NCBI GenBank assembly: GCA_017552435.1
Contig: JAFZPZ010000089.1
Coordinates: forward strand, 1-64,000
Direction of reading: 5' to 3'
DNA from: Bacteroidaceae bacterium
GTDB taxonomy: Bacteria; Bacteroidota; Bacteroidia; Bacteroidales; Bacteroidaceae
Length of the DNA: 64,000 nucleotides
The position numbers and the translations under genes were made by a program. Below, in pieces: positions 1 to 64,000 of this stretch. Below the pieces are notes generated by a model, which was given only the letters and a program-made list of their open reading frames with translations, was not told where the DNA came from and ran no database searches. Each line of letters starts with the position of its first letter. Positions within the stretch are counted from its first letter, which is position 1.

Positions 1-219
1 GCTACATCGGGTGGCCATTCCCGCTTGTAAAGTGAAGAGTGAAGAGTTAAGAGTGAAGATTTTTAGGATTGGCTACGCCCTCCGGATGGCGGTTGCGACT
101 CCCTGAATCGGCTCTTTTATCCTCTCTCTTTTACACTGCAAAGTTACGACTTTTTTCTCAAATATGCAAGGATTTAGGCAATTATTTTTAAAGTTTTTCT
201 TTAATATTTTTCGTGCACA

Positions 220-268
220 AATAACCTGCCCTTATTTGCGGATAAAGACAGGTTATTGGGCAATAAGG
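220..268. repeat. Nested inverted repeats
   Basis: AATAACCTG at 220-228 pairs with CAGGTTATT at 249-257, and CCTTATT at 230-236 pairs with AATAAGG at 262-268. The two pairings interleave, so they cannot form together as one simple hairpin. This could be a terminator remnant, a regulatory palindrome or a recombination site; nothing else decides. Confidence 0.4.
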
Positions 269-330
269 TTGGGTTATTTTCCCGGCAGGTGTCGGTTCGT
301 GGGCGGCGGGGGATTTGTGTGAGATGTCAG

Positions 331-357
331 AAAATTGCAAAATTGCAAATTGCGTCC
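331..357 (+). repeat. 27-bp repeat, copy A
   Basis: A 27-bp sequence built from aaaattgc-type units and ending in gcgtcc. Its exact reverse complement is at 492-518, and a copy with one mismatch in the same orientation is at 8347-8373, just after the helicase gene. The three copies bracket the restriction-modification and primase-helicase genes. Confidence 0.8.
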
Positions 358-491
358 TGTTTTTCTAAGCGTGGAATATGAAGGAGATAGGAAATTAGAT
401 AGAATTATAATATAAATAATTATATATTAATAAGTTATATAAAATATTATACATATTTTAACATTCTTCTTTTCTCCACCTCCAAAAATGT

Positions 492-525
492 GGACGCAAT
501 TTGCAATTTTGCAATTTTTGCGTCC
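492..525 (-). repeat. 27-bp repeat, inverted copy B
   Basis: Positions 492-518 are the perfect reverse complement of 331-357. A short palindrome is also present: GGACGCAA at 492-499 pairs with TTGCGTCC at 518-525. The copy ends about 8 bp before the -33 box of the restriction-modification gene. Together with 8347-8373 it forms an inverted pair around 519-8346. Confidence 0.8.
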
Positions 526-532
526 ATTATAT

Positions 533-563
533 TTTGTAGGTTGAAAGAAAAGTTGTAACTTTG
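533..563 (+). promoter_or_regulatory. Promoter of the MmeI-like gene
   Basis: TTTG at 533-536, a 19-nt spacer and TAACTTTG at 556-563 match the Bacteroidetes -33/-7 consensus. The start codon follows 21 nt later. The promoter lies inside the bracketed module, directly after inverted repeat copy B. Confidence 0.75.
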
Positions 564-584
564 TCCCCAAACTAACGGCAAATT

Positions 585-3509
585 ATGAAAACCGAGAAAC
601 AGATGGCTGCTGCGGCAGCGGAGTTTGCGCAGAGATGGAAAGGGCGTGGATACGAGAAGGGTGACTCGCAGCCTTTCTGGATTGACCTACTGGCGAATGT
701 CTTTGGCGTAGAAAATGTCACAGAGTTCATCCGCTACGAGGAGCAGGTGAAGGTGGATGCCACCAACTTCATCGACGGGCACATCAGTTCCACCCGCGTA
801 CTTATTGAACAGAAGTCCATAGACAAAGATCTGCGCGCTCCCATTACGCAGAGCGACGGCCAGCGACTCACGCCTTTCCAGCAGGGCAAGCGCTATTCTG
901 CCGAGTTGCCTTATTCCCAGAGGCCGCGCTGGATTGTGACCTGCAACTTCCGGGAGTTCCTGGTCTATGACATGGAACAGCCCAACGGCGAGCCCGAAAG
1001 CATATTGCTGGAGAACCTCGGTAAGGAGTACTACCGCCTTCAATTCCTTGTGGACGTTAAGAGCGAACACCTCAGAAAAGAGATGGAGGTCTCCATGCAG
1101 GCGGGCGAGATAGTGGGGAAGATATACGAATCCCTGCTTGCGCAATATGATGACGACAGCCCCGAGGCTCTGCGCTGGCTCAACATTCTGTGCGTGCGCA
1201 TTGTGTTCTGCCTTTATGCCGAGGATGCAGGCGTGTTCTTGCACGACCAGTTCCACGACTATCTGAACCGTTACGAAGCCGACGATTTGCGCAATGCGCT
1301 GATGCGTCTCTTCAATGTACTGAACACTCCACAGGAAAAGCGCAGCAAGTACTTGCAACCGGAGTTGGCCGCTTTCCCTTATACCAATGGCGGACTATTT
1401 GAAGAAGAAATAGAAATCCCACAATTCACCGAGGAACTGAAGCAGACACTCTTGCAGAACGCAAGTCTTGACTTCGACTGGAGCGAAATATCGCCCACCA
1501 TCTTCGGCGCCGTATTCGAGAGCACCTTGAACCCTGAGACGCGCAGAAGCGGCGGCATGCACTATACCAGTATAGAGAACATCCATAAGGTCATCGACCC
1601 GCTGTTCCTGAACGACCTGCGCCGCGAGCTGGACAATATCCTCGAAGAGACGGTAGAGAAGCAGCGGCAGAAGAAACTCGATGCCTATCAGGAGAAGTTG
1701 GCGAGCCTCACGTTCCTCGACCCTGCTTGTGGCAGTGGCAATTTCCTTACCGAGACCTACCTGAGCTTGCGCCGCTTGGAGAACGAAGCCATCAGCGCCC
1801 GTTATCACGGTCAAGCATTCCTGGGCTTCGAGGAAGTGAACCCCATCAAGGTCAGCATCCAGCAGTTCTACGGCATCGAGATAAACGACTTTGCCGTTAC
1901 CGTTGCTACTACTGCCCTCTGGATCAGCGAAGCCCAAATGCTCCGCGAGACAGAGCGCATCATCCGCCACGACATCGACTTCCTCCCGCTGAAGAGCTAC
2001 CCAAACATCCGCGAAGGAAATGCACTGAGAATGGATTGGGACATTATTGAGGTACCATCGAATGTTCCCACCATTCATGCAAAGAATGTCCATCTGATTG
2101 TTGAGCCGGAAACATTGAAGGTTAGTGAGCCTGTTGTGGAATATGATGAAGTAAATGTGGTGACTAAACATTTTGATGGTAATGCCCAACCCGACGTGCA
2201 ACGCTATGAGGTGCATTTCAACTACATCATGGGTAACCCGCCGTTCGTGGGATATTCTTTCCAGAGCAAGGAACAGAAAGAAGATATCTTGAGGCTATTT
2301 GTCGATAAGTATGGCAAAACCACCAAGACTGCAGGCAAGATAGATTATGTGGCTGGCTGGTATTATAAAGCCGCTCAATTGATGAAACATTCCAAGGATA
2401 CCCGTGCAGCACTTGTTTCTACAAACAGCATTACTCAAGGAGAACAGGTGGCTGCCATTTGGAAGCCTTTGAAAGAATTGTTTGGCATTCACATAGACTT
2501 TGCTTATCGCACATTCCGATGGGATAGTGAAGCTTCGCTGAAAGCACATGTACATTGCGTGATTGTGGGGTTCAGTAATGTGAATACATCGAAATACATT
2601 TTTGATGATAAAACAAAAAAGGAAGCAATCAATATCAACGCATATCTTATCGATGCACCGGATGTTTACATAGATAGTAGGAAGACACCACTTTCCGACG
2701 TGCCAGAAATAATAACAGGAAACAGACCTGCTGATGGTGGGAATCTGATTATTGAAGCAGAGGATTATGCGGAGTTCATCAAGCGAGAGCCATCTGCAAT
2801 ACCATATATAAAAAAGTTGTTAGGAGCTGCAGAATTTATTAACAACAAAGATAGATGGTGCTTATGGTTAGTTGGGGCATCACCTGCAGAACTTCGTAAA
2901 ATGCCATTGGTTATGGCGAGAATCCGTGCTTGTAAAGCAGACAGGGAGAATGCGCCTGATGAAGGAAGAAGGAAACTTGCAGCGACTCCACATTTATTTA
3001 GAGAACAAATCAATCCGCAAACCTACATTATTGTACCTTCGGTGTCCTCAGAGCGCAGGCGCTATGTTCCGATGGGTTTCCTCAAAGCAGACACCATACC
3101 AACAAACCTTGTCCTTATTATCCCCGATGCTACATTATACCACTTTGGTATTCTAGAAAGTAATGTCCACATGGCTTGGATGAGGGCTGTTTGTGGAAGA
3201 TTGGAAATGCGTTATAGATACTCTAAAGACGTTGTATACAACAACTTCCCTTGGCCAAATCCTACGGAAGAGCAGAAGCAGAAGATAGAGCAAACAGCAC
3301 AAGCCATCTTGGATGCACGAGCCCTCTATCCCGACTCCTCCCTTGCCGACCTCTACGACGAAGCAGCAATGCCACCAGCATTACGCAAAGCACACCAGGA
3401 CAATGACCGGGCTGTGATGCAAGCCTACGGATTCCCCATTAAGCGAGACCTCCAAGAAAGTTACTATGTCGCAGAACTATTCAAATTGTACCAGGAACTG
3501 ACGAAATGA
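585..3509 (+). CDS. Fused type IIG/IIL restriction-modification enzyme, MmeI-like
   Basis: A single 974-aa chain predicted to cut DNA and to methylate adenine at N6. The N-terminal part has a PD-(D/E)XK nuclease signature: D64 followed by E75-Q-K77, the spacing seen in MmeI. A helical region follows. The gamma-class adenine methyltransferase domain carries DPACGSG at 379-385 (SAM-binding motif I) and NPPF at 551-554 (catalytic motif IV). The C-terminal third should be the target-recognition domain. Length fits MmeI-family enzymes (about 900-1000 aa), which need no separate restriction or specificity subunit; host protection comes from methylating one strand. All key residues seen are intact. 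Its stop overlaps the next start (ATGA). The target sequence cannot be read from the protein. An older label for such proteins is class I SAM-dependent DNA methyltransferase. Confidence 0.9.
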   Translation: MKTEKQMAAAAAEFAQRWKGRGYEKGDSQPFWIDLLANVFGVENVTEFIRYEEQVKVDATNFIDGHISSTRVLIEQKSIDKDLRAPITQSDGQRLTPFQQGKRYSAELPYSQRPRWIVTCNFREFLVYDMEQPNGEPESILLENLGKEYYRLQFLVDVKSEHLRKEMEVSMQAGEIVGKIYESLLAQYDDDSPEALRWLNILCVRIVFCLYAEDAGVFLHDQFHDYLNRYEADDLRNALMRLFNVLNTPQEKRSKYLQPELAAFPYTNGGLFEEEIEIPQFTEELKQTLLQNASLDFDWSEISPTIFGAVFESTLNPETRRSGGMHYTSIENIHKVIDPLFLNDLRRELDNILEETVEKQRQKKLDAYQEKLASLTFLDPACGSGNFLTETYLSLRRLENEAISARYHGQAFLGFEEVNPIKVSIQQFYGIEINDFAVTVATTALWISEAQMLRETERIIRHDIDFLPLKSYPNIREGNALRMDWDIIEVPSNVPTIHAKNVHLIVEPETLKVSEPVVEYDEVNVVTKHFDGNAQPDVQRYEVHFNYIMGNPPFVGYSFQSKEQKEDILRLFVDKYGKTTKTAGKIDYVAGWYYKAAQLMKHSKDTRAALVSTNSITQGEQVAAIWKPLKELFGIHIDFAYRTFRWDSEASLKAHVHCVIVGFSNVNTSKYIFDDKTKKEAININAYLIDAPDVYIDSRKTPLSDVPEIITGNRPADGGNLIIEAEDYAEFIKREPSAIPYIKKLLGAAEFINNKDRWCLWLVGASPAELRKMPLVMARIRACKADRENAPDEGRRKLAATPHLFREQINPQTYIIVPSVSSERRRYVPMGFLKADTIPTNLVLIIPDATLYHFGILESNVHMAWMRAVCGRLEMRYRYSKDVVYNNFPWPNPTEEQKQKIEQTAQAILDARALYPDSSLADLYDEAAMPPALRKAHQDNDRAVMQAYGFPIKRDLQESYYVAELFKLYQELTK

Positions 3510-4948
3510 GAAACACATCAGAACATTCATTTCCTGTTTTATATGCAGGAGGATTTATTCAAAAGGCAGATAGGGTTATATCTGTTATCAAAAACATAGA
3601 CCTAAGTAAAGCTGTAAGTACTCGGCTCATGTCGGCTGCCGCATGTATAGAGGTAGCAGAATTCAATGAGTGTTTGGAAGCGACACGAGAATCAGAGCAA
3701 ATAATCTATACAGGTAGCCTCCTACAATGCACCCCTTCCCTGGAAACTTACATTAAGCGTTTCAAAGAAGCGAAGGAGTTATTACACCATTCAGAAGACC
3801 CTGAAGCTATATGGACAGAAAAGATGAGTATCATCTGTTATAGAGGAGAACCTGAAGCTTCAGCCCATATTATCAGAGAAAAACGAACGAAAGCACAGAA
3901 AAGGGACATTAAGACACTCGAATGTGTAAAGGAACATCATACTGTGCAAAGAATGCAACATGAAGAAGATGAACAATTCATTGACTCCTTTGTGATTAAT
4001 GGAGAATTATATAAAAAAGCAGATTTTGTAGAATTAGAAAGGGAGCATATTGATTATGGCGCATATATTGATACTTGGGCAACAGGAATTAAAACAAACA
4101 TATCTGACCACATTTATATTCTTTCAAATCAAATAGATGACACCATTAGTGAGATATCATATCTAAACAATATCATAAATAACCCTAGAATAGATGCATT
4201 GGCAAAAGGATTGGAGCAAATGTATCTCAGTTATTTGTCTCTTTACTGGATAGAAGAACAGGCTAAAATAGAACTTAAAATAGAATTACTTTTGAGAGAA
4301 TATGACGAGGAAGACACAGAAGGAATAACTCATGCACTCCTAAATTTTTACAAGGAGTTGAAAGAAAAAGAAAAGCCTGACAATCAAGATGATTGTTTTG
4401 TGCAATTATGGCATAAACATCTGTCGAAGAATAAAACTCCTGAGAATTACCTCTCATTAGCAAAAGCCATGCTCTTTAATTGGAACACCTATATAGCTTT
4501 TTTTAAAGACGGGTTACTTCTCCGTTGTTTTTATGAAATCCAAATGGATGAATATATAAGCTACGAATTGAGAGATTTGCGTAAGGCTCAAAAGCATAAA
4601 GCAAAGGATTCTAAAGGAAAACTCACAGACGTTCTCAATACGGAATTAGCAAGAGATATATTTGCCGAGTGTCTCAAGAAAGGTTGGATGCATGAAACAG
4701 AAAACGGATATCATTGGGAAGGCATCCCTGAAATACGTGGCAGAGTAGCTCAACTTGTCTACCTTTGTGGCAAGATATATGGATTCAAGTATAGTGACAA
4801 GCTGGGACGAAATGTTGGAGCAGCATTCCCCGATTCTGAGCTGTGTAAACTATTCAATGTGAAGGATATGGAGAAACAACTCGTCCAAGTATATCAAGCG
4901 GTAAATAAGCAAATATGGAGAGCTATAATAGACAAGCTTTTTGAATAG
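3506..4948 (+). CDS. Unknown 480-aa protein coupled to the restriction-modification enzyme
   Basis: I do not recognise the family. The start overlaps the stop of the preceding gene by 4 nt (ATGA), which implies translational coupling. The chain is hydrophilic and largely helical, with charged coiled-coil-like stretches around residues 95-170 and 195-300 and no signal peptide or membrane segment. The last 100 or so residues (from about DVLNTELAR) resemble a C-terminal module I recall from Bacteroides accessory proteins, including the pattern LFNVKDMEKQ; this is a weak impression. A strong terminator follows at once, so it is the last gene of a two-gene operon. Codon use looks more AT-rich than in the flanking genes, consistent with recent acquisition. 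It may be an accessory defence effector or a modulator of the enzyme; no function can be assigned. Confidence 0.8.
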   Translation: MRNTSEHSFPVLYAGGFIQKADRVISVIKNIDLSKAVSTRLMSAAACIEVAEFNECLEATRESEQIIYTGSLLQCTPSLETYIKRFKEAKELLHHSEDPEAIWTEKMSIICYRGEPEASAHIIREKRTKAQKRDIKTLECVKEHHTVQRMQHEEDEQFIDSFVINGELYKKADFVELEREHIDYGAYIDTWATGIKTNISDHIYILSNQIDDTISEISYLNNIINNPRIDALAKGLEQMYLSYLSLYWIEEQAKIELKIELLLREYDEEDTEGITHALLNFYKELKEKEKPDNQDDCFVQLWHKHLSKNKTPENYLSLAKAMLFNWNTYIAFFKDGLLLRCFYEIQMDEYISYELRDLRKAQKHKAKDSKGKLTDVLNTELARDIFAECLKKGWMHETENGYHWEGIPEIRGRVAQLVYLCGKIYGFKYSDKLGRNVGAAFPDSELCKLFNVKDMEKQLVQVYQAVNKQIWRAIIDKLFE

Positions 4949-4975
4949 AGACACCTGTTTTGGTGTCTTTTTTTA
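4949..4975 (+). terminator. Intrinsic terminator of the restriction-modification operon
   Basis: AGACACC at 4949-4955 pairs with GGTGTCT at 4962-4968, followed by a long T tract that continues as repeated T-runs to about 5000. It starts one base after the stop codon. Confidence 0.85.
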
Positions 4976-5036
4976 TCTTTTTTTTTATCTTTTTTTATCC
5001 CGATATATTCTTCATAAATCAATATCAGGCATTTCG

Positions 5037-5072
5037 TACCTTTGCAGCGTCATTCAGAAATGAGTGGCGCTG
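5037..5072 (+). promoter_or_regulatory. Promoter and 5' leader hairpin of the primase-helicase operon
   Basis: A -7 box TACCTTTG lies at 5037-5044; no good -33 TTTG is seen. The transcript would begin almost directly with an imperfect hairpin: CAGCG at 5045-5049 pairs with CGCTG at 5068-5072, with CATT/AATG inside. The start codon is 34 nt downstream. The hairpin could affect stability or translation. Confidence 0.5.
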
Positions 5073-5106
5073 ATCTCGTTATTAACATATATATAATAAT
5101 AAAGGT

Positions 5107-5622
5107 ATGGTTACAACAGACAACACAAAGTACCTGGCTCGACCAAAAGGGAAGCCAGATGTGACAACAAAGGGAAAGATGAACGAATGGTCGAATGGCT
5201 ACAAGGAATTTATTCCGCAAGGCTCGAAGCCAAGTAACAGAACTATGCTCAAGCAACTGGGCAACTCCAGCTTCTACAAATCGGAGGGTGAAAAGGAATC
5301 CAGCTATTCTCTGCACCTCAATGTGGACGCTAAGGACTGCGCCGACCCCGTGGGAGCATTGTATGAGCAATTCCTCAACCTTACAGAAAACGAGCGCAAG
5401 GAGATGCCACAACTGCCAGAAGGCTCTGAAGGTCGCATGCTCTACGACAACGGATCGTCCCTGAAGGTATGGCACGACACGGCACGAGGCGAGGTCTGCA
5501 TCCTCACACGCCTTCAATGCTCGCCACAGATAGAGCGCGAACTGCTACAGGCACAGGCCACGATGAACGTCACACTGGGACGCTACCGCACAGAAATCAT
5601 TAACGACAATAATAATAAATAA
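5107..5622 (+). CDS. Hypothetical 171-aa protein, first gene of the primase-helicase cassette
   Basis: Not recognised. The protein is soluble and polar, with no signal peptide. The C-terminal half, from about residue 60, reads as a compact alpha/beta domain (SYSLHLNVDA, then RGEVCILTRLQC). The ATG at 5107 follows an aaaggt stretch. The gene ends 4 nt before the primase gene, so the three genes to 8344 form one operon. By position it may be a small DNA-binding or accessory replication protein; this is inference only. Confidence 0.7.
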   Translation: MVTTDNTKYLARPKGKPDVTTKGKMNEWSNGYKEFIPQGSKPSNRTMLKQLGNSSFYKSEGEKESSYSLHLNVDAKDCADPVGALYEQFLNLTENERKEMPQLPEGSEGRMLYDNGSSLKVWHDTARGEVCILTRLQCSPQIERELLQAQATMNVTLGRYRTEIINDNNNK

Positions 5623-5626
5623 TGTT

Positions 5627-6322
5627 ATGGAACAGAACTATCGTTTTTGTTATCAAGAGAATCAGTATTGGGGCGAGTGCATGCCTTGCACCCCCACATT
5701 GTTTAACCATGCCATCGACAGCCAGGATGTTGCCTACAAGATTGGTATGCGTCAGGCTGTGGAGAAAGCCATCCGCGATGGGCAGCCTCTCGATAGCTTC
5801 ACAATGGAGAAGGAGTTTGTCCGCTTCTGCACAAAAAAGCAGGGTGAGAAATCCTTCGAGGATTTGACCCTTGCAGAGAAGCTGTTGCAGTGGACGAACT
5901 CGCTGAAGAACTTACTTCCATGCTTCATCTTTGCCGTGAAGGACTTTGAAAGCACTCGCCGCAAGCAACCCGAGATTCAGCATCTGAGCGGACTCTTCAT
6001 GTTCGACGCAGACCACCTGCTTTGCGCCCCCTACGAGATATTCAAGCGCACGCAGGTGCCCGGGTTCCCTTGGAAGGTGCCGTTTGCACACAATACATCC
6101 TCTGGCCATGGTCTCAGGCTCGTCTGCGAGGCGCGTCCGGAGCTTGGCAATATTGCCGACAACCAGATCTGCCTGGCTCGCGACCTCGGACTCATGGGCA
6201 TGAAGGGTAGCACAGGCAAGCCCGTCGTGGATGACTCGTGCATCGATGCTACAAGAATCTCATACTGTCCCCGCCGTGAGGACATCTACTACATTGACGA
6301 AAACAAATTGTTTAATTTTTAA
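5627..6322 (+). CDS. BT4734-like archaeo-eukaryotic primase-family protein (VirE N-terminal type)
   Basis: A 231-aa protein with the three catalytic signatures of archaeo-eukaryotic primases in order: hDhD in LFMFDADHL (D127, D129), sxH in SSGHGLRL (S159, H161), and hD in CIDATRISY (D207). The last domain is followed by CPRREDIYY. This is the BT4734/BF3469 clade common in Bacteroidales, usually placed before a DUF3987 helicase, as here (13-nt gap). It probably makes RNA or DNA primers, or did so in a mobile element. All metal-binding positions look intact. A cellular role is not established for chromosomal copies. Confidence 0.8.
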   Translation: MEQNYRFCYQENQYWGECMPCTPTLFNHAIDSQDVAYKIGMRQAVEKAIRDGQPLDSFTMEKEFVRFCTKKQGEKSFEDLTLAEKLLQWTNSLKNLLPCFIFAVKDFESTRRKQPEIQHLSGLFMFDADHLLCAPYEIFKRTQVPGFPWKVPFAHNTSSGHGLRLVCEARPELGNIADNQICLARDLGLMGMKGSTGKPVVDDSCIDATRISYCPRREDIYYIDENKLFNF

Positions 6323-6334
6323 ATAATCACTATT

Positions 6335-8344
6335 ATGGCTAATTTATTTAATTTTTGCGACTTCGACGAGAAGTTCGCAGCTGAGTACCAACAGGGTAAC
6401 ACTCAGCCCACAAATCCTGCCAACGTGTTCGACAGCGAGACTGCCGATGCTGGCACAATAACTAACCCCTCAGCTACAGCTGCCAAGGAATTGGCGAGCC
6501 AAGTGGCTCCAACACCCTCGGCCTTGCAGCCAAAGGAGTTGACGGATGAAGAGATGGAGGCACTGCTGACAGTGTTCGGTCATTCCATCTTGGACTTCAT
6601 CAACACCATGTATCCCCATGGTGCGCCGGTGAATACACGTCACAAGAGCGCCCTGAAGTTGGCCAGCGACCTCATGATTCTGCTCGACGGCGACGAACGG
6701 CTGGTGAAGCATGTATTGCTGAAGCAGACATGGGTGCAAGACGTCATCAAGGAGCGTGGCGCAAAGGAGATTGATGATATCATCGATTCCGCCAAGAAAC
6801 AGCTGAAGAAACGCGAGAGTGAGTCACTCAGCGACCTTCGCCCGTCAAAGGAGATGCAGCGCGCCATAGAAACTGTTGTGAAGCGTAAATACACACAGAT
6901 AGTGGCCGAAGCACGTGCCCAGCAGACAGGTGGCAAACTGGTTGGCGGCGAAGACATCGTTGCGACCCTGGACCGCATGGGCCGCAAGGTGGAGAAGTTC
7001 TTCAAGTACTACCCTCTGTTGCGCCTGATGTGTCACGGTCTGCAGCGCAAGCACTACATCGCTGCGCTCTTCGTTGGCGGCGCGTTCTGCATGAACCTTA
7101 TGACGAGGATGTGGTACAGCTTCTGGCCGGCTCCAGGCAAGAAATGCAGGATGAACCACCTTTTGGAACTCATCGGTCGCCAAGGCTCCGGCAAGCGCTT
7201 CGCCGTCACACTCTATGAGATTCTGATGGAGCCCATCAAGAAGGCAGATCAGGTACAGATTAATGCCCTCAACAACTGGAAGGCAGAGCGTTCACAGAAC
7301 AATGGCGCTGCCAAGAACAAGACCCCAGAACCCAAGGGTATCTACCGTTGTCTGCCATCTGAGTCCTCGGCTGCAGGTGTCAGGGATGCCGAGGTTAACG
7401 CCAAGGAAATCATCGACGGCGAGGAGTGGTATCTCCATGTCAGCCAGTTCGACAGCGAGTTGCAGAATACACTCAGCCAGCTGCAGAAGGGCTATTTCTC
7501 TGCTCTCTACACCCTTTGGCTCAAAGGCTTCCACAACGAGCCTCACGGCGCGCTGCTGAAGTCAGCTACAAGCATCGTAGGTGAGTGGCCTGTACATTAC
7601 AACGTGGTCTATACGGGCACGAAACATGCCTTGGACAAACAGGTGAACATTACCAACTATGCTACGGGCCTGAACGGACGTATCACCGCGGTTCCCATGG
7701 GCGATAGCAATTTCGAGATGATGGAGAATCGCGAATACACCGATGAAGACCGTCAGCGGGATGTTGAGCTCACAGAATGGGCGTACAAGTTGGATGCCAC
7801 AAAGGGCGAAATCCCCTGCAAGGACATCAGCGATGCCTTGCATGACTGGACAGAGCGTCGCATGGACGATGCACGGGAGAATCAGTCCCTGGCAGACGAA
7901 GACCTACTGAAGCGTCCCTGCTGGCATGGCATCAACTATGCATTGCCCTACATCATTGCCCGACACTGGGACGAGATGGTGGACGAGGGTGGACGGTTCG
8001 TCTGCGGTGCAGGCTTTCAGACAGATAAGATTGACCGCGAACTGGCCTTGCTCATCTGCAACGCACAATATACCTTCCAGCAGCATTTCTTCGGCGCTAT
8101 TGCCGAGCAGCACTACGAAAACTCTCAGACGTTGGAAGCTTCGAAACACCGTATGCAGCAGAAGACGCTATTGTCTTATCTGCGTCTGCCAAATCCCTTT
8201 ACAAGCAAAGATGTGGATATTTGCTACGGCTATGAAGGTGTGAAGGGCAGTATCACCAGCCGCATCAAACACCTGCAAGACGACGGTCTTGCCCAAAAGA
8301 TTCGTTCAGGAGAAGACAAGGGCAAGTATCGCAAGTTGGTTTAG
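6335..8344 (+). CDS. DUF3987-family ATPase/helicase partner of the primase
   Basis: A 669-aa protein. Residues 1-130 are low-complexity and alpha-helical; a helical region follows to about 240; the ATPase core starts near residue 275. The P-loop is GRQGSGK at 281-287, but it is followed by R instead of the usual S/T. The C-terminal 70 residues (from about QKTLLSYLRL) look like a winged helix: DVDICYGYEGVKGSITSRIKHLQDDGL. Members of this family sit beside BT4734-like primases in Bacteroidetes and resemble helicases of plasmids and phages. The gene ends 2 bp before the third copy of the 27-bp repeat, making it the right end of the module. Confidence 0.75.
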   Translation: MANLFNFCDFDEKFAAEYQQGNTQPTNPANVFDSETADAGTITNPSATAAKELASQVAPTPSALQPKELTDEEMEALLTVFGHSILDFINTMYPHGAPVNTRHKSALKLASDLMILLDGDERLVKHVLLKQTWVQDVIKERGAKEIDDIIDSAKKQLKKRESESLSDLRPSKEMQRAIETVVKRKYTQIVAEARAQQTGGKLVGGEDIVATLDRMGRKVEKFFKYYPLLRLMCHGLQRKHYIAALFVGGAFCMNLMTRMWYSFWPAPGKKCRMNHLLELIGRQGSGKRFAVTLYEILMEPIKKADQVQINALNNWKAERSQNNGAAKNKTPEPKGIYRCLPSESSAAGVRDAEVNAKEIIDGEEWYLHVSQFDSELQNTLSQLQKGYFSALYTLWLKGFHNEPHGALLKSATSIVGEWPVHYNVVYTGTKHALDKQVNITNYATGLNGRITAVPMGDSNFEMMENREYTDEDRQRDVELTEWAYKLDATKGEIPCKDISDALHDWTERRMDDARENQSLADEDLLKRPCWHGINYALPYIIARHWDEMVDEGGRFVCGAGFQTDKIDRELALLICNAQYTFQQHFFGAIAEQHYENSQTLEASKHRMQQKTLLSYLRLPNPFTSKDVDICYGYEGVKGSITSRIKHLQDDGLAQKIRSGEDKGKYRKLV

Positions 8345-8346
8345 AC

Positions 8347-8385
8347 AAAATTGCAAAATTGCAAATTGCATCCACTTTTTTGTGG
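8347..8385 (+). repeat. 27-bp repeat, copy C, with adjoining palindrome
   Basis: Positions 8347-8373 match 331-357 with one mismatch (gcatcc for gcgtcc). The match to the reverse complement of copy B continues outward for roughly 10 more bases with gaps. CCAC at 8372-8375 pairs with GTGG at 8382-8385. It begins 2 nt after the helicase stop codon. Confidence 0.75.
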
Positions 8386-8510
8386 TTTGGCATTAACATC
8401 ATCCGCTACTCCGACGTGCTCCGGCACTACAATGCCGCCTTGGTTCTAAAGAATCCAAGAACGAGTAGAAAGGTCTTTGAGAAATAGCCAGACAAACCAT
8501 CAATAACAAG

Positions 8511-8545
8511 CGAAGGGGAACGGTCAGCTCCCCTTCGGTTTTTTT
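8511..8545. terminator. Terminator between the helicase and the toxin gene
   Basis: CGAAGGGGA at 8511-8519 pairs with TCCCCTTCG at 8529-8537, followed by a T tract at 8539-8545 on the plus strand. It lies between convergent genes and could also serve leftward transcription, though the A-rich side there is weaker. Confidence 0.8.
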
Positions 8546-8858
8546 ATTCTTTCACCTGGGCTGCCAAAGCATCTGGTTCACGCCTCACATCCCAGAAGTC
8601 AACCACTTCAATATGATCGTCTGCAATATGATAAATCATCTTGTTTAATTTGGTGACGACCACACTACGATATATTCTAGGGCAATCTGACAGAAGTGGT
8701 TCTACTGGTCCCAAACGGGGATTGTTTTCAAGATATTGTCGCACCTCTTGCACCTTGTGTATGAAATTGTCCCTGTATTTCCTGCCAAACTCCATCTGGA
8801 TATATCTGGCAGTTTCGCGAATTTGTTGCTTTGCAAAACCAGTAATAGTTACTTTCAT
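8544..8858 (-). CDS. RelE/ParE-family toxin
   Basis: A 104-aa protein of the RelE/ParE fold: an N-terminal helical hairpin (FAKQQIRETARYIQMEFG), then a beta-sheet core with the usual RSVVVTKLNKMIYHI strand and the C-terminal DFWDVRREP motif. Members are ribosome-dependent mRNA endonucleases (RelE) or gyrase inhibitors (ParE); this sequence is closer in style to ParE/plasmid-stabilisation proteins. Its start overlaps the end of the upstream antitoxin gene by 4 nt, the standard type II arrangement. It should be neutralised by the 90-aa protein and co-regulated with it. Confidence 0.85.
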   Translation of the reverse strand: MKVTITGFAKQQIRETARYIQMEFGRKYRDNFIHKVQEVRQYLENNPRLGPVEPLLSDCPRIYRSVVVTKLNKMIYHIADDHIEVVDFWDVRREPDALAAQVKE

Positions 8859-9127
8859 ACTGCCTTTGCTAATTCTCGTGCGTCTTCGTCTGCAAACTCT
8901 TCTTCCAACTCACGCATCACATCATCGAAATCATATACGCGTCCCTCGGCAATGTCAAGTTCGGACTGTGCAATTCTTGCATGAAGTTCCTCCTTTGTGT
9001 AGGGCTTCAATCTGTCTTCAGAACCTCGCAAATGGCTTTTCATTTCTTCCATCAACCACATCATGTCTGCAGGAGAAAGCGTGCCATAAAGATAGTCGCG
9101 AAGATTTGTCAATGTTGCAGTACTCAT
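8855..9127 (-). CDS. Antitoxin of the RelE/ParE-type pair
   Basis: A 90-aa acidic protein placed first in the operon, as expected for an antitoxin. The N-terminal part (LRDYLYGTLSPADMMWLMEEM) is a predicted helical DNA-binding or dimerisation segment; the C-terminal part (VMRELEEEFADEDA) is an acidic helix likely to wrap the toxin. Its promoter shares 43 identical bases with that of the orphan antitoxin at 22180, so the two loci may have a common regulatory origin. Confidence 0.8.
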   Translation of the reverse strand: MSTATLTNLRDYLYGTLSPADMMWLMEEMKSHLRGSEDRLKPYTKEELHARIAQSELDIAEGRVYDFDDVMRELEEEFADEDARELAKAV

Positions 9128-9136
9128 ATTCTCACT

Positions 9137-9186
9137 TTTTTCTTGTTTTCTGCCGCAAAGTTACGATTAAGCGAGCACAATACAAA
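9137..9186 (-). promoter_or_regulatory. Promoter of the toxin-antitoxin operon, shared block
   Basis: On the minus strand TTTG (plus 9183-9186), a 19-nt spacer and TAACTTTG (plus 9156-9163) make a perfect consensus. Plus-strand 9137-9179 is the exact reverse complement of 22126-22168 (43 of 43), covering the spacer, the -7 box and the leader. Confidence 0.85.
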
Positions 9187-9203
9187 ACAAAAAGCACTTT
9201 TAT

Positions 9204-9234
9204 TTTGCTGGAAACAATACTTTTTATATCTTTG
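9204..9234 (+). promoter_or_regulatory. Promoter of the nitroreductase gene
   Basis: TTTG at 9204-9207, 19 nt, TATCTTTG at 9227-9234. It is divergent from the toxin-antitoxin promoter and only 17 bp away, so the two may interfere. Confidence 0.8.
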
Positions 9235-9295
9235 TAGCAACACGCGGATAATCTATTGAATATAGTATCATAAACTTTGGCTTAAAGAGACGACA

Positions 9296-9982
9296 ATGAC
9301 AATACAAGAAGCTATTATTTCCCGCCACAGCGTGCGGCAGTATCTCGACAAACCAATCGAGACTGAGAAAATCGAACGGTTGCAGGATTTCATTGCGGAA
9401 TGCAACCGCAAGGGGAATCTCCATATTCAGCTGGTTACCAATGAACCCAACGCTTTTTCGGGCGGATTGGCCAAGTACGGCAAGTTTTCGGGCATCAGAA
9501 ATTATATCGCTATGATTGGCAAGAAGGGTGACGATACTACGCTCGGTTATTACGGCGAGCAAGTTGTGTTGCTGGCACAAACACTCGGGCTGAATACCTG
9601 TTGGGTGGGACTTACCTACCGCAAGCAGCCCGACAAATACGAGGTGCTGGATGGTGAGAAACTGGTTTGCGTAGTAGCACTCGGCTACGGCGTAACACAA
9701 GGCGTACAGCATCCTCAGAAAAAAGACAATAAGGCCTATTGCAAAGACGCCCGCAAAGATTCGGAATGCTTCCCCGAATGGTTCGTGAACGGTATGCAAG
9801 CGGCGTTGTTGGCACCGACAGCTATCAATCAGCAGAAATTCGAGTTCATTTTACACGACGGCAACAAAGTGGAGGCTAAGACTCGCTTCACGATATTGAA
9901 TAGCTATGCGCCTATTGACTTGGGGATTGCCAAGTGCCATTTTGAGATTGGCGCAGGAAAAGACGTTTTCGAATGGGTCTAA
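9296..9982 (+). CDS. Nitroreductase-family FMN oxidoreductase
   Basis: A 228-aa cytoplasmic flavoprotein. The N-terminus ISRHSVRQYLDKPI is the FMN-phosphate-binding signature of the nitroreductase family (R-S/H-x-R-x-Y/F). Residues 75-105 (YGEQVVLLAQTLGLNTCWVG) are the dimer-interface helix and active-site edge. The last third (LLAPTAINQQKFEF) repeats the family's APTAxNxQ pattern. Members reduce nitro compounds, quinones or flavins with NAD(P)H; the true substrate cannot be inferred. It converges on, and overlaps by 4 nt, the symporter gene. Confidence 0.88.
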   Translation: MTIQEAIISRHSVRQYLDKPIETEKIERLQDFIAECNRKGNLHIQLVTNEPNAFSGGLAKYGKFSGIRNYIAMIGKKGDDTTLGYYGEQVVLLAQTLGLNTCWVGLTYRKQPDKYEVLDGEKLVCVVALGYGVTQGVQHPQKKDNKAYCKDARKDSECFPEWFVNGMQAALLAPTAINQQKFEFILHDGNKVEAKTRFTILNSYAPIDLGIAKCHFEIGAGKDVFEWV

Positions 9983-11436
9983 TCTACCATTTTATTTGAC
10001 TTTGAAAAGCACAGCAGAGCAGAGAATGTGAAAAATGCATTCAGTAGCAGAAGTTCGTAGCTGAAATGGTAGTTCCACAATACAGGTGCGAGATAGTCTA
10101 AGAGTGCGCAAACTATTGGGGATGTGATGGCAATGTAGGGAACCGCTTTGTCTATTATCCGCCTATGGGTGAAAAGGCCGAAACAGAAGAGTCCCAGAAG
10201 CGGACCATAGGTGTAACCGGCCAGGCGGTAGATGGTGTCGATGATGGTACCGCTGCCTGCAACATAGAAGAGGATAATACAGAGCGCAAAGGCAAGGGCA
10301 ACAGAAGCATGGACACAGTGACGGATGTGTAATGCCCGCTTGGGATCGAAGCCTTCGCGTTCCACACGAAGGATATCCACACAAATACTGGTCGTCAGAG
10401 ACGTCATTGCGCTGTCGGCACTCGACAGAGCTGCCGCCGTAATGCCAATGGTGAATGGAAATACGACGATTGTTCCCAGAGCACCGCTGCGAACCAGCAT
10501 CGGCAGCAGGCGGTCTCCGGCATCGGGAACGGCAATACCTTGCTGCTGGGCAAAGGTGTAGAGCAGGACGCCGATGACGAGGAAAAGCAGGTTGACGGGA
10601 AGGATGCAGACGCCATAGAGGCACATGTTCTTCTGCGCATTACGCAGGGACGTGCAGGTGAGGTTCTTCTGCATCATGTCCTGGTCCAGTCCGTTCATGA
10701 CGATGGTAATGAACATGCCGTTGATGAACTGCCGCAGGAAGAACTGCGTGTTCGATGGCTCCCAGCAGAACATCCGTCCCATCGGGCTTTGGGCAATGGT
10801 TTCTGCAATACCCGAGGGCGAGAGGTTCATTTGGGCCGACACCACCCAGATGATGCAGAATGTAGCCAACAGTAGGCAAAACGTCTGAAGGGCATCGGTA
10901 CGGACGATGTTCTCGATGCCTCCGCCCCGCGTGTAGAGGAATATCGCCATCAGCACGATGCCGACGGTAAACCAGAAGGGGAGCCCGAGCGGACTGATGG
11001 CCATCTCGTGGAGCACGACGCAGGTCAGATACAGGCGGGCAGCTGCTCCCGTGAGTTTGCTGAGCAGGAAGAAACATGCGCCGGTGAGGTGGCTCCGCCG
11101 TCCGAAACGCTGGGCCAGATAGCTGTAGATGCTGGTGAGCCGAAGGCGATAGTACAGGGGCAGCAGCACAAAGGCGATGACCACATAGCCGGCAAGAAAG
11201 CCCAGACACATCTGGAAATACGTCATACCACTCGTTCCGACCCACCCGGGGACACTTACAAGGCTCACACCGCTGATGCTTGCCCCTATCATACCGAAAG
11301 CCACAAGCAGCCATGGCGATTTCCTGCCGGCACGGAAGAATGCGTTGTTGTCACCCTTCGACTTTACTACATTAGTAAAAATAACTAGCAGCAGAATATA
11401 AAGTGCCAGAGCGGAGAATACGAGATAATTTACCAT
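9979..11436 (-). CDS. Sodium:solute symporter (SSS family)
   Basis: A 485-aa integral inner-membrane transporter. Hydrophobic segments run through the whole chain, consistent with the 13-helix SSS fold; conserved features include FFRAGRKSPWLLVAFGMIGASISGVS in parts (the first unwound helix) and the later stretch TAAALSSADSAMTSL, which carries sodium-site residues. The gene is divergent from the bifunctional proline-degradation gene with a 125-bp shared control region, so a proline/Na+ symporter role (PutP-like) is a reasonable inference. Other SSS substrates (sialic acid, sugars) cannot be excluded. Confidence 0.85.
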   Translation of the reverse strand: MVNYLVFSALALYILLLVIFTNVVKSKGDNNAFFRAGRKSPWLLVAFGMIGASISGVSLVSVPGWVGTSGMTYFQMCLGFLAGYVVIAFVLLPLYYRLRLTSIYSYLAQRFGRRSHLTGACFFLLSKLTGAAARLYLTCVVLHEMAISPLGLPFWFTVGIVLMAIFLYTRGGGIENIVRTDALQTFCLLLATFCIIWVVSAQMNLSPSGIAETIAQSPMGRMFCWEPSNTQFFLRQFINGMFITIVMNGLDQDMMQKNLTCTSLRNAQKNMCLYGVCILPVNLLFLVIGVLLYTFAQQQGIAVPDAGDRLLPMLVRSGALGTIVVFPFTIGITAAALSSADSAMTSLTTSICVDILRVEREGFDPKRALHIRHCVHASVALAFALCIILFYVAGSGTIIDTIYRLAGYTYGPLLGLFCFGLFTHRRIIDKAVPYIAITSPIVCALLDYLAPVLWNYHFSYELLLLNAFFTFSALLCFSKSNKMVD

Positions 11437-11458
11437 AATTCATGCATGAAGTTACGCT

Positions 11459-11527
11459 GCAAAGTTACGAATAAGCGAGTGAAAACTCAAATAAATTTGT
11501 TTTTTCGCTTGCTAAATTGTAAATTTG
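11459..11527. promoter_or_regulatory. Divergent promoters of the symporter and proline-catabolism genes
   Basis: Leftward: minus-strand TTTG (plus 11488-11491), 20 nt, TAACTTTG (plus 11460-11467). Rightward: TTTG at 11496-11499, 20 nt, TAAATTTG at 11520-11527. The two -33 boxes are only 4 bp apart, so one regulator bound between them could control both directions. The leftward promoter belongs to the CTCGCTTATTCGTAAC-type family. Confidence 0.8.
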
Positions 11528-11561
11528 CAGGGAAAAAACGAATCTAAAAACAACTATTGTT

Positions 11562-14500
11562 ATGAAAGAACAGCAATTACCGACTATCGAGGAGGTTTTC
11601 TCCTGGATGCGGAAACTTTACGACGAGAGTTATTCCGGCCTCACCAAGACCGAGAAGAGTGAACAGCACATGTATGGCACGATGGTGACTACGCCCAGCG
11701 ACAAGAAATTCATCGTGCGCATGCTCGACGAGACCAGCCAGATACGCGACCGCAAGAAGCTGGCCCTGCGCGTGAAGGAACTGATTGACCAGTACGGAAT
11801 CCCCAAGTTCCTGGACAGCTCCGACCATGCACTCTTCTGGATGTATCAGAAGTTCGCCTACCTTCCCCTCTTCAACTGGGCTGCTGTGCCCATCATCAAG
11901 TGGCGCCTGCGCAGGGATACCAGCCGTGTCATCATCGATGCCGCACGTCCCAGCCTGACAGAGCATCTGGCCACACGTTTCCAGCAGAACATCGGACAGA
12001 ATGTCAACCTGCTGGGTGAAGTGGTATTGGGCGACGGCGAGGCTGACAAACGCTATTATTCTTATCTGGAGGCCCTGAAGGAACCCGACATCAATTATAT
12101 CTCCGTGAAGATTTCCGGTATCTATGCGCAGACGCACGCCCTGAACTATAAGGAGTGCTTCCCCGAACTTGTACGCCGTATGTCGGAACTCTATCAGACG
12201 GCTATCGACTATCCCTATACAGATGTGAATGGCGTGACGAAGCCCAAGTTCATCAACCTGGATATGGAGGAGTACAAGGATGCCCATCTGACCATGAAGC
12301 TGTTCAAGGATGTTCTTTCTCTGCCTCAGTTCAAGAACTACGAGGCTGGTATCGTGGTGCAGGCCTATCTGCCCGATGCTGAGGGCTTCCAGAGCGAGCT
12401 GCTGGAGTTTGCCCGCAAGCGTGTGGAGGAAGGCGGTTCGCCCATCAAGATGCGTATCGTGAAGGGCTGCAACATGGATATGGAAAACATCGTCAGCGAC
12501 CTGCGTGGATGGCCCAATCCCGTGCGTCCCAACAAAACGGAGGTGGATGCCAACTATCTGCACATCATCGAGCGCGGCCTGAAGCCCGAGAATGCGAAGG
12601 TGCTGCATATCGGTATGGCTTCTCACAACCTCTTCACCATCTCCTACGCCTACCTGCTCAGCGAGATGTATCAGACCCCGAAGGACTGCTTCTGCTTCGA
12701 GATGCTGGAGGGTATGGCCAATCACGTATGGAGGGCTCAGAAGAAGTTGGGCAACCACGTCATCCTCTATACGCCTGTCGTGAAGAAAGAGCATTTCCTG
12801 AATGCCATTTCCTACCTCGTTCGCCGTATGGACGAGAATACAGCTCCCGATAACTTCCTGACCCACAGCTTCTCGCTCAAGCCTGATACGAAGGAATGGA
12901 AAGAGCTCCAAGAACAGTTCATTGCAGCCTACAACATGAAGGACAGCCTGAACCATACGCCCACCCGCACTCAGGACCGCAACCAGCCCTACGTGGGACA
13001 GGAACCTCGGGACGAAATGCTGAACGAGCCGGATACCGACTTCGACCGCTTCTGCAACCAGCAATGGGTAGAGAAGATATTTGCAAAGTGGAAAGCAAAT
13101 GGCAATATGTCGGGCGAAAAGTCAGCTTGGGGCGAATGGAAACCTGGCGACCTGCTGCCTACACAGATAGGCGACGAATTGACCTACAACGACGACCACG
13201 TGAAATACTTCGACCGAAGTCAGGACGGCGATGTGCTTGTCTGCGAGATGTCGAGAGCAAATAAGGAACAGGTGCAGCAGATGCTCGACATAGCCGATGC
13301 TGATGCAGGTGGTTGGAGAAACACAAGCGTAGAGGAGCGTCATCAGATTATGTACAAAGCTGCCAACATCCTGGGACAGATGCGTGGCGATTTGATTGGT
13401 TCTATGTGTGCCATCACGGGCAAGACCGTAGAGGAGGCCGATGTGGAGGTATCGGAGGGCATTGACTACTGTCGTTTCTATACCACCACGATGAAGAAGT
13501 TCGCAGCCCTGCCCGACATCGAAATGCAAGGCAAGGGCGTTGTATTGGTTCTCTCGCCTTGGAACTTCCCATGTGCCATTCCTTGTGGCGGCGTAGTAGC
13601 AGCCCTGGCTTCCGGCAACACCTGTATCCTGAAGCCCGCTACCGTTGCAGCACCCGTTGCCTGGCTCTTCGCGAAAGCTTTCTGGGATGCTGGTGTTCCC
13701 AAGCAAGCCCTTCAGGTGATAATTTCCGACCGCGAGGCAACGCCTCTGCTCACCTCTTCGCCCATCATCAAACATGTTATCCTGACTGGTGGCACAGAGA
13801 CGGCACAGACGCTTGCACATAACAATCCACGCAAGCCATTGTCGGCTGAGACGGGTGGTAAGAACGTGATGATTATTTCTGCCAAGAGCGACCGCGACCA
13901 TGCCATTATGAATGCCTGCCGCTCTGCTTTCGGCAATGCCGGACAAAAGTGTTCTGCATGTTCATTGCTGCTTGTGGAACGCTCTGTTTATAATCATCCC
14001 GAGTTCTTCGAGAAGCTCAAGGACTGTGCTTCCTCGCTCAAGGTGGGAGGCGTATGGAATGCCGGCAATATCGTCGGGCCTATGATTACCAACCAGAACG
14101 ATAAGCTGGAACAGGCCTTCAAACTCGAACCCGGAGAACGTTGGCTGATTGCGCCTGAGTTTGTCGATGAGAAGCACTACATCCTGCGTCCTACCGTCAA
14201 GGTGGATGTGAAGCCCGGTTCCTTCACCTTCCGCACCGAACTCTTTGCCCCGTTGCTTGCCGTAGCTCCCTACGACACGCTGGAGGAAGCTGTCGCCCTC
14301 GTGAATGGACTCGACTACGGTCTGACATCTGGCCTGCAGTCACTCGACGAGCAAGAGCAGCGTTACTGGAAGAACCACATCCAGGCGGGCAACCTCTATA
14401 TCAACCGAGGCATCACGGGTGCTGTTGTCAACCGTCAGCCCTTCGGTGGCATGAAGTTCTCTGCCTTCGGTCCCGGCCTGAAGGCAGGCGGTCCCAACTA

Positions 14501-15050
14501 TGTGGCTCAGTTCATGACAATTACCGATAAGGAAGGCACAAATACCGACTACCATGCTTCTTATGCCGAGTGGTACGAGCGTGAGTTCCGCCATGCACGT
14601 AACATACAGCCCAAGATCCGTGGCGAACAGAATGTCTTCCGCTATCTGCCCCTTGCCGGAGGTATGGCTTTGCGTCTCTTCGGTGACGAGACTAAGGAAC
14701 AAGTCGAGATGGTATGTCTGGCAGCCAAGACCGTTGGTACGCCTCTCACCGTCTCTGCCGACGACAGCAACGCTCTTCTCTCTGCAGCACTCGCTTGTGG
14801 TGCAAAGACAGTCAGGGAGAATCTGGCAGCCTTCTGCGAGAGTATCAAGCGCTACGAACGCATCCGCACCATCTCAAACGAAGTACCCGATATCGTCTTC
14901 CAAGCAGCTGCCAACTGCGATAAGTACATTGCCCAGGCGCTTCCCGTTCGCGACGGCCGCATCGAGCTCACGCATTATATCAAGGAGCAGTCCATTGCCA
15001 ACGAATACCACCGTTACGGCTCGCAGATTGAAGTGCCTGTCATCGAGTAA
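11562..15050 (+). CDS. putA: Bifunctional proline dehydrogenase / glutamate-semialdehyde dehydrogenase
   Basis: A 1162-aa enzyme that oxidises proline to pyrroline-5-carboxylate (FAD) and then to glutamate (NAD). The N-terminal half is the proline dehydrogenase barrel (about 100-470), with KGCNMDMEN and the late YLVRRMDENTAPDNFL signature. The C-terminal half is an aldehyde dehydrogenase: LSPWNFPCAIP (NAD site), catalytic base E763 in SAETGGKN, and nucleophile C797 in GQKCSACS. About 130 extra residues follow the dehydrogenase domain. There is no ribbon-helix-helix DNA-binding domain of the E. coli PutA type at the N-terminus, so it should not autoregulate. The divergent symporter probably supplies substrate. 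Confidence 0.93.
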   Translation: MKEQQLPTIEEVFSWMRKLYDESYSGLTKTEKSEQHMYGTMVTTPSDKKFIVRMLDETSQIRDRKKLALRVKELIDQYGIPKFLDSSDHALFWMYQKFAYLPLFNWAAVPIIKWRLRRDTSRVIIDAARPSLTEHLATRFQQNIGQNVNLLGEVVLGDGEADKRYYSYLEALKEPDINYISVKISGIYAQTHALNYKECFPELVRRMSELYQTAIDYPYTDVNGVTKPKFINLDMEEYKDAHLTMKLFKDVLSLPQFKNYEAGIVVQAYLPDAEGFQSELLEFARKRVEEGGSPIKMRIVKGCNMDMENIVSDLRGWPNPVRPNKTEVDANYLHIIERGLKPENAKVLHIGMASHNLFTISYAYLLSEMYQTPKDCFCFEMLEGMANHVWRAQKKLGNHVILYTPVVKKEHFLNAISYLVRRMDENTAPDNFLTHSFSLKPDTKEWKELQEQFIAAYNMKDSLNHTPTRTQDRNQPYVGQEPRDEMLNEPDTDFDRFCNQQWVEKIFAKWKANGNMSGEKSAWGEWKPGDLLPTQIGDELTYNDDHVKYFDRSQDGDVLVCEMSRANKEQVQQMLDIADADAGGWRNTSVEERHQIMYKAANILGQMRGDLIGSMCAITGKTVEEADVEVSEGIDYCRFYTTTMKKFAALPDIEMQGKGVVLVLSPWNFPCAIPCGGVVAALASGNTCILKPATVAAPVAWLFAKAFWDAGVPKQALQVIISDREATPLLTSSPIIKHVILTGGTETAQTLAHNNPRKPLSAETGGKNVMIISAKSDRDHAIMNACRSAFGNAGQKCSACSLLLVERSVYNHPEFFEKLKDCASSLKVGGVWNAGNIVGPMITNQNDKLEQAFKLEPGERWLIAPEFVDEKHYILRPTVKVDVKPGSFTFRTELFAPLLAVAPYDTLEEAVALVNGLDYGLTSGLQSLDEQEQRYWKNHIQAGNLYINRGITGAVVNRQPFGGMKFSAFGPGLKAGGPNYVAQFMTITDKEGTNTDYHASYAEWYEREFRHARNIQPKIRGEQNVFRYLPLAGGMALRLFGDETKEQVEMVCLAAKTVGTPLTVSADDSNALLSAALACGAKTVRENLAAFCESIKRYERIRTISNEVPDIVFQAAANCDKYIAQALPVRDGRIELTHYIKEQSIANEYHRYGSQIEVPVIE

Positions 15051-15081
15051 ATCGTCCAGGACTGAACGAGAAAAGAACGTG

Positions 15082-16950
15082 ATGAGACAGACGGCCAGTT
15101 CCCAAGTCAGCCTGATCTTTTCCTTCCTCATTATATTTATATGCACGGTATGCAGAGGTGAGGAGTTGGTGTATTTGAACCTGCGCCACTTGAACCAGGT
15201 GGATTATGCCGACAGCGCTGCAGTTCTTGCTATGTGGGACGAGCTGCATGCTGCCAGTACGCTGCAGGGCATCGTGAACCGCAAGAAGCCGCGCCTCTAT
15301 GTGGATTACGTCGTAAATGGGCAGAAGGCAATAGACGCGCATTGGTGGCGTCTCTATCGGCGCAAGGGGGAATGGCTTTCGGGGCGCGACACGCTGACTC
15401 TTTTCTCTGTCGAAGAGGCTGTGGCACATTTCTCTGGGGAACTGCGAGGCGTGGTAGCCTACGACTCGCATGTGCCCTCGACAAGCAATGTCGCTTCGGC
15501 TGTCGCTGGTATCGAGAATCTGGTAGCCGTAAGATATGACAAAGCGCCGGGCTCGCTCTATAGCCGTCTATGTCTCTCAGAGCCCAAACTTCCTGTGCGC
15601 GTATGGCTGGTTCGGGAAGACGGTACACCGCTCTTCACGGGCGAAGGCACCCTGCCAGGCTGTAAACGGGCATCTTCTGGTTCCGTGAAATGCGACCCTT
15701 ATCTGTGGTTCATTGAACAATACATGAAGACAGGACGCTGCCCTGCTCGCTGTGCCGGATACTATCCTGACCAGATGTGGCGCTCGATGCCATCACGTGT
15801 TAATTGCAATCATCATCAACTCACGAACCACGACTTCTTTGTGAGCCGGAAGGGTTTCTTCTTCGACCTCTCACCATGGGGCGATGAACCTGCTACCGAC
15901 GATCCCTCACAACCCTTGGGCGCCGACCTGCGTACGCTGCAGGAATTGCTACATACCGCCGATAGTTTGGGGAAGGGTGAAAAGATGTGTCATATCGGAG
16001 GCTTCCCTGCATGGGCCTTCAAGTACACGCAACGCGTGGGAGGAAAACACGAGGATGTAGCCACCGAATGGCAGTTCTCCGAGCTCATCAGCCACTACAA
16101 TGCCTTCAAGGATGCCGATGCGATAGACCTTGGAGCACAGGCCAATGCCTCCTTCTGGCAACACTTTCCGCTGCGCAAGCGCTATCCCCAATCGTGGGTC
16201 AAAAGGAAAGACCTGCAGGCACGTGGCCTGTTGGACTCAGAGGGCAGGGTAGATACTACGCGCAAATATATTATCATATATGTTGGCGACTATGATGCAG
16301 CATCGTGGCTAAGCCAGATGACTCCCCTCCTGTGGGATGCACAGGAAAGGGGTGTGTCGCCCATGATGTGGTGCATCAGTCCCGTTCTTGCAGAACGTGT
16401 GCCTCATGTTATGCATTACATACGCCAGACAGCCTCGCCGCTCGACTACTTTGCTGCTGCCGATAACGGGGCCGGCTACATGATGCCAGGTACAGCCGAA
16501 GCGCAAGACCTTGCAGAAGGTACTACGCGCCATATCGACGCGTGGGAAGCTCACTGCAAGAAGTTCTATCGCCAGTGGGGACTCACAGTCACAGGCTTTG
16601 TCATCGACGGCAATGGTCCTGCAATGGGAAAGCGTTCGCTTGATGCATACGCCCGATTCAGTCCCAACGGTATCGTGCCTCAGAAGTGCGAACCTGCATC
16701 CCTGTATGGCCAGATGCCCGTGTTGCGTTCCGACTGGGACCTTGTCTCCAACGACCCCCACGAAGCGGCTCAAGTGCTCGTGGACCGCATACACCAATGT
16801 CAGATTCCTTTTCATTGGTCGCGCTGCATCCTGAAGAGTCCCGCTTGGTATAACGAAGTGGTACGTGAGGCCTGCCGTCTGGAACCCTCCATCCAACTGC
16901 TCGATGCGCCCACCTTTTTCACGCTGCTGCGTTGCTGGCTGCAAGAGTGA
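15082..16950 (+). CDS. GxGYxYP-family secreted protein (putative glycoside hydrolase)
   Basis: A 622-aa protein with an N-terminal signal peptide (VSLIFSFLIIFICTVCRG). The first domain (LYVDYVVNGQKAIDAHWW) and the central region match the GxGYxYP group, which is named for its motif; here the motif reads GAGYMMP (about residues 466-472). The family is annotated as putative glycoside hydrolase, but activity is largely uncharacterised. I chose the ATG at 15082 because it is followed directly by a signal peptide; the same frame is open further upstream but that part lies inside the proline-catabolism gene. It is 31 nt after that gene and 54 nt before a GH2 enzyme. Confidence 0.75.
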   Translation: MRQTASSQVSLIFSFLIIFICTVCRGEELVYLNLRHLNQVDYADSAAVLAMWDELHAASTLQGIVNRKKPRLYVDYVVNGQKAIDAHWWRLYRRKGEWLSGRDTLTLFSVEEAVAHFSGELRGVVAYDSHVPSTSNVASAVAGIENLVAVRYDKAPGSLYSRLCLSEPKLPVRVWLVREDGTPLFTGEGTLPGCKRASSGSVKCDPYLWFIEQYMKTGRCPARCAGYYPDQMWRSMPSRVNCNHHQLTNHDFFVSRKGFFFDLSPWGDEPATDDPSQPLGADLRTLQELLHTADSLGKGEKMCHIGGFPAWAFKYTQRVGGKHEDVATEWQFSELISHYNAFKDADAIDLGAQANASFWQHFPLRKRYPQSWVKRKDLQARGLLDSEGRVDTTRKYIIIYVGDYDAASWLSQMTPLLWDAQERGVSPMMWCISPVLAERVPHVMHYIRQTASPLDYFAAADNGAGYMMPGTAEAQDLAEGTTRHIDAWEAHCKKFYRQWGLTVTGFVIDGNGPAMGKRSLDAYARFSPNGIVPQKCEPASLYGQMPVLRSDWDLVSNDPHEAAQVLVDRIHQCQIPFHWSRCILKSPAWYNEVVREACRLEPSIQLLDAPTFFTLLRCWLQE

Positions 16951-17004
16951 GATAATTGTATTCGTCTGAATCTGTAATACAAAAACTATAAATAACATCA
17001 TATT

Positions 17005-18831
17005 ATGAAAAGAAACTTCTCATTACGTGTACTGACGTTTGTCTTGACCGCCACGATGACTGGTGTAACTTTCGCTCAGACAGAAGTGCCGGCCCCACAA
17101 AATGTGTATGCCAGGCAGTGTGTGTCGCTCAATGGCGACTGGAATTATTTTGCTGACCCACAAGAACAGGGCTACTACGACTACCGTATGAATCCTACCA
17201 ACTGGGGATATTTCATTAACGCCAAGGCGCAGCGCCCATCGGACCTGGTGGAGTATAACTTCGACGCGTGTCCCACGATGCGTGTGCCGGGCGACTGGAA
17301 TACGCAGGACGAGCAGCTGTTCCTCTACGAGGGAACGGTGTGGTTCAAAAAGGACTTCGACTATACACCACGCGACGGACAGCGGGCGTTGTTATATTTT
17401 GGCGCTGTGAACTACGAGGCCATCGTTTATGTGAACGGAAAGAAGGCCGGACGTCATGTGGGCGGTTTCACACCTTTCTGCTACGATGTGACCGATGTGG
17501 TGAAGCCGGGTAAGAACTTCGTCATCGTGAAGGTGGATAACAAACGTCATGCTGACAATGTGCCGACCCTGATTTTCGACTGGTGGAACTACGGTGGCAT
17601 CACCCGCGACGTACTGTTGGTCAGCGTCCCTAAAACATATATCGACGACTATTCGCTCCAACTGGACAAGGCAATCAACGGTAAGAAACGTACGATTAAC
17701 TTCTCGCTGAAGCTGAACAATCCCGTCGCAGGCCAGGAGGTCATTTTGAGCATTCCTGAGTTGAAAATAAAACAACAGTTCACCACCAATGCCGAAGGTG
17801 AAATCGTCAATTGCCAATTATCAATTGTCAATTCTAAGTTACAGCTTTGGTCTCCCGAGACTCCCAAATTATATGATGTAGAGATAACTTGTGGCGACGA
17901 GGTTATCAAGGACGAGATTGGTTTCCGTACCATCGAGACGCGTGGCAAGCAGTTGTTGCTGAACGGCAAGCCCATCTTCCTGCGCGGTGTCTGCTCGCAC
18001 GAGGAGACCGCCTACACGAGCCGTCGCTGCAACAGTGCTGCCGATGCCGATACGCTGCTCTCGTGGGCACGGCAGTTGGGTTGCAACTTCATCCGTCTGG
18101 CCCACTATCCTCACAACGAACATGCTGTGCGAGAGGCCGAGCGGCAGGGATTCCTGCTGTGGTCGGAGATTCCTGTCTATTGGACCATCTCATGGCAGAA
18201 CGAAAAGACCTACGCCAATGCCGAGAACCAGTTGCGTAGCATGATTAGTCGCGATCACAACCGCGCAGCCATCATCATTTGGTCTTTGGCCAACGAGACA
18301 CCTCACAGCGATGCCCGCGACAAGTTCCTTGGGCGTCTGGCCACTACTGCTCGAAGCCTGGACAGTACCCGCCTCATCTCGATGGCAATGGAGGTGACAG
18401 GCGCATCGAACTACGTGAACCGCTTGCAGGACAATATGAACAAATACGTGGATGTGGTTAGCTTCAATCAGTATATCGGCTGGTATCGCGACGTGAATGA
18501 TGCACCAAAGATGAAGTGGGAGATTCCCTACGAAAAACCTGTCATCATCAGCGAGTTCGGAGGCGGTGCAAAAGCTGGTCTGCACGGCGATAAGGGTCAG
18601 CGCTGGACGGAGGAGTTCCAGGAGAACCTCTACCGCGAGAACCTGGCGATGCTCGACAAGATAGAGGGCCTCGCCGGCACTTGTCCGTGGGTGCTGAAGG
18701 ACTTCCGTTCGCCGCGTCGTCCGTTGCCAGGCATCCAGGACGGCTTCAACCGCAAGGGCCTCTTCTCCGACCAAGGAAAACGCAAGAAGTCCTTCTATGT
18801 CCTGCGGGACTGGTACGAAAAAAAGAAGTAA
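17005..18831 (+). CDS. Secreted GH2 glycoside hydrolase, probable beta-glucuronidase
   Basis: A 608-aa enzyme with signal peptide (to about FAQ, residue 25). Domains: jelly-roll sugar-binding domain (30-210), immunoglobulin-like domain (220-310), and a TIM barrel (310-608). The acid/base is E431 in WSLANETP and the nucleophile is E517 in VIISEFGGG. N582-R-K584 matches the N-x-K motif that contacts the glucuronate carboxylate in beta-glucuronidases, so glucuronidase is more likely than galactosidase. Residues 268-277 (VNCQLSIVNS) are encoded by an intergenic-type caattgtcaatt repeat in frame. The gene is 4 nt before the SDR gene. Confidence 0.85.
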   Translation: MKRNFSLRVLTFVLTATMTGVTFAQTEVPAPQNVYARQCVSLNGDWNYFADPQEQGYYDYRMNPTNWGYFINAKAQRPSDLVEYNFDACPTMRVPGDWNTQDEQLFLYEGTVWFKKDFDYTPRDGQRALLYFGAVNYEAIVYVNGKKAGRHVGGFTPFCYDVTDVVKPGKNFVIVKVDNKRHADNVPTLIFDWWNYGGITRDVLLVSVPKTYIDDYSLQLDKAINGKKRTINFSLKLNNPVAGQEVILSIPELKIKQQFTTNAEGEIVNCQLSIVNSKLQLWSPETPKLYDVEITCGDEVIKDEIGFRTIETRGKQLLLNGKPIFLRGVCSHEETAYTSRRCNSAADADTLLSWARQLGCNFIRLAHYPHNEHAVREAERQGFLLWSEIPVYWTISWQNEKTYANAENQLRSMISRDHNRAAIIIWSLANETPHSDARDKFLGRLATTARSLDSTRLISMAMEVTGASNYVNRLQDNMNKYVDVVSFNQYIGWYRDVNDAPKMKWEIPYEKPVIISEFGGGAKAGLHGDKGQRWTEEFQENLYRENLAMLDKIEGLAGTCPWVLKDFRSPRRPLPGIQDGFNRKGLFSDQGKRKKSFYVLRDWYEKKK

Positions 18832-18835
18832 TATA

Positions 18836-19561
18836 ATGAATAGGAAAGCCATTATTGTTGGGGCAAGCTCGGGTATTGGGCTGGAGGTTGCAAAGCTGCT
18901 GCTTGCAGACGGCTGGCATCTTGGCGTAGCTGCACGACGTGAAGAGCTGCTGTTGGAACTGAAAGAAAAAGCGCCGGAGCGCGTGGAGGTAATGACCCTC
19001 GACGTGACAATGCCTGATGCCGGAGAGCGCCTGCATAGCCTCATAGAGCGGCTCGGAGGAATGGACCTGTACTTCCATGCTTCGGGAATTGGCAAGCAAA
19101 ACAGAACGCTGGAGGAGGGCATCGAACTGCGCACAATGGAAACCAACGCTGTGGGATTTACCCGGATGATAGGCGAGGCTTACAGATATTTTGCGGAGCG
19201 AGGAGCAGGGCATATAGCTGCCATCACCTCTATTGCCGGAACAAAGGGCTTGGGCCCGGCGCCGGCCTATTCAGCCACAAAAGCCCTGCAGGCCACCTAT
19301 CTGCAATCGCTGGAACAACAGGCACTTCAGCGCGGGCTGAAGATTCGTTTCACCGACATACGTCCGGGATTTGTCGATACGGCTTTGCTCAATGACAGTT
19401 TCCCTTATCCGATGCTGATGCGCCCCGAGTCAGTAGCCCGAGATATTGTCCGCTCCATCTATCGCCATCGCCATGTGCGAGTGATAGATTGGCGCTACCG
19501 CATTCTGACGTTCTTCTGGCGGCTTATTCCGCGTTGGATATGGCGTAGGATGAAGCTATAG
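18836..19561 (+). CDS. Short-chain dehydrogenase/reductase (SDR)
   Basis: A 241-aa cytoplasmic oxidoreductase with a Rossmann fold. The NAD(P)-binding motif is GASSGIG near residue 8; arginines in AARREELL suggest NADP preference. The catalytic serine is in AITSIAG and the YxxxK pair in YSATK. The C-terminus is basic (WRLIPRWIWRRMKL) and may touch the membrane. The ATG at 18836 is 4 nt after the GH2 stop, so the two are probably co-transcribed. Substrate unknown. It overlaps the opposing ThuA-like gene by 6 bp. Confidence 0.88.
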   Translation: MNRKAIIVGASSGIGLEVAKLLLADGWHLGVAARREELLLELKEKAPERVEVMTLDVTMPDAGERLHSLIERLGGMDLYFHASGIGKQNRTLEEGIELRTMETNAVGFTRMIGEAYRYFAERGAGHIAAITSIAGTKGLGPAPAYSATKALQATYLQSLEQQALQRGLKIRFTDIRPGFVDTALLNDSFPYPMLMRPESVARDIVRSIYRHRHVRVIDWRYRILTFFWRLIPRWIWRRMKL

Positions 19562-20326
19562 GAGTCCTTTCTTCTCCTTTAGTGTCCAGCGTAGGGCGTT
19601 CTCCAGTATCTTGATGAAGGCCGGGTTCTGGAACAGCAGTTTGCTGTGCCCGAACTGGAAATAAACGTTGCGTGCCTTCTTCTTCGGATTGGTCCATATC
19701 ACGGGGTGGTCGCCCATCTTGATGTCGGTCTCTATCGTGTAGCTGCCCTCATCTACGTTTGCCAGAACATGGACGTTTGGGCGAGGGCTGGTCTCGTAGG
19801 TGTACCATTCGTCGTCGGCCACAACGAAGGACTCCGTCACGCCTTTCATGACGGGGTGCTGTCTGTCCTCCACGCGGACCGTTGCATCGCACGTCTCGGC
19901 AATGTAGTTCTTGTATCTGATTTTGCCCAGGAAGTCGGAGAACCAGCCCCACATCTGGTAGCCGTCGAACTCGCCCAGAAGGCTGGCGTGGTGGAATCCA
20001 ATGTATCCGCCGGTGCCGCGGTCTATGTATCGCTGCATGTCCTCTTGAGCTGCCTCGCTCCAAGCGTAGGGCGGATAGTTCAGCTGCAGCACCAGATTGT
20101 ACTTGCGCAACTCGCCTTTTGGGATGTCGAGTGCCGAGTTCAGTACGGTCAGCTCCATATCGAAGCGCTCCTTCTGGCTCTCCAGCCATTCCAGGCCGGC
20201 TTTCGTGAATCCCTCGTGCAGGCCGCCTCGTTCGGCCAGTACCAGCACTTTGCGTGGCGCTGCATCCATCATGGCTGGCATGCACATCGCGGCCAACAAC
20301 AGCAAATATTTTCCTGTCAGTCTCAT
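19556..20326 (-). CDS. Secreted ThuA-like domain protein
   Basis: A 256-aa protein with a signal peptide (MRLTGKYLLLLAAMCMPAMMDAA). The rest fits the ThuA-like fold, related to glutamine amidotransferases: VLVLAERGGLHEGFTKAGL, the IGFHHASL loop and HPVMKGV. In family members the usual catalytic cysteine is lacking and function is unclear; several are linked to sugar metabolism. Its start abuts the stop of the upstream barrel gene, so the two form an operon. Confidence 0.8.
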   Translation of the reverse strand: MRLTGKYLLLLAAMCMPAMMDAAPRKVLVLAERGGLHEGFTKAGLEWLESQKERFDMELTVLNSALDIPKGELRKYNLVLQLNYPPYAWSEAAQEDMQRYIDRGTGGYIGFHHASLLGEFDGYQMWGWFSDFLGKIRYKNYIAETCDATVRVEDRQHPVMKGVTESFVVADDEWYTYETSPRPNVHVLANVDEGSYTIETDIKMGDHPVIWTNPKKKARNVYFQFGHSKLLFQNPAFIKILENALRWTLKEKKGLL

Positions 20327-21100
20327 TTACTTCACTCTGTAGCGGACTTCCTTGATCCGGAATTTCCTCGCCGTGTCCTTTTCGTTGCTGTCGTACCAGA
20401 TGGTGTCCTTGCGCGTCTCCCAGACCTCCTTTGGTTCTGCGGCCTTCTTCGACTTCTTTCCGGCGAACTTATAGGCCACGCCAAGCTGAGTCGTCAGCTG
20501 CCAGTCGCTCTTGCCGGACAGTTTGCTGTTGTATTTGTCATTCAGGCTATTTGCGGCAAATTCCAAGTTGATGCTGACGTGCCTCGAGATGCTGTAGTCG
20601 ATCATGGTGCCGATGCGGGCGTTGTGGCTGAGGTGACAGCCTTCGTAGGCCGTATGCAGTACATCCCGGCGGGCGTAGGCCTCATCGTTGTCCCATGCAC
20701 AGTTCAGACCCAGGCCTCCAAGCAGGTACACACCTACTGGATTATAGCTCTTTTTGCTGAAGAGATTCACCAGGTTTATCATGATGTCCAGACATGATGT
20801 GAAGTATTTGTACTTGTACTTAAAGTCCTCGGTCTCTTCATAATATCCGCCTTCGTTCCAGAAGCCGTTGAAGTGCAGGCGTGCGCCGACGACAGGTGTG
20901 AAGAACGTGCCGACGCTCATGCTGGTCGTCGGTTTGACGAGCTGCCAGTTGTTGTAGTGCGTCAGGGTCGTCTGAATGCCGCCCTGGGCTCCGATGAAGA
21001 TTTGTGGATAGGTGACCGTCTTATCGCTTTCGGTCTGAGCATCTTTGGCGTATAACATAAGCGGCAGCAACGCCAGAAGAGAGAGTAGGGATTTTCTCAT
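20327..21100 (-). CDS. Outer-membrane beta-barrel protein
   Basis: A 257-aa protein with signal peptide (LLSLLALLPLMLYA). It shows alternating amphipathic strands with aromatic girdle residues, e.g. FIGAQGGIQTTLTHYNNW, GARLHFNGFWNEG and VSINLEFAANSLND, as in OmpA-N/porin-like small barrels. After the barrel a charged tail (KKSKKAAEPKEVWETRKD) extends to the periplasm. It has no recognised ligand. Its promoter (plus 21129-21136, TACCTTTG on minus) is of the extended CTCGCTT family; it is first in a two-gene operon with the ThuA-like gene. Confidence 0.7.
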   Translation of the reverse strand: MRKSLLSLLALLPLMLYAKDAQTESDKTVTYPQIFIGAQGGIQTTLTHYNNWQLVKPTTSMSVGTFFTPVVGARLHFNGFWNEGGYYEETEDFKYKYKYFTSCLDIMINLVNLFSKKSYNPVGVYLLGGLGLNCAWDNDEAYARRDVLHTAYEGCHLSHNARIGTMIDYSISRHVSINLEFAANSLNDKYNSKLSGKSDWQLTTQLGVAYKFAGKKSKKAAEPKEVWETRKDTIWYDSNEKDTARKFRIKEVRYRVK

Positions 21101-21476
21101 AGTGTTATAATTTTGGAGATATCTGCTGCAAAGGTACGAATAAGCGAAGACAATACAAAATAAATACGATTATTTTTATTGTTGAGCGCAAACGTAGCTC
21201 GACGGAGTCCTCCGCCTGCGCCTGAGCACCTACGGAGCGCAAGAAGGTACGAATAAGCGAGCGGAATACAAAAGAAAAGTGGCGGAATGTCAGGGCTATA
21301 CGTCTTTTATTATAAATTTTTCTACGGAATTGCACTATATATAATAAATAATTGTATAACTTTGCAGAGCAAATCATAAACGGAGCCCATGATGCTGAGC
21401 TATTCCTATAGATTTCCGGGCTAATGAAGGGCGCTTTACTGCTTGGGAATAATTAAAACCATTATATTAAATAATT
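21101..21476. promoter_or_regulatory. Intergenic region with duplicated promoter-like elements
   Basis: No credible gene. A leftward TACCTTTG (plus 21129-21136) with the extended element 21128-21148 serves the barrel gene. A second leftward copy of the same element lies at 21244-21261 but its -7 is altered. A rightward TAACTTTG at 21357-21364 precedes the lipoprotein gene, with a poor -33. The 21181-21250 stretch is GC-rich and palindromic (ctccgc/gcctgcgcc-like). Confidence 0.6.
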
Positions 21477-21884
21477 ATGAAGACAAAAAGATTAATTCAA
21501 TTGATGAGCTTTATGATGTTCATCGTAGCGAGTGTATGTGTTAGTTCATGCAAATCAGATCCGGAAGAAACCACCCCGCCGAAGCAGGAAGAAACGGCGT
21601 CAATCATTGGTAAATGGCGCTGGAACTACTCTGATAAGGGATATATTATTCTGACATTCAACGCTAATGGTACAGGCATTCATTACGAGTTTGAAGCACC
21701 AGAAACGGAAAAAGCAAGGAACTTCAAATATGAGTATAAGGACAAAACACTTCGTTACACATACATTAGCACAACCAATCAGAAGCAAGTAACAGAATAT
21801 TATGACGTCATAAGTTTAACCGCCACTACGCTTCAGATTAAAGACTTTGCAGATGAAGGTATATCGACCTTCACCAGGCAATAA
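21477..21884 (+). CDS. Small lipoprotein, lipocalin-like
   Basis: A 135-aa protein with a lipoprotein signal: hydrophobic stretch then VSSCKSD (cleavage before Cys26). The mature part starts with a P/E/T-rich linker and then IIGKWRWNYSDKGYIILTF, a pattern typical of Bacteroidetes lipocalin-like/DUF lipoproteins (GxW motif followed by strands). Likely anchored to the outer membrane. Function unknown. Confidence 0.75.
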   Translation: MKTKRLIQLMSFMMFIVASVCVSSCKSDPEETTPPKQEETASIIGKWRWNYSDKGYIILTFNANGTGIHYEFEAPETEKARNFKYEYKDKTLRYTYISTTNQKQVTEYYDVISLTATTLQIKDFADEGISTFTRQ

Positions 21885-21924
21885 AAAATTGATAGGCAGC
21901 GATACTGGCAGCCGCTCATTCCGC

Positions 21925-22065
21925 CTGACGAACTTACGGCGTTATCCGCTCATTTTTTTTCAGAGGCAAGGCACAGAGATTCGGGCAAGAGCAGCGCTTT
22001 TGTCCGTTTCTTTTTTACTTTTCCGGCGGGAATGTTGCCTATATAATGAATAATGTGTAACTTTG
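21925..22065 (+). repeat. ~140-bp direct repeat, copy 1 (terminator-promoter block)
   Basis: Begins with 30 bases identical to 22572-22601, then a second block of about 31 identical bases (cagaggcaag onward), and diverged but alignable sequence to a -7 box TAACTTTG at 22058-22065. Copy 2 is 22572-22709. The two copies flank the orphan antitoxin. Confidence 0.8.
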
Positions 22066-22118
22066 ACCTGCGGTCGAAGATACTCACGCTCGACAATAAA
22101 AATAAAAAGCGTTTTTAT

Positions 22119-22168
22119 TTTGTAATGTGCTCGCTTAATCGTAACTTTGCGGCAGAAAACAAGAAAAA
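22119..22168 (+). promoter_or_regulatory. Promoter of the orphan antitoxin, shared block
   Basis: TTTG at 22119-22122, 19 nt, TAACTTTG at 22142-22149. Positions 22126-22168 are identical, on the opposite strand, to 9137-9179 upstream of the RelE/ParE-type pair. Confidence 0.85.
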
Positions 22169-22179
22169 CATTATAAATC

Positions 22180-22497
22180 ATGGCAACAATTACAAGAAGA
22201 AGACGCACTAAGCACCCCATCACCCATTATTGGGGGCTGGTGAAAGACTTGGATGACAGCCAGAAGCTGCAGCTAATAACGATGTTGGCAGAAAGCGTAA
22301 AGCCAGCCGAAGCTAAGAAAAAGAAGTTGGATGCATGTGATTATGCTGGCATCTGGAGTGATGAGGAGTACATGGATGCCGACGAACTGGTAAAAGCTAT
22401 CCACGACGCACGCTGTTATAACCCCAAGCGAGACGAGTTCCTTGAGGTTGACACAGAATGTGAAGGACTTCAAGAATATCAAAGGTATAAAGATTGA
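22180..22497 (+). CDS. Orphan antitoxin-like protein
   Basis: A 105-aa protein. After a basic N-terminus, YWGLVKDLDDSQKLQLITMLAESVKP and GIWSDEEYMDADELVKAIHDAR follow the pattern of Bacteroidetes antitoxins paired with PIN-domain toxins. The natural end is probably near residue 87 (NPKRDEFL); the last 18 residues are read out of frame from what looks like the 3' end of a deleted PIN toxin gene. No intact toxin follows. Its promoter is shared with the 8855-9127 antitoxin. It may still repress its promoter or act as a decoy antitoxin. Confidence 0.65.
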   Translation: MATITRRRRTKHPITHYWGLVKDLDDSQKLQLITMLAESVKPAEAKKKKLDACDYAGIWSDEEYMDADELVKAIHDARCYNPKRDEFLEVDTECEGLQEYQRYKD

Positions 22498-22525
22498 GAA
22501 TTGGATAGACGGCAAGAAGGTATAA
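22442..22525 (+). pseudogene. 3' remnant of a PIN-domain toxin gene
   Basis: In the +1 frame relative to the antitoxin this stretch reads LRLTQNVKDFKNIKGI then KIENWIDGKKV and a stop. That is the standard C-terminal end of VapC/PIN toxins (TRNVKDFKxIxGIKIENW). The N-terminal active-site part is missing, so a deletion has joined the antitoxin to the last 27 codons of its partner. Confidence 0.6.
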
Positions 22526-22560
22526 ATAAATATATAATAAAGGTATAAACAGCGACAACA

Positions 22561-22709
22561 TGAGCGGATAGCTGACGAACTTACGGCGTTATCCGCTCAT
22601 TGTTTCAGAGGCAAGGCACAGAGATTCGGGCAAAGGCAGCGCTTTTTGTTCTTTTTTGCAGATTTGTGGCGGGGATTGCGCGATAATATAAAAATAAGTT
22701 GTACCTTTG
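22561..22709 (+). repeat. ~140-bp direct repeat, copy 2, with hairpin and promoter
   Basis: TGAGCGGATA at 22561-22570 pairs with TATCCGCTCA at 22590-22599 (10-bp perfect stem), a probable terminator for the upstream gene. The repeat shared with 21925-22065 runs from 22572 to the -7 box TACCTTTG at 22702-22709, which serves the PIN toxin-antitoxin pair. Confidence 0.75.
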
Positions 22710-22738
22710 CCCCTGTAATCATCAAATATGATAGCATT

Positions 22739-22918
22739 ATGAGCGAGAAGCAGAAACAAGTGGAAAAGGAGCGCAAGGGCGTACTCGAACTGCTGCTCCA
22801 GAAGAACGGACTGAAGCGTAGGGAACTCGTTGACTTCCTGCTCGGCGTTTGGATGGCTGGCAAAATCGACGAACTCACGGAAGAAGAAAAGGCACAATTC
22901 CCTAATCTGGTATTCTGA
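22739..22918 (+). CDS. Small putative antitoxin (59 aa) of the PIN pair
   Basis: A 59-aa charged protein: a long N-terminal helix (SEKQKQVEKERKGVLELL) then LKRRELVDFLLGVWMAGKIDEL. It is placed 3 nt before a PIN-domain toxin and 30 nt after a TACCTTTG promoter, the position of a type II antitoxin. The ATG at 22739 is chosen over upstream codons because those lie in the promoter. Confidence 0.65.
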   Translation: MSEKQKQVEKERKGVLELLLQKNGLKRRELVDFLLGVWMAGKIDELTEEEKAQFPNLVF

Positions 22919-22921
22919 CCT

Positions 22922-23365
22922 ATGACGAAACGTGCCCTTTCCTTCAATCCCAATCACATCTTCGTGGATACCAACGTGCTGGTTGGCGGCTACAGTGGTG
23001 ACGCAAAGTTCCAGAAGGACGACGACTGTCTGCGCTACCTGTTTTCGCTGACGGGTAAGCGGCTTTATATCTCTTCGCTCAGCGTGGCACAGCTGATTTC
23101 GGTTTATCAGAAGAAGAAATCTAACGAGGAGATTACCCATGTGGTGCGCGAGTTGCAGCACCGCTTCAACATTATCGACTTTACTGCCAAAGACATTGAT
23201 GCCGCTCTCAAAGAGACGGGTGCCGACATCGAGGACAATGTGCAGTTCGTCTTGGCAAAGAAGCAGAAGTGCTACATTGTCGTAACCAACAACTACAAGG
23301 ACTACCGATTCTTGCAGGGAATTGAAGTCTTACGCCCTGCCAAGATTAGGAAGATACCACAGTAA
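22922..23365 (+). CDS. PIN-domain toxin (VapC-like)
   Basis: A 147-aa ribonuclease-fold protein. The first metal-binding aspartate is D16 in IFVDTNVLVGG; the central acidic position is in DIDAALKETGADIEDNVQF; the C-terminal VVTNNYKDYRFLQGIEVLRP ends the fold. VapC toxins cut tRNA or rRNA and are blocked by the co-expressed antitoxin. Usual family length is 130-150 aa, so it looks intact. Confidence 0.85.
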   Translation: MTKRALSFNPNHIFVDTNVLVGGYSGDAKFQKDDDCLRYLFSLTGKRLYISSLSVAQLISVYQKKKSNEEITHVVRELQHRFNIIDFTAKDIDAALKETGADIEDNVQFVLAKKQKCYIVVTNNYKDYRFLQGIEVLRPAKIRKIPQ

Positions 23366-23723
23366 ACTTAGAATTCCATGCCTCCGCTCCTCTCCATATC
23401 CGCTTTTAGGAGGACTGACGCCACTGGCGGCAGCAGAGGGGAGGATATGCCTGAGCGAGAGAACATAAATATTGTTAAGCGAGAGCAAATAATGGCCGAA
23501 ATCCTTGGTCATTCCAAAGATTTGATTACTCTCTCTCTCTCTCTCTCAGGTACTCACCTACAGTAGCTTATACATTATTAAGTTGCGCGGGCACCCGCGT
23601 CAAGATACGGCTTCCTTTGCAGAAATGCAAGGGAGGCCGCAGTGTTTTTTGTCCCCAGCGACAAAGATTCCTGCAAGCATATTTCAATCCACATTTTATT
23701 AACAACTTAAATTCATTTTAATT
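23366..23723 (+). promoter_or_regulatory. Long leader region of the BspA-like gene with CT tract and hairpins
   Basis: No convincing gene. A 17-nt CT tract lies at 23529-23545. GCGGG/CCCGC pairs near 23587-23598. A strong hairpin follows: CGGCTTCCTTTGCA (23608-23621) with TGCAAGGGAGGCCG (23626-23639), then six Ts at about 23645-23650, which looks like an intrinsic terminator or attenuator. No clean -33/-7 pair is visible close to the start codon. Confidence 0.5.
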
Positions 23724-25355
23724 ATGAGAAAAAGAAAACTTTTATCTTTGCTCGCGCTGCTGATGACGGCGGCGACGGGCGCGTGGGCGACGGAAGTCAC
23801 CATCGCCACGAACCAACAGCAAACGTCCTACACCTCGGGCGACATCACCATCAGCGTCTCAATGGTTGGCGACGGGGATGGAGCCCAAGTTTCCTCGTGG
23901 TGTCCAATGAACATCACCTGCGGCGACGGGAACGTCCTGCAAAGCGTGGTGGTGACGATAGGATACTATCCCGAAAATGCCTCTGAAGTGACCGCCAGTG
24001 CAGGATCCTGCGAGGTGAGCGGTGATGGCAACAAACACAGCACATACGTGACCGTCACTGGAATCAACGCATCGAGCGTGTCAATTGGCTGCAATGGCGA
24101 CGTACAGATAGAGCAGGTTGTGGTGAACTACGGCCCCGCCGGCCCCACCGTTATTGCCAGCGGCGACTGCGGCACAGGTGTCACTTATTCTTTGACCAGC
24201 GACGGCGTGATGACCATCAGCGGCACGGGCGCGATGGCGGATTTTGACCCGGCACTATCGGATGGCAATAAAGCCGTTATCACGAGTATCGTCATCGGAG
24301 AAGGTGTGACAACCATCGCTGATCATGCCTTCGAGGAATGTGAAAATGTAGAGTCGGTCAGCATCCCCGCCAGCGTTACGAGCATCGGCGGCTCGGCTTT
24401 CTCTCTAGCAGGAACATCTGCTACGACAATGACGGTCACTATTGCTGCCGGCTCTAATCTGGCAACTATTGGCGGGGATGCTTTCTCTTTCTGCTCAAGT
24501 CTAGAGACTATCACGATCCCCTCCTCTGTGACAACAATAGGTATGAGGGCATTCGTAATGAGCGGTCTGACATCAGTCACCCTCTCCGACGGTTTGAAAG
24601 TTATTGACGGAAGAGCTTTCATGAGGTGCCCGATGACGACTATCACCATCCCTGCCAGCGTGACGAGTATTGGCGAGAGCGCGTTCAATATGTGCAGCAA
24701 CCTGGCTACGGTCACCCTTAACAGCAATCCGTTTATTCGTGAAAATGCCTTTGCTGGCATTGCTGATGGTGCGGCAGTGACGATGAACCTGACGGCGAAC
24801 GCAGCAGGCGGTGCCTACTGGATGACGTTCTACAACCAGAACTACGACTTCGAGGCTGATGCAAACACGAAGGTGTTCAAGGCTGCGCTCACTGACACGG
24901 AATTGGAGTTGACAGAACTGACTACGGACCAGACTGTGACGAAGAATAATGCTGTCATTCTGAAATCGACAGCAAGCCCCATTGTTATGACGAAGACATC
25001 AACAGCCAGCAGCAACGACTTCAGCGGCAACAGCCTGCAGGGTGTGTCGGCTGCAGCAGGATTGACGGCTGCTGACCCCAGCACAACCTTCGTACTGAAC
25101 AACGGCACTGGCGGTGTGGGCTTCTACAGACTGAAAAGTGGTAAAACGGTTGGCGTGGGCAAGGCATACCTGACGTATGCCGGCGCCCTCGCCCGCGAGT
25201 TCTTCCTCTTCGACGAGGCAACAGGCATCGAGATGCCGACGGTTGAGGACGTCAACGCTGACGCTGTGGTCTACGACTTGCAGGGTCGCCGCGTGGTGAA
25301 TCCGACGAAAGGTCTCTACATCGTGAATGGTAAGAAGGTATTCATCAACAACTAA
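23724..25355 (+). CDS. BspA-like leucine-rich-repeat surface protein
   Basis: A 543-aa secreted protein. Signal peptide to about residue 22 (LLSLLALLMTAATGAWA). The central region (about 155-350) has LRR_5 repeats of the BspA/TpLRR type: VTTIADHAFEECENVESVSIP, then SVTSIGGSAF, TTIGMRAF and SVTSIGESAF units, spaced 23-25 residues. A beta-rich segment follows, and the C-terminus VYDLQGRRV-NPTKGLYIVNGKKVFI is a sorting-like tag seen in many Prevotella proteins. Such proteins bind host matrix or mucin. Followed 18 nt later by a 48-aa peptide gene. Confidence 0.85.
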   Translation: MRKRKLLSLLALLMTAATGAWATEVTIATNQQQTSYTSGDITISVSMVGDGDGAQVSSWCPMNITCGDGNVLQSVVVTIGYYPENASEVTASAGSCEVSGDGNKHSTYVTVTGINASSVSIGCNGDVQIEQVVVNYGPAGPTVIASGDCGTGVTYSLTSDGVMTISGTGAMADFDPALSDGNKAVITSIVIGEGVTTIADHAFEECENVESVSIPASVTSIGGSAFSLAGTSATTMTVTIAAGSNLATIGGDAFSFCSSLETITIPSSVTTIGMRAFVMSGLTSVTLSDGLKVIDGRAFMRCPMTTITIPASVTSIGESAFNMCSNLATVTLNSNPFIRENAFAGIADGAAVTMNLTANAAGGAYWMTFYNQNYDFEADANTKVFKAALTDTELELTELTTDQTVTKNNAVILKSTASPIVMTKTSTASSNDFSGNSLQGVSAAAGLTAADPSTTFVLNNGTGGVGFYRLKSGKTVGVGKAYLTYAGALAREFFLFDEATGIEMPTVEDVNADAVVYDLQGRRVVNPTKGLYIVNGKKVFINN

Positions 25356-25373
25356 GCAAAGGAGGACACAACT

Positions 25374-25520
25374 ATGACAAAGAAAGAATATATGAAGCCC
25401 ACGATGCGGACCGTGGAACTGACACAGCGCACGACGATTCTGGCCGGAAGCGCTGATGCATACGGCATGAACAGAAATCTGCAAAGCAATTTCGAAGACG
25501 AGGTAGACTCGGCTTGGTAA
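25374..25520 (+). CDS. 48-aa peptide of the KPxM...LAGS type
   Basis: A small ORF with a clear ribosome-binding sequence (aaaggagg, 7-8 nt before ATG), unusual for this genome. It starts MTKKEYMKPTMRTVELTQ and then TTILAGSADAYGM, and ends in an acidic tail (FEDEVDSAW). Short proteins with a KKEYxKPxMxVVxL...LAGS pattern are common beside Bacteroidetes surface genes and have no known role. It is probably co-transcribed with the BspA-like gene. A peptide precursor is possible but there is no modification enzyme nearby. Confidence 0.65.
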   Translation: MTKKEYMKPTMRTVELTQRTTILAGSADAYGMNRNLQSNFEDEVDSAW

Positions 25521-25543
25521 ACTGATATAGCAAAAACCCCGAC

Positions 25544-25579
25544 ACGCCTGCGGAGGCCACCCGCGCCATCCGCAGGCGT
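25544..25579 (+). terminator. GC-rich hairpin after the 48-aa gene
   Basis: ACGCCTGCGGA at 25544-25554 pairs perfectly with TCCGCAGGCGT at 25569-25579. There is no T tract directly after, so it may be a stabilising hairpin or a rho-assisted terminator. Confidence 0.55.
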
Positions 25580-25603
25580 TATCGGTTAAAAAGCAGAAAC
25601 GAG

Positions 25604-25885
25604 ATGAACGATACCGTCCGCACCCTCAGCGTCTTTCTCCTGTCCTGCACGCTTGCCGTCGGCAGCCTGCTGGCCATCTACCGGCTTGTTGACAAGCACT
25701 ACAAGGCACGGCTGGCTGAGGACTACGCCGAGATAGACAGCATGAAGCCCGAGCTGGACAAGACCCGCGCCGAACACCTGCGCTGGCAGCAGCGCTACAA
25801 GCCGGAACCCTTCGAGGACTATCCCTACTACGTAGCCGAGACAAGGTGGGACGCGGAAGTCAGGAACAGATTGAACACCAAGTGA
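25604..25885 (+). CDS. Small membrane-anchored hypothetical protein
   Basis: A 93-aa protein with one N-terminal membrane helix (LSVFLLSCTLAVGSLLAIY) and a charged soluble tail with a helical KPELDKTRAEHLRWQQRY segment. The helix lacks a clear cleavage site, so it is probably an inner-membrane anchor. No family recognised. It ends 52 nt before the tandem repeat array. Confidence 0.55.
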   Translation: MNDTVRTLSVFLLSCTLAVGSLLAIYRLVDKHYKARLAEDYAEIDSMKPELDKTRAEHLRWQQRYKPEPFEDYPYYVAETRWDAEVRNRLNTK

Positions 25886-25937
25886 AATATGAACAGGAAG
25901 TCAGACCATAAAGACTCGCGCCCTCCGCCGGGTGGAG

Positions 25938-26142
25938 AATCGAACGTTAGGAAGTGCTCTTGCAGAGCGCAGGGCGGAAATCGAACGTTAGGAAGTGCTC
26001 TTGCAGAGCGCAGGGCGAAAATCGAACGTCAGGAAGTGCTCCTGCAGAGCGCAGGGGGAAAATCGAACGTTAGGAAATGCTCTTGCAGAGCGCAGGAAGG
26101 AAATCGAACGTCAGGAAATGCTCCTGCAGAGCGCAGGGGGAA
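25938..26142 (+). repeat. Five tandem 41-bp repeats with conserved hairpins
   Basis: Units begin at 25938, 25979, 26020, 26061 and 26102, each exactly 41 bp and starting aatcgaacgt; a sixth partial start is at 26143. Each unit holds two alternative, mutually exclusive stems: CAGGA/TCCTG (TAGGA/TCTTG in other units) and GCTC/GAGC. Units switch between T and C at two positions together, and each change keeps pairing with a constant G. The array sits directly upstream of the DUF6261-like gene. It is not a CRISPR array because no spacers exist. Confidence 0.9.
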
Positions 26143-26176
26143 AATCGAAAATACAAATCCTTAAAAAAATCAGATT

Positions 26177-27097
26177 ATGCCAACATTGAATGCTTACACA
26201 GGAAGTACGCTTAGGATAGGCTCCTTCCTGGAGATGATGCAGGAGCTGTCGCGGCTGATTGCCGAAAAGACGCCCACAGCTCTGAAACTGGACGCGGAGG
26301 CTCCCGCCTTCGTGGCCAAAGTAGTCCAACTGGAGGCCCTGGTGAAGCGCATCCGCGCCTTCGAAGAGACGGCCACCGTAGCAGCCGAGGACCAGACCCG
26401 CGATGCCATCTGGCGGGCCATCTACTACCTCCATCACTACCTGAAGGGCCTGCCCGAAACACATCCGCTCTACCTGTATGTGACTCGGCTGACGCCCGTC
26501 TTCAACACCTACAAGAACCTGCACCGCAGCGAGCTGATGGAACAGACGGCCGAGACGCGCGGGTTCCTCTCTGAAATGTCAAAACAGGCCAATGCCGAGG
26601 CTGCTGCACAGCTGGGCATGGACGTGCTCATCCCACTCCTGGAGAATGCCAACGAGGCCATCACCACAGCCAATGCCAGTCGTACGACCACGGCAGCCGA
26701 CCGCCAGGCCGAGTTGGGCAATGAGACGACGGACGAGGTCCGCAAACAGCTGGTGACGCTCTACCGCAACATCGTGGAGCGCGTGAACGCCGCCAATATC
26801 TTCTTCCCAAGCGACACCATCACGTCATTCATCCAGCGGGCCAATTCCATAGCCGACCATTACCGCGTTATCGCCGCAGCTTCGATAAACAACAGCGGCA
26901 GCGGCGGTGGAACAGCCTCCCCCGACCCCTCCCAAGGAGGGGGGAATGAAGGCGGCAATACCGGAAATTCCGGCAACTCCGGAGAGTCCGGAGGCTCTGC
27001 CGGAGGCAATGAAGGCGGCGGCAGCACCGGCGGTGATTCCGGTGGCGGGGATGATAATGGTGGGGACAACAACGGCCCCATCGGGGATGCGGAGTAA
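26177..27097 (+). CDS. DUF6261-like protein with a glycine-rich tail
   Basis: A 306-aa protein without signal peptide. Residues 1-240 form an all-alpha domain matching the DUF6261 group by style (LNAYTGSTLRIGSFLEMMQEL; FYKNLHR-like YKNLHRSELMEQTAETRGFL). Residues 245-306 are low-complexity Gly/Asn/Ser (GGNEGGNTGNSGNSGESG). The DNA for SPDPSQGGG (26916-26946) is a palindromic CCTCCC...GGGAGG-type intergenic repeat read in frame. Function unknown. Upstream lies the 41-bp repeat array. Confidence 0.65.
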   Translation: MPTLNAYTGSTLRIGSFLEMMQELSRLIAEKTPTALKLDAEAPAFVAKVVQLEALVKRIRAFEETATVAAEDQTRDAIWRAIYYLHHYLKGLPETHPLYLYVTRLTPVFNTYKNLHRSELMEQTAETRGFLSEMSKQANAEAAAQLGMDVLIPLLENANEAITTANASRTTTAADRQAELGNETTDEVRKQLVTLYRNIVERVNAANIFFPSDTITSFIQRANSIADHYRVIAAASINNSGSGGGTASPDPSQGGGNEGGNTGNSGNSGESGGSAGGNEGGGSTGGDSGGGDDNGGDNNGPIGDAE

Positions 27098-27162
27098 AGC
27101 TCGTGCCTCGATGGCACGACTTTAATCAAATCAAAATTATAAAATTCAAAATTCAAAATGTC

Positions 27163-27196
27163 GGCTGGGCTCGCAATGATGCGGGCCCAGCTTTTT
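27163..27196 (+). terminator. Terminator after the DUF6261-like gene
   Basis: GGCTGGGC with CGCA pairs with TGCG and GCCCAGC (27163-27191), followed by TTTTT at 27192-27196. A smaller stem, TCGTGCC/GGCACGA, precedes it near 27103-27120. Confidence 0.85.
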
Positions 27197-27233
27197 GTAA
27201 AAGCCTGAAGATTCTGAGATATTTTATGCTTTC

Positions 27234-27267
27234 TTTGTGGTAATTTCAATAAATAGTCCTAATTTTG
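27234..27267 (+). promoter_or_regulatory. Promoter of the M64 peptidase gene
   Basis: TTTG at 27234-27237 and TAATTTTG at 27260-27267 with a 22-nt spacer, slightly long for the consensus. Confidence 0.6.
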
Positions 27268-27295
27268 TACCCGAAATAAAGATTAAAATCGAAAA

Positions 27296-28738
27296 ATGTA
27301 CCGTATGAAGAAATTTGTTTGGACCGCTATCGTGATGCTGGGGATGGTTGCCTCCGATATCAATGCCCAGTGTATGGTTCTCTCGTTCGACGATGTGAAG
27401 CCATCGAGAATGAAAATATCAGCCAGCGATTTCCGCGAAATGGAGGGACAGGACTTCCCTATAGATACCCTACAATATATCGGGCCCGAAGCCATTAACT
27501 TTGTGCTGTTGGGCGACGGATATACTGCCACCCAGCAAAGCAAGTTCATGTCAGCCGCCAGGAACCTCTACAATAAGCTGTTCCAGAAAAAGCCCATGAA
27601 CAAGTACAGGAGATGGTTCAACCTCTATACCATCAAGGTGATTTCGAACGAATCCGGCATCTCCCATCCCGGTGTGCTGAAAGATGGCGAATATGTGTGC
27701 CCCGAGGGCTCTTCCATGCCCATCAAGACGGTAGATACCTACTTCGGCGTACATTTCGACTCGTACAACACGCACAGACTGCTCTGCCCCGATAATTCAT
27801 CGAGGATTTACGACCTGCTCAAAGCTATCATGCCTGACTACCAGATGGTCGGGATTATTTGTAATACATCGGAATATGGCGGTGCAGGAGGTAGCTACCT
27901 GACCTGTTCCACACATGAAAATGCCTCGGAAATCTTCATCCACGAATTCGGGCACACCTTCGCCTCTTTGGCTGATGAATACTATGCAGGGGACGGTTAC
28001 CTGGGCGAGCACAAGAACCAGACGGCCAACAATAATTCCAAGACCATAAAGTGGAAACACTGGTGGGGGCTGGAAAACGTCGGCGCCTTCCCGATTGGGG
28101 GCTCCGACAAGGGTAACAAATACTACAAGCCTGTGAATGGCACCTGCGAGATGGAGTACCTGAACAAGGAGTTCTGTCCCGTATGCCGCGAAGCCTTAAT
28201 AGAAGAACTACACGACCGCGTGAAGGTCATAGCAGAGTATGAACCCGCCGACAAGAACGTCACCTGGGACGACGAGGAGTTAAAGTTCCGGATTACCCGT
28301 TACTTCAAGGGAACCGGGAATCAGGTGGAATTCAAGTGGAGCCTGGACGGCACAACCCTGGAAGAAGAGAAAACAGACTCGCTCGTATTAAGATACGATG
28401 CCATTGACGCCGTAACAACGCATACGGTGAGGGTAAAGGCAAACGAGGTAAACACCTACGTGAAAGACCCCAAGCATGCCTCCAATCACACCAGCACCGT
28501 AAACTGGAGGATCAAGCCGGGAGAAGTCGTAGGCGTGGAAGCCTTCTCATACGACGACTTCAGCGTGCAGGCTGTTGGCGGTGGCTTACTCCTGAAATCA
28601 GAGCGCCCTCATGCCCTGACAATCTACAACTTGCTTGGGCGCAAGGTGGCTCATGTAAACGTTTGCGGCGAGGAAATGGTGAAGCTGCCGGAAGGCATCT
28701 ACATCGTGGATGGCAAGAAGATGCTGATTAAAAGATAA
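27296..28738 (+). CDS. Secreted M64-family metallopeptidase (IgA-peptidase-like)
   Basis: A 480-aa zinc peptidase. Signal peptide to about SDINAQ (residue 24). The M64 core (60-310) contains NFVLLGDGYTATQ near the start and the zinc motif H216-E-F-G-H220 followed by ASLADEYY, whose acidic residue is the likely third ligand. A C-terminal immunoglobulin-like domain follows, then a short sorting-like tag (IYNLLGRKVAHV to IYIVDGKKMLI). The family includes a clostridial IgA protease; Bacteroidetes members mostly have unknown substrates, possibly mucin glycoproteins. Confidence 0.87.
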   Translation: MYRMKKFVWTAIVMLGMVASDINAQCMVLSFDDVKPSRMKISASDFREMEGQDFPIDTLQYIGPEAINFVLLGDGYTATQQSKFMSAARNLYNKLFQKKPMNKYRRWFNLYTIKVISNESGISHPGVLKDGEYVCPEGSSMPIKTVDTYFGVHFDSYNTHRLLCPDNSSRIYDLLKAIMPDYQMVGIICNTSEYGGAGGSYLTCSTHENASEIFIHEFGHTFASLADEYYAGDGYLGEHKNQTANNNSKTIKWKHWWGLENVGAFPIGGSDKGNKYYKPVNGTCEMEYLNKEFCPVCREALIEELHDRVKVIAEYEPADKNVTWDDEELKFRITRYFKGTGNQVEFKWSLDGTTLEEEKTDSLVLRYDAIDAVTTHTVRVKANEVNTYVKDPKHASNHTSTVNWRIKPGEVVGVEAFSYDDFSVQAVGGGLLLKSERPHALTIYNLLGRKVAHVNVCGEEMVKLPEGIYIVDGKKMLIKR

Positions 28739-28772
28739 TAGCATATCCCCCTGATTCATAAACCAGACCCCT

Positions 28773-29969
28773 ATGAACACTAAACTCGCTCTGCTGCTCG
28801 TGGCGCTCATCGCCCTGCCAGCCGCTGTCCTCTGTCAGCAACAAACCAAAGTCACAGCCTTCCGACCAGGCGAAATATGGCCCGACGAGAACGGCCAGCA
28901 CATCAATGCACACGGCGGCGGCGTGCTCCGCTACGGCGACACCTTCTACTGGTTCGGCGAACACAAGGCGGAGAATACCAGCAGCGCCCTGGTGGGAGTG
29001 ACGTGCTATGCGTCGGAGGACCTGATGAACTGGCGCAACTGCGGCGTGGCACTCAGCGTCACAGACCAGCCCGGGCACGACATCGAGCGCGGCTGCGTCC
29101 TGGAGCGCCCGAAGGTGATATACAATAAGGTGACGGGCAAGTTCTGCATGTGGTTCCACCTGGAGCTGAAGGGCCAGGGCTACAATGCCGCCCGCTATGG
29201 CGTGGCCGTCGCCGACCGACCCGAAGGCCCCTACAAGTTCCTCTATTCCCAGCGCGCCAATGCCGGCACTTGGCCCATCGAGTTCGGAAAGGAGCAGCTC
29301 TCTGTCATCGATACCTTGAACGCCGACAACTTCCGCGAGGGATGGACTCCCGCCTGGCGCAAGGCTGTGGGCGAGGGTCTCTTCCTGAAACGCGACTTCG
29401 GAGCGGGACAGATGTCGCGCGACATGACACTCTACGTCGATGACGACGGCAAGGCCTACCATATCTTCTCCTCGGAGGACAACCTGACCCTCCACATCGC
29501 CGAACTGACCGCCGACTACCTGCACCATACCGGCCGCTACACGCGCGTTGCTCCTGCAGGCCATAACGAGGCTCCGGCCATCTTCAAGCACGAAGGGACG
29601 TACTGGATGATTACCTCGGGCTGTACAGGATGGGACCCCAACGAAGCCCGTATGTTCTCGGCTCCCAGCATCTGGGGCCCCTGGACGCAGCATCCCAATC
29701 CCTGCCGCGGCCCCAAGGCGGAACTCACCTTCGGCGGCCAAAGCACATTCATATTAGCCATTGAACATTTACCATTGAACATTGAACATTCGGTTGCAGA
29801 AAAAAAGGCAGAATCCAATTATGTTCAATCCTCAATGGTCAATGTTCAATATATCTTCATGGCCGACATCTGGCGCCCGCGCCATCCCATCGATGCACGA
29901 TACATCTGGCTCCCCATCGAGTTCGAGGACGGAAAGCCCGTCATCCGTTGGCGCGACGAATGGAAATAG
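28773..29969 (+). CDS. Secreted GH43-family glycoside hydrolase with in-frame repeat insertion
   Basis: A 398-aa five-bladed-propeller enzyme with signal peptide (LLLVALIALPAAVLC). The start INAHGGGVLRYGDTFYWFGEHK is the first-blade signature of GH43 subfamilies related to exo-beta-1,3-galactanases; VLERPKVIYN carries the conserved Glu. Near the end FGGQSTF should run directly into YIFMADIWRP, but about 33 residues (327-359) are inserted. They are encoded by an inverted repeat of attgaacatt type (29760-29790 and 29820-29850). The frame stays open. Activity may be retained if the loop is surface-exposed. Confidence 0.8.
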   Translation: MNTKLALLLVALIALPAAVLCQQQTKVTAFRPGEIWPDENGQHINAHGGGVLRYGDTFYWFGEHKAENTSSALVGVTCYASEDLMNWRNCGVALSVTDQPGHDIERGCVLERPKVIYNKVTGKFCMWFHLELKGQGYNAARYGVAVADRPEGPYKFLYSQRANAGTWPIEFGKEQLSVIDTLNADNFREGWTPAWRKAVGEGLFLKRDFGAGQMSRDMTLYVDDDGKAYHIFSSEDNLTLHIAELTADYLHHTGRYTRVAPAGHNEAPAIFKHEGTYWMITSGCTGWDPNEARMFSAPSIWGPWTQHPNPCRGPKAELTFGGQSTFILAIEHLPLNIEHSVAEKKAESNYVQSSMVNVQYIFMADIWRPRHPIDARYIWLPIEFEDGKPVIRWRDEWK

Positions 29970-30121
29970 GGTAGGGAAGCCTTAATTGGAAATCGGGGAA
30001 GTGTAACCGGCATCGCCCGAGCGCTCCATCTCGATAAAAGACTGTAGCCTGAAAAGAATAAGTGAAAAATGAAAATTATGAACTATGAATTGTGAATTTA
30101 TTTCACACCTTTGCCTTCGTT

Positions 30122-31399
30122 ATGCAGCCATTAGCAGAAAGAATGCGTCCGCTGACGCTTGATAACTATATCGGTCAGCAACACCTGGTGGGGCCAGGTG
30201 CGGTGCTGCGTAGGATGGTGGAGAGCGGACATGTGAGCAGCTTCATCCTCTGGGGACCTCCTGGGGTGGGAAAGACCACTCTGGCCAGCATTATTGCCAG
30301 GAAGTTGGATGTGCCGTTCTTTACCCTTAGCGCTGTGACGAGTGGAGTGAAAGAGGTGCGCGACATCATCGAAAAGGCGCGTTCTTCACGTTTCTTCAAC
30401 CAAAACAATCCCATCCTCTTTATCGATGAGATACACCGTTTCTCGAAATCGCAGCAGGATTCACTGCTCGGAGCCGTGGAACAGGGCGTCGTCACCTTGA
30501 TTGGTGCAACGACAGAAAATCCTTCGTTCGAGGTGATCCGACCGTTGCTTTCACGCTGTCAAGTCTATGTGCTTAAACCATTAGAGGAGAATGATTTACT
30601 GAAACTTGCTCATTATACAGTTGAACATGATGTTGAGTTGAGCAAACGGACTTTCCGCTTCAATGAAACGAGCGCCCTGATGCGCTATAGTGGTGGTGAT
30701 GCGCGCAAACTGCTCAACATTCTGGAACTCGTCTATGAATCGGCACCAGAAGAGGGCGATGTGGAGGTTACCGATGCTATCGTCACAGAGCGACTCCAGC
30801 AGAACCCGATGGCTTACGACAAGGACGGCGAGATGCACTACGACATCATCTCGGCCTTCATCAAGAGTATTCGTGGCAGCGACCCTGATGCCGCCATCTA
30901 TTGGCTGGCGCGTATGATAGAGGGTGGGGAAGACCCCGCCTTCATTGCCAGAAGGCTTGTTATCAGCGCCAGCGAAGACATCGGCCTGGCCAATCCAAAT
31001 GCCCTGTTGCTGGCGAATGCGGCTTTTGATGCCGTGATGAAGCTGGGGTGGCCTGAAGGGCGCATTCCCCTGGCAGAAGCGACGGTCTATCTGGCTGCAA
31101 GCCCAAAGAGCAACTCGGCCTATATGGCTATCAACAATGCTTTGCAAAAAGTTCAGGAAACGGGCAATCAGCCCGTGCCGCTTCACCTTCGCAATGCCCC
31201 AACTGCCCTGATGAAGGAAATGGGTTACAGCGAAGGCTACAAATATGCTCACGATTACGAGGGTAACTTCGTGCGTCAGCAGTACCTCCCCGACGAACTG
31301 AAGCAGCAACGTTTCTGGCAACCGCAGCAAAATCCGGCCGAGGACAAACTTCGTGCTCAGATGGAGAAGTGCTGGGGGAAAGGGAAGGAGAATAAATAA
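30122..31399 (+). CDS. rarA: Replication-associated recombination protein A (AAA+ ATPase)
   Basis: A 425-aa cytoplasmic AAA+ ATPase related to clamp loaders and to eukaryotic WRNIP1. It acts at stalled replication forks. Walker A is GPPGVGKTT, Walker B ILFIDEIHRFSKSQQD, sensor 1 GATTENPSFEV, arginine finger in PLLSRCQVY. The C-terminal half is the MgsA tetramerisation domain (ARRLVISASEDIGLANPNAL). The ATG at 30122 was chosen because MQPLAERMRPLTLDNYIGQ is the family N-terminus. It lies 30 nt before purT. Confidence 0.95.
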   Translation: MQPLAERMRPLTLDNYIGQQHLVGPGAVLRRMVESGHVSSFILWGPPGVGKTTLASIIARKLDVPFFTLSAVTSGVKEVRDIIEKARSSRFFNQNNPILFIDEIHRFSKSQQDSLLGAVEQGVVTLIGATTENPSFEVIRPLLSRCQVYVLKPLEENDLLKLAHYTVEHDVELSKRTFRFNETSALMRYSGGDARKLLNILELVYESAPEEGDVEVTDAIVTERLQQNPMAYDKDGEMHYDIISAFIKSIRGSDPDAAIYWLARMIEGGEDPAFIARRLVISASEDIGLANPNALLLANAAFDAVMKLGWPEGRIPLAEATVYLAASPKSNSAYMAINNALQKVQETGNQPVPLHLRNAPTALMKEMGYSEGYKYAHDYEGNFVRQQYLPDELKQQRFWQPQQNPAEDKLRAQMEKCWGKGKENK

Positions 31400-31429
31400 A
31401 AATGTAAAATAAAAAATTAAAAGTGACAT

Positions 31430-32593
31430 ATGAAAAAGATAATTCTTTTGGGCTCCGGTGAGCTCGGGAAGGAATTCGTGATTGCTTGTCAGCGACTGGG
31501 ACAGTATGTAGTTGCCTGCGATAAATATGCTGGCGCTCCAGCGATGCAGGTGGCCGACGAATGCCGCGTGTTCAATATGTTGGACGGTGAGGCTCTTGTT
31601 GCTGCCGTCAATGAGGTGAAGCCCGATATTATCGTGCCCGAGATAGAGGCCATCCGTACTGAAAAGCTCTATGAGTTCGAAAAGCAGGGCATCCGCGTTG
31701 TGCCCAGCGCCAGAGCTGTCAATTATACGATGAACCGTAAGGCCATTCGCGAACTGGCTCATTCGGAACTAGGCCTCCAAACGGCGGATTATCGCTATGC
31801 TAGCACCTATGAGGAACTGAAGCAAGCCGCTGCCATCATCGGGTTCCCATGCATCGTAAAACCTCTGATGAGCAGTAGCGGTCACGGGCAGAGCAAAGTG
31901 AACAGTGCCGATGAATTGGAAACTGCTTGGGCATGTGCTTGCGGCGGTAGTCGCGGCGACATCATGGAGGTGATTGTCGAGGAATTCATTCCCTTCGATT
32001 ACGAGATAACGCTGCTTACCGTTACACAAGACAATGGCCAGACGCTCACTTGCCCGCCTGTCGGACATGTTCAGATTGGTGGTGACTATCGCGAGAGTTT
32101 CCAGCCGAAAGCCATGAAGCCGGAGCACCTGGCTGCCGCCCAAGAGATGGCAAAGAAGGTTACCGCAGCCCTGACGGGTTCCGGCATCTGGGGCGTGGAA
32201 TTCTTCGTAAGTGAGAAACGTGGTGTAATCTTCAGCGAACTGAGTCCTCGTCCGCATGACACAGGTATGGTCACGCTGGCAGGAACGCAGAACCTCAGCG
32301 AATTCGAACTGCATGCAAGAGCCGTCCTCTCATTGCCGATTCCTGAAATTGAACTTTACCGCCAAGGTGCTTCTGCTGTGATTCTGTCGCCTGTAGAGAC
32401 TCATAATCCCCAATATTCGGGCATTGAGAAGGTATGTGCTGCACCTCGGACCGACCTCCGTATTTTCGGCAAACCCGAGGCACATGTGAATCGCCGCATG
32501 GGTGTCGTTGTCTGCTGGGATACGTTCGAGACTTCGCAGGATGCCCTTCGCGACAAGTGTAAGTCGCTGGCAAGCTGTGTCAGAGTAAGTTAG
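31430..32593 (+). CDS. purT: Formate-dependent phosphoribosylglycinamide formyltransferase
   Basis: A 387-aa ATP-grasp enzyme that forms formyl-GAR from GAR, formate and ATP in purine synthesis, third step. The N-terminus [20 protein letters not shown] is the PurT/PurK nucleotide-fold; ATP-grasp signatures are [17 protein letters not shown] and [18 protein letters not shown]. Length matches E. coli PurT (about 392). A small conserved gene follows 16 nt downstream. Confidence 0.96.
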
Positions 32594-32609
32594 GAGATTG
32601 GAGACAAGA

Positions 32610-32810
32610 ATGAGCGATGGTAATTTCAATCGTGCTTTGTTGCCATCCACGCCCTACAGAAGCGGTGTCAGGATGGGGCAGCAACAGACCAAGGCAAAAG
32701 CAATAGATGCCCTGCACCTGGCGCTGGAACAGGCTGAACCTCCCTTGTCGCAAGCGCAAAAGGAGGCAATCTTCGAAAGTTTTGAAAGGGAATTAAGGCT
32801 TCTTCCTTAG
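32610..32810 (+). CDS. Small conserved-looking 66-aa protein
   Basis: A 66-aa polar protein starting MSDGNFNRALLPSTPYRSG, with a helical C-terminal half (KAIDALHLALEQAEPPLSQAQKEAIFESFERELR in parts). The ATG at 32610 follows a ggaga-type sequence. I cannot name the family; the intact frame and spacing after purT suggest a real gene. Its 3' end overlaps the opposing lipid-kinase gene by 18 bp. Confidence 0.6.
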   Translation: MSDGNFNRALLPSTPYRSGVRMGQQQTKAKAIDALHLALEQAEPPLSQAQKEAIFESFERELRLLP

Positions 32811-33803
32811 TTTGCGCAGAAGTTCCTTGTTGATAATGCTGATGCGATGCTGGCCCTCGTTCACTCCATGATACACATCGGCAAAGGCACGGAGTAGGGG
32901 AGGAAGATAGGGCTGTTCGCGTGTGTTGACAACCATGCGAATGCCTTTCGGAACGAGTCTCACATCCAGTTCCTCGCCAGCTTCCTTCGGATCGCCGTCA
33001 AAATGAATCACACCCGGCGCAGAGCGCTTGATGTGCAAATTGCGGCAACGGAACGAACGGATGCGGCTGTTGGTGGTAATTGTCTTGTTGAAGAGCTGGA
33101 TGGCAATCTGCGGCGCCTCGAGCACGGTAAACGGCTCCATCAGCGTCACATCCATCAGACCGTCGCTCATACTGGCATGAGGCGCAATATAGACATTATT
33201 GCCATATTGGCTGGCATTGGCGCAAGCAATGAGAAAAGCCTGATAGACTTGACGTTCTCCATCGACGGTAATCTCGTAGGTATCAGGTTTATAGTTCAGT
33301 CCTTCCTTGAGTGTATTCTCGATGTATGTTAGCAGTCCGCGTCGATTACTCTTGGCGAAGCGGTCGCTGATGAAAGCATCGAATCCGACTCCGCAAGTGC
33401 AGAAAAAGGGTTCTTGGTCAATCAATCCGTAGTCGAGTTGCTCGATATGACATTCGGAAAGGACTTGCAGAGCACCATCCGGATTCATAGGAATGTAAAG
33501 ATGTCTGGCGAGACCATTCCCGCTGCCGCAAGGAATGATACCCAGAGCCGTATTGGTATGAACCAGACTTCTCGCCACCTCGTTGACAGTACCGTCGCCG
33601 CCCACAGCCACAACGACATCCACACCCTCGTGGATTGCTTCGCCCGCAAATTCTGCAGCATGACCGCGACGCTCAGTCTTGCGTATCGTCCAGTTAAAGC
33701 GGTGACTATCCAGGTACTCAGGAATCAAGTCGATAATATGCTGCTTGTCCGAAGTTCCCGAAATGGGGTTGATGATGAATACTATCTTAATGCGCTTGTC
33801 CAT
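32793..33803 (-). CDS. Diacylglycerol/sphingoid-base kinase-family protein
   Basis: A 336-aa lipid kinase of the DAGK catalytic family. NPISGTSD near residue 12 and VAVGGDGTVNEVA near residue 66 form the nucleotide site; CGSGNGLARHL and VIHFDGDPKEAGEEL complete it. The family phosphorylates diacylglycerol, sphingoid bases or ceramide. The start at 33803 is preferred over longer options because it is 11 nt from the -7 box (TACCTTTG on minus, plus 33815-33822). The divergent neighbour is a serine palmitoyltransferase, so a sphingoid-base substrate is plausible. Confidence 0.85.
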   Translation of the reverse strand: MDKRIKIVFIINPISGTSDKQHIIDLIPEYLDSHRFNWTIRKTERRGHAAEFAGEAIHEGVDVVVAVGGDGTVNEVARSLVHTNTALGIIPCGSGNGLARHLYIPMNPDGALQVLSECHIEQLDYGLIDQEPFFCTCGVGFDAFISDRFAKSNRRGLLTYIENTLKEGLNYKPDTYEITVDGERQVYQAFLIACANASQYGNNVYIAPHASMSDGLMDVTLMEPFTVLEAPQIAIQLFNKTITTNSRIRSFRCRNLHIKRSAPGVIHFDGDPKEAGEELDVRLVPKGIRMVVNTREQPYLPPLLRAFADVYHGVNEGQHRISIINKELLRKLRKKP

Positions 33804-33814
33804 ATTATGTGCTG

Positions 33815-33921
33815 CAAAGGTACAAAATAATTCATAATTCATAATTAAATAAAAAAACAGCAGGTAAACAAATAAATCTTCACTATTCGCTATTCTCTTA
33901 TCACTTTTTTTCGTACCTTTG
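33815..33921. promoter_or_regulatory. Divergent promoters of the lipid kinase and serine palmitoyltransferase
   Basis: Leftward TACCTTTG on the minus strand (plus 33815-33822), 11 nt from the kinase start. Rightward TACCTTTG at 33914-33921, 42 nt before the ATG. No clear -33 boxes. The region between has attcataattaa-type repeats. Confidence 0.65.
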
Positions 33922-33963
33922 CACAAAAATTTTGCCCATTTCGGGCTTTCTTTAGATTTTTAT

Positions 33964-35148
33964 ATGGGATTATTACAAGAAAAATGCGCCCGCTATACAC
34001 TCCCTCAGGAGTTCATGGCGCAAGGTATTTACCCTTATTTCCGTGAAATTGAAGGCAAACAAGGTACCGAGGTCATCATGGAAGGCCGTCGGGTGCTGAT
34101 GTTCGGTTCCAATGCTTATACGGGATTGACTGGTGACCAGCGTGTCATAGATGCTGGCTGTGCAGCCATGCAAAAATATGGTAGCGGTTGTGCCGGTAGC
34201 CGATTCCTGAACGGCACGCTCGATATCCATGTACAACTTGAGAAGGAACTTGCGGAATTTGTCGGCAAAGAAGAAGCTCTCTGCTTTGCAACAGGTTTTA
34301 CTGTTAATAGTGGTGTTATAAGTCAGATAGTAGACCGTAACGACTATGTTATATGCGACGACCGCGATCACGCCAGCATCGTTGATGGTCGCCGTCTCAG
34401 TTTCGCCACACAGCTCAAGTACAAGCACAATGATATGGAAGACCTGGAGAAACAACTCCAGAAGTGCGAACCGGATCGCATAAAACTCATTGTTGTGGAT
34501 GGTGTCTTCAGTATGGAAGGCGACCTATGCAAACTACCGGAAATCGTCGAGCTGAAGAAGAAATATAATGCCACCATCATGGTTGACGAAGCCCACGGAA
34601 TAGGCGTCTTTGGTAAACAAGGACGTGGCGTGTGCGACCACTTCGGTTTGACAAAGGACGTGGATTTGATTATGGGAACATTCTCAAAGAGTTTGGCTTC
34701 CATAGGTGGCTTTATTGCTGCAGACAGCAGCGTTATCAATTGGTTACGCCATACTGTTCGTACCTACATCTTCAGTGCAAGTTGTACACCAGCAGCCACA
34801 GCAGCAGCCCGCGAAGCCCTGCATATCATCCAGCAGGAACCCGAACGCATCCAGGCCCTATGGAATGTTACCAATTATGCGCTTAAGCGCTTCCGCGAAG
34901 AGGGCTTCGAAATCGGTGACACAGAGAGTCCCATTATTCCGCTCTATGTACGCGACACTGACAAGACGTTTATGGCAGTAGCCAAAGCCTTCAACGAAGG
35001 CGTCTTCATCAATCCAGTAATTCCACCTGCTTGTGCGCCTCAGGACACATTGGTCCGCTATGCATTGATGGCTACTCATACGCACGAACAGGTAGATGAA
35101 TCTGTCGTTAAGCTCAAAAAAGTCTTCAAAGAACTGGAGATTTTCTAA
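33964..35148 (+). CDS. spt: Serine palmitoyltransferase / alpha-oxoamine synthase
   Basis: A 394-aa PLP enzyme of the alpha-oxoamine synthase family. Sphingolipid-making Bacteroidetes use such a protein to join serine and a fatty acyl-CoA or ACP to 3-ketosphinganine. The N-terminus (TLPQEFMAQGIYPYFREIEG) fits serine palmitoyltransferase better than BioF or Kbl. PLP-binding residues: histidine in DDRDHASIVDG, aspartate and histidine in MVDEAHGIGVFG, and the Schiff-base lysine in TFSKSLASIGG. A strong terminator follows. An 8-amino-7-oxononanoate synthase is the main alternative. Confidence 0.88.
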   Translation: MGLLQEKCARYTLPQEFMAQGIYPYFREIEGKQGTEVIMEGRRVLMFGSNAYTGLTGDQRVIDAGCAAMQKYGSGCAGSRFLNGTLDIHVQLEKELAEFVGKEEALCFATGFTVNSGVISQIVDRNDYVICDDRDHASIVDGRRLSFATQLKYKHNDMEDLEKQLQKCEPDRIKLIVVDGVFSMEGDLCKLPEIVELKKKYNATIMVDEAHGIGVFGKQGRGVCDHFGLTKDVDLIMGTFSKSLASIGGFIAADSSVINWLRHTVRTYIFSASCTPAATAAAREALHIIQQEPERIQALWNVTNYALKRFREEGFEIGDTESPIIPLYVRDTDKTFMAVAKAFNEGVFINPVIPPACAPQDTLVRYALMATHTHEQVDESVVKLKKVFKELEIF

Positions 35149-35173
35149 GAAAACATATAAAACCAATTTTTTT

Positions 35174-35214
35174 AAGCAATACTTCCTCACATACCAGGAA
35201 AGTATTGCTTTTTT
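35174..35214 (+). terminator. Terminator of the serine palmitoyltransferase gene
   Basis: AAGCAATACTT at 35174-35184 pairs perfectly with AAGTATTGCTT at 35200-35210, followed by a T tract to 35214. Confidence 0.92.
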
Positions 35215-35276
35215 GTTTGTATATAATCAACGTTATGTTTAGTATGAAATGCAATTATAACTTTACAGCCCTATTA

Positions 35277-35308
35277 TTTGGTCTGTTAATTGATTTTGAT
35301 TAATTTTG
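35277..35308 (+). promoter_or_regulatory. Promoter of the Gfo/Idh/MocA gene
   Basis: TTTG at 35277-35280, 20 nt, TAATTTTG at 35301-35308; ATG 31 nt downstream. Confidence 0.75.
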
Positions 35309-35339
35309 TACCAGAAACAAAGAAAAAAGTAACTATTAA

Positions 35340-36320
35340 ATGAAAATATCGATTGCAGGAACTGGAAAGATTGCGGAAGAAGTCATGCGAATGCTGCACA
35401 AGGATTTCTTGAATGAGATTGAAGTGACGGGCATATTTGCTCGAGAACACAGCATAGAACATGCTATCGACCTTTGTCAGGCTTTTGCACCAACAGGCTT
35501 TGTCTATACCGATTATCAGCGAATGCTCAAGGAATCTGAGGCTGACTTCGTATATATTGCAAACGCCAATCATGTCCATCATGAGCATGCAATGCAGGCA
35601 ATGCTTGCCGGAAAAAACGTTATTGTGGAGAAACCAATTGCCGTAGATCGTGTTCAAACAGAAGAGCTTATAGATACTGCTATACAGCAATGCGTGTATT
35701 GTCTGCCTGCTTTTTCTTTGCTTTACATGCCACTATTCCGGAAAATTCAGGAGCTTTTGCCCCAGCTGGGTACAATAAGAATGGTGCATTGCAATTTCGC
35801 TCAGCGCAGCAGCCGCTACGACCGCTATCTTCGAGGCGAATTGACACCTGTATTCGACCCGGAAATGGCTGGGGGAACACTTGCTGACTTGAACATCTAT
35901 AATCTCTGCTTTACAATTGGTTTATTCGGTCCTCCACGCACTATTCGCTATGATTGTAATCGTGGCTTTAATGGCATTGATATAAGTGGTACCCTACTCT
36001 GCCACTACCCAACTTCTGTAGCCGTTCTAAGCGCGTCTAAAGACTCCAACGGTCTCTCTTATGGTTGTATCCAGGGCGAGGATGGTTACATTGAAGTGCA
36101 TGGTTCGGTTAGTATTCTTGACTCCTTTACACTTCATCTGAATGGTAAAGAACCAGTTACCTACAAGAGCGAGAGTGGATTCCATCGTCTCGGCTATGAG
36201 TTCCGCGAGTTTCTTGCTCTCATCGAAAACCGACAGGAATGTCACATTGTGATTCCCTACGTAACGCGTGTGATGCAAGAAATTGCAATTGCTCAGGAAA
36301 GAATGGTGCAGTTTTCATAA
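35340..36320 (+). CDS. Gfo/Idh/MocA-family oxidoreductase
   Basis: A 326-aa NAD(P)-dependent sugar dehydrogenase-like enzyme. The Rossmann motif is SIAGTGKIAEEV at the N-terminus; the EKP motif (VIVEKPIAVD) near residue 98 holds the catalytic lysine. The substrate-binding domain contains GGTLADLNIYNLC in place of the common GGxLxDxGxH, as in some members. Substrate unknown; a pyranose derivative is typical. The next gene, a sulfatase, starts 54 nt later. Confidence 0.88.
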   Translation: MKISIAGTGKIAEEVMRMLHKDFLNEIEVTGIFAREHSIEHAIDLCQAFAPTGFVYTDYQRMLKESEADFVYIANANHVHHEHAMQAMLAGKNVIVEKPIAVDRVQTEELIDTAIQQCVYCLPAFSLLYMPLFRKIQELLPQLGTIRMVHCNFAQRSSRYDRYLRGELTPVFDPEMAGGTLADLNIYNLCFTIGLFGPPRTIRYDCNRGFNGIDISGTLLCHYPTSVAVLSASKDSNGLSYGCIQGEDGYIEVHGSVSILDSFTLHLNGKEPVTYKSESGFHRLGYEFREFLALIENRQECHIVIPYVTRVMQEIAIAQERMVQFS

Positions 36321-36374
36321 TATAATAATATAATATGTTATAGCGTCATAACGAGAATATAATAGGTATAAACT

Positions 36375-37943
36375 ATGAACTATAAACCCCTTTCCCTTCT
36401 TTTGGGCGGATGTGCCTTCAATGCTGTTCACGCCCAACGCTGGAACATTGTATATATCATGAGCGACGACCATTCCTATCAGGCCATCAGCGCTTATGGT
36501 CATCAACTCAGTAAGCAAGCTCCGACACCCAATCTGGACCGCCTGGCAGAACGCGGTATGCTCTTCCAGAAAGCTTATGTAGAAAACTCGTTAAGTACGC
36601 CGAGTCGCGCCTGTCTGATGACGGGAATGTATAGTCATCAGAGTGGCCAGCGGACGTTGGATTGCCCTATTGACGAGAATGCTCCATTCGTTAGCGAATA
36701 CCTGCAACAGGCAGGCTATCAGACAGGTATGATAGGTAAATGGCACATGCTTTGCGAGCCGAAAGGCTTCGATACCTATCAAATCCTTCCAGGGCAGGGT
36801 GACTATTACGACCCAAGATTCCGTTCGAAAGAGACAGAAGGAAAGTACGTTGTAGAGAAAGGTTATGCTACTAACCTCATTACCGATTACGCAATACAGT
36901 TTCTCGAGCAACGTGACAAAGAGAAGCCTTTTGCACTCTTCGTCCACCACAAGGCACCCCATCGCAACTGGATGCCACCACTTGATATGCTTGACCTCTA
37001 TGAAGACGTCGAGTTCCCCCTGCCCGAGACCTTCTACGATGACTATGCCACCCGAGGTCGTGCTGCCCATGAACAGCAGATGAGTATTGAAAAGGACATG
37101 GAAATGTGTTACGATTTGAAGGTTACACAGATAAAACCAGGTATGGGTTATACGCACGAACGCAATGGCGACGGCTTCCGGCATCAGCTTTCTCGCATGT
37201 CGCCAGAACAGAGAGAGAAATGGGAATCTGTATATAATCCGCGCAACGAGGCAATGCTGGCACAGCATCTGACAGGTAATGCCCTCCTTCAATGGAAGTA
37301 CCAACGCTATATTCGCGACTATATGCGCGTCATCCACAGCATTGATGAACAGGTTGGACGATTACTTGATTATTTGGAGTCTAACAACTTGATGGACAAT
37401 ACAATGGTCGTTTATTCCAGCGACCAAGGCTTTTATATGGGCGAACACGGATGGTTTGACAAACGCTTCATGTACGAAGAGTCTTTCCGCACTCCCCTAC
37501 TCGTCTATGCTCCCGGCATGAAGGGCGGTCTGAAGAGCGATGCACTTGTTCAAAACATCGACTTTGCCCCTACTTTCCTTGACATTGCAGATGCAGAGAA
37601 ACCGAAGCAAATGGTTGGCGCTTCGTTACTTCCTATTATGTCTCATGACGGAAAAGAACCTAAGAATTGGCGCAAGTACCTATATTATCATTATTATGAT
37701 TGTCCAGCGGAACACAATGTCATGCGTCACGATGGTGTGAGCGATGGCCGCTACAAGCTTCTACATTTCTATAAGCCCAAGAATTCAGGCACAAGCGATT
37801 CCTACGATGAGCTTTACGACTTGAAGAAAGACCCCAACGAGTTAAATAATGTCATTTCTGACAAGAAATACGCTAAGCACCTCAATCGCCTTCAGAAGCA
37901 GCTAGACGCTTTCCGTCAGGAGCAAAAAGTGGATGAGTGGTAG
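36375..37943 (+). CDS. Secreted sulfatase of the S1 family, serine type
   Basis: A 522-aa exported sulfatase. Signal peptide to about residue 21 (AVHAQ). IVYIMSDDHSYQAIS carries the metal-binding aspartates. The sulfatase signature is S74-T-P-S-R78-ACLMTG: the formylglycine precursor is serine, not cysteine, so activation requires an anaerobic radical-SAM maturase, encoded elsewhere. GMIGKWHM and SSDQGFYMGEHGWFDKR match later conserved blocks. Substrates in gut Bacteroidales are usually sulfated host glycans. It is convergent with, and 3 nt from, a GH99/71-like gene. Confidence 0.9.
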   Translation: MNYKPLSLLLGGCAFNAVHAQRWNIVYIMSDDHSYQAISAYGHQLSKQAPTPNLDRLAERGMLFQKAYVENSLSTPSRACLMTGMYSHQSGQRTLDCPIDENAPFVSEYLQQAGYQTGMIGKWHMLCEPKGFDTYQILPGQGDYYDPRFRSKETEGKYVVEKGYATNLITDYAIQFLEQRDKEKPFALFVHHKAPHRNWMPPLDMLDLYEDVEFPLPETFYDDYATRGRAAHEQQMSIEKDMEMCYDLKVTQIKPGMGYTHERNGDGFRHQLSRMSPEQREKWESVYNPRNEAMLAQHLTGNALLQWKYQRYIRDYMRVIHSIDEQVGRLLDYLESNNLMDNTMVVYSSDQGFYMGEHGWFDKRFMYEESFRTPLLVYAPGMKGGLKSDALVQNIDFAPTFLDIADAEKPKQMVGASLLPIMSHDGKEPKNWRKYLYYHYYDCPAEHNVMRHDGVSDGRYKLLHFYKPKNSGTSDSYDELYDLKKDPNELNNVISDKKYAKHLNRLQKQLDAFRQEQKVDEW

Positions 37944-37946
37944 GAC

Positions 37947-39773
37947 TCACTTCTCCCAAACAAAGCGATAGGCGAAGCGTCGGTTGGGTGCAGTATCGCC
38001 AGTGGTAGAGACGCTGACAATGTCGCTTGGGTAGGTAGGATTGTCTGCCCACTTAAAGCGGAAACTGAATTTCTTTCCCGTCTTGCCGAGCAACTTGCGA
38101 GGAATGGCTACCTCGACGCATTTCTCCCCTACTGCAACATCCCAGTCTTTCTCGAACTTCGGGCTTATCAGTCTTGAATATTGGATGCCGAAGTCATATT
38201 TTCCGTCCTCGTCGGTGTCGATGTAGAGCAACATCCAATTCAAGTCTGTGCTGGGCGTAAGCGGTTCGGCTGTCTCGGCTGCAAAGTAGATATTCTTCTT
38301 GTCAACGGCAACAAGGCAACGCACGATATCATTGCGTCCGCTGTTCTCTGTATAATGCAGGTCTCCGTAGCCGTCGTGGTCTCGATGGATGACGTCGCCT
38401 CTTGTGTCGAGGAAACTGCTATCGGGCAGCCATTCGTCAAGCTTGCCGTCGAGTTTGATGTGCTGGTATCCATGATGTACAGGCATAGGAGCAACGCCTT
38501 TATAACGGCGGATGTTCTGCACCATTTGCATGTAGTAGTTGTCCGTCCAGCCGCCTTTCATTGGGGCGATGGTGCGATTGAACTCTGCATTATACTGGTC
38601 CACGAAGTAGAAAGGATTCTCTTTACGTCCAAGGAAGTCGATGTGCATGTCAGCCTGCCCGGATGGGTCTTTTCCGTTGCGATACTTTCCTGCTGTCCAC
38701 TCGTTCCAGTCGTTCAGGTAAATGAAGTCTGGATCAACCTGCAGGGCTTCGTCCCATCGATCCTGAAAATAGATGCCATACTGAGTGGGATTGTCGCGCT
38801 CTTCGCCAAGCCAAGGAACAAAGGTGCGGCCAGGCATATCCTTTAAGTCGAGAGCAGGCTCCAAAGTCTCTCTCCGCCAACTTTTTCCGGTAATGCTGAT
38901 GGGATGCTGAGCAGGTGTGACAGCCATTTCCTCCAAACGCCCCTGATGCTTCGAGCATAGTTCTTTAGGCGTGAGGGCTGCCACATCCTTGTCATTGAGT
39001 TCGTAACCGAAGCTCCAGCGATCCTCTGTACCGACATAGCGCTCTCCGCCCCATTTATAGTAGCCCCACCACATACCCCGAAGGGTAAAGAACTGCTTTA
39101 CTTCATCGCTATAGTCCTTGTCCTGCTGTCCGCCATTTGGGTTAGCGTCGAAACTTGGTGTGGCGTTGTAAAGTAGCAACGGCTTTCCATCCCAATAGAA
39201 CCAACAATCTTGATAACGAGGCGTTTTGTAAAAGCGTTCGTAGAGACTCTGTACAACATCGATGACGTTTCCGTTGAACGCCCAGAAGCAAAACTTCGGA
39301 ACCTTGTTGCCGAGTGCTTTCATTTCCTGCATCGTTTGGAAAAGGACTTCCCACTCATCCCAATAGCAAACAGCATTGGTGACATCCATGATGAGGACAT
39401 CGACACCTGCATCAGCCAGCATGGAGAGGTCGTGGAAGATGACATAACGGTCCTGACTGAGGAAATAACCGTATTCCGGTTCGCCCCAATGATAGGTAGC
39501 GTATGGCCAGTCGGGATTGCCTCTGGTGCCCATAGGGTCGGCATCAATGAGTTTTGAGACATCGTAGGTATAGGACTGTCCATTGTGAAGGCCCTGTGTG
39601 TGCCAAGTGATGTAGAAAATGCCAACTGTTCGCGGTTTATCGTCCGTCTTGAGCGGATATTCTTCAGCTGTCGGCAAAGTGCGACCAAGGGCATCTGTAG
39701 CAACCCAAGTGGATTGAGAGAAGACAGAGATGCATGACAATAGAGACAGGCATAAGAATGAAAGAGTTTTCAT
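37947..39773 (-). CDS. Secreted GH99/GH71-like protein with C-terminal CBM9-like domain
   Basis: A 608-aa protein with a signal peptide (LSFLCLSLLSCISVFSQS). Residues 45-430 look like a (beta/alpha)8 barrel of the GH99/GH71-like group: GIFYITWHTQG, HWGEPEYGYFLSQD, ADAGVDVLIMDVTN and FIYLNDWNEWTAG are the key stretches. Residues 445-608 form a beta-sandwich with IKLDGKLDEWLPDS and LLYIDTDEDGKYDFG, as in CBM9-like sugar-binding domains. Enzyme activity is inferred from fold only; endo-acting alpha-mannosidase or glucanase are family precedents. Confidence 0.65.
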   Translation of the reverse strand: MKTLSFLCLSLLSCISVFSQSTWVATDALGRTLPTAEEYPLKTDDKPRTVGIFYITWHTQGLHNGQSYTYDVSKLIDADPMGTRGNPDWPYATYHWGEPEYGYFLSQDRYVIFHDLSMLADAGVDVLIMDVTNAVCYWDEWEVLFQTMQEMKALGNKVPKFCFWAFNGNVIDVVQSLYERFYKTPRYQDCWFYWDGKPLLLYNATPSFDANPNGGQQDKDYSDEVKQFFTLRGMWWGYYKWGGERYVGTEDRWSFGYELNDKDVAALTPKELCSKHQGRLEEMAVTPAQHPISITGKSWRRETLEPALDLKDMPGRTFVPWLGEERDNPTQYGIYFQDRWDEALQVDPDFIYLNDWNEWTAGKYRNGKDPSGQADMHIDFLGRKENPFYFVDQYNAEFNRTIAPMKGGWTDNYYMQMVQNIRRYKGVAPMPVHHGYQHIKLDGKLDEWLPDSSFLDTRGDVIHRDHDGYGDLHYTENSGRNDIVRCLVAVDKKNIYFAAETAEPLTPSTDLNWMLLYIDTDEDGKYDFGIQYSRLISPKFEKDWDVAVGEKCVEVAIPRKLLGKTGKKFSFRFKWADNPTYPSDIVSVSTTGDTAPNRRFAYRFVWEK

Positions 39774-39776
39774 GGG

Positions 39777-41579
39777 CTATTCCTTATTTGCTCTTTTCCT
39801 TTCCAGGTGATCCAGGATGACCTTGCGCATACGCATGCTCTTTGGTGTGACTTCTACGTATTCGTCGGCCTTTATATATTCCAACGCCTCTTCCAGGGAA
39901 AAAATGGTAGCCGGAATGATATGAGCCTTCTCGTCGGTTCCACTGGCTCGGACATTGGTGAGCTGTTTTGCTTTGCAGACATTGATAACGATGTCGTTTT
40001 CATGAACATGCTCACCCACAACCTGACCGGCATATACCTGGTCTTGGGGCTCAATGAAAAAGCGCCCGCGATCCTGCAGATGATCAATAGAATAGGCATA
40101 GGCATTGCCTGTCTCTAGAGCGATGAGCGAACCGTTTACACGGCGGTTGATTTCGCCCTTGTAGGGCTGGTATTCCTTGAAGCGATGGGCAATGATAGCC
40201 TCACCCTGACTAGCTGTTAGCATGTTGGTACGCAAACCAATAATGCCGCGACTGGGAATAAGGAACTCTATGTTGACACGTTCGCCTTGACTCTCCATAC
40301 TTGTCATCTCGCCCTTACGACGCGTCACCATATCTATCATTTTTGAGGCAAATTCCTCAGGCACATTGATGGTCATTTCCTCGATGGGTTCACATTTGAC
40401 GCCGTTAATCTCCTTATAAATAACTTGTGGCTGTCCTACCTGTAACTCATAGCCTTCGCGACGCATTGTCTCGATAAGAACGGAGAGATGCAGCACTCCT
40501 CTACCAGAAACGATCCAACGGTCAGTATATCCTTCAGGAACTTCCACGTGAAGAGCAAGATTCTTCTCAAGTTCGCGTTCCAGACGTTCTCCAATATGGC
40601 GACTTGTACAATATTTACCTTCTTTACCGAAGAAAGGCGAGTCGTTGATAGTGAAAAGCATGCTCATCGTTGGTTCATCGATGCTGATAGGAGGCAGCGG
40701 GTCGGGATTTTCGAAATCACAAATTGTGTCACCTATCTCAAAATGCTCCAAACCTACAATGGCGCAGATATCGCCAGAGCCGACTTCGGAAGTCCTTTGG
40801 CGTCCCATCCCGGTAAAAGTATGAAGTTCTTTGATGCGCGTTTTTTCCATTGTTCCACCCCTATGGGCAATCGTGATGTTCATACCTTCGCGAAGGGTGC
40901 CACGATGAACTCGCCCAACAGCAATTCGTCCTGTATATGCACTGTAGTCAAGACTAGTTATGAGCATTTGGGGTGTTCCATCAAGTATTTCCGGCTCGGG
41001 AATATAACGGAGTATGCAGTCGAGCAGGTATGTAATGTCCAGAGTGGGAATTTGCCAATCTTCGGCCATCCAACCCTGCTTTGCAGAGCCGTATATGACG
41101 GGAAAATCAAGTTGCTCTTCAGTGGCATCGAGGTCGCACATTAGGTCGAATACCATTTCATATACTTCTTCAGGACGACAGTTCGGCTTGTCTACCTTAT
41201 TAATAACTACGACAGGCTTGAGTCCAATCTGTAAAGCTTTCTGCAAAACAAAACGCGTCTGAGGCATAGGCCCTTCAAAAGCATCAACCAAAAGAAGACA
41301 ACCATCAGCCATATTTAGTACACGCTCTACTTCACCTCCGAAGTCGCTATGGCCCGGTGTGTCGATAATATTTATTTTTGTGTTCTTATAGTTGATGCTG
41401 ACATTCTTTGAAAGAATGGTGATTCCTCGCTCACGTTCCAACTCATTGTTGTCGAGCATAAGCTCTCCTGTTTGCTGGTTTTCGTGAAATAGATTTCCTG
41501 CCAGCAACATCTTGTCCACCAATGTGGTTTTTCCATGATCGACATGTGCAATGATTGCTATGTTTCTAATGCTTTGCAT
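39777..41579 (-). CDS. typA: Translational GTPase TypA/BipA
   Basis: A 600-aa ribosome-associated GTPase involved in 50S assembly and stress growth. G1 is [11 protein letters not shown]3 [12 protein letters not shown]4 NKVDKP. Domain order is as in EF-G without domain IV, and the TypA C-terminal domain ends [15 protein letters not shown]. Typical length. Promoter on the minus strand, TATCTTTG (plus 41612-41619), 33 nt from the start. Confidence 0.97.
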
Positions 41580-41611
41580 ACAATTTTTATCTTTTTTTTA
41601 GTTTATGGCTG

Positions 41612-41671
41612 CAAAGATACGAAAAAAATAGGAATATTGAGTTAATATTTAAGAATTATGTTGTAAATTTG
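41612..41671. promoter_or_regulatory. Divergent promoter region of typA and the fasciclin lipoprotein
   Basis: Leftward TATCTTTG on the minus strand (plus 41612-41619). Rightward TAAATTTG at 41664-41671, 35 nt before the next ATG. -33 boxes are weak on both sides. Confidence 0.55.
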
Positions 41672-41706
41672 TGGTCGAAAATTAACCACAACAAATCTTA
41701 TACTCT

Positions 41707-43827
41707 ATGAAGAGTCTATTTGGCAAAGCCTTTACCGCTACTTTATTTCTGCTTTCCTGCTGGAGTTGTACCGAAAATATTGATACCTCAGCCAGGTATG
41801 TTTTCACTTCCGACTGCGTAATGACTTACTTGGAGAAACACCCAGCGTATTCTGAATATGTTGAACTCCTGAACGTAACACCTATCTCGGTCAAGAGCTC
41901 CAGTACCGTCGGACAGTTGTTGTCGGCACGAGGGCATTACACTGTCTTTGCTCCTACAAACGAAGCTATTTCCCAATACCTTGAGGAAACCTTTGCTTCA
42001 GATCCATCACTGATGAGCGAACCTTCATGGGATGCTTTCTACAGCGAGCACAAACGCGATTCCGTCCGTCGTGTAGTCGTATACAACTCCATCATTGACT
42101 CGGGCGATAACGAAGAAGCTTACGAAACAAATGGTTTTCCGCAGTCTGGTACGGAGTTCCCACTCAACAACATGAACGACCGCAAACTCTCGGTCAAGAC
42201 CGTAGGTGTCGACTCCATCTATATCAACAATTTCTGTCCAGTTAGCATTCTACAGCGTGATATTCTGGCAACCAACGGGGTCATTCATCAGATGGAACGC
42301 GTCATCGCGCCAAAAGATATTACAGCCGCCATGTATCTGCAAGAGTTGCTCGATACGCAAAAGGAAGGCTTCCTAGTAATGGCAAAAGCAATTCAGGCTT
42401 GCGGATTGATGGACACTCTCTCGAAAATCAGAGATGAAGTGTACGAGAACCTCTACCTGCGAGGTGCAATTCCCGAAAAAGTACATATGTATATTGACGG
42501 ACACTTCCCTAACGGCGACAACTGGACACCACGCCACCGTCTTTACGGTTTCACCATATTTGCAGAAACAGATGCTTTCTGGCGTGAGCAGGGTCTTGAC
42601 CCGCTGGCTCCTTCTTCCACATTATTGCCCCAACTGGTGAACTGGATTCTTACGAACAAACAGTACTCCAGAGATGATGTCTTTACAACCGATGAGCACT
42701 ACGCCAACGAGTCAAATCTTCTATATCAGTGGACTACCTATCACATCCTGCCCTTCCGTACACCTGCAGATCGCTTAGTTTTCCACAGAAACGAGTTTGG
42801 CTACAGCGCCAGCAACCCCTATCGCTACACTATTCCCATGTACGAAATCTACACTACAATGGGCAAGCGGCGACTCATTAAGATTTACGAGAGTGCAGAA
42901 TCCAATGGAGTGTACCTGAACCGATTCCCTAACCTGGACAACGGCAGAAACAGCGTCTATCATGAACTTTCTTGTGCACCCACCAAAGTGGGCTGTTATG
43001 TAGATAGAGACCCGGATAGAGCTGTACTGAGCGACATTGTCAACTGCTGCATCTATCCCATCGATGCCCCACTCTCCTATAGCGATGCTGTTCGTGACGA
43101 CCTGGCTCGCCAACGCCTCCGTTTCGACGGAATGACACTCTTTCCCGAAGCCATGAGCAACGAGATTCGTCTGAAACGCTCATCTGCTGAGCAGAATCAG
43201 GATGTTTATATCCCCTCCACCAATATCTACAACTATTTCGAGAATATGCAGATGAATGACCAGACCATCTTTATCTATCTGAATGCATACGCCTATAATT
43301 GGTGTAACCTTCATAGCGATGAGATGAAGGCCAAGAGGCGCTATGAGATTACCTTTAAACTTCCGCCCGTACCACGACGCGGCACCTACGAGTTCCGATA
43401 TGATGTCCTGCCCAACGGAGATCGTGGTATCCAGCAATTCTATTTTGGCGATGATCCCCATCGTTTGCCAGCAGCTGGTATCCCGGTGAACTTGACACGC
43501 GGTATAGGCAGTATGAACGTCGGCTATGAGAGGGATGGCAATGACGACGACTATAATGCCGAGGTGGACAAGCGTCTTCGCAACAATGGCGTCATGAAGG
43601 GAGCGAAGAGCGTTACTGCAGATGGTAGTTCTGGGGATATTGAACGTAATCGCAATACCAACCTGCGTTACATCATCGTACGTCAGACAATGGACCCCGA
43701 CAAGACCTATTATATGAAGGTCAAGTCCGTGCTTGACTCCGAGGAAATGGAATTCTACATGGACTACATGGAATACTGCCCCAAGGAAGTCTATGACAAT
43801 CCTGTAACACCAGAAGACATTTGGTAA
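41707..43827 (+). CDS. Fasciclin (FAS1)-domain lipoprotein
   Basis: A 706-aa outer-membrane lipoprotein: lipobox LLSCWSC with Cys21 as the likely lipidated residue. Residues 40-205 form a FAS1 domain, with GHYTVFAPTNEAISQYL (H1 motif) and DILATNGVIHQMERVI (H2 motif). A second, more divergent FAS1-like region may span 215-360. The C-terminal half is beta-rich and unassigned. FAS1 domains mediate adhesion or polysaccharide binding. In Bacteroidetes such proteins often sit beside SusC/D systems; none is present here. Confidence 0.8.
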   Translation: MKSLFGKAFTATLFLLSCWSCTENIDTSARYVFTSDCVMTYLEKHPAYSEYVELLNVTPISVKSSSTVGQLLSARGHYTVFAPTNEAISQYLEETFASDPSLMSEPSWDAFYSEHKRDSVRRVVVYNSIIDSGDNEEAYETNGFPQSGTEFPLNNMNDRKLSVKTVGVDSIYINNFCPVSILQRDILATNGVIHQMERVIAPKDITAAMYLQELLDTQKEGFLVMAKAIQACGLMDTLSKIRDEVYENLYLRGAIPEKVHMYIDGHFPNGDNWTPRHRLYGFTIFAETDAFWREQGLDPLAPSSTLLPQLVNWILTNKQYSRDDVFTTDEHYANESNLLYQWTTYHILPFRTPADRLVFHRNEFGYSASNPYRYTIPMYEIYTTMGKRRLIKIYESAESNGVYLNRFPNLDNGRNSVYHELSCAPTKVGCYVDRDPDRAVLSDIVNCCIYPIDAPLSYSDAVRDDLARQRLRFDGMTLFPEAMSNEIRLKRSSAEQNQDVYIPSTNIYNYFENMQMNDQTIFIYLNAYAYNWCNLHSDEMKAKRRYEITFKLPPVPRRGTYEFRYDVLPNGDRGIQQFYFGDDPHRLPAAGIPVNLTRGIGSMNVGYERDGNDDDYNAEVDKRLRNNGVMKGAKSVTADGSSGDIERNRNTNLRYIIVRQTMDPDKTYYMKVKSVLDSEEMEFYMDYMEYCPKEVYDNPVTPEDIW

Positions 43828-43839
43828 CTCAAGATTTAA

Positions 43840-44487
43840 TTACTCTACTGTCTCTGCGGTGAATTGCAGGGCGCCATTTTTTTGTCTTGTAACGACAAAA
43901 ATTTGGCGTCGGAGTGTGCGATTTGCGTGATCAAAGATGCGTTCTGTATCAAAGGCTTTGCCCTTGACTCGAATTTCAAAATGCAGATGGTCGGTGGTAG
44001 CTCTGCCTGTACAACCTTCTAGGCCGATAGGATCGCCTGCTTGCAACCATTGCCCAACTTTGACAAGGTTGCGCGAGTGATGACTATAAAGGGTCTCCAG
44101 ACCATTTGCATGACGCATGATGACACAATTGCCATAACCATAATAAAAGCCCGAAAGGATAACCTCTCCAGGGAAGGCGGCGCGGGTAGTATCTTCTGCA
44201 TGAGTCTTGATGTCGGTACCTCCATGATGGCGTGCTCCACCGAAGGGACTGATCATTTTGCCTCCAGGAAGCGGATAGCACCATTCTTCTACAGTATAGT
44301 TGGCAAAGTTAATGGTGAACTGATTGCCGTGAATAAAGGGGTCTTTTGCTGCCTCTACCTTCATCACCTGCCACTCGTCGATGTCAACAGGCTCGTCATC
44401 CTGGGCGCAAGCTATTGGACATTGAGAATTGAATATTGAACATTGAGCAAAAAGCGAAAGAAATGTTATGAGAGAAAGTCTATTCAT
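43840..44487 (-). CDS. M23-family metallopeptidase
   Basis: A 215-aa exported peptidase of the lysostaphin fold, expected to cut peptidoglycan cross-bridges. The zinc ligands are in HHGGTDIKT (HxxxD) and DHLHFEI (HxH). The signal peptide core (residues 14-25, AQCSIFNSQCPI) is encoded by an attgaacattgag-type repeat at 44414-44447, so the signal is unusually rich in Cys and Gln. It is the last gene of the leftward crp-hpt-adk-obgE-pgeF run, 18 nt after pgeF. Confidence 0.88.
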   Translation of the reverse strand: MNRLSLITFLSLFAQCSIFNSQCPIACAQDDEPVDIDEWQVMKVEAAKDPFIHGNQFTINFANYTVEEWCYPLPGGKMISPFGGARHHGGTDIKTHAEDTTRAAFPGEVILSGFYYGYGNCVIMRHANGLETLYSHHSRNLVKVGQWLQAGDPIGLEGCTGRATTDHLHFEIRVKGKAFDTERIFDHANRTLRRQIFVVTRQKNGALQFTAETVE

Positions 44488-44505
44488 TCTTAATTATGAA
44501 TTATG

Positions 44506-45147
44506 TTATGAATTGATATAGATTCCATTATAGTTTCTTCCTGTTTTGATGGTCTCACGGCGGGCACTATAGAAGTTTTCGGAAGTGCGGGTACAGGTGC
44601 CTTCGACGAAGATGTCCGTGACGCCCTGCTCTTCAAGCAACCAACGATTGGCCTTCCAGAGGTCGATGTGCCAACGCGAAATCTTCTTCGCTATGTGCTC
44701 CATCGGGAAGCCCTCTGCCTTGAAGGCCTCATAGACTTCATCGCCTACTTCGAACCATTCGAGCGAAATGCCAGGACCGATAATGGCATGAAGGTCGTTG
44801 GGACTCTGGGGCTGCATTTGTCTGATGGTCTTCTGCACAATACGTGCAACTGTGCCCCGCCATCCGGCATGAACAGCCGCAACAATGCGCTTTCGTGTAT
44901 CATAAAGCAGCACAGGGATGCAGTCGGCCGTCTTGACACATACACAGAGTCCCAGCTGGTCTGTAATGACGGCATCAGTCTGCTCGGGACGACCAGGCTC
45001 TTTCATCCAACAGACATTATCGGAGTGAACTTGCCTGGGCAGAGCCAAGTCTTCCAGACGCAAACCTAATGTCTCTACCCCACTGTCTTTGCCTGTCGAG
45101 AAAGCTGTGAGCCAGGAGGGAGTGCTGTAGATGATGAGGTTATTCAT
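44506..45147 (-). CDS. pgeF: Peptidoglycan editing factor / laccase-domain protein
   Basis: A 213-aa cytoplasmic protein of the YfiH/PgeF family, which removes wrongly incorporated amino acids (L-Ser for L-Ala) from peptidoglycan precursors. The metal-binding pattern is QVHSDNV, then [12 protein letters not shown] and VHAGWRGTV; the Cys and two His are all present. The start at 45147 gives the family N-terminus and overlaps the end of obgE by 8 nt. Confidence 0.9.
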
Positions 45148-46312
45148 CGTCCTCGTATACAAAGTTCTCCAACTCATCTACATCCTCAATTGCATCAGCA
45201 TCGAGGATTTCTATCTCTTCGTCCTCACCCTCGTCGAGCATCTCCTGTCGAAAGGCAGAAATATCCTTGTTTCGATGCACGATACGCTCCTGCTGGGTGA
45301 TAGCGGCTATCTTGTTGCTTTCGCTGTTCAAGGCTGTCCAAAGCAGGTCTTTGAGTTCGTTCAGACCACTGCCTGTCACGGCACTGATAAAGACATGCGG
45401 CAGGTCATCTGGCAAGTCCTCGGAGAGCATCTGCTGCAGTTCCTCGTCTAGGAGGTCACTCTTCGTAATGGCAAGGATGCGCTGCTTGTCGAGCATCTCA
45501 GGATTGAAGTTGCGCAGTTCTCCAAGCAAGACCTTGTACTCGTGACGGATGTCGTCCGTATCGCCGGGAACCATGAAGAGCAGAAGGGAGTTGCGCTCTA
45601 TGTGGCGCAGAAAACGGAGTCCGAGTCCCCTACCCTCTGAGGCACCCTCGATGATGCCGGGAATGTCGGCCATCACGAACGACTGTCCGCCCCGATAAGG
45701 CACGATGCCGAGCGAGGGTTCCATCGTCGTGAAGGGATAATTCGCTATCTTCGGCCTTGCGCTGGATAGGGAACTCAGCAAGGTGCTCTTGCCTGCATTA
45801 GGAAAACCAACAAGTCCCACATCTGCAAGGAGCTTAAGTTCGAGGATGACGGTGCGCTCCATCATGGGCTCACCAGGCTGGGCATAGCGAGGAGCCTGAT
45901 TGGTGGCTGTGGCAAAATGCTTGTTGCCCATACCGCCACGACCACCTTTAAGGAGCATCACAACCTGTCCGTCGTCGGTCACATCGCAGAGGTATTCGCC
46001 TGTCTCAGCATCATAGACAACAGTGCCGCAGGGAACATCGATGTACTTGTCCTCGCCGTCTGCGCCTGTACTTCCGCTTGCACCGCCATTGCCGCCATGC
46101 CCGGCAAAGACATGCCTCTCGTAACGAAGATGCAGTAACGTCCAATAGTTGTGGTTGCCTCGCAGATATACGTGTCCGCCACGTCCACCGTCGCCCCCGT
46201 CAGGTCCGCCATTGGGAACATACTTAGCGCGGTGCATGTGCATAGATCCACGACCGCCCTTGCCAGAGCGGCAGCAAATCTTGACGTAATCTACGAAGTT
46301 GCTTTCAGCCAT
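45140..46312 (-). CDS. obgE: GTPase ObgE/CgtA
   Basis: A 390-aa GTPase for late 50S assembly. The glycine-rich Obg domain (about 1-160) has [24 protein letters not shown]1 is [13 protein letters not shown]3 [17 protein letters not shown]4 TKSD. The C-terminus is acidic ([20 protein letters not shown]) and lacks the OCT domain of some homologues. It overlaps adk by one base (TAATG). Confidence 0.96.
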
Positions 46313-46890
46313 TACTCAACCTTATCCAGGAAATCGAAGATGGAGGCAATCATGCCTTCCTTGGTTGGGGTATTCTTCCAATAGAAAGTATGGCGAATGC
46401 CTTCCTTCTCGAACCATTCAATCAGGGGAGATGTCTGCTTCTGGTAAACCTCGAAGCGCTTCTTGATGGTCTCTTCATTGTCGTCGGCACGACCTTGTTC
46501 CTTGGCACGACGAAGCAGGCGGAACATCAGGATATCCACTTCGACCACCAGCTCAATCATGATTCCCAACTCATGTCCGCGCTCGGCAAGCATCTTCTTC
46601 AAGGCTTCAGCCTGTGCAATCGTGCGGGGGAAACCGTCGAAGATGACACCCTTGCCTGCAGGTTGTGCATCGTAGGTCTTGGCCAGGATGTCAATCATGA
46701 GTTCATCGGGGATGAGCTGACCGTTGTTGATATAACCCTGGGCAATTTTACCAAGTTCTGTGCCGTTTTTGATTTCAGCGCGAAGCACATCGCCTGTGCT
46801 AATGTGCCCCATACCATACCTGTTGACAATCTCGTCGCTGTAGGTGCCTTTGCCTGAGCCTGGGGCACCGAAAATGATAATGTTCTTCAT
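46312..46890 (-). CDS. adk: Adenylate kinase
   Basis: A 192-aa enzyme that interconverts ATP+AMP and 2 ADP. P-loop [14 protein letters not shown] at residues 7-20; AMP-binding STGDVLRAE and [14 protein letters not shown]; the lid is short ([19 protein letters not shown]), as in the small-variant enzymes without a zinc lid. Typical for Bacteroidetes. Confidence 0.96.
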
Positions 46891-46926
46891 TATAAATATA
46901 TTTGTTTTAATCTCTAATCATTAATC

Positions 46927-47469
46927 CTATACGATAGTATATATATCTTTCGTATTTCTACCGAAACCATCATAGTCGAGGCCATATCCGACAACGAAAT
47001 CATCTGGAATCTCCTTGCAACAATAGTGCACATCAAGTTTGACCTGCAGTTTGGTGGGTTTGAGAAGGAGTGTGCAGATGTCGATGCTTGAAGGATTCTG
47101 ATTCTGCAGCGTCTCGAGCATGTGAGCCATTGTGAGACCTGTATCAACGATGTCCTCGACGATAATGACAGGACGGTCTGTTATGTCGATGTTGAGACCA
47201 ATCACTTCGCGGATGCTGCCCGTGGTGCTTGTGCCCTGATAGGATGCCAGCTTGACGAAGGAAATCTCGCAAGGCAGGTCAACCTCGCGCAAAAGGTCGG
47301 CTGCAAAGATGAACGAACCGTTGAGGACAGCCAGAAATACTGGCTGACGACCTGCAAAGTCGCGGTTTATCTCGTTGGCAACGCGCTTTATCTGCTGCCT
47401 GATTTCTGACTCTGGGATGGAAATGGTAAAGGTCTTGTCCTTCACCTGGATGTTTTTTTGTTTTTGCAT
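46927..47469 (-). CDS. hpt: Hypoxanthine phosphoribosyltransferase
   Basis: A 180-aa purine salvage enzyme converting hypoxanthine or guanine plus PRPP to IMP or GMP. PRPP-binding motif VIIVEDIVDTGLTM; the early loop is LNGSFIFAADL and the flexible loop SYQGTSTTG. Ends in FGRNTKDIYTIV, where the family has the base-stacking region. Confidence 0.95.
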   Translation of the reverse strand: MQKQKNIQVKDKTFTISIPESEIRQQIKRVANEINRDFAGRQPVFLAVLNGSFIFAADLLREVDLPCEISFVKLASYQGTSTTGSIREVIGLNIDITDRPVIIVEDIVDTGLTMAHMLETLQNQNPSSIDICTLLLKPTKLQVKLDVHYCCKEIPDDFVVGYGLDYDGFGRNTKDIYTIV

Positions 47470-47482
47470 ACGGACAGGTGAT

Positions 47483-48127
47483 TTACTTTATGTTTGTGCT
47501 TGTCCACCAAGCATCATTTTGGTCTCGTGGTGAAGTGTTTTTTGTTGTATTTCCGGCGCCTCCGCGAACACGGCTAAGCGTTTCCGGCGTCATCTGCAGG
47601 AAGCTGGCGATATGTACCATCGGAGCTCTTAGGATGATTTCTGGTTTCTCTCGCAGGAGGCGGTCGTAGCGTTCTGCAGCATTTTCGAAGCGTTGGCTGT
47701 CGGCATGTTCCTGACTGCTGATGGCGACGTGTTCCAGTATCTTCCTGTAGAGCATTTCCATCTCCTGGTTGCGCACCATCAGGTTGTGAAGGTCGTCATA
47801 GGGAATGGCATAGAGCGTGGTGTTTTCAAGTGCCTCGACGATGAGACGGCTGGGTTCCTGCTTCAGGAAGCTCTCGATGCAGAAAACAATGCGTCCCTCG
47901 AAGGAGAAATGCTCGGTAACGTCCTTCTTGTTCTTGTAGTAATACTGCCGGACCATACCTTTTTCGACGAAGTATAGGGCGCGGCAAACCTTTCCTTCCT
48001 CCAGAATGGTTTCGCCCTTCTGGAACTTCAGGGGAACAAGAATGCTGCCCAAAGTGTCGACTCCGAGAGGTGTCATGGGGCAGTAGATGCGGGATATTTC
48101 CCGCGCGATGTCGCGACGTCGGTCCAT
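47483..48127 (-). CDS. Crp/Fnr-family transcription regulator
   Basis: A 214-aa regulator. N-terminal cyclic-nucleotide-binding-like domain (ETILEEGKVCRALYFVEKGMVRQYY), dimer helix, and C-terminal winged helix with MVHIASFLQMTPETLSRVR as the recognition part. The ligand site does not clearly match cAMP-binding Crp. There are no cysteines for an Fnr-type iron-sulfur cluster. The tail is Asn/Thr-rich. It is first in the leftward run to the M23 gene (13 nt before hpt), so it may be co-transcribed with nucleotide and envelope genes. Confidence 0.85.
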   Translation of the reverse strand: MDRRRDIAREISRIYCPMTPLGVDTLGSILVPLKFQKGETILEEGKVCRALYFVEKGMVRQYYYKNKKDVTEHFSFEGRIVFCIESFLKQEPSRLIVEALENTTLYAIPYDDLHNLMVRNQEMEMLYRKILEHVAISSQEHADSQRFENAAERYDRLLREKPEIILRAPMVHIASFLQMTPETLSRVRGGAGNTTKNTSPRDQNDAWWTSTNIK

Positions 48128-48178
48128 GAAATATAGTTGATAGTTTAAAGTTGAGAATTTGTGTTTCTAAATGTCTTT

Positions 48179-49960
48179 TTAGTCTAATTTCAGCACCGCG
48201 AGGAAAGCTTTTTGCGGCACTTGTACGTTACCGATTTGCTTCATGCGCTTCTTTCCTCGCTTCTGTTTCTCCAGGAGTTTGCGTTTACGGCTCACATCGC
48301 CGCCGTAGCACTTGGCAAGCACATCCTTTCGCACCTGCTTGACTGTTTCGCGGGCGATTATCTTGGCACCGATGGCTGCCTGTATGGCAATGTCGAACTG
48401 CTGACGGGGCAGGAGTTCCTTTAGTTTTTCGCACATACGGCGGCCAAAGGTCTCGGCATTGTCGAAGTGGGTCAAAGTCGAGAGCGCATCAACAGGCTCG
48501 CCGTTGAGCAAAATATCCATCTTGACCAGCTTGCTGGGGCGGTAGCCGTCCTGATGATAGTCGAAGGATGCATAGCCCTTGCTGATGCTCTTCAGCTTAT
48601 CGTAGAAGTCGATGACGATTTCGCCCAGAGGCATTGCATACTGCAGTTCGACGCGGTTGCCGCTGATGTATTCCTGCTTCAGCAGTTCGCCTCGCTTGCC
48701 TAGGCAAAGCGTCATGATGGGGCCGATGAAATTTGCCGTCGTGATGACAGAAGCGTGTATGTATGGCTCCTCGATGTGGTCGATGAGCGTCTGGTCGGGC
48801 ATTCCGCTGGGATTGTGTACCTCGGTGCACGTTCCCTGCTTGTCATAGACGAGGTAGGAAACGTTGGGGACGGTGGTAATGACATCCATGTTGAACTCGC
48901 GGTCGAGCCTTTCCTGAATGATTTCCATATGCAGAAGACCGAGGAAGCCGCAACGGAAGCCGAACCCAAGCGCTACGGAACTTTCTGGCATAAAGGTGAG
49001 GCTGGCATCGTTGAGTTGCAGCTTTTCGAGCGAGGCACGCAGGTTCTCGAAGTCTTCCGTCTCGATGGGATAGACACCGGCAAAGACCATCGGCTTCACT
49101 TCTTCGAAGCCCGAAATAGCTTCGCTGCAGGGATTATCGACAGTTGTGATGGTATCACCCACCTTCACCTCGGTTGCCGTCTTGATGCCCGAAACGATAT
49201 AACCTACATCGCCGCACTTCAGTACATTTCGCGGCACCATATCCATCTTCAGAACACCTATCTCGTCGGCCTTGTATTCCTTGTCAGTATTGATGAACTT
49301 CACCTGGTCGCCGCTCTTCATTGTGCCGTTCACAATCTTGAAATAAGCAATGATGCCTCGAAAGGAATTGAAGACGGAGTCGAAGATAAGAGCCTGCAAT
49401 GGCGCCTTCTCGTCGCCCTTCGGACAGGGAATGCGCTCCACAACAGCACGGAGGATGTCTTCCACACCCATACCGGTCTTGCCGCTCGCGCGGATGATTT
49501 CCTCGTGCTTGCAGCCGATGAGGTCAACGATCTCGTCCTCCACCTCTTCGGGCATAGCATTCGGCATATCGCACTTGTTGATGACGGGAATAATCTCGAG
49601 GTCGTGGTCGATGGCCATGTAGAGGTTGCTGATGGTCTGCGCCTGAACGCCTTGCGTAGCATCCACAACCAGCAATGCTCCCTCGCAGGCAGCGATGCTT
49701 CGGCTCACCTCGTAGCTAAAGTCAACGTGTCCTGGAGTATCGATGAGGTTAAGAATGTATTTCTGGCCATCGAGCGTGTACTCCATCTGGATGGCGTGGC
49801 TCTTGATGGTAATGCCGCGTTCCTGCTCCAGATCCATGTCATCGAGCATCTGTCCCTTGGTCACGGTAATGGTTTTCGTGTATTCCAGTAGCCGGTCTGC
49901 CAGAGTGCTTTTACCGTGGTCGATATGGGCAATGATACAGAAATTGCGTATATTTTGCAT
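48179..49960 (-). CDS. lepA: Elongation factor 4 (LepA)
   Basis: A 593-aa ribosomal GTPase. G1 [17 protein letters not shown]3 [15 protein letters not shown]4 NKCDMP; the LepA-specific C-terminal domain ends [14 protein letters not shown], including [16 protein letters not shown]. It has a perfect promoter on the minus strand: TTTG (plus 50013-50016), 19 nt, TAAATTTG (plus 49986-49993). Confidence 0.97.
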
Positions 49961-49985
49961 TGGAAGTGTCGTATATTATGCGGCG

Positions 49986-50016
49986 CAAATTTACGAAAAA
50001 AGTTTGACTTGGCAAA
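49986..50016 (-). promoter_or_regulatory. Promoter of lepA
   Basis: Minus-strand TTTG (50013-50016), 19-nt spacer, TAAATTTG (49986-49993), 25 nt before the start codon. Confidence 0.8.
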
Positions 50017-50041
50017 GGATTGAATGCCTTTTCTTTTATTC

Positions 50042-50986
50042 CTATAGTAAATTTGCTATCGTGGCAACGAAAAGGTAACGCAACGAATACCGACGAAGAG
50101 GCAATGGGAGAAGACCCTCGTCACGAAGTTCGCGAATGCGTTTCCTTAGCACTTGGAAACTACTGGTCAGCGTCCATGTTTTCTGAAGATAATCCACCGT
50201 CAACTGCTGTATTCTTCGGTCTAGTGTTGGTTCTCCTAAGTTGTTTAATCCATTGATTATAAAATGAATATCATTCAGTCTATTTTGGGCTTTCTCTTGT
50301 GATACGGAGTGTGTGATAGTGCCGGAATGTTGCCGGTAGAAATATGCAGCGATGTCCAAATCGCAAATAGACTTTGCCCGCAGAAAAAGCAGAGGCGTGA
50401 ATAGCTCATCTTCATGATAAAGACCAGGATAGAAACGCAAATCGCCCAGTGTTTCACGACGAAAAGCATAGGCGCATGCCGCAGCACGAAGATTGCAGTG
50501 AAGAAGGAAGGAGGTTCCAGCCCCTCTCCAAACCTTCCCCTCTGAGGGAAGTTTTTTTTGTGTATTGTGTATTGTGAATTTATTCTGCTGCTTCTTTGTC
50601 ATCCGAAACATCACCACATCTGCTTTCCCCTTTCGCAACTGTTCGATTACGGCCTCGTAAGCAGGAGGGATGAGGCAATCATCGGCATCGACAAACTGAA
50701 TATAACGGCCCTGGGCATGACTGATTCCCGTATTGCGGGCCACCGAAAGCCCTGCCTGCGCCTGCCGAATATAGCGGCCCCCACCAAACTTCCCCGAGGG
50801 GAGGCTTATATTTTCTCCCCCGGGGAGACAGAGGGAGGTTGCAGGTGTCTCACTACCGTCATCCACCACAAGAATCTCCGCTTCGTCCTTTTCAAGGGGA
50901 AGCGCATGGATACTATCCAAACAAGCCTTCAGCAGGGCTTCCGGCTCGTTGTGGTATGCGATGATGAAGGAAATCAGTGGTGTCAT
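50042..50986 (-). CDS. GT2-family glycosyltransferase with two in-frame repeat insertions
   Basis: A 314-aa inverting glycosyltransferase of the A fold. LISFIIAYHNEPEALLKACLDS and VVDDGS are the nucleotide-sugar start; QFVDADDCL holds the DxD metal motif. Residues about 50-70 (LCLPGGENISLPSGKFGGG) and 136-158 (FTIHNTQKKLPSEGKVWRG) are extra compared with the family. Both are encoded by intergenic-type repeats (CCTCCCC/GGGGAGG plus aattcacaatacaca). I chose 50986 over an upstream ATG because the -7 box (TAACTTTG on minus, plus 51014-51021) overlaps that longer start. Confidence 0.8.
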   Translation of the reverse strand: MTPLISFIIAYHNEPEALLKACLDSIHALPLEKDEAEILVVDDGSETPATSLCLPGGENISLPSGKFGGGRYIRQAQAGLSVARNTGISHAQGRYIQFVDADDCLIPPAYEAVIEQLRKGKADVVMFRMTKKQQNKFTIHNTQKKLPSEGKVWRGAGTSFLLHCNLRAAACAYAFRRETLGDLRFYPGLYHEDELFTPLLFLRAKSICDLDIAAYFYRQHSGTITHSVSQEKAQNRLNDIHFIINGLNNLGEPTLDRRIQQLTVDYLQKTWTLTSSFQVLRKRIRELRDEGLLPLPLRRYSLRYLFVATIANLL

Positions 50987-51138
50987 CTTCACAGTAAATG
51001 GCTTTTCTTTGTGCAAAGTTACGATAAAAAGTAAAAAATGAAAAATGAAAAACGAAAATTCTTTTTATTTCCAAGCAAAAGTCCAAAAGGAAAGGGCAGA
51101 TAAATGCATGGTCTGATAGTTATTTCAGAATAAATTTG

Positions 51139-51146
51139 TATCTTTG
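51139..51146 (+). promoter_or_regulatory. Promoter (-7) of the GH127 gene
   Basis: TATCTTTG at 51139-51146, 22 nt before the ATG at 51169. No clear -33 TTTG at the right distance. Confidence 0.5.
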
Positions 51147-51168
51147 TGAAAAAATTGATTGTACGAGT

Positions 51169-53010
51169 ATGAAACGATTTATCCGAATTGTCGTGGCTGG
51201 AGTGACAGCCCTTTCTGTTTCTATTTCTGCCAGTGCAAAGGCATTCACGGGTGTTACAGACGTGAAACTCCACGGCTATGTGGGCCAACGCATCGACCAA
51301 TGCATCGAGCAGCGTGTAATGGGGCAGAATGCCGATGAGCTGATTGTCCCCTTCCGCACCCAGCAGGAGACGCAGGGACGCTGGGCAAGCGAGTTCTGGG
51401 GCAAGTGGGTGCAAGGGGCTATGTCGGCTTACCGCTACAACCACAATCCCGACCTCTTTGCCAAGATTCAGGATGCTCAGGAAAAGCTCAGAGCCTGCCA
51501 GTTGGAGAATGGCTTCATAGGGGATTATACGCCTGAGACCGAGACTACGGGATGGGACATCTGGGGTAGGAAATATACCCTGCTGGGCCTTGTGAAATGG
51601 TATCGCCTCACGGGGGACAAAGCTGCATTGAATGCGGCTTGCCGTCTGCTGGACTATACCCTCACGCAAGTTGGACCTGGCAAGAAGCCCATCTACGAGT
51701 GCGGCTATTACAAAGGAATGCCGCCTATGAGTATTTTGGAACCTGTCATGTTCATGTACGGTGAGACGAAGGATGTGCGTTATCTGGACTTTGCCAAGTA
51801 CATCGCGGAGGCAAGCGAGAGCCCGGCTGGACCACAGCTCATTAAAAAGGCCGATGTTCCCGTGGCTTTCCGTTTTCCCTTACAGCCGGGTGACTCGTGG
51901 TGGAGCATCAAGAACGGGCAGAAAGGCTATGAAATGATGTCCTGCTACGTGGGACTGCTGGAATTGTGTAAGGTGACAGGTGAGAAAGCCTATCTTGAAG
52001 CCGCAGAGAAGACATGGCAGCACATCGTGGACGAGGAAGTCAACGTGACTGGCGGCTCATGCAGTCAGGAATGCTGGTACGAGGGACGAAAGAGGCAGAC
52101 GCATCCATCCCTGCACACCATGGAGACCTGCGTCACATTCACATGGATGCAGTTCTGCGAGCGCCTGTTGGAGATGACAGAGGACCCGAAGTATATTGAT
52201 CAGATAGAACTGACAATGTACAATGCACTGATGGCAGCCATGAAGTGGGACGGCAGTCAGATTGTAAAGTACGTGCCCTTGGAGGGCTTCCGTCGTGAGG
52301 GTGAGCATCAATGCGACGTCCGCATCAATTGCTGCAACGCCAACGGGCCTCGTGCCTTTGCCATGATTCCTCGCGTAGCCTATCGCACACCTTCCGACAT
52401 GCGCATCGACGTGAATCTCTACATCCCTTCTGAAGCAACCATACAGTTGGGCAGACGAAGCATCGGGCTGAAGCAAGAGACCTCTTATCCCGAAGAAGGC
52501 ATCGTTACCATTAGTGTCACACCCGACAAGCCCGTACATGCCGATATTGCCCTGCGCATCCCAGCTTGGAGCAGGCAAACAGAAGTTACTGTGAACGGTG
52601 AGACAATAGCAGCGAGGAGCGGCACCTATTGTGTCATCAGCCGTGAATGGAAAGCGGGCGACAAAATATGCCTCACGCTCGATATGACTGCCCGCATTAT
52701 TACACAGGACCAACAGGCTGCCATTGTGAGAGGGCCTGTTGTGCTGGCTCGCGACACGCGCTTCCAGGATGGATTCGTCGATGAATGCATGGTCATTCCG
52801 AATAAGGATGGAATAGTAGAGTTGACGCGTGTTCAATCTCCAGAAAAGATATGGATTGCCTTCACGATGCCGGTAGTTCACGGATACTACAACGACCAAA
52901 CACAAGATCGTACAGTCATTCACCTGTGCGACTTTGCCTCAGCTGGCAACACATGGGATGAAAGTGTGCGCTACCGCACATGGATTCCCCTCTTATATAT
53001 TCCCCAATGA
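51169..53010 (+). CDS. Secreted GH127-type beta-L-arabinofuranosidase-like enzyme
   Basis: A 613-aa protein with a signal peptide (VVAGVTALSVSISASAKA). An (alpha/alpha)6 barrel (about 40-430) shows GYVGQRIDQCIEQRV, QLENGFIGDYTPE and MMSCYVGLLELCKVTG. The cysteine-rich active-site segment is VRINCCNANGPRAFA, with the family's CC pair near the Zn and nucleophile site. A beta-sandwich follows. Related enzymes act on beta-L-arabinofuranosides or related pentoses. The ATG at 51169 was preferred to an upstream codon lying in the promoter. Confidence 0.85.
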   Translation: MKRFIRIVVAGVTALSVSISASAKAFTGVTDVKLHGYVGQRIDQCIEQRVMGQNADELIVPFRTQQETQGRWASEFWGKWVQGAMSAYRYNHNPDLFAKIQDAQEKLRACQLENGFIGDYTPETETTGWDIWGRKYTLLGLVKWYRLTGDKAALNAACRLLDYTLTQVGPGKKPIYECGYYKGMPPMSILEPVMFMYGETKDVRYLDFAKYIAEASESPAGPQLIKKADVPVAFRFPLQPGDSWWSIKNGQKGYEMMSCYVGLLELCKVTGEKAYLEAAEKTWQHIVDEEVNVTGGSCSQECWYEGRKRQTHPSLHTMETCVTFTWMQFCERLLEMTEDPKYIDQIELTMYNALMAAMKWDGSQIVKYVPLEGFRREGEHQCDVRINCCNANGPRAFAMIPRVAYRTPSDMRIDVNLYIPSEATIQLGRRSIGLKQETSYPEEGIVTISVTPDKPVHADIALRIPAWSRQTEVTVNGETIAARSGTYCVISREWKAGDKICLTLDMTARIITQDQQAAIVRGPVVLARDTRFQDGFVDECMVIPNKDGIVELTRVQSPEKIWIAFTMPVVHGYYNDQTQDRTVIHLCDFASAGNTWDESVRYRTWIPLLYIPQ

Positions 53011-53336
53011 TAATTTTGCCTGAATACTTTCTTTATGAGAACAGGAAACATTAAAAAATATATCCTTACTGCAAGAGGAAGGATAAGACAATAATAAAGT
53101 AATATCCTAAAACATAATATTAGGATAATACTTTATCACTAATTTATTATCAAATATAAAAAGAAGATAAATTCTTATTAAGAAATTATCTACTCTTTAA
53201 ATAAGTAGATAAAATAGTTAAGATGAATTATCCTCTGTTTAAGTTTTATGATAATTTCCTATGTCGGGATTTGCTTCTAATGAAATTTTTTACTAATTTT
53301 GCAGCAGAAATTTATTCTAATATATAGATTGAGAAT
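53011..53336. other. AT-rich non-coding gap
   Basis: No gene. Repeated aataa/ttatc-like short words dominate. A -7 box TAATTTTG lies at 53294-53301, 35 nt before the AraC-type gene. Confidence 0.6.
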
Positions 53337-53795
53337 ATGAAACCAAAGTATTCATTTGAGATGCTTTACGTGTCGCCCTTCACGAAGAAACTGGGATTTG
53401 ACGAGAAGGAACTGAAGACCATCTATGTGCCGCTGGAACAAAAGAGGCTGAGAACAGGACTTGAAGTTGTGGACCTGGTGGTGGATAAACTTGTGGCAGG
53501 GCAGGACCCGTCGGTCTTGCCGTGGCAACTTGGGATGAAACCCACTGTGTTTTCCACTACACTCAAGACACTGACGGGGATGACGCTGGTGGAGATGCGG
53601 ACGCGGTGGCGCATGACGGTGGCATATGAACTGCTGCGGTACACGGAACTGCCACTACAAGAGGTCATGAGTCGCATAGGATACACGTCGGCTCAGTCGT
53701 TCAGCCGGATGTTCCGCAAGGCATACGGCGCAGCTCCCCTAAAATACCGCATTCAATGCCGCGCACAGGGTGATATCGGGAAATACGCACTATGA
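53337..53795 (+). CDS. Small AraC-type helix-turn-helix protein
   Basis: A 152-aa protein made mostly of an AraC DNA-binding domain (about 45-140). The second helix-turn-helix reads PLQEVMSRIGYTSAQSFSRMFRKAYGAAPLKYR, split as two blocks, which is the classic signature. No ligand domain is present, so it may be controlled by level or by an unknown partner. Its neighbours are a GH127 gene and secreted proteins. Confidence 0.82.
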   Translation: MKPKYSFEMLYVSPFTKKLGFDEKELKTIYVPLEQKRLRTGLEVVDLVVDKLVAGQDPSVLPWQLGMKPTVFSTTLKTLTGMTLVEMRTRWRMTVAYELLRYTELPLQEVMSRIGYTSAQSFSRMFRKAYGAAPLKYRIQCRAQGDIGKYAL

Positions 53796-53801
53796 AAATG
53801 G

Positions 53802-53909
53802 TCAGTTCTTCACGGCTTTGGGAGTCCAGCCTTTGAAGAATCTCAGCACTTTCTCCTGGTTGTAGCTCTGAACTTCTTCCTGGAAACTCGAATCCTGTAT
53901 GTGAATCAC
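53802..53909 (-). CDS. Possible 35-aa protein with GTG start
   Basis: A leftward ORF of 35 codons starting GTG: IHIQDSSFQEEVQSYNQE, then KVLRFFKGWTPKAVKN. A -7 box TATCTTTG on the minus strand (plus 53921-53928) is 11-12 nt before the start and has the extended ctcg-type element. The first part resembles the start of thioredoxin (VIHITDxxFxEEV), but no CxxC motif follows, so it may be a remnant. No family assigned. Confidence 0.35.
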   Translation of the reverse strand: MIHIQDSSFQEEVQSYNQEKVLRFFKGWTPKAVKN

Positions 53910-53984
53910 ATGTCTGACTGCAAAGATACGAGTAAACGAGTGATTTTACTAATAGAAATGATACTTTTTACATTACTTTTATTA

Positions 53985-54011
53985 TACCTTTGAAAAAAAT
54001 GTGTACCTTTG
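53985..54011 (+). promoter_or_regulatory. Tandem -7 boxes before the Omp28-like gene
   Basis: Two TACCTTTG boxes lie at 53985-53992 and 54004-54011. The first also supplies TTTG for the second but only 11 nt away, too close for a standard pair. Two start sites are possible. Confidence 0.5.
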
Positions 54012-54070
54012 TAGTCTAAACAACACATATATAATAATAATAATAATCTTGGCACAAAATCATTTTACCT

Positions 54071-55903
54071 ATGAAAAGATTCTTACTGATAACAATGATT
54101 GGGCTGGCATCGATGGCTATGATGGCAGCCGATGGTGAACTGCTCTATGGTTTTTATCAGGGAACTGGCACGTTGACACCACTAGGCACGCGCAAAGTTG
54201 AGAGTTACGATGTTGCCATCCACCTGACAGACCCGTTCCTCGTGGGCCAAGCCATCTATGGCCTGCGTATCCCCATCAACACAAATGCGAAGAAGACGGG
54301 CGACTACTCGGCCTGGTTGTCGAAGGAGCTGAAACTTGAGAGCGGCAAGAATGTGCCCGACATCGTCAGTGTCTCATTCAATGCGACCAGTAAATGGATG
54401 GATGTAACCTTCGAAACTCCCTATCTGATTACCGAAGAGGGCGTGTATGCGGGCTACTCGTTTACGGTGAGCGATGTGACAGCCGAGGCCGACCAGCTTC
54501 CCATACAGACCATTGCCACCGAGGAAACGGGCGGTCTGTTCATCCACACTTCACGCACCTACCGCCAATGGAGGGAACTGACTGGCGTCGGAGCATCCGC
54601 GCTGACAGTTCGCTTGGGTGGCGACGGTATCAAGAGCTACTCGGCCTCCTTCGTAATGCCCGAGGAACTGAACGCCTATACTACCGTTGGCCAAGAAACA
54701 CCAGTCACGCTCACTCTGGTGAATCACGGCACGACAGCCATCCGCAATATCGACTATACAATAGAGGTGAACGGCACCACTACAGAACGCCACCAGAACA
54801 TTTCGCTGGCAGCCCAATACTATGGCCGCAAGAAGTCGATGGAAGCCAAGATACCTCCTGTCTATCAGCGTGGTACTCGTCCCGTAACCTTCTGCATCAC
54901 CAAGATAAACGGCGAGGACAACCTCGACCCACAACCCTCCGCTGTGCTTCAGATGGCATTCTTGGCCGAGACGCCGAAGCACAAGCCCCTGATGGAAGAA
55001 TATACAGGCACATGGTGCGGTTGGTGTCCTCGCGGAATGGCTGCTATGGAAGCAATGACTGAGCTCTACGGCGATGACTTCGTTGGGGTTGCCTACCATA
55101 ATGGCGATGCCATGCAAATCACGAACAATTACCCCAAGGAGATTAGCGGCTATCCCGGCAGCACGTTAGATCGCGTCGGTGGCAGCATCGATCCCTTCGG
55201 AGGCTCTGCAGGCGGCAGTCTGGGCATCCGTAACGACTGGCTCAAGCGTGCAGAGGTAATCGCTCCAGCGGCCCTGGCACTGGAAGCCACTTGGGGCGAC
55301 GAGGAGAAGACACAGATTGTGGTGAAGAGCACCACGGCTTTCGTCCGCAGCCTTAGTGACAACCCATACCGCCTGACATACATCCTTGTGGCCGACGACT
55401 TGAGCGGCACAGGACGCTATTGGTCGCAAGTGAATAACTATAGCGGTCAGACGGGCTATGACAACGACCCCTATCTGAGTCCTCTGACGAAGCTGCCGGG
55501 AACAGTGGTCGGAATGAAATTCAAGGACGTCGTCATACAGCTGTCGTGCCAAGGCCCGGCTGCCCTCGAAGAGAGCCTCCCATCGTCGGTCAACGACATC
55601 GACGACTACGAGCACACCTACATCTTTGACATCTCCAACAACACGCTCGTACAGGACAAGAGCAAGCTGCGCGTCGTGGCTGCACTTGTAAACACGCAGA
55701 ACGGCGAGGTGGTAAACGCAGAAAAAGCCAATGTTGTCGATGACCCAACATCCGTGCGGCGCCTCCCGAGCGACACAGAGGCCATAGGCATCTACTACAC
55801 CGACATGCTTGGGCGGCGCGTCAGTCCCTTAGGTGGCGGCATCTACATCAAGACGACGACCTACAGCGATGGAACAGTGAAAAATGAAAAAATAAAAAAA
55901 TAA
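54071..55903 (+). CDS. Secreted Omp28-related protein with a CGWC thioredoxin-like motif
   Basis: A 610-aa exported protein. Signal peptide to about residue 19. Residues 1-300 are beta-rich with lectin-like strands; residues 305-490 match the Omp28/thioredoxin-like fold, with MEEYTGTWCGWCPRGMAAMEAM holding the CxxC. A C-terminal sorting-like tag reads YTDMLGRRVSP-GGIYIKTTTYSDG. The last residues VKNEKIKK come from a gtgaaaaatgaaaaaa repeat. Omp28 family members are cell-surface proteins of oral and gut Bacteroidetes; a redox role is possible but unproven. The next gene begins 12 nt later. Confidence 0.75.
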   Translation: MKRFLLITMIGLASMAMMAADGELLYGFYQGTGTLTPLGTRKVESYDVAIHLTDPFLVGQAIYGLRIPINTNAKKTGDYSAWLSKELKLESGKNVPDIVSVSFNATSKWMDVTFETPYLITEEGVYAGYSFTVSDVTAEADQLPIQTIATEETGGLFIHTSRTYRQWRELTGVGASALTVRLGGDGIKSYSASFVMPEELNAYTTVGQETPVTLTLVNHGTTAIRNIDYTIEVNGTTTERHQNISLAAQYYGRKKSMEAKIPPVYQRGTRPVTFCITKINGEDNLDPQPSAVLQMAFLAETPKHKPLMEEYTGTWCGWCPRGMAAMEAMTELYGDDFVGVAYHNGDAMQITNNYPKEISGYPGSTLDRVGGSIDPFGGSAGGSLGIRNDWLKRAEVIAPAALALEATWGDEEKTQIVVKSTTAFVRSLSDNPYRLTYILVADDLSGTGRYWSQVNNYSGQTGYDNDPYLSPLTKLPGTVVGMKFKDVVIQLSCQGPAALEESLPSSVNDIDDYEHTYIFDISNNTLVQDKSKLRVVAALVNTQNGEVVNAEKANVVDDPTSVRRLPSDTEAIGIYYTDMLGRRVSPLGGGIYIKTTTYSDGTVKNEKIKK

Positions 55904-55915
55904 AAGACATACAGC

Positions 55916-57472
55916 ATGAAGACATTCAGAATTTTAGCTGCTGCCCTGATGATGATGGCAGCCACAGCAACGACAATGAACGCTGCCGACGTTACCCGCG
56001 ACTCCCACGGCATCATCCGCGAACAGCCCGCTGGCATCCACCGCCTCTATATGCGTTCCGGCGGCGCAACATACGCGCCAATCTACTTCCAGAACGTGAC
56101 ACAGGACGGCATCGCCACGGAGATGGTCTTCTCTGAGGATGGCACGAAAGCTTATTTCAAGAATATCATCTCGCACGCCGCTACCGACACATGGGTTGAA
56201 GGCGACGTGGCGGACGGCAAGATCACTGTGCCTCTGGGCCAGGTGGTCTATTGGTTCGACGGCGGCTATGGCCTCCAGTTGGCGTTGGTCGAGGTGAAAG
56301 GCAACATTACTACATATACGAGCAAGAACACAGGTAGCGTGACTTTCACCATGAATGGCAACGACCTATATCTGGAAGGCACCTCAGCAACCCCCGATGA
56401 GACAGTCTATGTGGGACTCGGCCTCACATATACTGGCCAATACAACGGCGAATGGAGCTACTACCTCGACTATAAGACCGTGCTGACCTACAAGGACGTA
56501 ACGATAGTGGATGTTCCTAAAGACCTCGAGACCACCGTTTACTCCATGGAGTACGAGCAGAGCGGTCACCTCGTGAACGTAGGCTTCAAGGACAATGACG
56601 TATATGTGCAGGGTATTTCGGAGAACAACATCCCCAATGCGTGGTGGAAGGGCACCGTCGGAAGCGACGGAAAGCTTGTGTTCCCCTTGCAGTTCGCCCA
56701 GGTCTATTCCACCTACCTTCTCTATTTCTGCGGTGCTGACTTCCAGGGCGAGACAACAGCCGAAGGCGGCACAACATGGAGCTACCAGTGGACAGACGGT
56801 AGCGCTTCCTTCGATTTCGACCGCGAGGAAGGTACCTTCTCGTCCCAGCAGGCAGTCTTCGTGAACAATGCCGACGACCACATCGAGCGCGGTGAAACCT
56901 TCCGTGCACCCCGCTTCCGTCCCTTCACAGAGAAAGCCGGCACGCCTGCCGACCCCTCCATCTATACCTATATCGACTACTTTGACCTCGCAGGCTTCAG
57001 CATCCTGATGCCTACCGTCCCACTGCTCGATACCGAAGGCAACTTCATGAACCCCAACAAGGTATCATGGCAAATCTATGTCGATGACGACGAGCCCTTC
57101 ACACTTTATCCAGACGAGTATAAATACCTGAGCGAGGCAATCGACGAGATACCTTACCTTTTCACGGCAGAACAGCAGGTGAAGTTCTCTCGCTCCTATA
57201 TCTATGAGAAGGCATACGGCATCTATATTTTCGAGACCGGCTTCCGTCGCATCGGTGTACAGTCCATCTATCGTGGCGGTGGCGAAGAACACCGTTCTAA
57301 TATCGTCTATTACTATTTCGGCGGTGATGCCGTGAACAACATTGCGGCAGACGAGGCAACTGGGGATGTGCAGCATTTCGACCTTAGCGGACGACGTGTT
57401 TCAGACAACCATCGCGGCCTCACCATCACTCGCCTACCCGACGGACGCGTAGTGAAACAACTTCATAAGTAA
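55916..57472 (+). CDS. Secreted hypothetical protein with sorting-like tag
   Basis: A 518-aa exported protein: signal peptide FRILAAALMMMAATATTMNA. The body is beta-rich with repeated modules of about 150 residues (MVFSEDGTKAYFKNII-like and VGFKDNDVYVQGIS-like), then an unassigned domain (residues 320-480). The C-terminal tag FDLSGRRVSDNHRGLTITRLPDGRVV resembles those of neighbouring secreted proteins. No family recognised. Probably co-transcribed with the Omp28-like gene. Confidence 0.65.
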   Translation: MKTFRILAAALMMMAATATTMNAADVTRDSHGIIREQPAGIHRLYMRSGGATYAPIYFQNVTQDGIATEMVFSEDGTKAYFKNIISHAATDTWVEGDVADGKITVPLGQVVYWFDGGYGLQLALVEVKGNITTYTSKNTGSVTFTMNGNDLYLEGTSATPDETVYVGLGLTYTGQYNGEWSYYLDYKTVLTYKDVTIVDVPKDLETTVYSMEYEQSGHLVNVGFKDNDVYVQGISENNIPNAWWKGTVGSDGKLVFPLQFAQVYSTYLLYFCGADFQGETTAEGGTTWSYQWTDGSASFDFDREEGTFSSQQAVFVNNADDHIERGETFRAPRFRPFTEKAGTPADPSIYTYIDYFDLAGFSILMPTVPLLDTEGNFMNPNKVSWQIYVDDDEPFTLYPDEYKYLSEAIDEIPYLFTAEQQVKFSRSYIYEKAYGIYIFETGFRRIGVQSIYRGGGEEHRSNIVYYYFGGDAVNNIAADEATGDVQHFDLSGRRVSDNHRGLTITRLPDGRVVKQLHK

Positions 57473-57496
57473 ACATTTCTGCTCATTGAAAATAGG

Positions 57497-58819
57497 ATGA
57501 ATAATCCAAATGCACAAAAAGCAGAAAGTAAAGTCTTTCTCTTTTTCATCTGCGCGGTCTCTGCGATGGGCGGTCTGCTCTTTGGCTACGACTGGGTGGT
57601 GATTGGAGGTGCCAAACCGTTCTATGAGTTGTATTTCGGCATCGCGGACTCGCCGTTGATGCAAGGAGTAGCGATGACCACAGCGCTGGTGGGCTGCCTT
57701 TTCGGTGCGATGGTGGCAGGCGCTCTGGCAGACCGTTACGGACGCAAACCGCTCCTGACAACGGCGGCGGTATTGTTTACGGTGTCGGCTATCGGGACGG
57801 GATTGTTCAACGACTTTACATTATTTAATATAGCGCGCTTTGTAGGCGGAGTGGGTATCGGTGTGGCGTCGGCTTTGTCGCCTATGTATATCGCCGAGGT
57901 TAGTCCGGCTGGGATTCGCGGACGCATGGTGAGCCTGAACCAGATGACGATAGTGCTGGGAATCCTTGCAGCGCAGGTGGTGAACCTGTTGCTGGCAAGG
58001 GACACGAGTGTGACGGAATTGCAGGCATGGAATGTAGCCTGGGGCTGGCGTTGGATGTTCTGGGCCGAGACGTTGCCTGCTGCACTGTTCCTGCTGCTGA
58101 GCTTCTTCATCCCGGAGAGTCCTGTGTTCCTGAGGCTGAAGGCCGGAAAATCCAAAATTCCTGGAGATTCCGGACAAGCCGAACTTCGTGAGCTGTTCCT
58201 GAGCAAGTATAGCCGCATTCTTTTGTTGGGCTTGATCATTGCCGTCTTCCAGCAGTGGTGCGGTACGAATGTGATTTTCAACTATGCTCAGGAGATTTTT
58301 GTCGGGGCTGGTTTCGACGTAGATGGGATGTTCATCAACATCGTTATCACGGGTGTAGCCAACGTATTGTTCACCTTTGTGGCACTATATACCATCGAGC
58401 GTTGGGGCCGCCGAACGCTGATGCTGATTGGTGCGGGCGGTCTGGGCCTGATATATGCCATCCTGGGCTATTGTTATTTCCAACAGATGACGGGTGTGAT
58501 GATGGTGGCACTGGTGGTGGCAGCCATCTCGGTCTATGCGATGACGCTGGGCCCTGTCACCTGGACCTTGCTTGCTGAGATATTCCCCAACCGGATTCGT
58601 GGCGTAGCGATGGCGACATGTACCTTTGCCCTCTGGGTAGGCTGCTGCACTCTGACGTTCTCGTTCCCCTCAATGAATGCGGCACTGGGCAGTAGCGGAA
58701 CGTTCTGGATCTACGCCTCTATCTGTGCCTGCGCCTTCCTCTATCTCTGGAGATATTGTCCGGAGACGAAGGGCAAGACTCTGGAGGAACTGGAGAGAGA
58801 ATTGGTGAAGGATAATTGA
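57497..58819 (+). CDS. MFS sugar porter
   Basis: A 440-aa inner-membrane transporter with 12 hydrophobic segments. Sugar-porter signatures: FGYDWVVIGGAKPFY after helix 1, GALADRYGRKPLL between helices 2 and 3, PMYIAEVSPAGIRGRMVSLNQ and the PESPVFL element before the central loop, and the PETKGKTLEELE tail. These match the XylE/GLUT-type sugar:H+ symporters. The substrate could be xylose, arabinose or another monosaccharide. The next gene begins 13 nt later. Confidence 0.9.
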   Translation: MNNPNAQKAESKVFLFFICAVSAMGGLLFGYDWVVIGGAKPFYELYFGIADSPLMQGVAMTTALVGCLFGAMVAGALADRYGRKPLLTTAAVLFTVSAIGTGLFNDFTLFNIARFVGGVGIGVASALSPMYIAEVSPAGIRGRMVSLNQMTIVLGILAAQVVNLLLARDTSVTELQAWNVAWGWRWMFWAETLPAALFLLLSFFIPESPVFLRLKAGKSKIPGDSGQAELRELFLSKYSRILLLGLIIAVFQQWCGTNVIFNYAQEIFVGAGFDVDGMFINIVITGVANVLFTFVALYTIERWGRRTLMLIGAGGLGLIYAILGYCYFQQMTGVMMVALVVAAISVYAMTLGPVTWTLLAEIFPNRIRGVAMATCTFALWVGCCTLTFSFPSMNAALGSSGTFWIYASICACAFLYLWRYCPETKGKTLEELERELVKDN

Positions 58820-58832
58820 AAAATCAGAATAT

Positions 58833-61800
58833 ATGGTTAAAGCATGGCGCGAACATGTGGTGATTCCCACCTACAAGGCCGGAAAACCGGAAAAGAATCC
58901 TATCTTCCTGGAGAACCGGGTCTATCAAGGCAGTAGTGGCGTGGTGTATCCTTATCCCGTCATTGAATCGATTGCCGACGAGAAGACCGACGAAACGTAC
59001 CTTGCCGTATGGTTGGAGAACGAATACATCAAAGTGATGATATTGCCGGAGCTGGGAGGTCGCGTTCAGATGGCCTACGACAAGGTGAAGCAGCGCCATT
59101 TCGTCTATTACAACCACGTCATCAAACCGGCACTGGTGGGACTCGCAGGGCCTTGGATTAGCGGAGGCATCGAGTTCAACTGGCCCCAACATCACCGCCC
59201 AAGTACCTTCCTGCCCGTGGATCACACTATCGAAGAGGAAGAGGACGGAGGCGTCACCGTATGGTGCAACGAGATGGAACGGATGTTCCACCAGAAAGGA
59301 CTCGTGGGCTTCACGTTGCGTCCCGGCTGTGCCTATCTGGAAATACGCGGTCGGCTGAGCAATCGTACCCCTCTGCCGCAGACCTTCCTCTGGTGGGCCA
59401 ACCCCGCCGTGGAGGTAAATGATGCCTACCAGAGCGTATTCCCGCCAGATGTGAACGCCGTCTTCGACCACGGGAAGCGTGCCGTTTCCTCGTTCCCTAT
59501 CGCCACAGGAACCTATTACAAGATGGACTACTCGGCAGGCGTGGATATCTCGAACTACAAGAACATCAAGGTACCTACCAGCTACATGGCTGTGAACTCG
59601 AAGTACGACTTCGAGGGCGGCTACGAGAACGACACCCAGGGCGGTATGCTGCATGTGGCCAGTCACCACTTCTCGCCTGGAAAGAAGCAATGGACGTGGG
59701 GCAACGGCGATTTCGGCAGGGCGTGGGACAGGAACTTGACGGACTCCGTGTCCGACGGTTCTGCCGTCGGAATCACCCGCCCTGGTTTCCGCCCCTACAT
59801 CGAACTGATGGCAGGCGTCTATACCGAGAACCAGCCCGACTTCACGTGGCTGATGCCTTACGAAGAGAAGCAGTTCACGCAGTATTTCATGCCCTATCGT
59901 GAACTCGGAATTGTCAAGCAGGCCTCGAAGGATTTCATCTTCAATATCGAGAAGACAGACGGAGGAGTGTGCTTCAAGGTGCTGGCTACATCGAGGCAGG
60001 AGGCACGAATCATTCTGAAGAGTGATGACGGCACCATCTATTATAACAAGGTAGTGACGCTGTCGCCAGAAGAAGTGCTCACAGAGACCGTAGCATGTCC
60101 GGAAATCTCGCTTTCGGAACTCACCCTCGATATCCTCAAAACCTTCGCTTATGGCGAGCTCAGTGTTCTCCAATGGCACGCAGAACCCGACGAAGTTCGA
60201 CCGATTCCCGACAGTGCTGAAGCAGCCCTGCCACCCGTGGAATGCAAGACGGTGGACCAGCTGTACCTCACGGGTCTGCACCTGGAACAGTACCGACATG
60301 CCACATGGTCGGCTCTCGACTACTACGAGGAGGCTCTGCGTCGTGACCCCAACGATGTGCGTTGTCTGAACCAGATGGGATTGTGGTTCCTGCGTCGCGG
60401 ACGCTTTGACAAAGCCGAGCACTATCTGCGTCGTGCCGTTAGAATCTGGCAGAAACGCAACCCCAACCCCTACGACGGCGAACCCATCTTCAACCTGGCA
60501 CTCTGTCTGAAATACCAATTAAGAATCCGCGAAGCTTACGAGCTTTTCTGGAAAGCCACTTGGAACAAAGCGTGGGCCGATGCCGGCTATTTCGAGGCCG
60601 CATGCATCAGCATCGCGGAGAAGCGGTTTGAAGATGCCCTGGAAGAACTGGAACGCTGCCTCATTAGCAACGTCCACAATCACCAGGCAAGGGCCATGAA
60701 AGCTGTTGTGCTCCGTAAACTGGGACGTAGGGAAGAGGCCCTGGCGTGGATACAGGAAAGTTACAAAATCGACCCCTTCAATTACGTCTGCATGATGGAA
60801 GAGCATCTGCTTACCAGTAGTCGGGACGTTCTGGAACGCATGATAAACCTCATGAACAGTTCAGCAAAGAACTACCATGAGACAGCATTGGATTATTTGC
60901 AGGCAGGACTACATGACGAAGCCCGTCAGGTGTTGCTCATGGCCACACAACCTGAGGTGGAAGCATCTCCGCTTACCTATTATTATATGGCTGCTGCCTC
61001 GCCTGCAGGTCAGGCCTCGGAGTGGTTGGAGAAAGCGGCACAGGCAGACCCCACATGCTGTTTCCCAAATCGTCTGGAGGACATCGGCATACTACAATCG
61101 GCCATCACGCTTAACAAGCAGGATGCTCGTGCGCCCTTCTACCTCGGATGCCTCTACTACGACAAGCGTCAGTATGATCTGGCTGTCGAGAATTGGGAAC
61201 TCTCAGCGAAGCGCGACCCGCAGTTCCCCACCGTGTGGCGTTGTCTGGCACTTGCAGCCTACAACAAACAGGGGCTGAAGGAGAAAGCCGTGCAGCTGAT
61301 GGAGCGTGCCTTCCATCTTGATGAGACCGATGCCCGCATCCTTATGGAGCTGGACCAGCTTTACAAAGTCATGCAGAGGCCCCACGAAGAGCGACTCGCA
61401 TTCCTCCAGCAATATCCTGCCCTCATCCGGCAGCGCGACGACCTTGTCTTAGAGAAAATCACCCTCCTGAACCAGGTGGGCCGTTACGAGGAAGCCATGG
61501 AGAAGTTGGATGCCCACCAGTTCCATCCCTGGGAAGGCGGTGAGGGCAAAGTGCCGGCGCAGTATCAGATATCCCGCGTAGAGCAGGCGAAGCACCTCCT
61601 CTCAGAAGGCTCAGAGGCCTCATATGGCCCAGAAGGCTCAGAGCCCACAGCCCAAGCCCTCCGTCTCCTGAACGAGTGCCTCGAGTATCCGCATCATTTG
61701 GGCGAGGGCAAGCTCTACGGTGCCCAAGAGAACGACTTCTACTACCTCCTCGGACTCGCCTACGATGCCCAGGAGAAAGCGGTGGAAGCCCGCACCTGTT

Positions 61801-62234
61801 ACGAGCGAGCCACCATCGGTCCCACCGAGCCTGCAGCAGCCATGTATTACAATGATGCCAAGCCCGACAAGATATTCTATGCCGCACTGGCCTACCGGAA
61901 ATTAGGCGAGAACGACAAGGCCAACAGCCTCTGTTACAAGCTCCTGAACTACGGAGAGAAGCACATCTTTGACCAGGTGCGTATGGATTACTTTGCCGTC
62001 TCTCTGCCCGACCTCCTCATCTGGGATGGTGACTTGCAACAGAAAAATACCACCCACTGCCAATTGATGATGGCCCTGGGGCACCTCGGTTTGGCACAGG
62101 CTGGCGGCCCCGATTCCGATATGCACTTCGAGCGGGGAATGAAATTCCTCGAAGAGGTAGAGGCCGGGGACAGTAATCACCCTGTTCCGCCAGCCTTGCG
62201 TTCACTGCTCCCACTCTGCAAACCGGCCGATTAG
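58833..62234 (+). CDS. DUF5107 and tetratricopeptide-repeat protein
   Basis: A 1133-aa protein. Residues 1-340 fit DUF5107, a domain of sugar-related fold (NEYIKVMILPELGGRVQMAYDK and GIEFNWPQHHRPSTF). The rest is mostly TPR helices, e.g. ALDYYEEALRRDPNDVRCLNQMG, ALEELERCLISNVHNHQARAMK and LAVENWELSAKRDPQFPTVWRC. No signal peptide. Residues 923-937 (SEGSEASYGPEGSEP) are encoded by a duplicated cagaaggctcagag repeat. DUF5107 proteins commonly lie beside transporters and may be sugar-binding or mutarotase-like; here the partner is the MFS porter. Confidence 0.82.
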   Translation: MVKAWREHVVIPTYKAGKPEKNPIFLENRVYQGSSGVVYPYPVIESIADEKTDETYLAVWLENEYIKVMILPELGGRVQMAYDKVKQRHFVYYNHVIKPALVGLAGPWISGGIEFNWPQHHRPSTFLPVDHTIEEEEDGGVTVWCNEMERMFHQKGLVGFTLRPGCAYLEIRGRLSNRTPLPQTFLWWANPAVEVNDAYQSVFPPDVNAVFDHGKRAVSSFPIATGTYYKMDYSAGVDISNYKNIKVPTSYMAVNSKYDFEGGYENDTQGGMLHVASHHFSPGKKQWTWGNGDFGRAWDRNLTDSVSDGSAVGITRPGFRPYIELMAGVYTENQPDFTWLMPYEEKQFTQYFMPYRELGIVKQASKDFIFNIEKTDGGVCFKVLATSRQEARIILKSDDGTIYYNKVVTLSPEEVLTETVACPEISLSELTLDILKTFAYGELSVLQWHAEPDEVRPIPDSAEAALPPVECKTVDQLYLTGLHLEQYRHATWSALDYYEEALRRDPNDVRCLNQMGLWFLRRGRFDKAEHYLRRAVRIWQKRNPNPYDGEPIFNLALCLKYQLRIREAYELFWKATWNKAWADAGYFEAACISIAEKRFEDALEELERCLISNVHNHQARAMKAVVLRKLGRREEALAWIQESYKIDPFNYVCMMEEHLLTSSRDVLERMINLMNSSAKNYHETALDYLQAGLHDEARQVLLMATQPEVEASPLTYYYMAAASPAGQASEWLEKAAQADPTCCFPNRLEDIGILQSAITLNKQDARAPFYLGCLYYDKRQYDLAVENWELSAKRDPQFPTVWRCLALAAYNKQGLKEKAVQLMERAFHLDETDARILMELDQLYKVMQRPHEERLAFLQQYPALIRQRDDLVLEKITLLNQVGRYEEAMEKLDAHQFHPWEGGEGKVPAQYQISRVEQAKHLLSEGSEASYGPEGSEPTAQALRLLNECLEYPHHLGEGKLYGAQENDFYYLLGLAYDAQEKAVEARTCYERATIGPTEPAAAMYYNDAKPDKIFYAALAYRKLGENDKANSLCYKLLNYGEKHIFDQVRMDYFAVSLPDLLIWDGDLQQKNTTHCQLMMALGHLGLAQAGGPDSDMHFERGMKFLEEVEAGDSNHPVPPALRSLLPLCKPAD

Positions 62235-62279
62235 CTTATTTTTACCATGAGTTTTCTGACATTTTTATATAATTTTTCT

Positions 62280-62328
62280 TATTTTTGTGCCATTAAATAA
62301 TATAAAACAACAATAGGGGCGGTCCCCT
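62280..62328 (+). promoter_or_regulatory. Promoter and leader of the GLUG-repeat surface gene
   Basis: TATTTTTG at 62280-62287 is a -7 match without a good -33. A small GC hairpin, AGGGG/CCCCT near 62315-62328, lies in the leader. Confidence 0.5.
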
Positions 62329-62338
62329 ACCCTTTTAC

Positions 62339-64000
62339 ATGATGAAGATGAAGAAATTAGTATTCTTATTGTTGAGTCTGACTATATCCTTGAACACGAG
62401 TGCATTAACTCTCGAGCCATACGTGGCTACCTATAAATCTATAGTACGAACAATTGGCGATGGCGGCAGCCAGGTGCGCGTCGGTACCGATGGCGACTCG
62501 CTGGTGATTGCCGACCTCGTACTTGCAAACTCAGTCATCAAGGCTGGCATGAACGCTGGGAAACTGAGCATCCCCAATTGGTACTCGGTTGGAAGAGTCG
62601 ATGGTGTGGGCAACGTTGCCTTTGTCGCACTCAACGTAAAAAACAGCACTGTCTATGTTGATAGTACGGCCACAGCCATCACCGGCACTATTGCCGACGA
62701 CGGGACAATTGTGCTCGACGGCATGTTCGGCTTTTTCACCACCGAGGCCGAGACCGCATCCTATTATTATGTGGGCCGAGAATGCGTCATCCAGAAGGGT
62801 AATGCTACCATGACAATGAATTATTATGGCACCGACGTGTCGTTTGCCATCATTGCCAAGCAGCACGACGGCGTGATGACGCTGACTAACTTCGGCAACA
62901 CGGGTCTCACCTTCGATGCCCCACTCACCGCAGACCGCGAGATTGCTATCGGTGGCGGCAAGTTTGCGCGAATCAAGCCGGCCGCTTCGGTACTCGACTT
63001 CATGGTGATGGGCGTGAGTCGCTACACGACCAATGCCGACGGTACCTACAAGCCTATCATCTTCAACAGCTCACTCAAAGCGGAAGCCGAGGGCGACAAG
63101 GCTGTCACTTGGGGAATGTGGTGCGGCACCAATTCGTCGGGTGTCTATATCGTTGGCCCGTATATGAGCGGGCGCATCGACTTCACCGAAGATGTCATCT
63201 ATCCTACAGCTCCCGATTTGGCAGGACTGGCCGGAACGGGTACCGAGGATGCTCCGTACATCATCGACACAACCGAAGACTGGCTGACGGTAGCAGCCAA
63301 TGTGGCGGCAGGCAACACCCATCTGGGACACCACTTCAAGGTGACGGCTGACTTGGACTTCACGGGTCTGGACTTCGCTCCCATTGGCGAGGCTGTGGGT
63401 ATGCGCGGCACCATCGACGGACAGATGCACACCATTACAGTGAGCGATGCCAAGGGTACGTCGCCGCGTGGTCTGATTGGCCGATTGGGTGACAACGGAG
63501 TGGTCCGCAACCTGAATGCGGCAGGCAGCTACGACTTTGGCACCTCTACAAATGTCGGCGGCATCGTGGGTCTCGCAGGTACAAACACTCTGGTCGAGAA
63601 CTGCACCAATCGTGCCGACATCACGACCTCCGGGCAGGGCATCGGCGGTGTGCTGGGACATGGTAACAGCGGCACCGTCATGCGTAACTGCAAGAACCTG
63701 GGTAAAATCCACTATACGGGCAACAATGGCAGTGTCTGGCTGGCCGGAGTCGTGGGCTATGCCACCAACATGTCGCTCTATGACTGCGGTAACGAGGGCA
63801 AGTTTGTCATCGACAAGCCTAATGAGGCTGGCTGCATCGGTGGCGTAATGTCCTACACCATATTCATGGACGAAGTCATCAATTGCTACAACACAGCCGA
63901 TATCAACGCCGGGCAGTACATCAGCGGCGTACAGGCCTATTGCGCCCAGTCGGGACTGGGATGGACGCTGTACAAGGGTTGCTACAACACGGGCAACATC
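62339..64000 (+). CDS. Large secreted protein with GLUG-like repeats, 3' end outside the window
   Basis: 554 codons are visible. Signal peptide KKLVFLLLSLTISLNTSA. Residues 20-280 are a beta-rich domain of unknown type. From about 295 a signature appears: GTGTEDAPYIIDTTEDWLTVAANV, then HHFKVTADLDFTGLDFAPIG and MRGTIDGQMHTITV, which is the start of GLUG-type adhesin domains, followed by repeated NVGGIVGLAG and IGGVLGHGNSGTVMRNCKN units, each about 35-40 residues. Such repeats build long right-handed beta-helices in Bacteroidetes surface proteins. The start at 62339 has two further ATGs just downstream. Confidence 0.8.
   Translation, partial: MMKMKKLVFLLLSLTISLNTSALTLEPYVATYKSIVRTIGDGGSQVRVGTDGDSLVIADLVLANSVIKAGMNAGKLSIPNWYSVGRVDGVGNVAFVALNVKNSTVYVDSTATAITGTIADDGTIVLDGMFGFFTTEAETASYYYVGRECVIQKGNATMTMNYYGTDVSFAIIAKQHDGVMTLTNFGNTGLTFDAPLTADREIAIGGGKFARIKPAASVLDFMVMGVSRYTTNADGTYKPIIFNSSLKAEAEGDKAVTWGMWCGTNSSGVYIVGPYMSGRIDFTEDVIYPTAPDLAGLAGTGTEDAPYIIDTTEDWLTVAANVAAGNTHLGHHFKVTADLDFTGLDFAPIGEAVGMRGTIDGQMHTITVSDAKGTSPRGLIGRLGDNGVVRNLNAAGSYDFGTSTNVGGIVGLAGTNTLVENCTNRADITTSGQGIGGVLGHGNSGTVMRNCKNLGKIHYTGNNGSVWLAGVVGYATNMSLYDCGNEGKFVIDKPNEAGCIGGVMSYTIFMDEVINCYNTADINAGQYISGVQAYCAQSGLGWTLYKGCYNTGNI

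Follow-up and report, generated by a model that had tools for sequence, protein, structure and literature searches.

Inverted iteron arrays around an AT-rich core, a DUF3987 helicase and exchangeable cargo in a probable chromosomal replicon module of Bacteroidaceae

The window, by which we mean the whole stretch of DNA analysed, comprises the first 64 kb of a 68,929-base contig, C115, from a Bacteroidaceae bacterium. Near its left end, copies of one repeat bracket an MmeI-like type IIG enzyme, a coupled 480-aa ORF and a three-gene primase-helicase operon, the same gene content that the first-pass annotation had read there. The first gene (585-3509, plus strand) encodes an MmeI-like fused type IIG/IIL restriction enzyme-methyltransferase of 974 aa, in which all five Pfam domains (MmeI_N, hel, Mtase, TRD and C) score above cut-off and which PADLOC detects as REase_MTase_IIG with 1143 bits; the N-terminal, helical spacer, MTase, TRD and C-terminal domains are fused as in MmeI type IIG/IIL systems. 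A match to the Bacteroidota-type promoter consensus, read by eye at 541-563 (plus strand), TTG-N-TAACTTTG, is presumably the cargo promoter. The 480-aa protein (3506-4948, plus strand), also cargo, is translationally coupled to the MmeI ORF through a 4-nt overlap, and has no Pfam, PADLOC or NCBIfam family and no PHROGs match better than E 0.08.

The replication operon, also on the plus strand, starts with orf171 (5107-5622), a small protein conserved in related loci (55-72% identity in 9 other loci; present in 28 of 40 loci) with no family in Pfam, PADLOC, NCBIfam or PHROGs. It is followed by a BT4734-like/VirE_N primase-type protein of 231 aa (5627-6322; Pfam BT4734-like_N, E 1.1e-6; PADLOC PrimPol, E 6.3e-7), in which FMFDxDH, SSGxGLRL and DDSCID are conserved and taken by us to be AEP motifs, and by a DUF3987-type MCM-like AAA+ helicase of 669 aa (6335-8344), the proposed initiator. 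A PDB sequence search with the helicase and the primase returned nothing significant, and the helicase fold was obtained by fold search with a predicted structure, which has the MCM-type AAA+ core of a DUF3987/MCM-like helicase and a C-terminal winged helix at residues 609-669 (nt 8159-8341).

Outside the bracket, two small overlapping genes from the ORF list (8544-9127, minus strand) have no Pfam match above cut-off and were judged by eye to be presumably toxin-antitoxin-like. On the other side, the left neighbour of the first repeat is cut off, since the contig start is window position 1; the segment 131-193 matches the sequence just upstream of an HU-HIG gene in a related locus, L159 (81% over 63 nt), carries a -7-like TAACTTTG on the minus strand, and may be the promoter region of a leftward gene lost at the contig start, probably an HU-HIG gene. 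Among the eight proteins of 585-9982 (the bracket and the DNA just to its right), Pfam identified no integrase or transposase, in agreement with the earlier reading. The island's left side being cut by the contig start, an integrase could lie further left.

Direct reading and a repeat search recovered the three repeat copies already described, A (331-357, plus strand), B (492-518, minus strand) and C (8347-8373, plus strand), with A and B identical over 27 nt and one change in C. Similarity extends past the 27 nt for every pair (A/B, 34 nt at 91%; B/C, 36 nt at 94%; A/C, 34 nt at 91%). The first-pass annotation had also placed C 2 nt past the stop of the last gene (6335-8344) and B just before the first promoter, and both hold, the promoter following B by 22 nt. 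All three consist of 7-8-mers in short tandem array (TTGCAAAA TTGCAAA TTGC) with a T-tract after them. With these tracts, A spans 331-364 (plus strand; TTGCAAAA/TTGCAAA/TTGC), B, the inverted array with its A/T-tract, spans 485-518 (minus strand), and C, the third array, spans 8347-8380 (plus strand), assignments based on direct reading and the repeat search together with the assembly scan for A, arm co-variation for B and, for C, the short tandem arrays that related loci have behind the helicase stop. The assembly scan removes the possibility that the repeat occurs at random genome-wide: allowing up to 3 mismatches, its 23-mer core is confined to A, B and C in the 3.5-Mb assembly, against 1 match for a backward control pattern, and the repeats are therefore far beyond chance.

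A and B form a unit in themselves, the left and right halves of an origin-like structure whose inverted arrays face each other across an AT-rich core (358-491, 79% AT) with G > C in its left part and C > G in its right part. In a stability scan, the least stable 60-mer of the 64-kb window was 400-459, at the centre of this core (-52.2 kcal/mol; next segment, -59.1; window mean, -85.2, sd 6.35), which makes it a candidate DNA-unwinding element; the core is conserved in 13 aligned units. In the relatives whose triad scored at most 4, the core likewise held the least stable 60-mer of its locus every time (23 of 23), a result that is partly built in, since triad detection required at least 62% AT between the arms. 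The two arms co-vary across the 13 units: of 24 pairs, 13 had changed on both sides, compared with 0 of 500 shuffles and 1-5 pairs in slid controls.

We scanned the GTDB species collection (84,980 species) and obtained 428 helicase relatives, of which the best 80 of 428 were kept, mostly Bacteroidaceae, Bacteroidales, Prevotellaceae or Prevotella metagenome assemblies by title. Helicase matches at E ≤ 0.001 were present in 77 of 139 same-genus genomes, many of them weak and distant, and the plasmid and phage collections contained no homologue at E 1e-5, with only 2 in IMG/VR. The idea that such repeats frame other primase-helicase cassettes with different cargo was borne out in these relatives, where the operon recurs with matching upstream and downstream repeats in the order A-B, cargo, orf171-primase-helicase, C. 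Of the close relatives that were fetched, L052, L053, L054, L055, L056 and L057 carry the complete triad of A-B, cargo, operon and C, as does the window; L048 has B and C on a contig that ends inside A-B, L058 has a weak B, and L049, L050, L059 and L027 have C and no upstream match on short contigs. A strict triad test on the close-clade loci with at least 2.2 kb upstream (n=34) was positive in 25, and in 0/34 for the reversed control. The nine failures comprise one locus that ends inside A-B (L121), four with looser triads only (L127, L147, L150, L153) and four in which the triad is wholly missing (L137, L143, L146, L156). Iteron arrays vary between loci and agree within each locus. Arrays swapped between loci matched in 426 of 1326 cases at the loosest setting, and at a score of at most 1 in 71 of 1326, compared with own-locus triads in 13 of 34; such swaps match often because TTGCAA-like iterons are common.

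A further, distant clade shows the same design, its arrays being for example CTCACAAA or GCGACAAA. Measured against random windows, the tandem array behind the helicase stop fell within the 5th percentile in 36 of 40 distant-clade and 19 of 41 close-clade loci, and within the 20th in 37 of 40 and 37 of 41, respectively. Only four of the 40 distant-clade loci (L163, L165, L184 and L191) had a triad detected within 10 kb; the distance between A-B and the third array is about 7 kb in the distant-clade triad of genome G088 and about 15 kb in Prevotella ne3005, another distant-clade case. A distant triad is also present as a second one in the window's own genome, with TTTCCCAC arrays at C65:269(+), 479(-) and 15832(+), in which the third array starts 22 nt after the stop of a distant helicase, the core is 75% AT and the iterons are unrelated to those of the window; a covariance model built from the 13 units hit its A-B unit unprompted (E 0.004), and a further unit with a TTTCCCAC array is located at C46:5431. 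When a distant-clade protein was searched (E 1e-30) in 119 genomes drawn evenly from the order, two genomes were retrieved, the window's own and one other. Co-variation of the iterons with the helicase C-terminus beyond overall divergence was weak (partial r 0.16, p 0.024, 32 of 41 loci usable), and iterons of helicase and unit matched in 8 of 24 same-genome pairs vs 164 of 1401 pairs between genomes, counts that include the misplaced-array rows of L119.

Cargo differs between the 40 close-clade loci, with MmeI in 8, family F3 in 12 and family F4 in 9, MmeI being one exchangeable cargo. It is mostly found outside this context: among 30 MmeI loci from the genus, a strong or contig-cut unit was present upstream in five (L329, L338, L340, L342 and L347), five others had weak or short unit hits and twenty had none. 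The unit also continues beyond the bracket. HU-like genes of one family flank 18 of the 40 loci, nine on each side, at 62-1956 bp and outside A..C; all 18 point away from the unit; a nineteenth, weaker HU-like hit, in L134, faces it. Three tested members of this family match HU-HIG (PF18291). In the groups compared, flank homology is mostly limited to the HU gene and its upstream region, so that HU seems to be part of the island and not a fixed host site. Left of A, L148 carries EcoRI-type methylase and GmrSD/HNH genes, relatives of which occur in L130 and L155, and between two copies in Prevotella ne3005 homology extends past A across the HU gene and past C across a peptidase gene. The first-pass annotation had taken B and C for the boundary of a mobile or modular unit. 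The modular part stands, in that the operon and the repeats recur together with differing cargo; B and C as the boundary do not, since in the triads found A lies across the AT-rich core from B and the unit continues past the repeats. With HU-HIG genes outside the bracket, the repeats are not the island's edges, and the best explanation is an island that reaches beyond them to include the HU-HIG gene and the toxin-antitoxin-like genes.

The A-B unit disperses. Genome G073 has four dispersed A-B copies of 214-215 bp, between which homology stops at the outer iterons; two of them have flanks in common as well, and one runs to a contig end. In G015, a solitary copy equals the unit of that genome's element in 119 of 120 aligned nt, after which the flanks diverge. 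The isolate Prevotella ne3005 has B and C 14.8 kb apart in one island (A-B about 15 kb from the third array), and its second copy consists of the same A-B unit (211 nt), about 170 bp, a C array and a downstream peptidase gene of the same kind, with an HU gene on the left in both copies. At E ≤ 0.01 the covariance model hit 78 of 139 genomes, with weak or false matches among them; weak-score hits are mixed, and one, G000:C34, looks like a hairpin repeat and not a unit. Of 20 further strong A-B sites that we fetched, 18 showed no match to any of the window's module genes in the DNA retrieved; these 18 include L119, which has a distant helicase and a third array at 16826, and L103, at the start of a contig, with the helicase of its genome located on a different one. 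A-B units lacking a nearby module gene are left unexplained by a pure origin reading.

The search for empty sites covered leuA neighbourhoods in 18 relatives and the window's right flank, and found none. Islands adjoin leuA in L155 and L158 and lie a few kb away in L135, and none of the 18 fetched relatives has a match to the helicase, the primase or orf171 in the available DNA upstream of leuA (about 0.7 to 11 kb); as gene order varies there in any case, this gives no exact junction. On the right flank, the genus relatives of the window's nitroreductase have 52-60% identity, with one at 44%, and are too distant to yield a junction.

The sharp ends of the dispersed copies bear on a transposon or MITE, in which the repeats would be terminal inverted repeats, A-B a miniature element and B-C an autonomous one, with the enzyme supplied in trans. 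B and C are indeed inverted over their 36 nt of similarity, the four G073 copies have the small dispersed inverted-repeat form with sharp ends that is typical of MITEs, and the G015 copy ends in diverging flanks. Yet no transposase occurs among the eight proteins scanned, C has the wrong orientation for a terminal repeat relative to A, and A accompanies B in the triads found; the copies are also homologous in the HU-HIG and peptidase genes outside the repeats. No target-site duplication was visible by eye at the four G073 copies, and the conservation of the AT-rich core and the MCM-type helicase would go unexplained. We consider this reading unlikely, and take A, B and C to be most probably initiator-binding iteron arrays rather than transposon ends.

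Somewhat less probable still is a purely transcriptional role, in which the helicase winged helix or another regulator would bind the arrays as operators and control the cargo or the operon, replication not being involved. The position of B just before the cargo promoter (541-563) and of A-B between two divergent promoter-like sites is in its favour, but it leaves unexplained a third array after the terminal gene, the extreme instability of the core, and the co-occurrence of the arrays with a primase and a helicase. We also considered phase variation of the restriction enzyme by an invertible promoter, for which A and B would be the inversion repeats, a possibility suggested by 27-nt inverted repeats, separated by 134 nt, that precede an RM gene in this Bacteroidota genome. 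This was rejected as highly improbable: by eye the AT core has no promoter consensus, the promoter lying outside it at 541-563, and there is a third array, C. Nor is there a recombinase among the eight proteins scanned, and the unit is also found without RM genes.

From the repeats and their recurrence, the arm co-variation, the core instability, the cargo exchange and the A-B dispersal, together with the modelled helicase fold, we consider that the segment is probably a chromosomal replicon module with a DUF3987 initiator helicase, A-B as its origin and exchangeable cargo. In this replicon module, the 669-aa MCM-like helicase would be a self-loading replication initiator whose C-terminal winged helix binds the short iterons. 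The initiator would load on both arms of the A-B origin, the AT-rich core would then melt, the BT4734-type protein (5627-6322) would prime, probably with the assistance of orf171, and forks would leave A-B in both directions. C would be a third initiator-binding array, a half-origin with no melting core that serves as a regulatory or second loading site and may pair or loop with A-B to control firing, and MmeI and its partner gene would fill an exchangeable cargo slot between the origin and the replication operon. That the iterons are bound, that A-B acts as an origin, the role given to C and any excision or transfer are inferred; loading on A and B, core opening, priming and a regulatory C are proposed by analogy with the PICI/SaPI, SCC and DUF3987/VirE papers.

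A wider and doubtful extension of the replicon reading is that rumen Prevotella carry a class of recombinase-free chromosomal replicons, each with its own fast-changing iteron code read by a DUF3987 MCM-like initiator, in which local over-replication would deliver defence cargo, solitary A-B units seeded across the chromosome would be orphan origins that the resident initiator can fire in trans, and capture of replicated DNA, rather than an integrase, would move the island. If true, such scattered orphan origins would alter copy number locally in a way not described before. The module reading would give a testable function to the abundant uncharacterised BT4734/VirE_N + DUF3987 gene set (428 helicase relatives in one genome scan), that of a PICI/SCC-type replicon with no visible integrase that carries restriction systems. 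It would also provide an origin, an initiator and many natural iteron variants for the study of initiator-iteron specificity, and possibly a toolkit of compatible plasmids for Prevotella.

A literature search of the open PMC library retrieved no title or abstract about this bracket. In PICIs, the origin consists of two iteron sets flanking an AT-rich region beside rep (PMC6092414), and the initiator helicases of SaPIs and SCC read iterons directly downstream of their own gene through a C-terminal domain (PMC7581432). The module resembles the pri-rep-ori arrangement of PICI/SaPI in its primase and putative initiator helicase, in the iterons directly 3' of the helicase gene and in its accessory cargo (PMC6092414, PMC7581432), and A-B has the layout of two iteron sets around an AT-rich region, a comparison of layout only. 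It differs in that a single array, C, and not a two-sided origin directly follows the helicase gene, A-B being upstream of the cargo and 5.8 kb upstream of the helicase start, and in having no integrase among the eight proteins of 585-9982 and no phage or plasmid relatives in the collections searched. A further similarity is that iteron sequences are element-specific, as they are in SaPIs.

With SCC/SCCmec (Cch/Cch2, MP, CCPol), the module shares a three-gene set of small protein, primase/polymerase and helicase (PMC7581432). By fold model and position, it also shares an MCM-like helicase gene directly followed by short repeats. Cch itself has an MCM-like helicase fold. The downstream iterons of SCC are bound by the helicase C-terminal domain (PMC7581432), the counterpart of which would here be the winged-helix-like C-terminus of the predicted structure. 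Unlike SCC, the module has no ccr recombinase among the eight proteins, a helicase of another family (DUF3987), a BT4734-type primase and an inverted candidate origin with an AT core. A parallel also exists with the alpha/ori1/crr system of phage P4, in which a primase-helicase acts on 8-bp iterons at two distant sites; the module differs from it in helicase family and has no phage context. P4 alpha and its cognate ori are mentioned in PMC6092414. As far as tested, the module would work like a PICI/SCC replicon but departs from them in integrase, recombinase and gene order. Also comparable are the Bacteroidota VirE/DUF3987 clusters described with AEP-associated MGEs in PMC5862659, whose main text contains neither "iteron" nor "inverted repeats". 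In that paper, DUF3987 and VirE ATPase domains are predicted helicases of mobile elements and the C-terminal winged helices of related proteins are proposed to read the origin, and the module shares with these clusters both the DUF3987/VirE ATPase domains and the C-terminal winged helix (PMC5862659).

The genome from which the window comes carries a second, distant triad (an origin-like A-B unit plus a third iteron array C after the helicase gene) on contig G000:C65 (locus L325, 269-15860), with iterons TTTCCCAC. As judged by eye, the DNA between the arrays of this triad encodes one C5-methyltransferase-like protein and two that resemble glycosidases. Related glycoside-hydrolase-like genes adjoin the A-B units of this locus and of loci L105 and L120, from three genomes, and the iterons of these three units are all different. 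Such neighbours may reflect a hotspot, cargo or vertical inheritance.

In several genomes, those of the window (1-330) and of loci L051, L057 and L064, the contig starts about 300-450 bp left of array A, which suggests repeats or strain variation at that place. One island is present twice in the isolate genome of Prevotella ne3005 (L164/L232-L235), where one copy lacks the cargo and helicase between B and C; this isolate is well suited to bench work. By visual inspection, a Y1/RAYT-like protein was found within or adjoining 2 of the 40 close-clade islands (L130, 3222-4451; L125, 5468-6562), and a Pfam search with the L125 copy returned no match.

Among the remoter, distant-clade helicase loci of the same design, we noted by eye a peptidase or lysozyme-like gene 3' of the helicase or its array (L036, L043, L066, L164 and L325), as well as antirepressor-like genes (L327). 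On visual inspection, these two kinds of gene lend the distant clade a satellite-like flavour.
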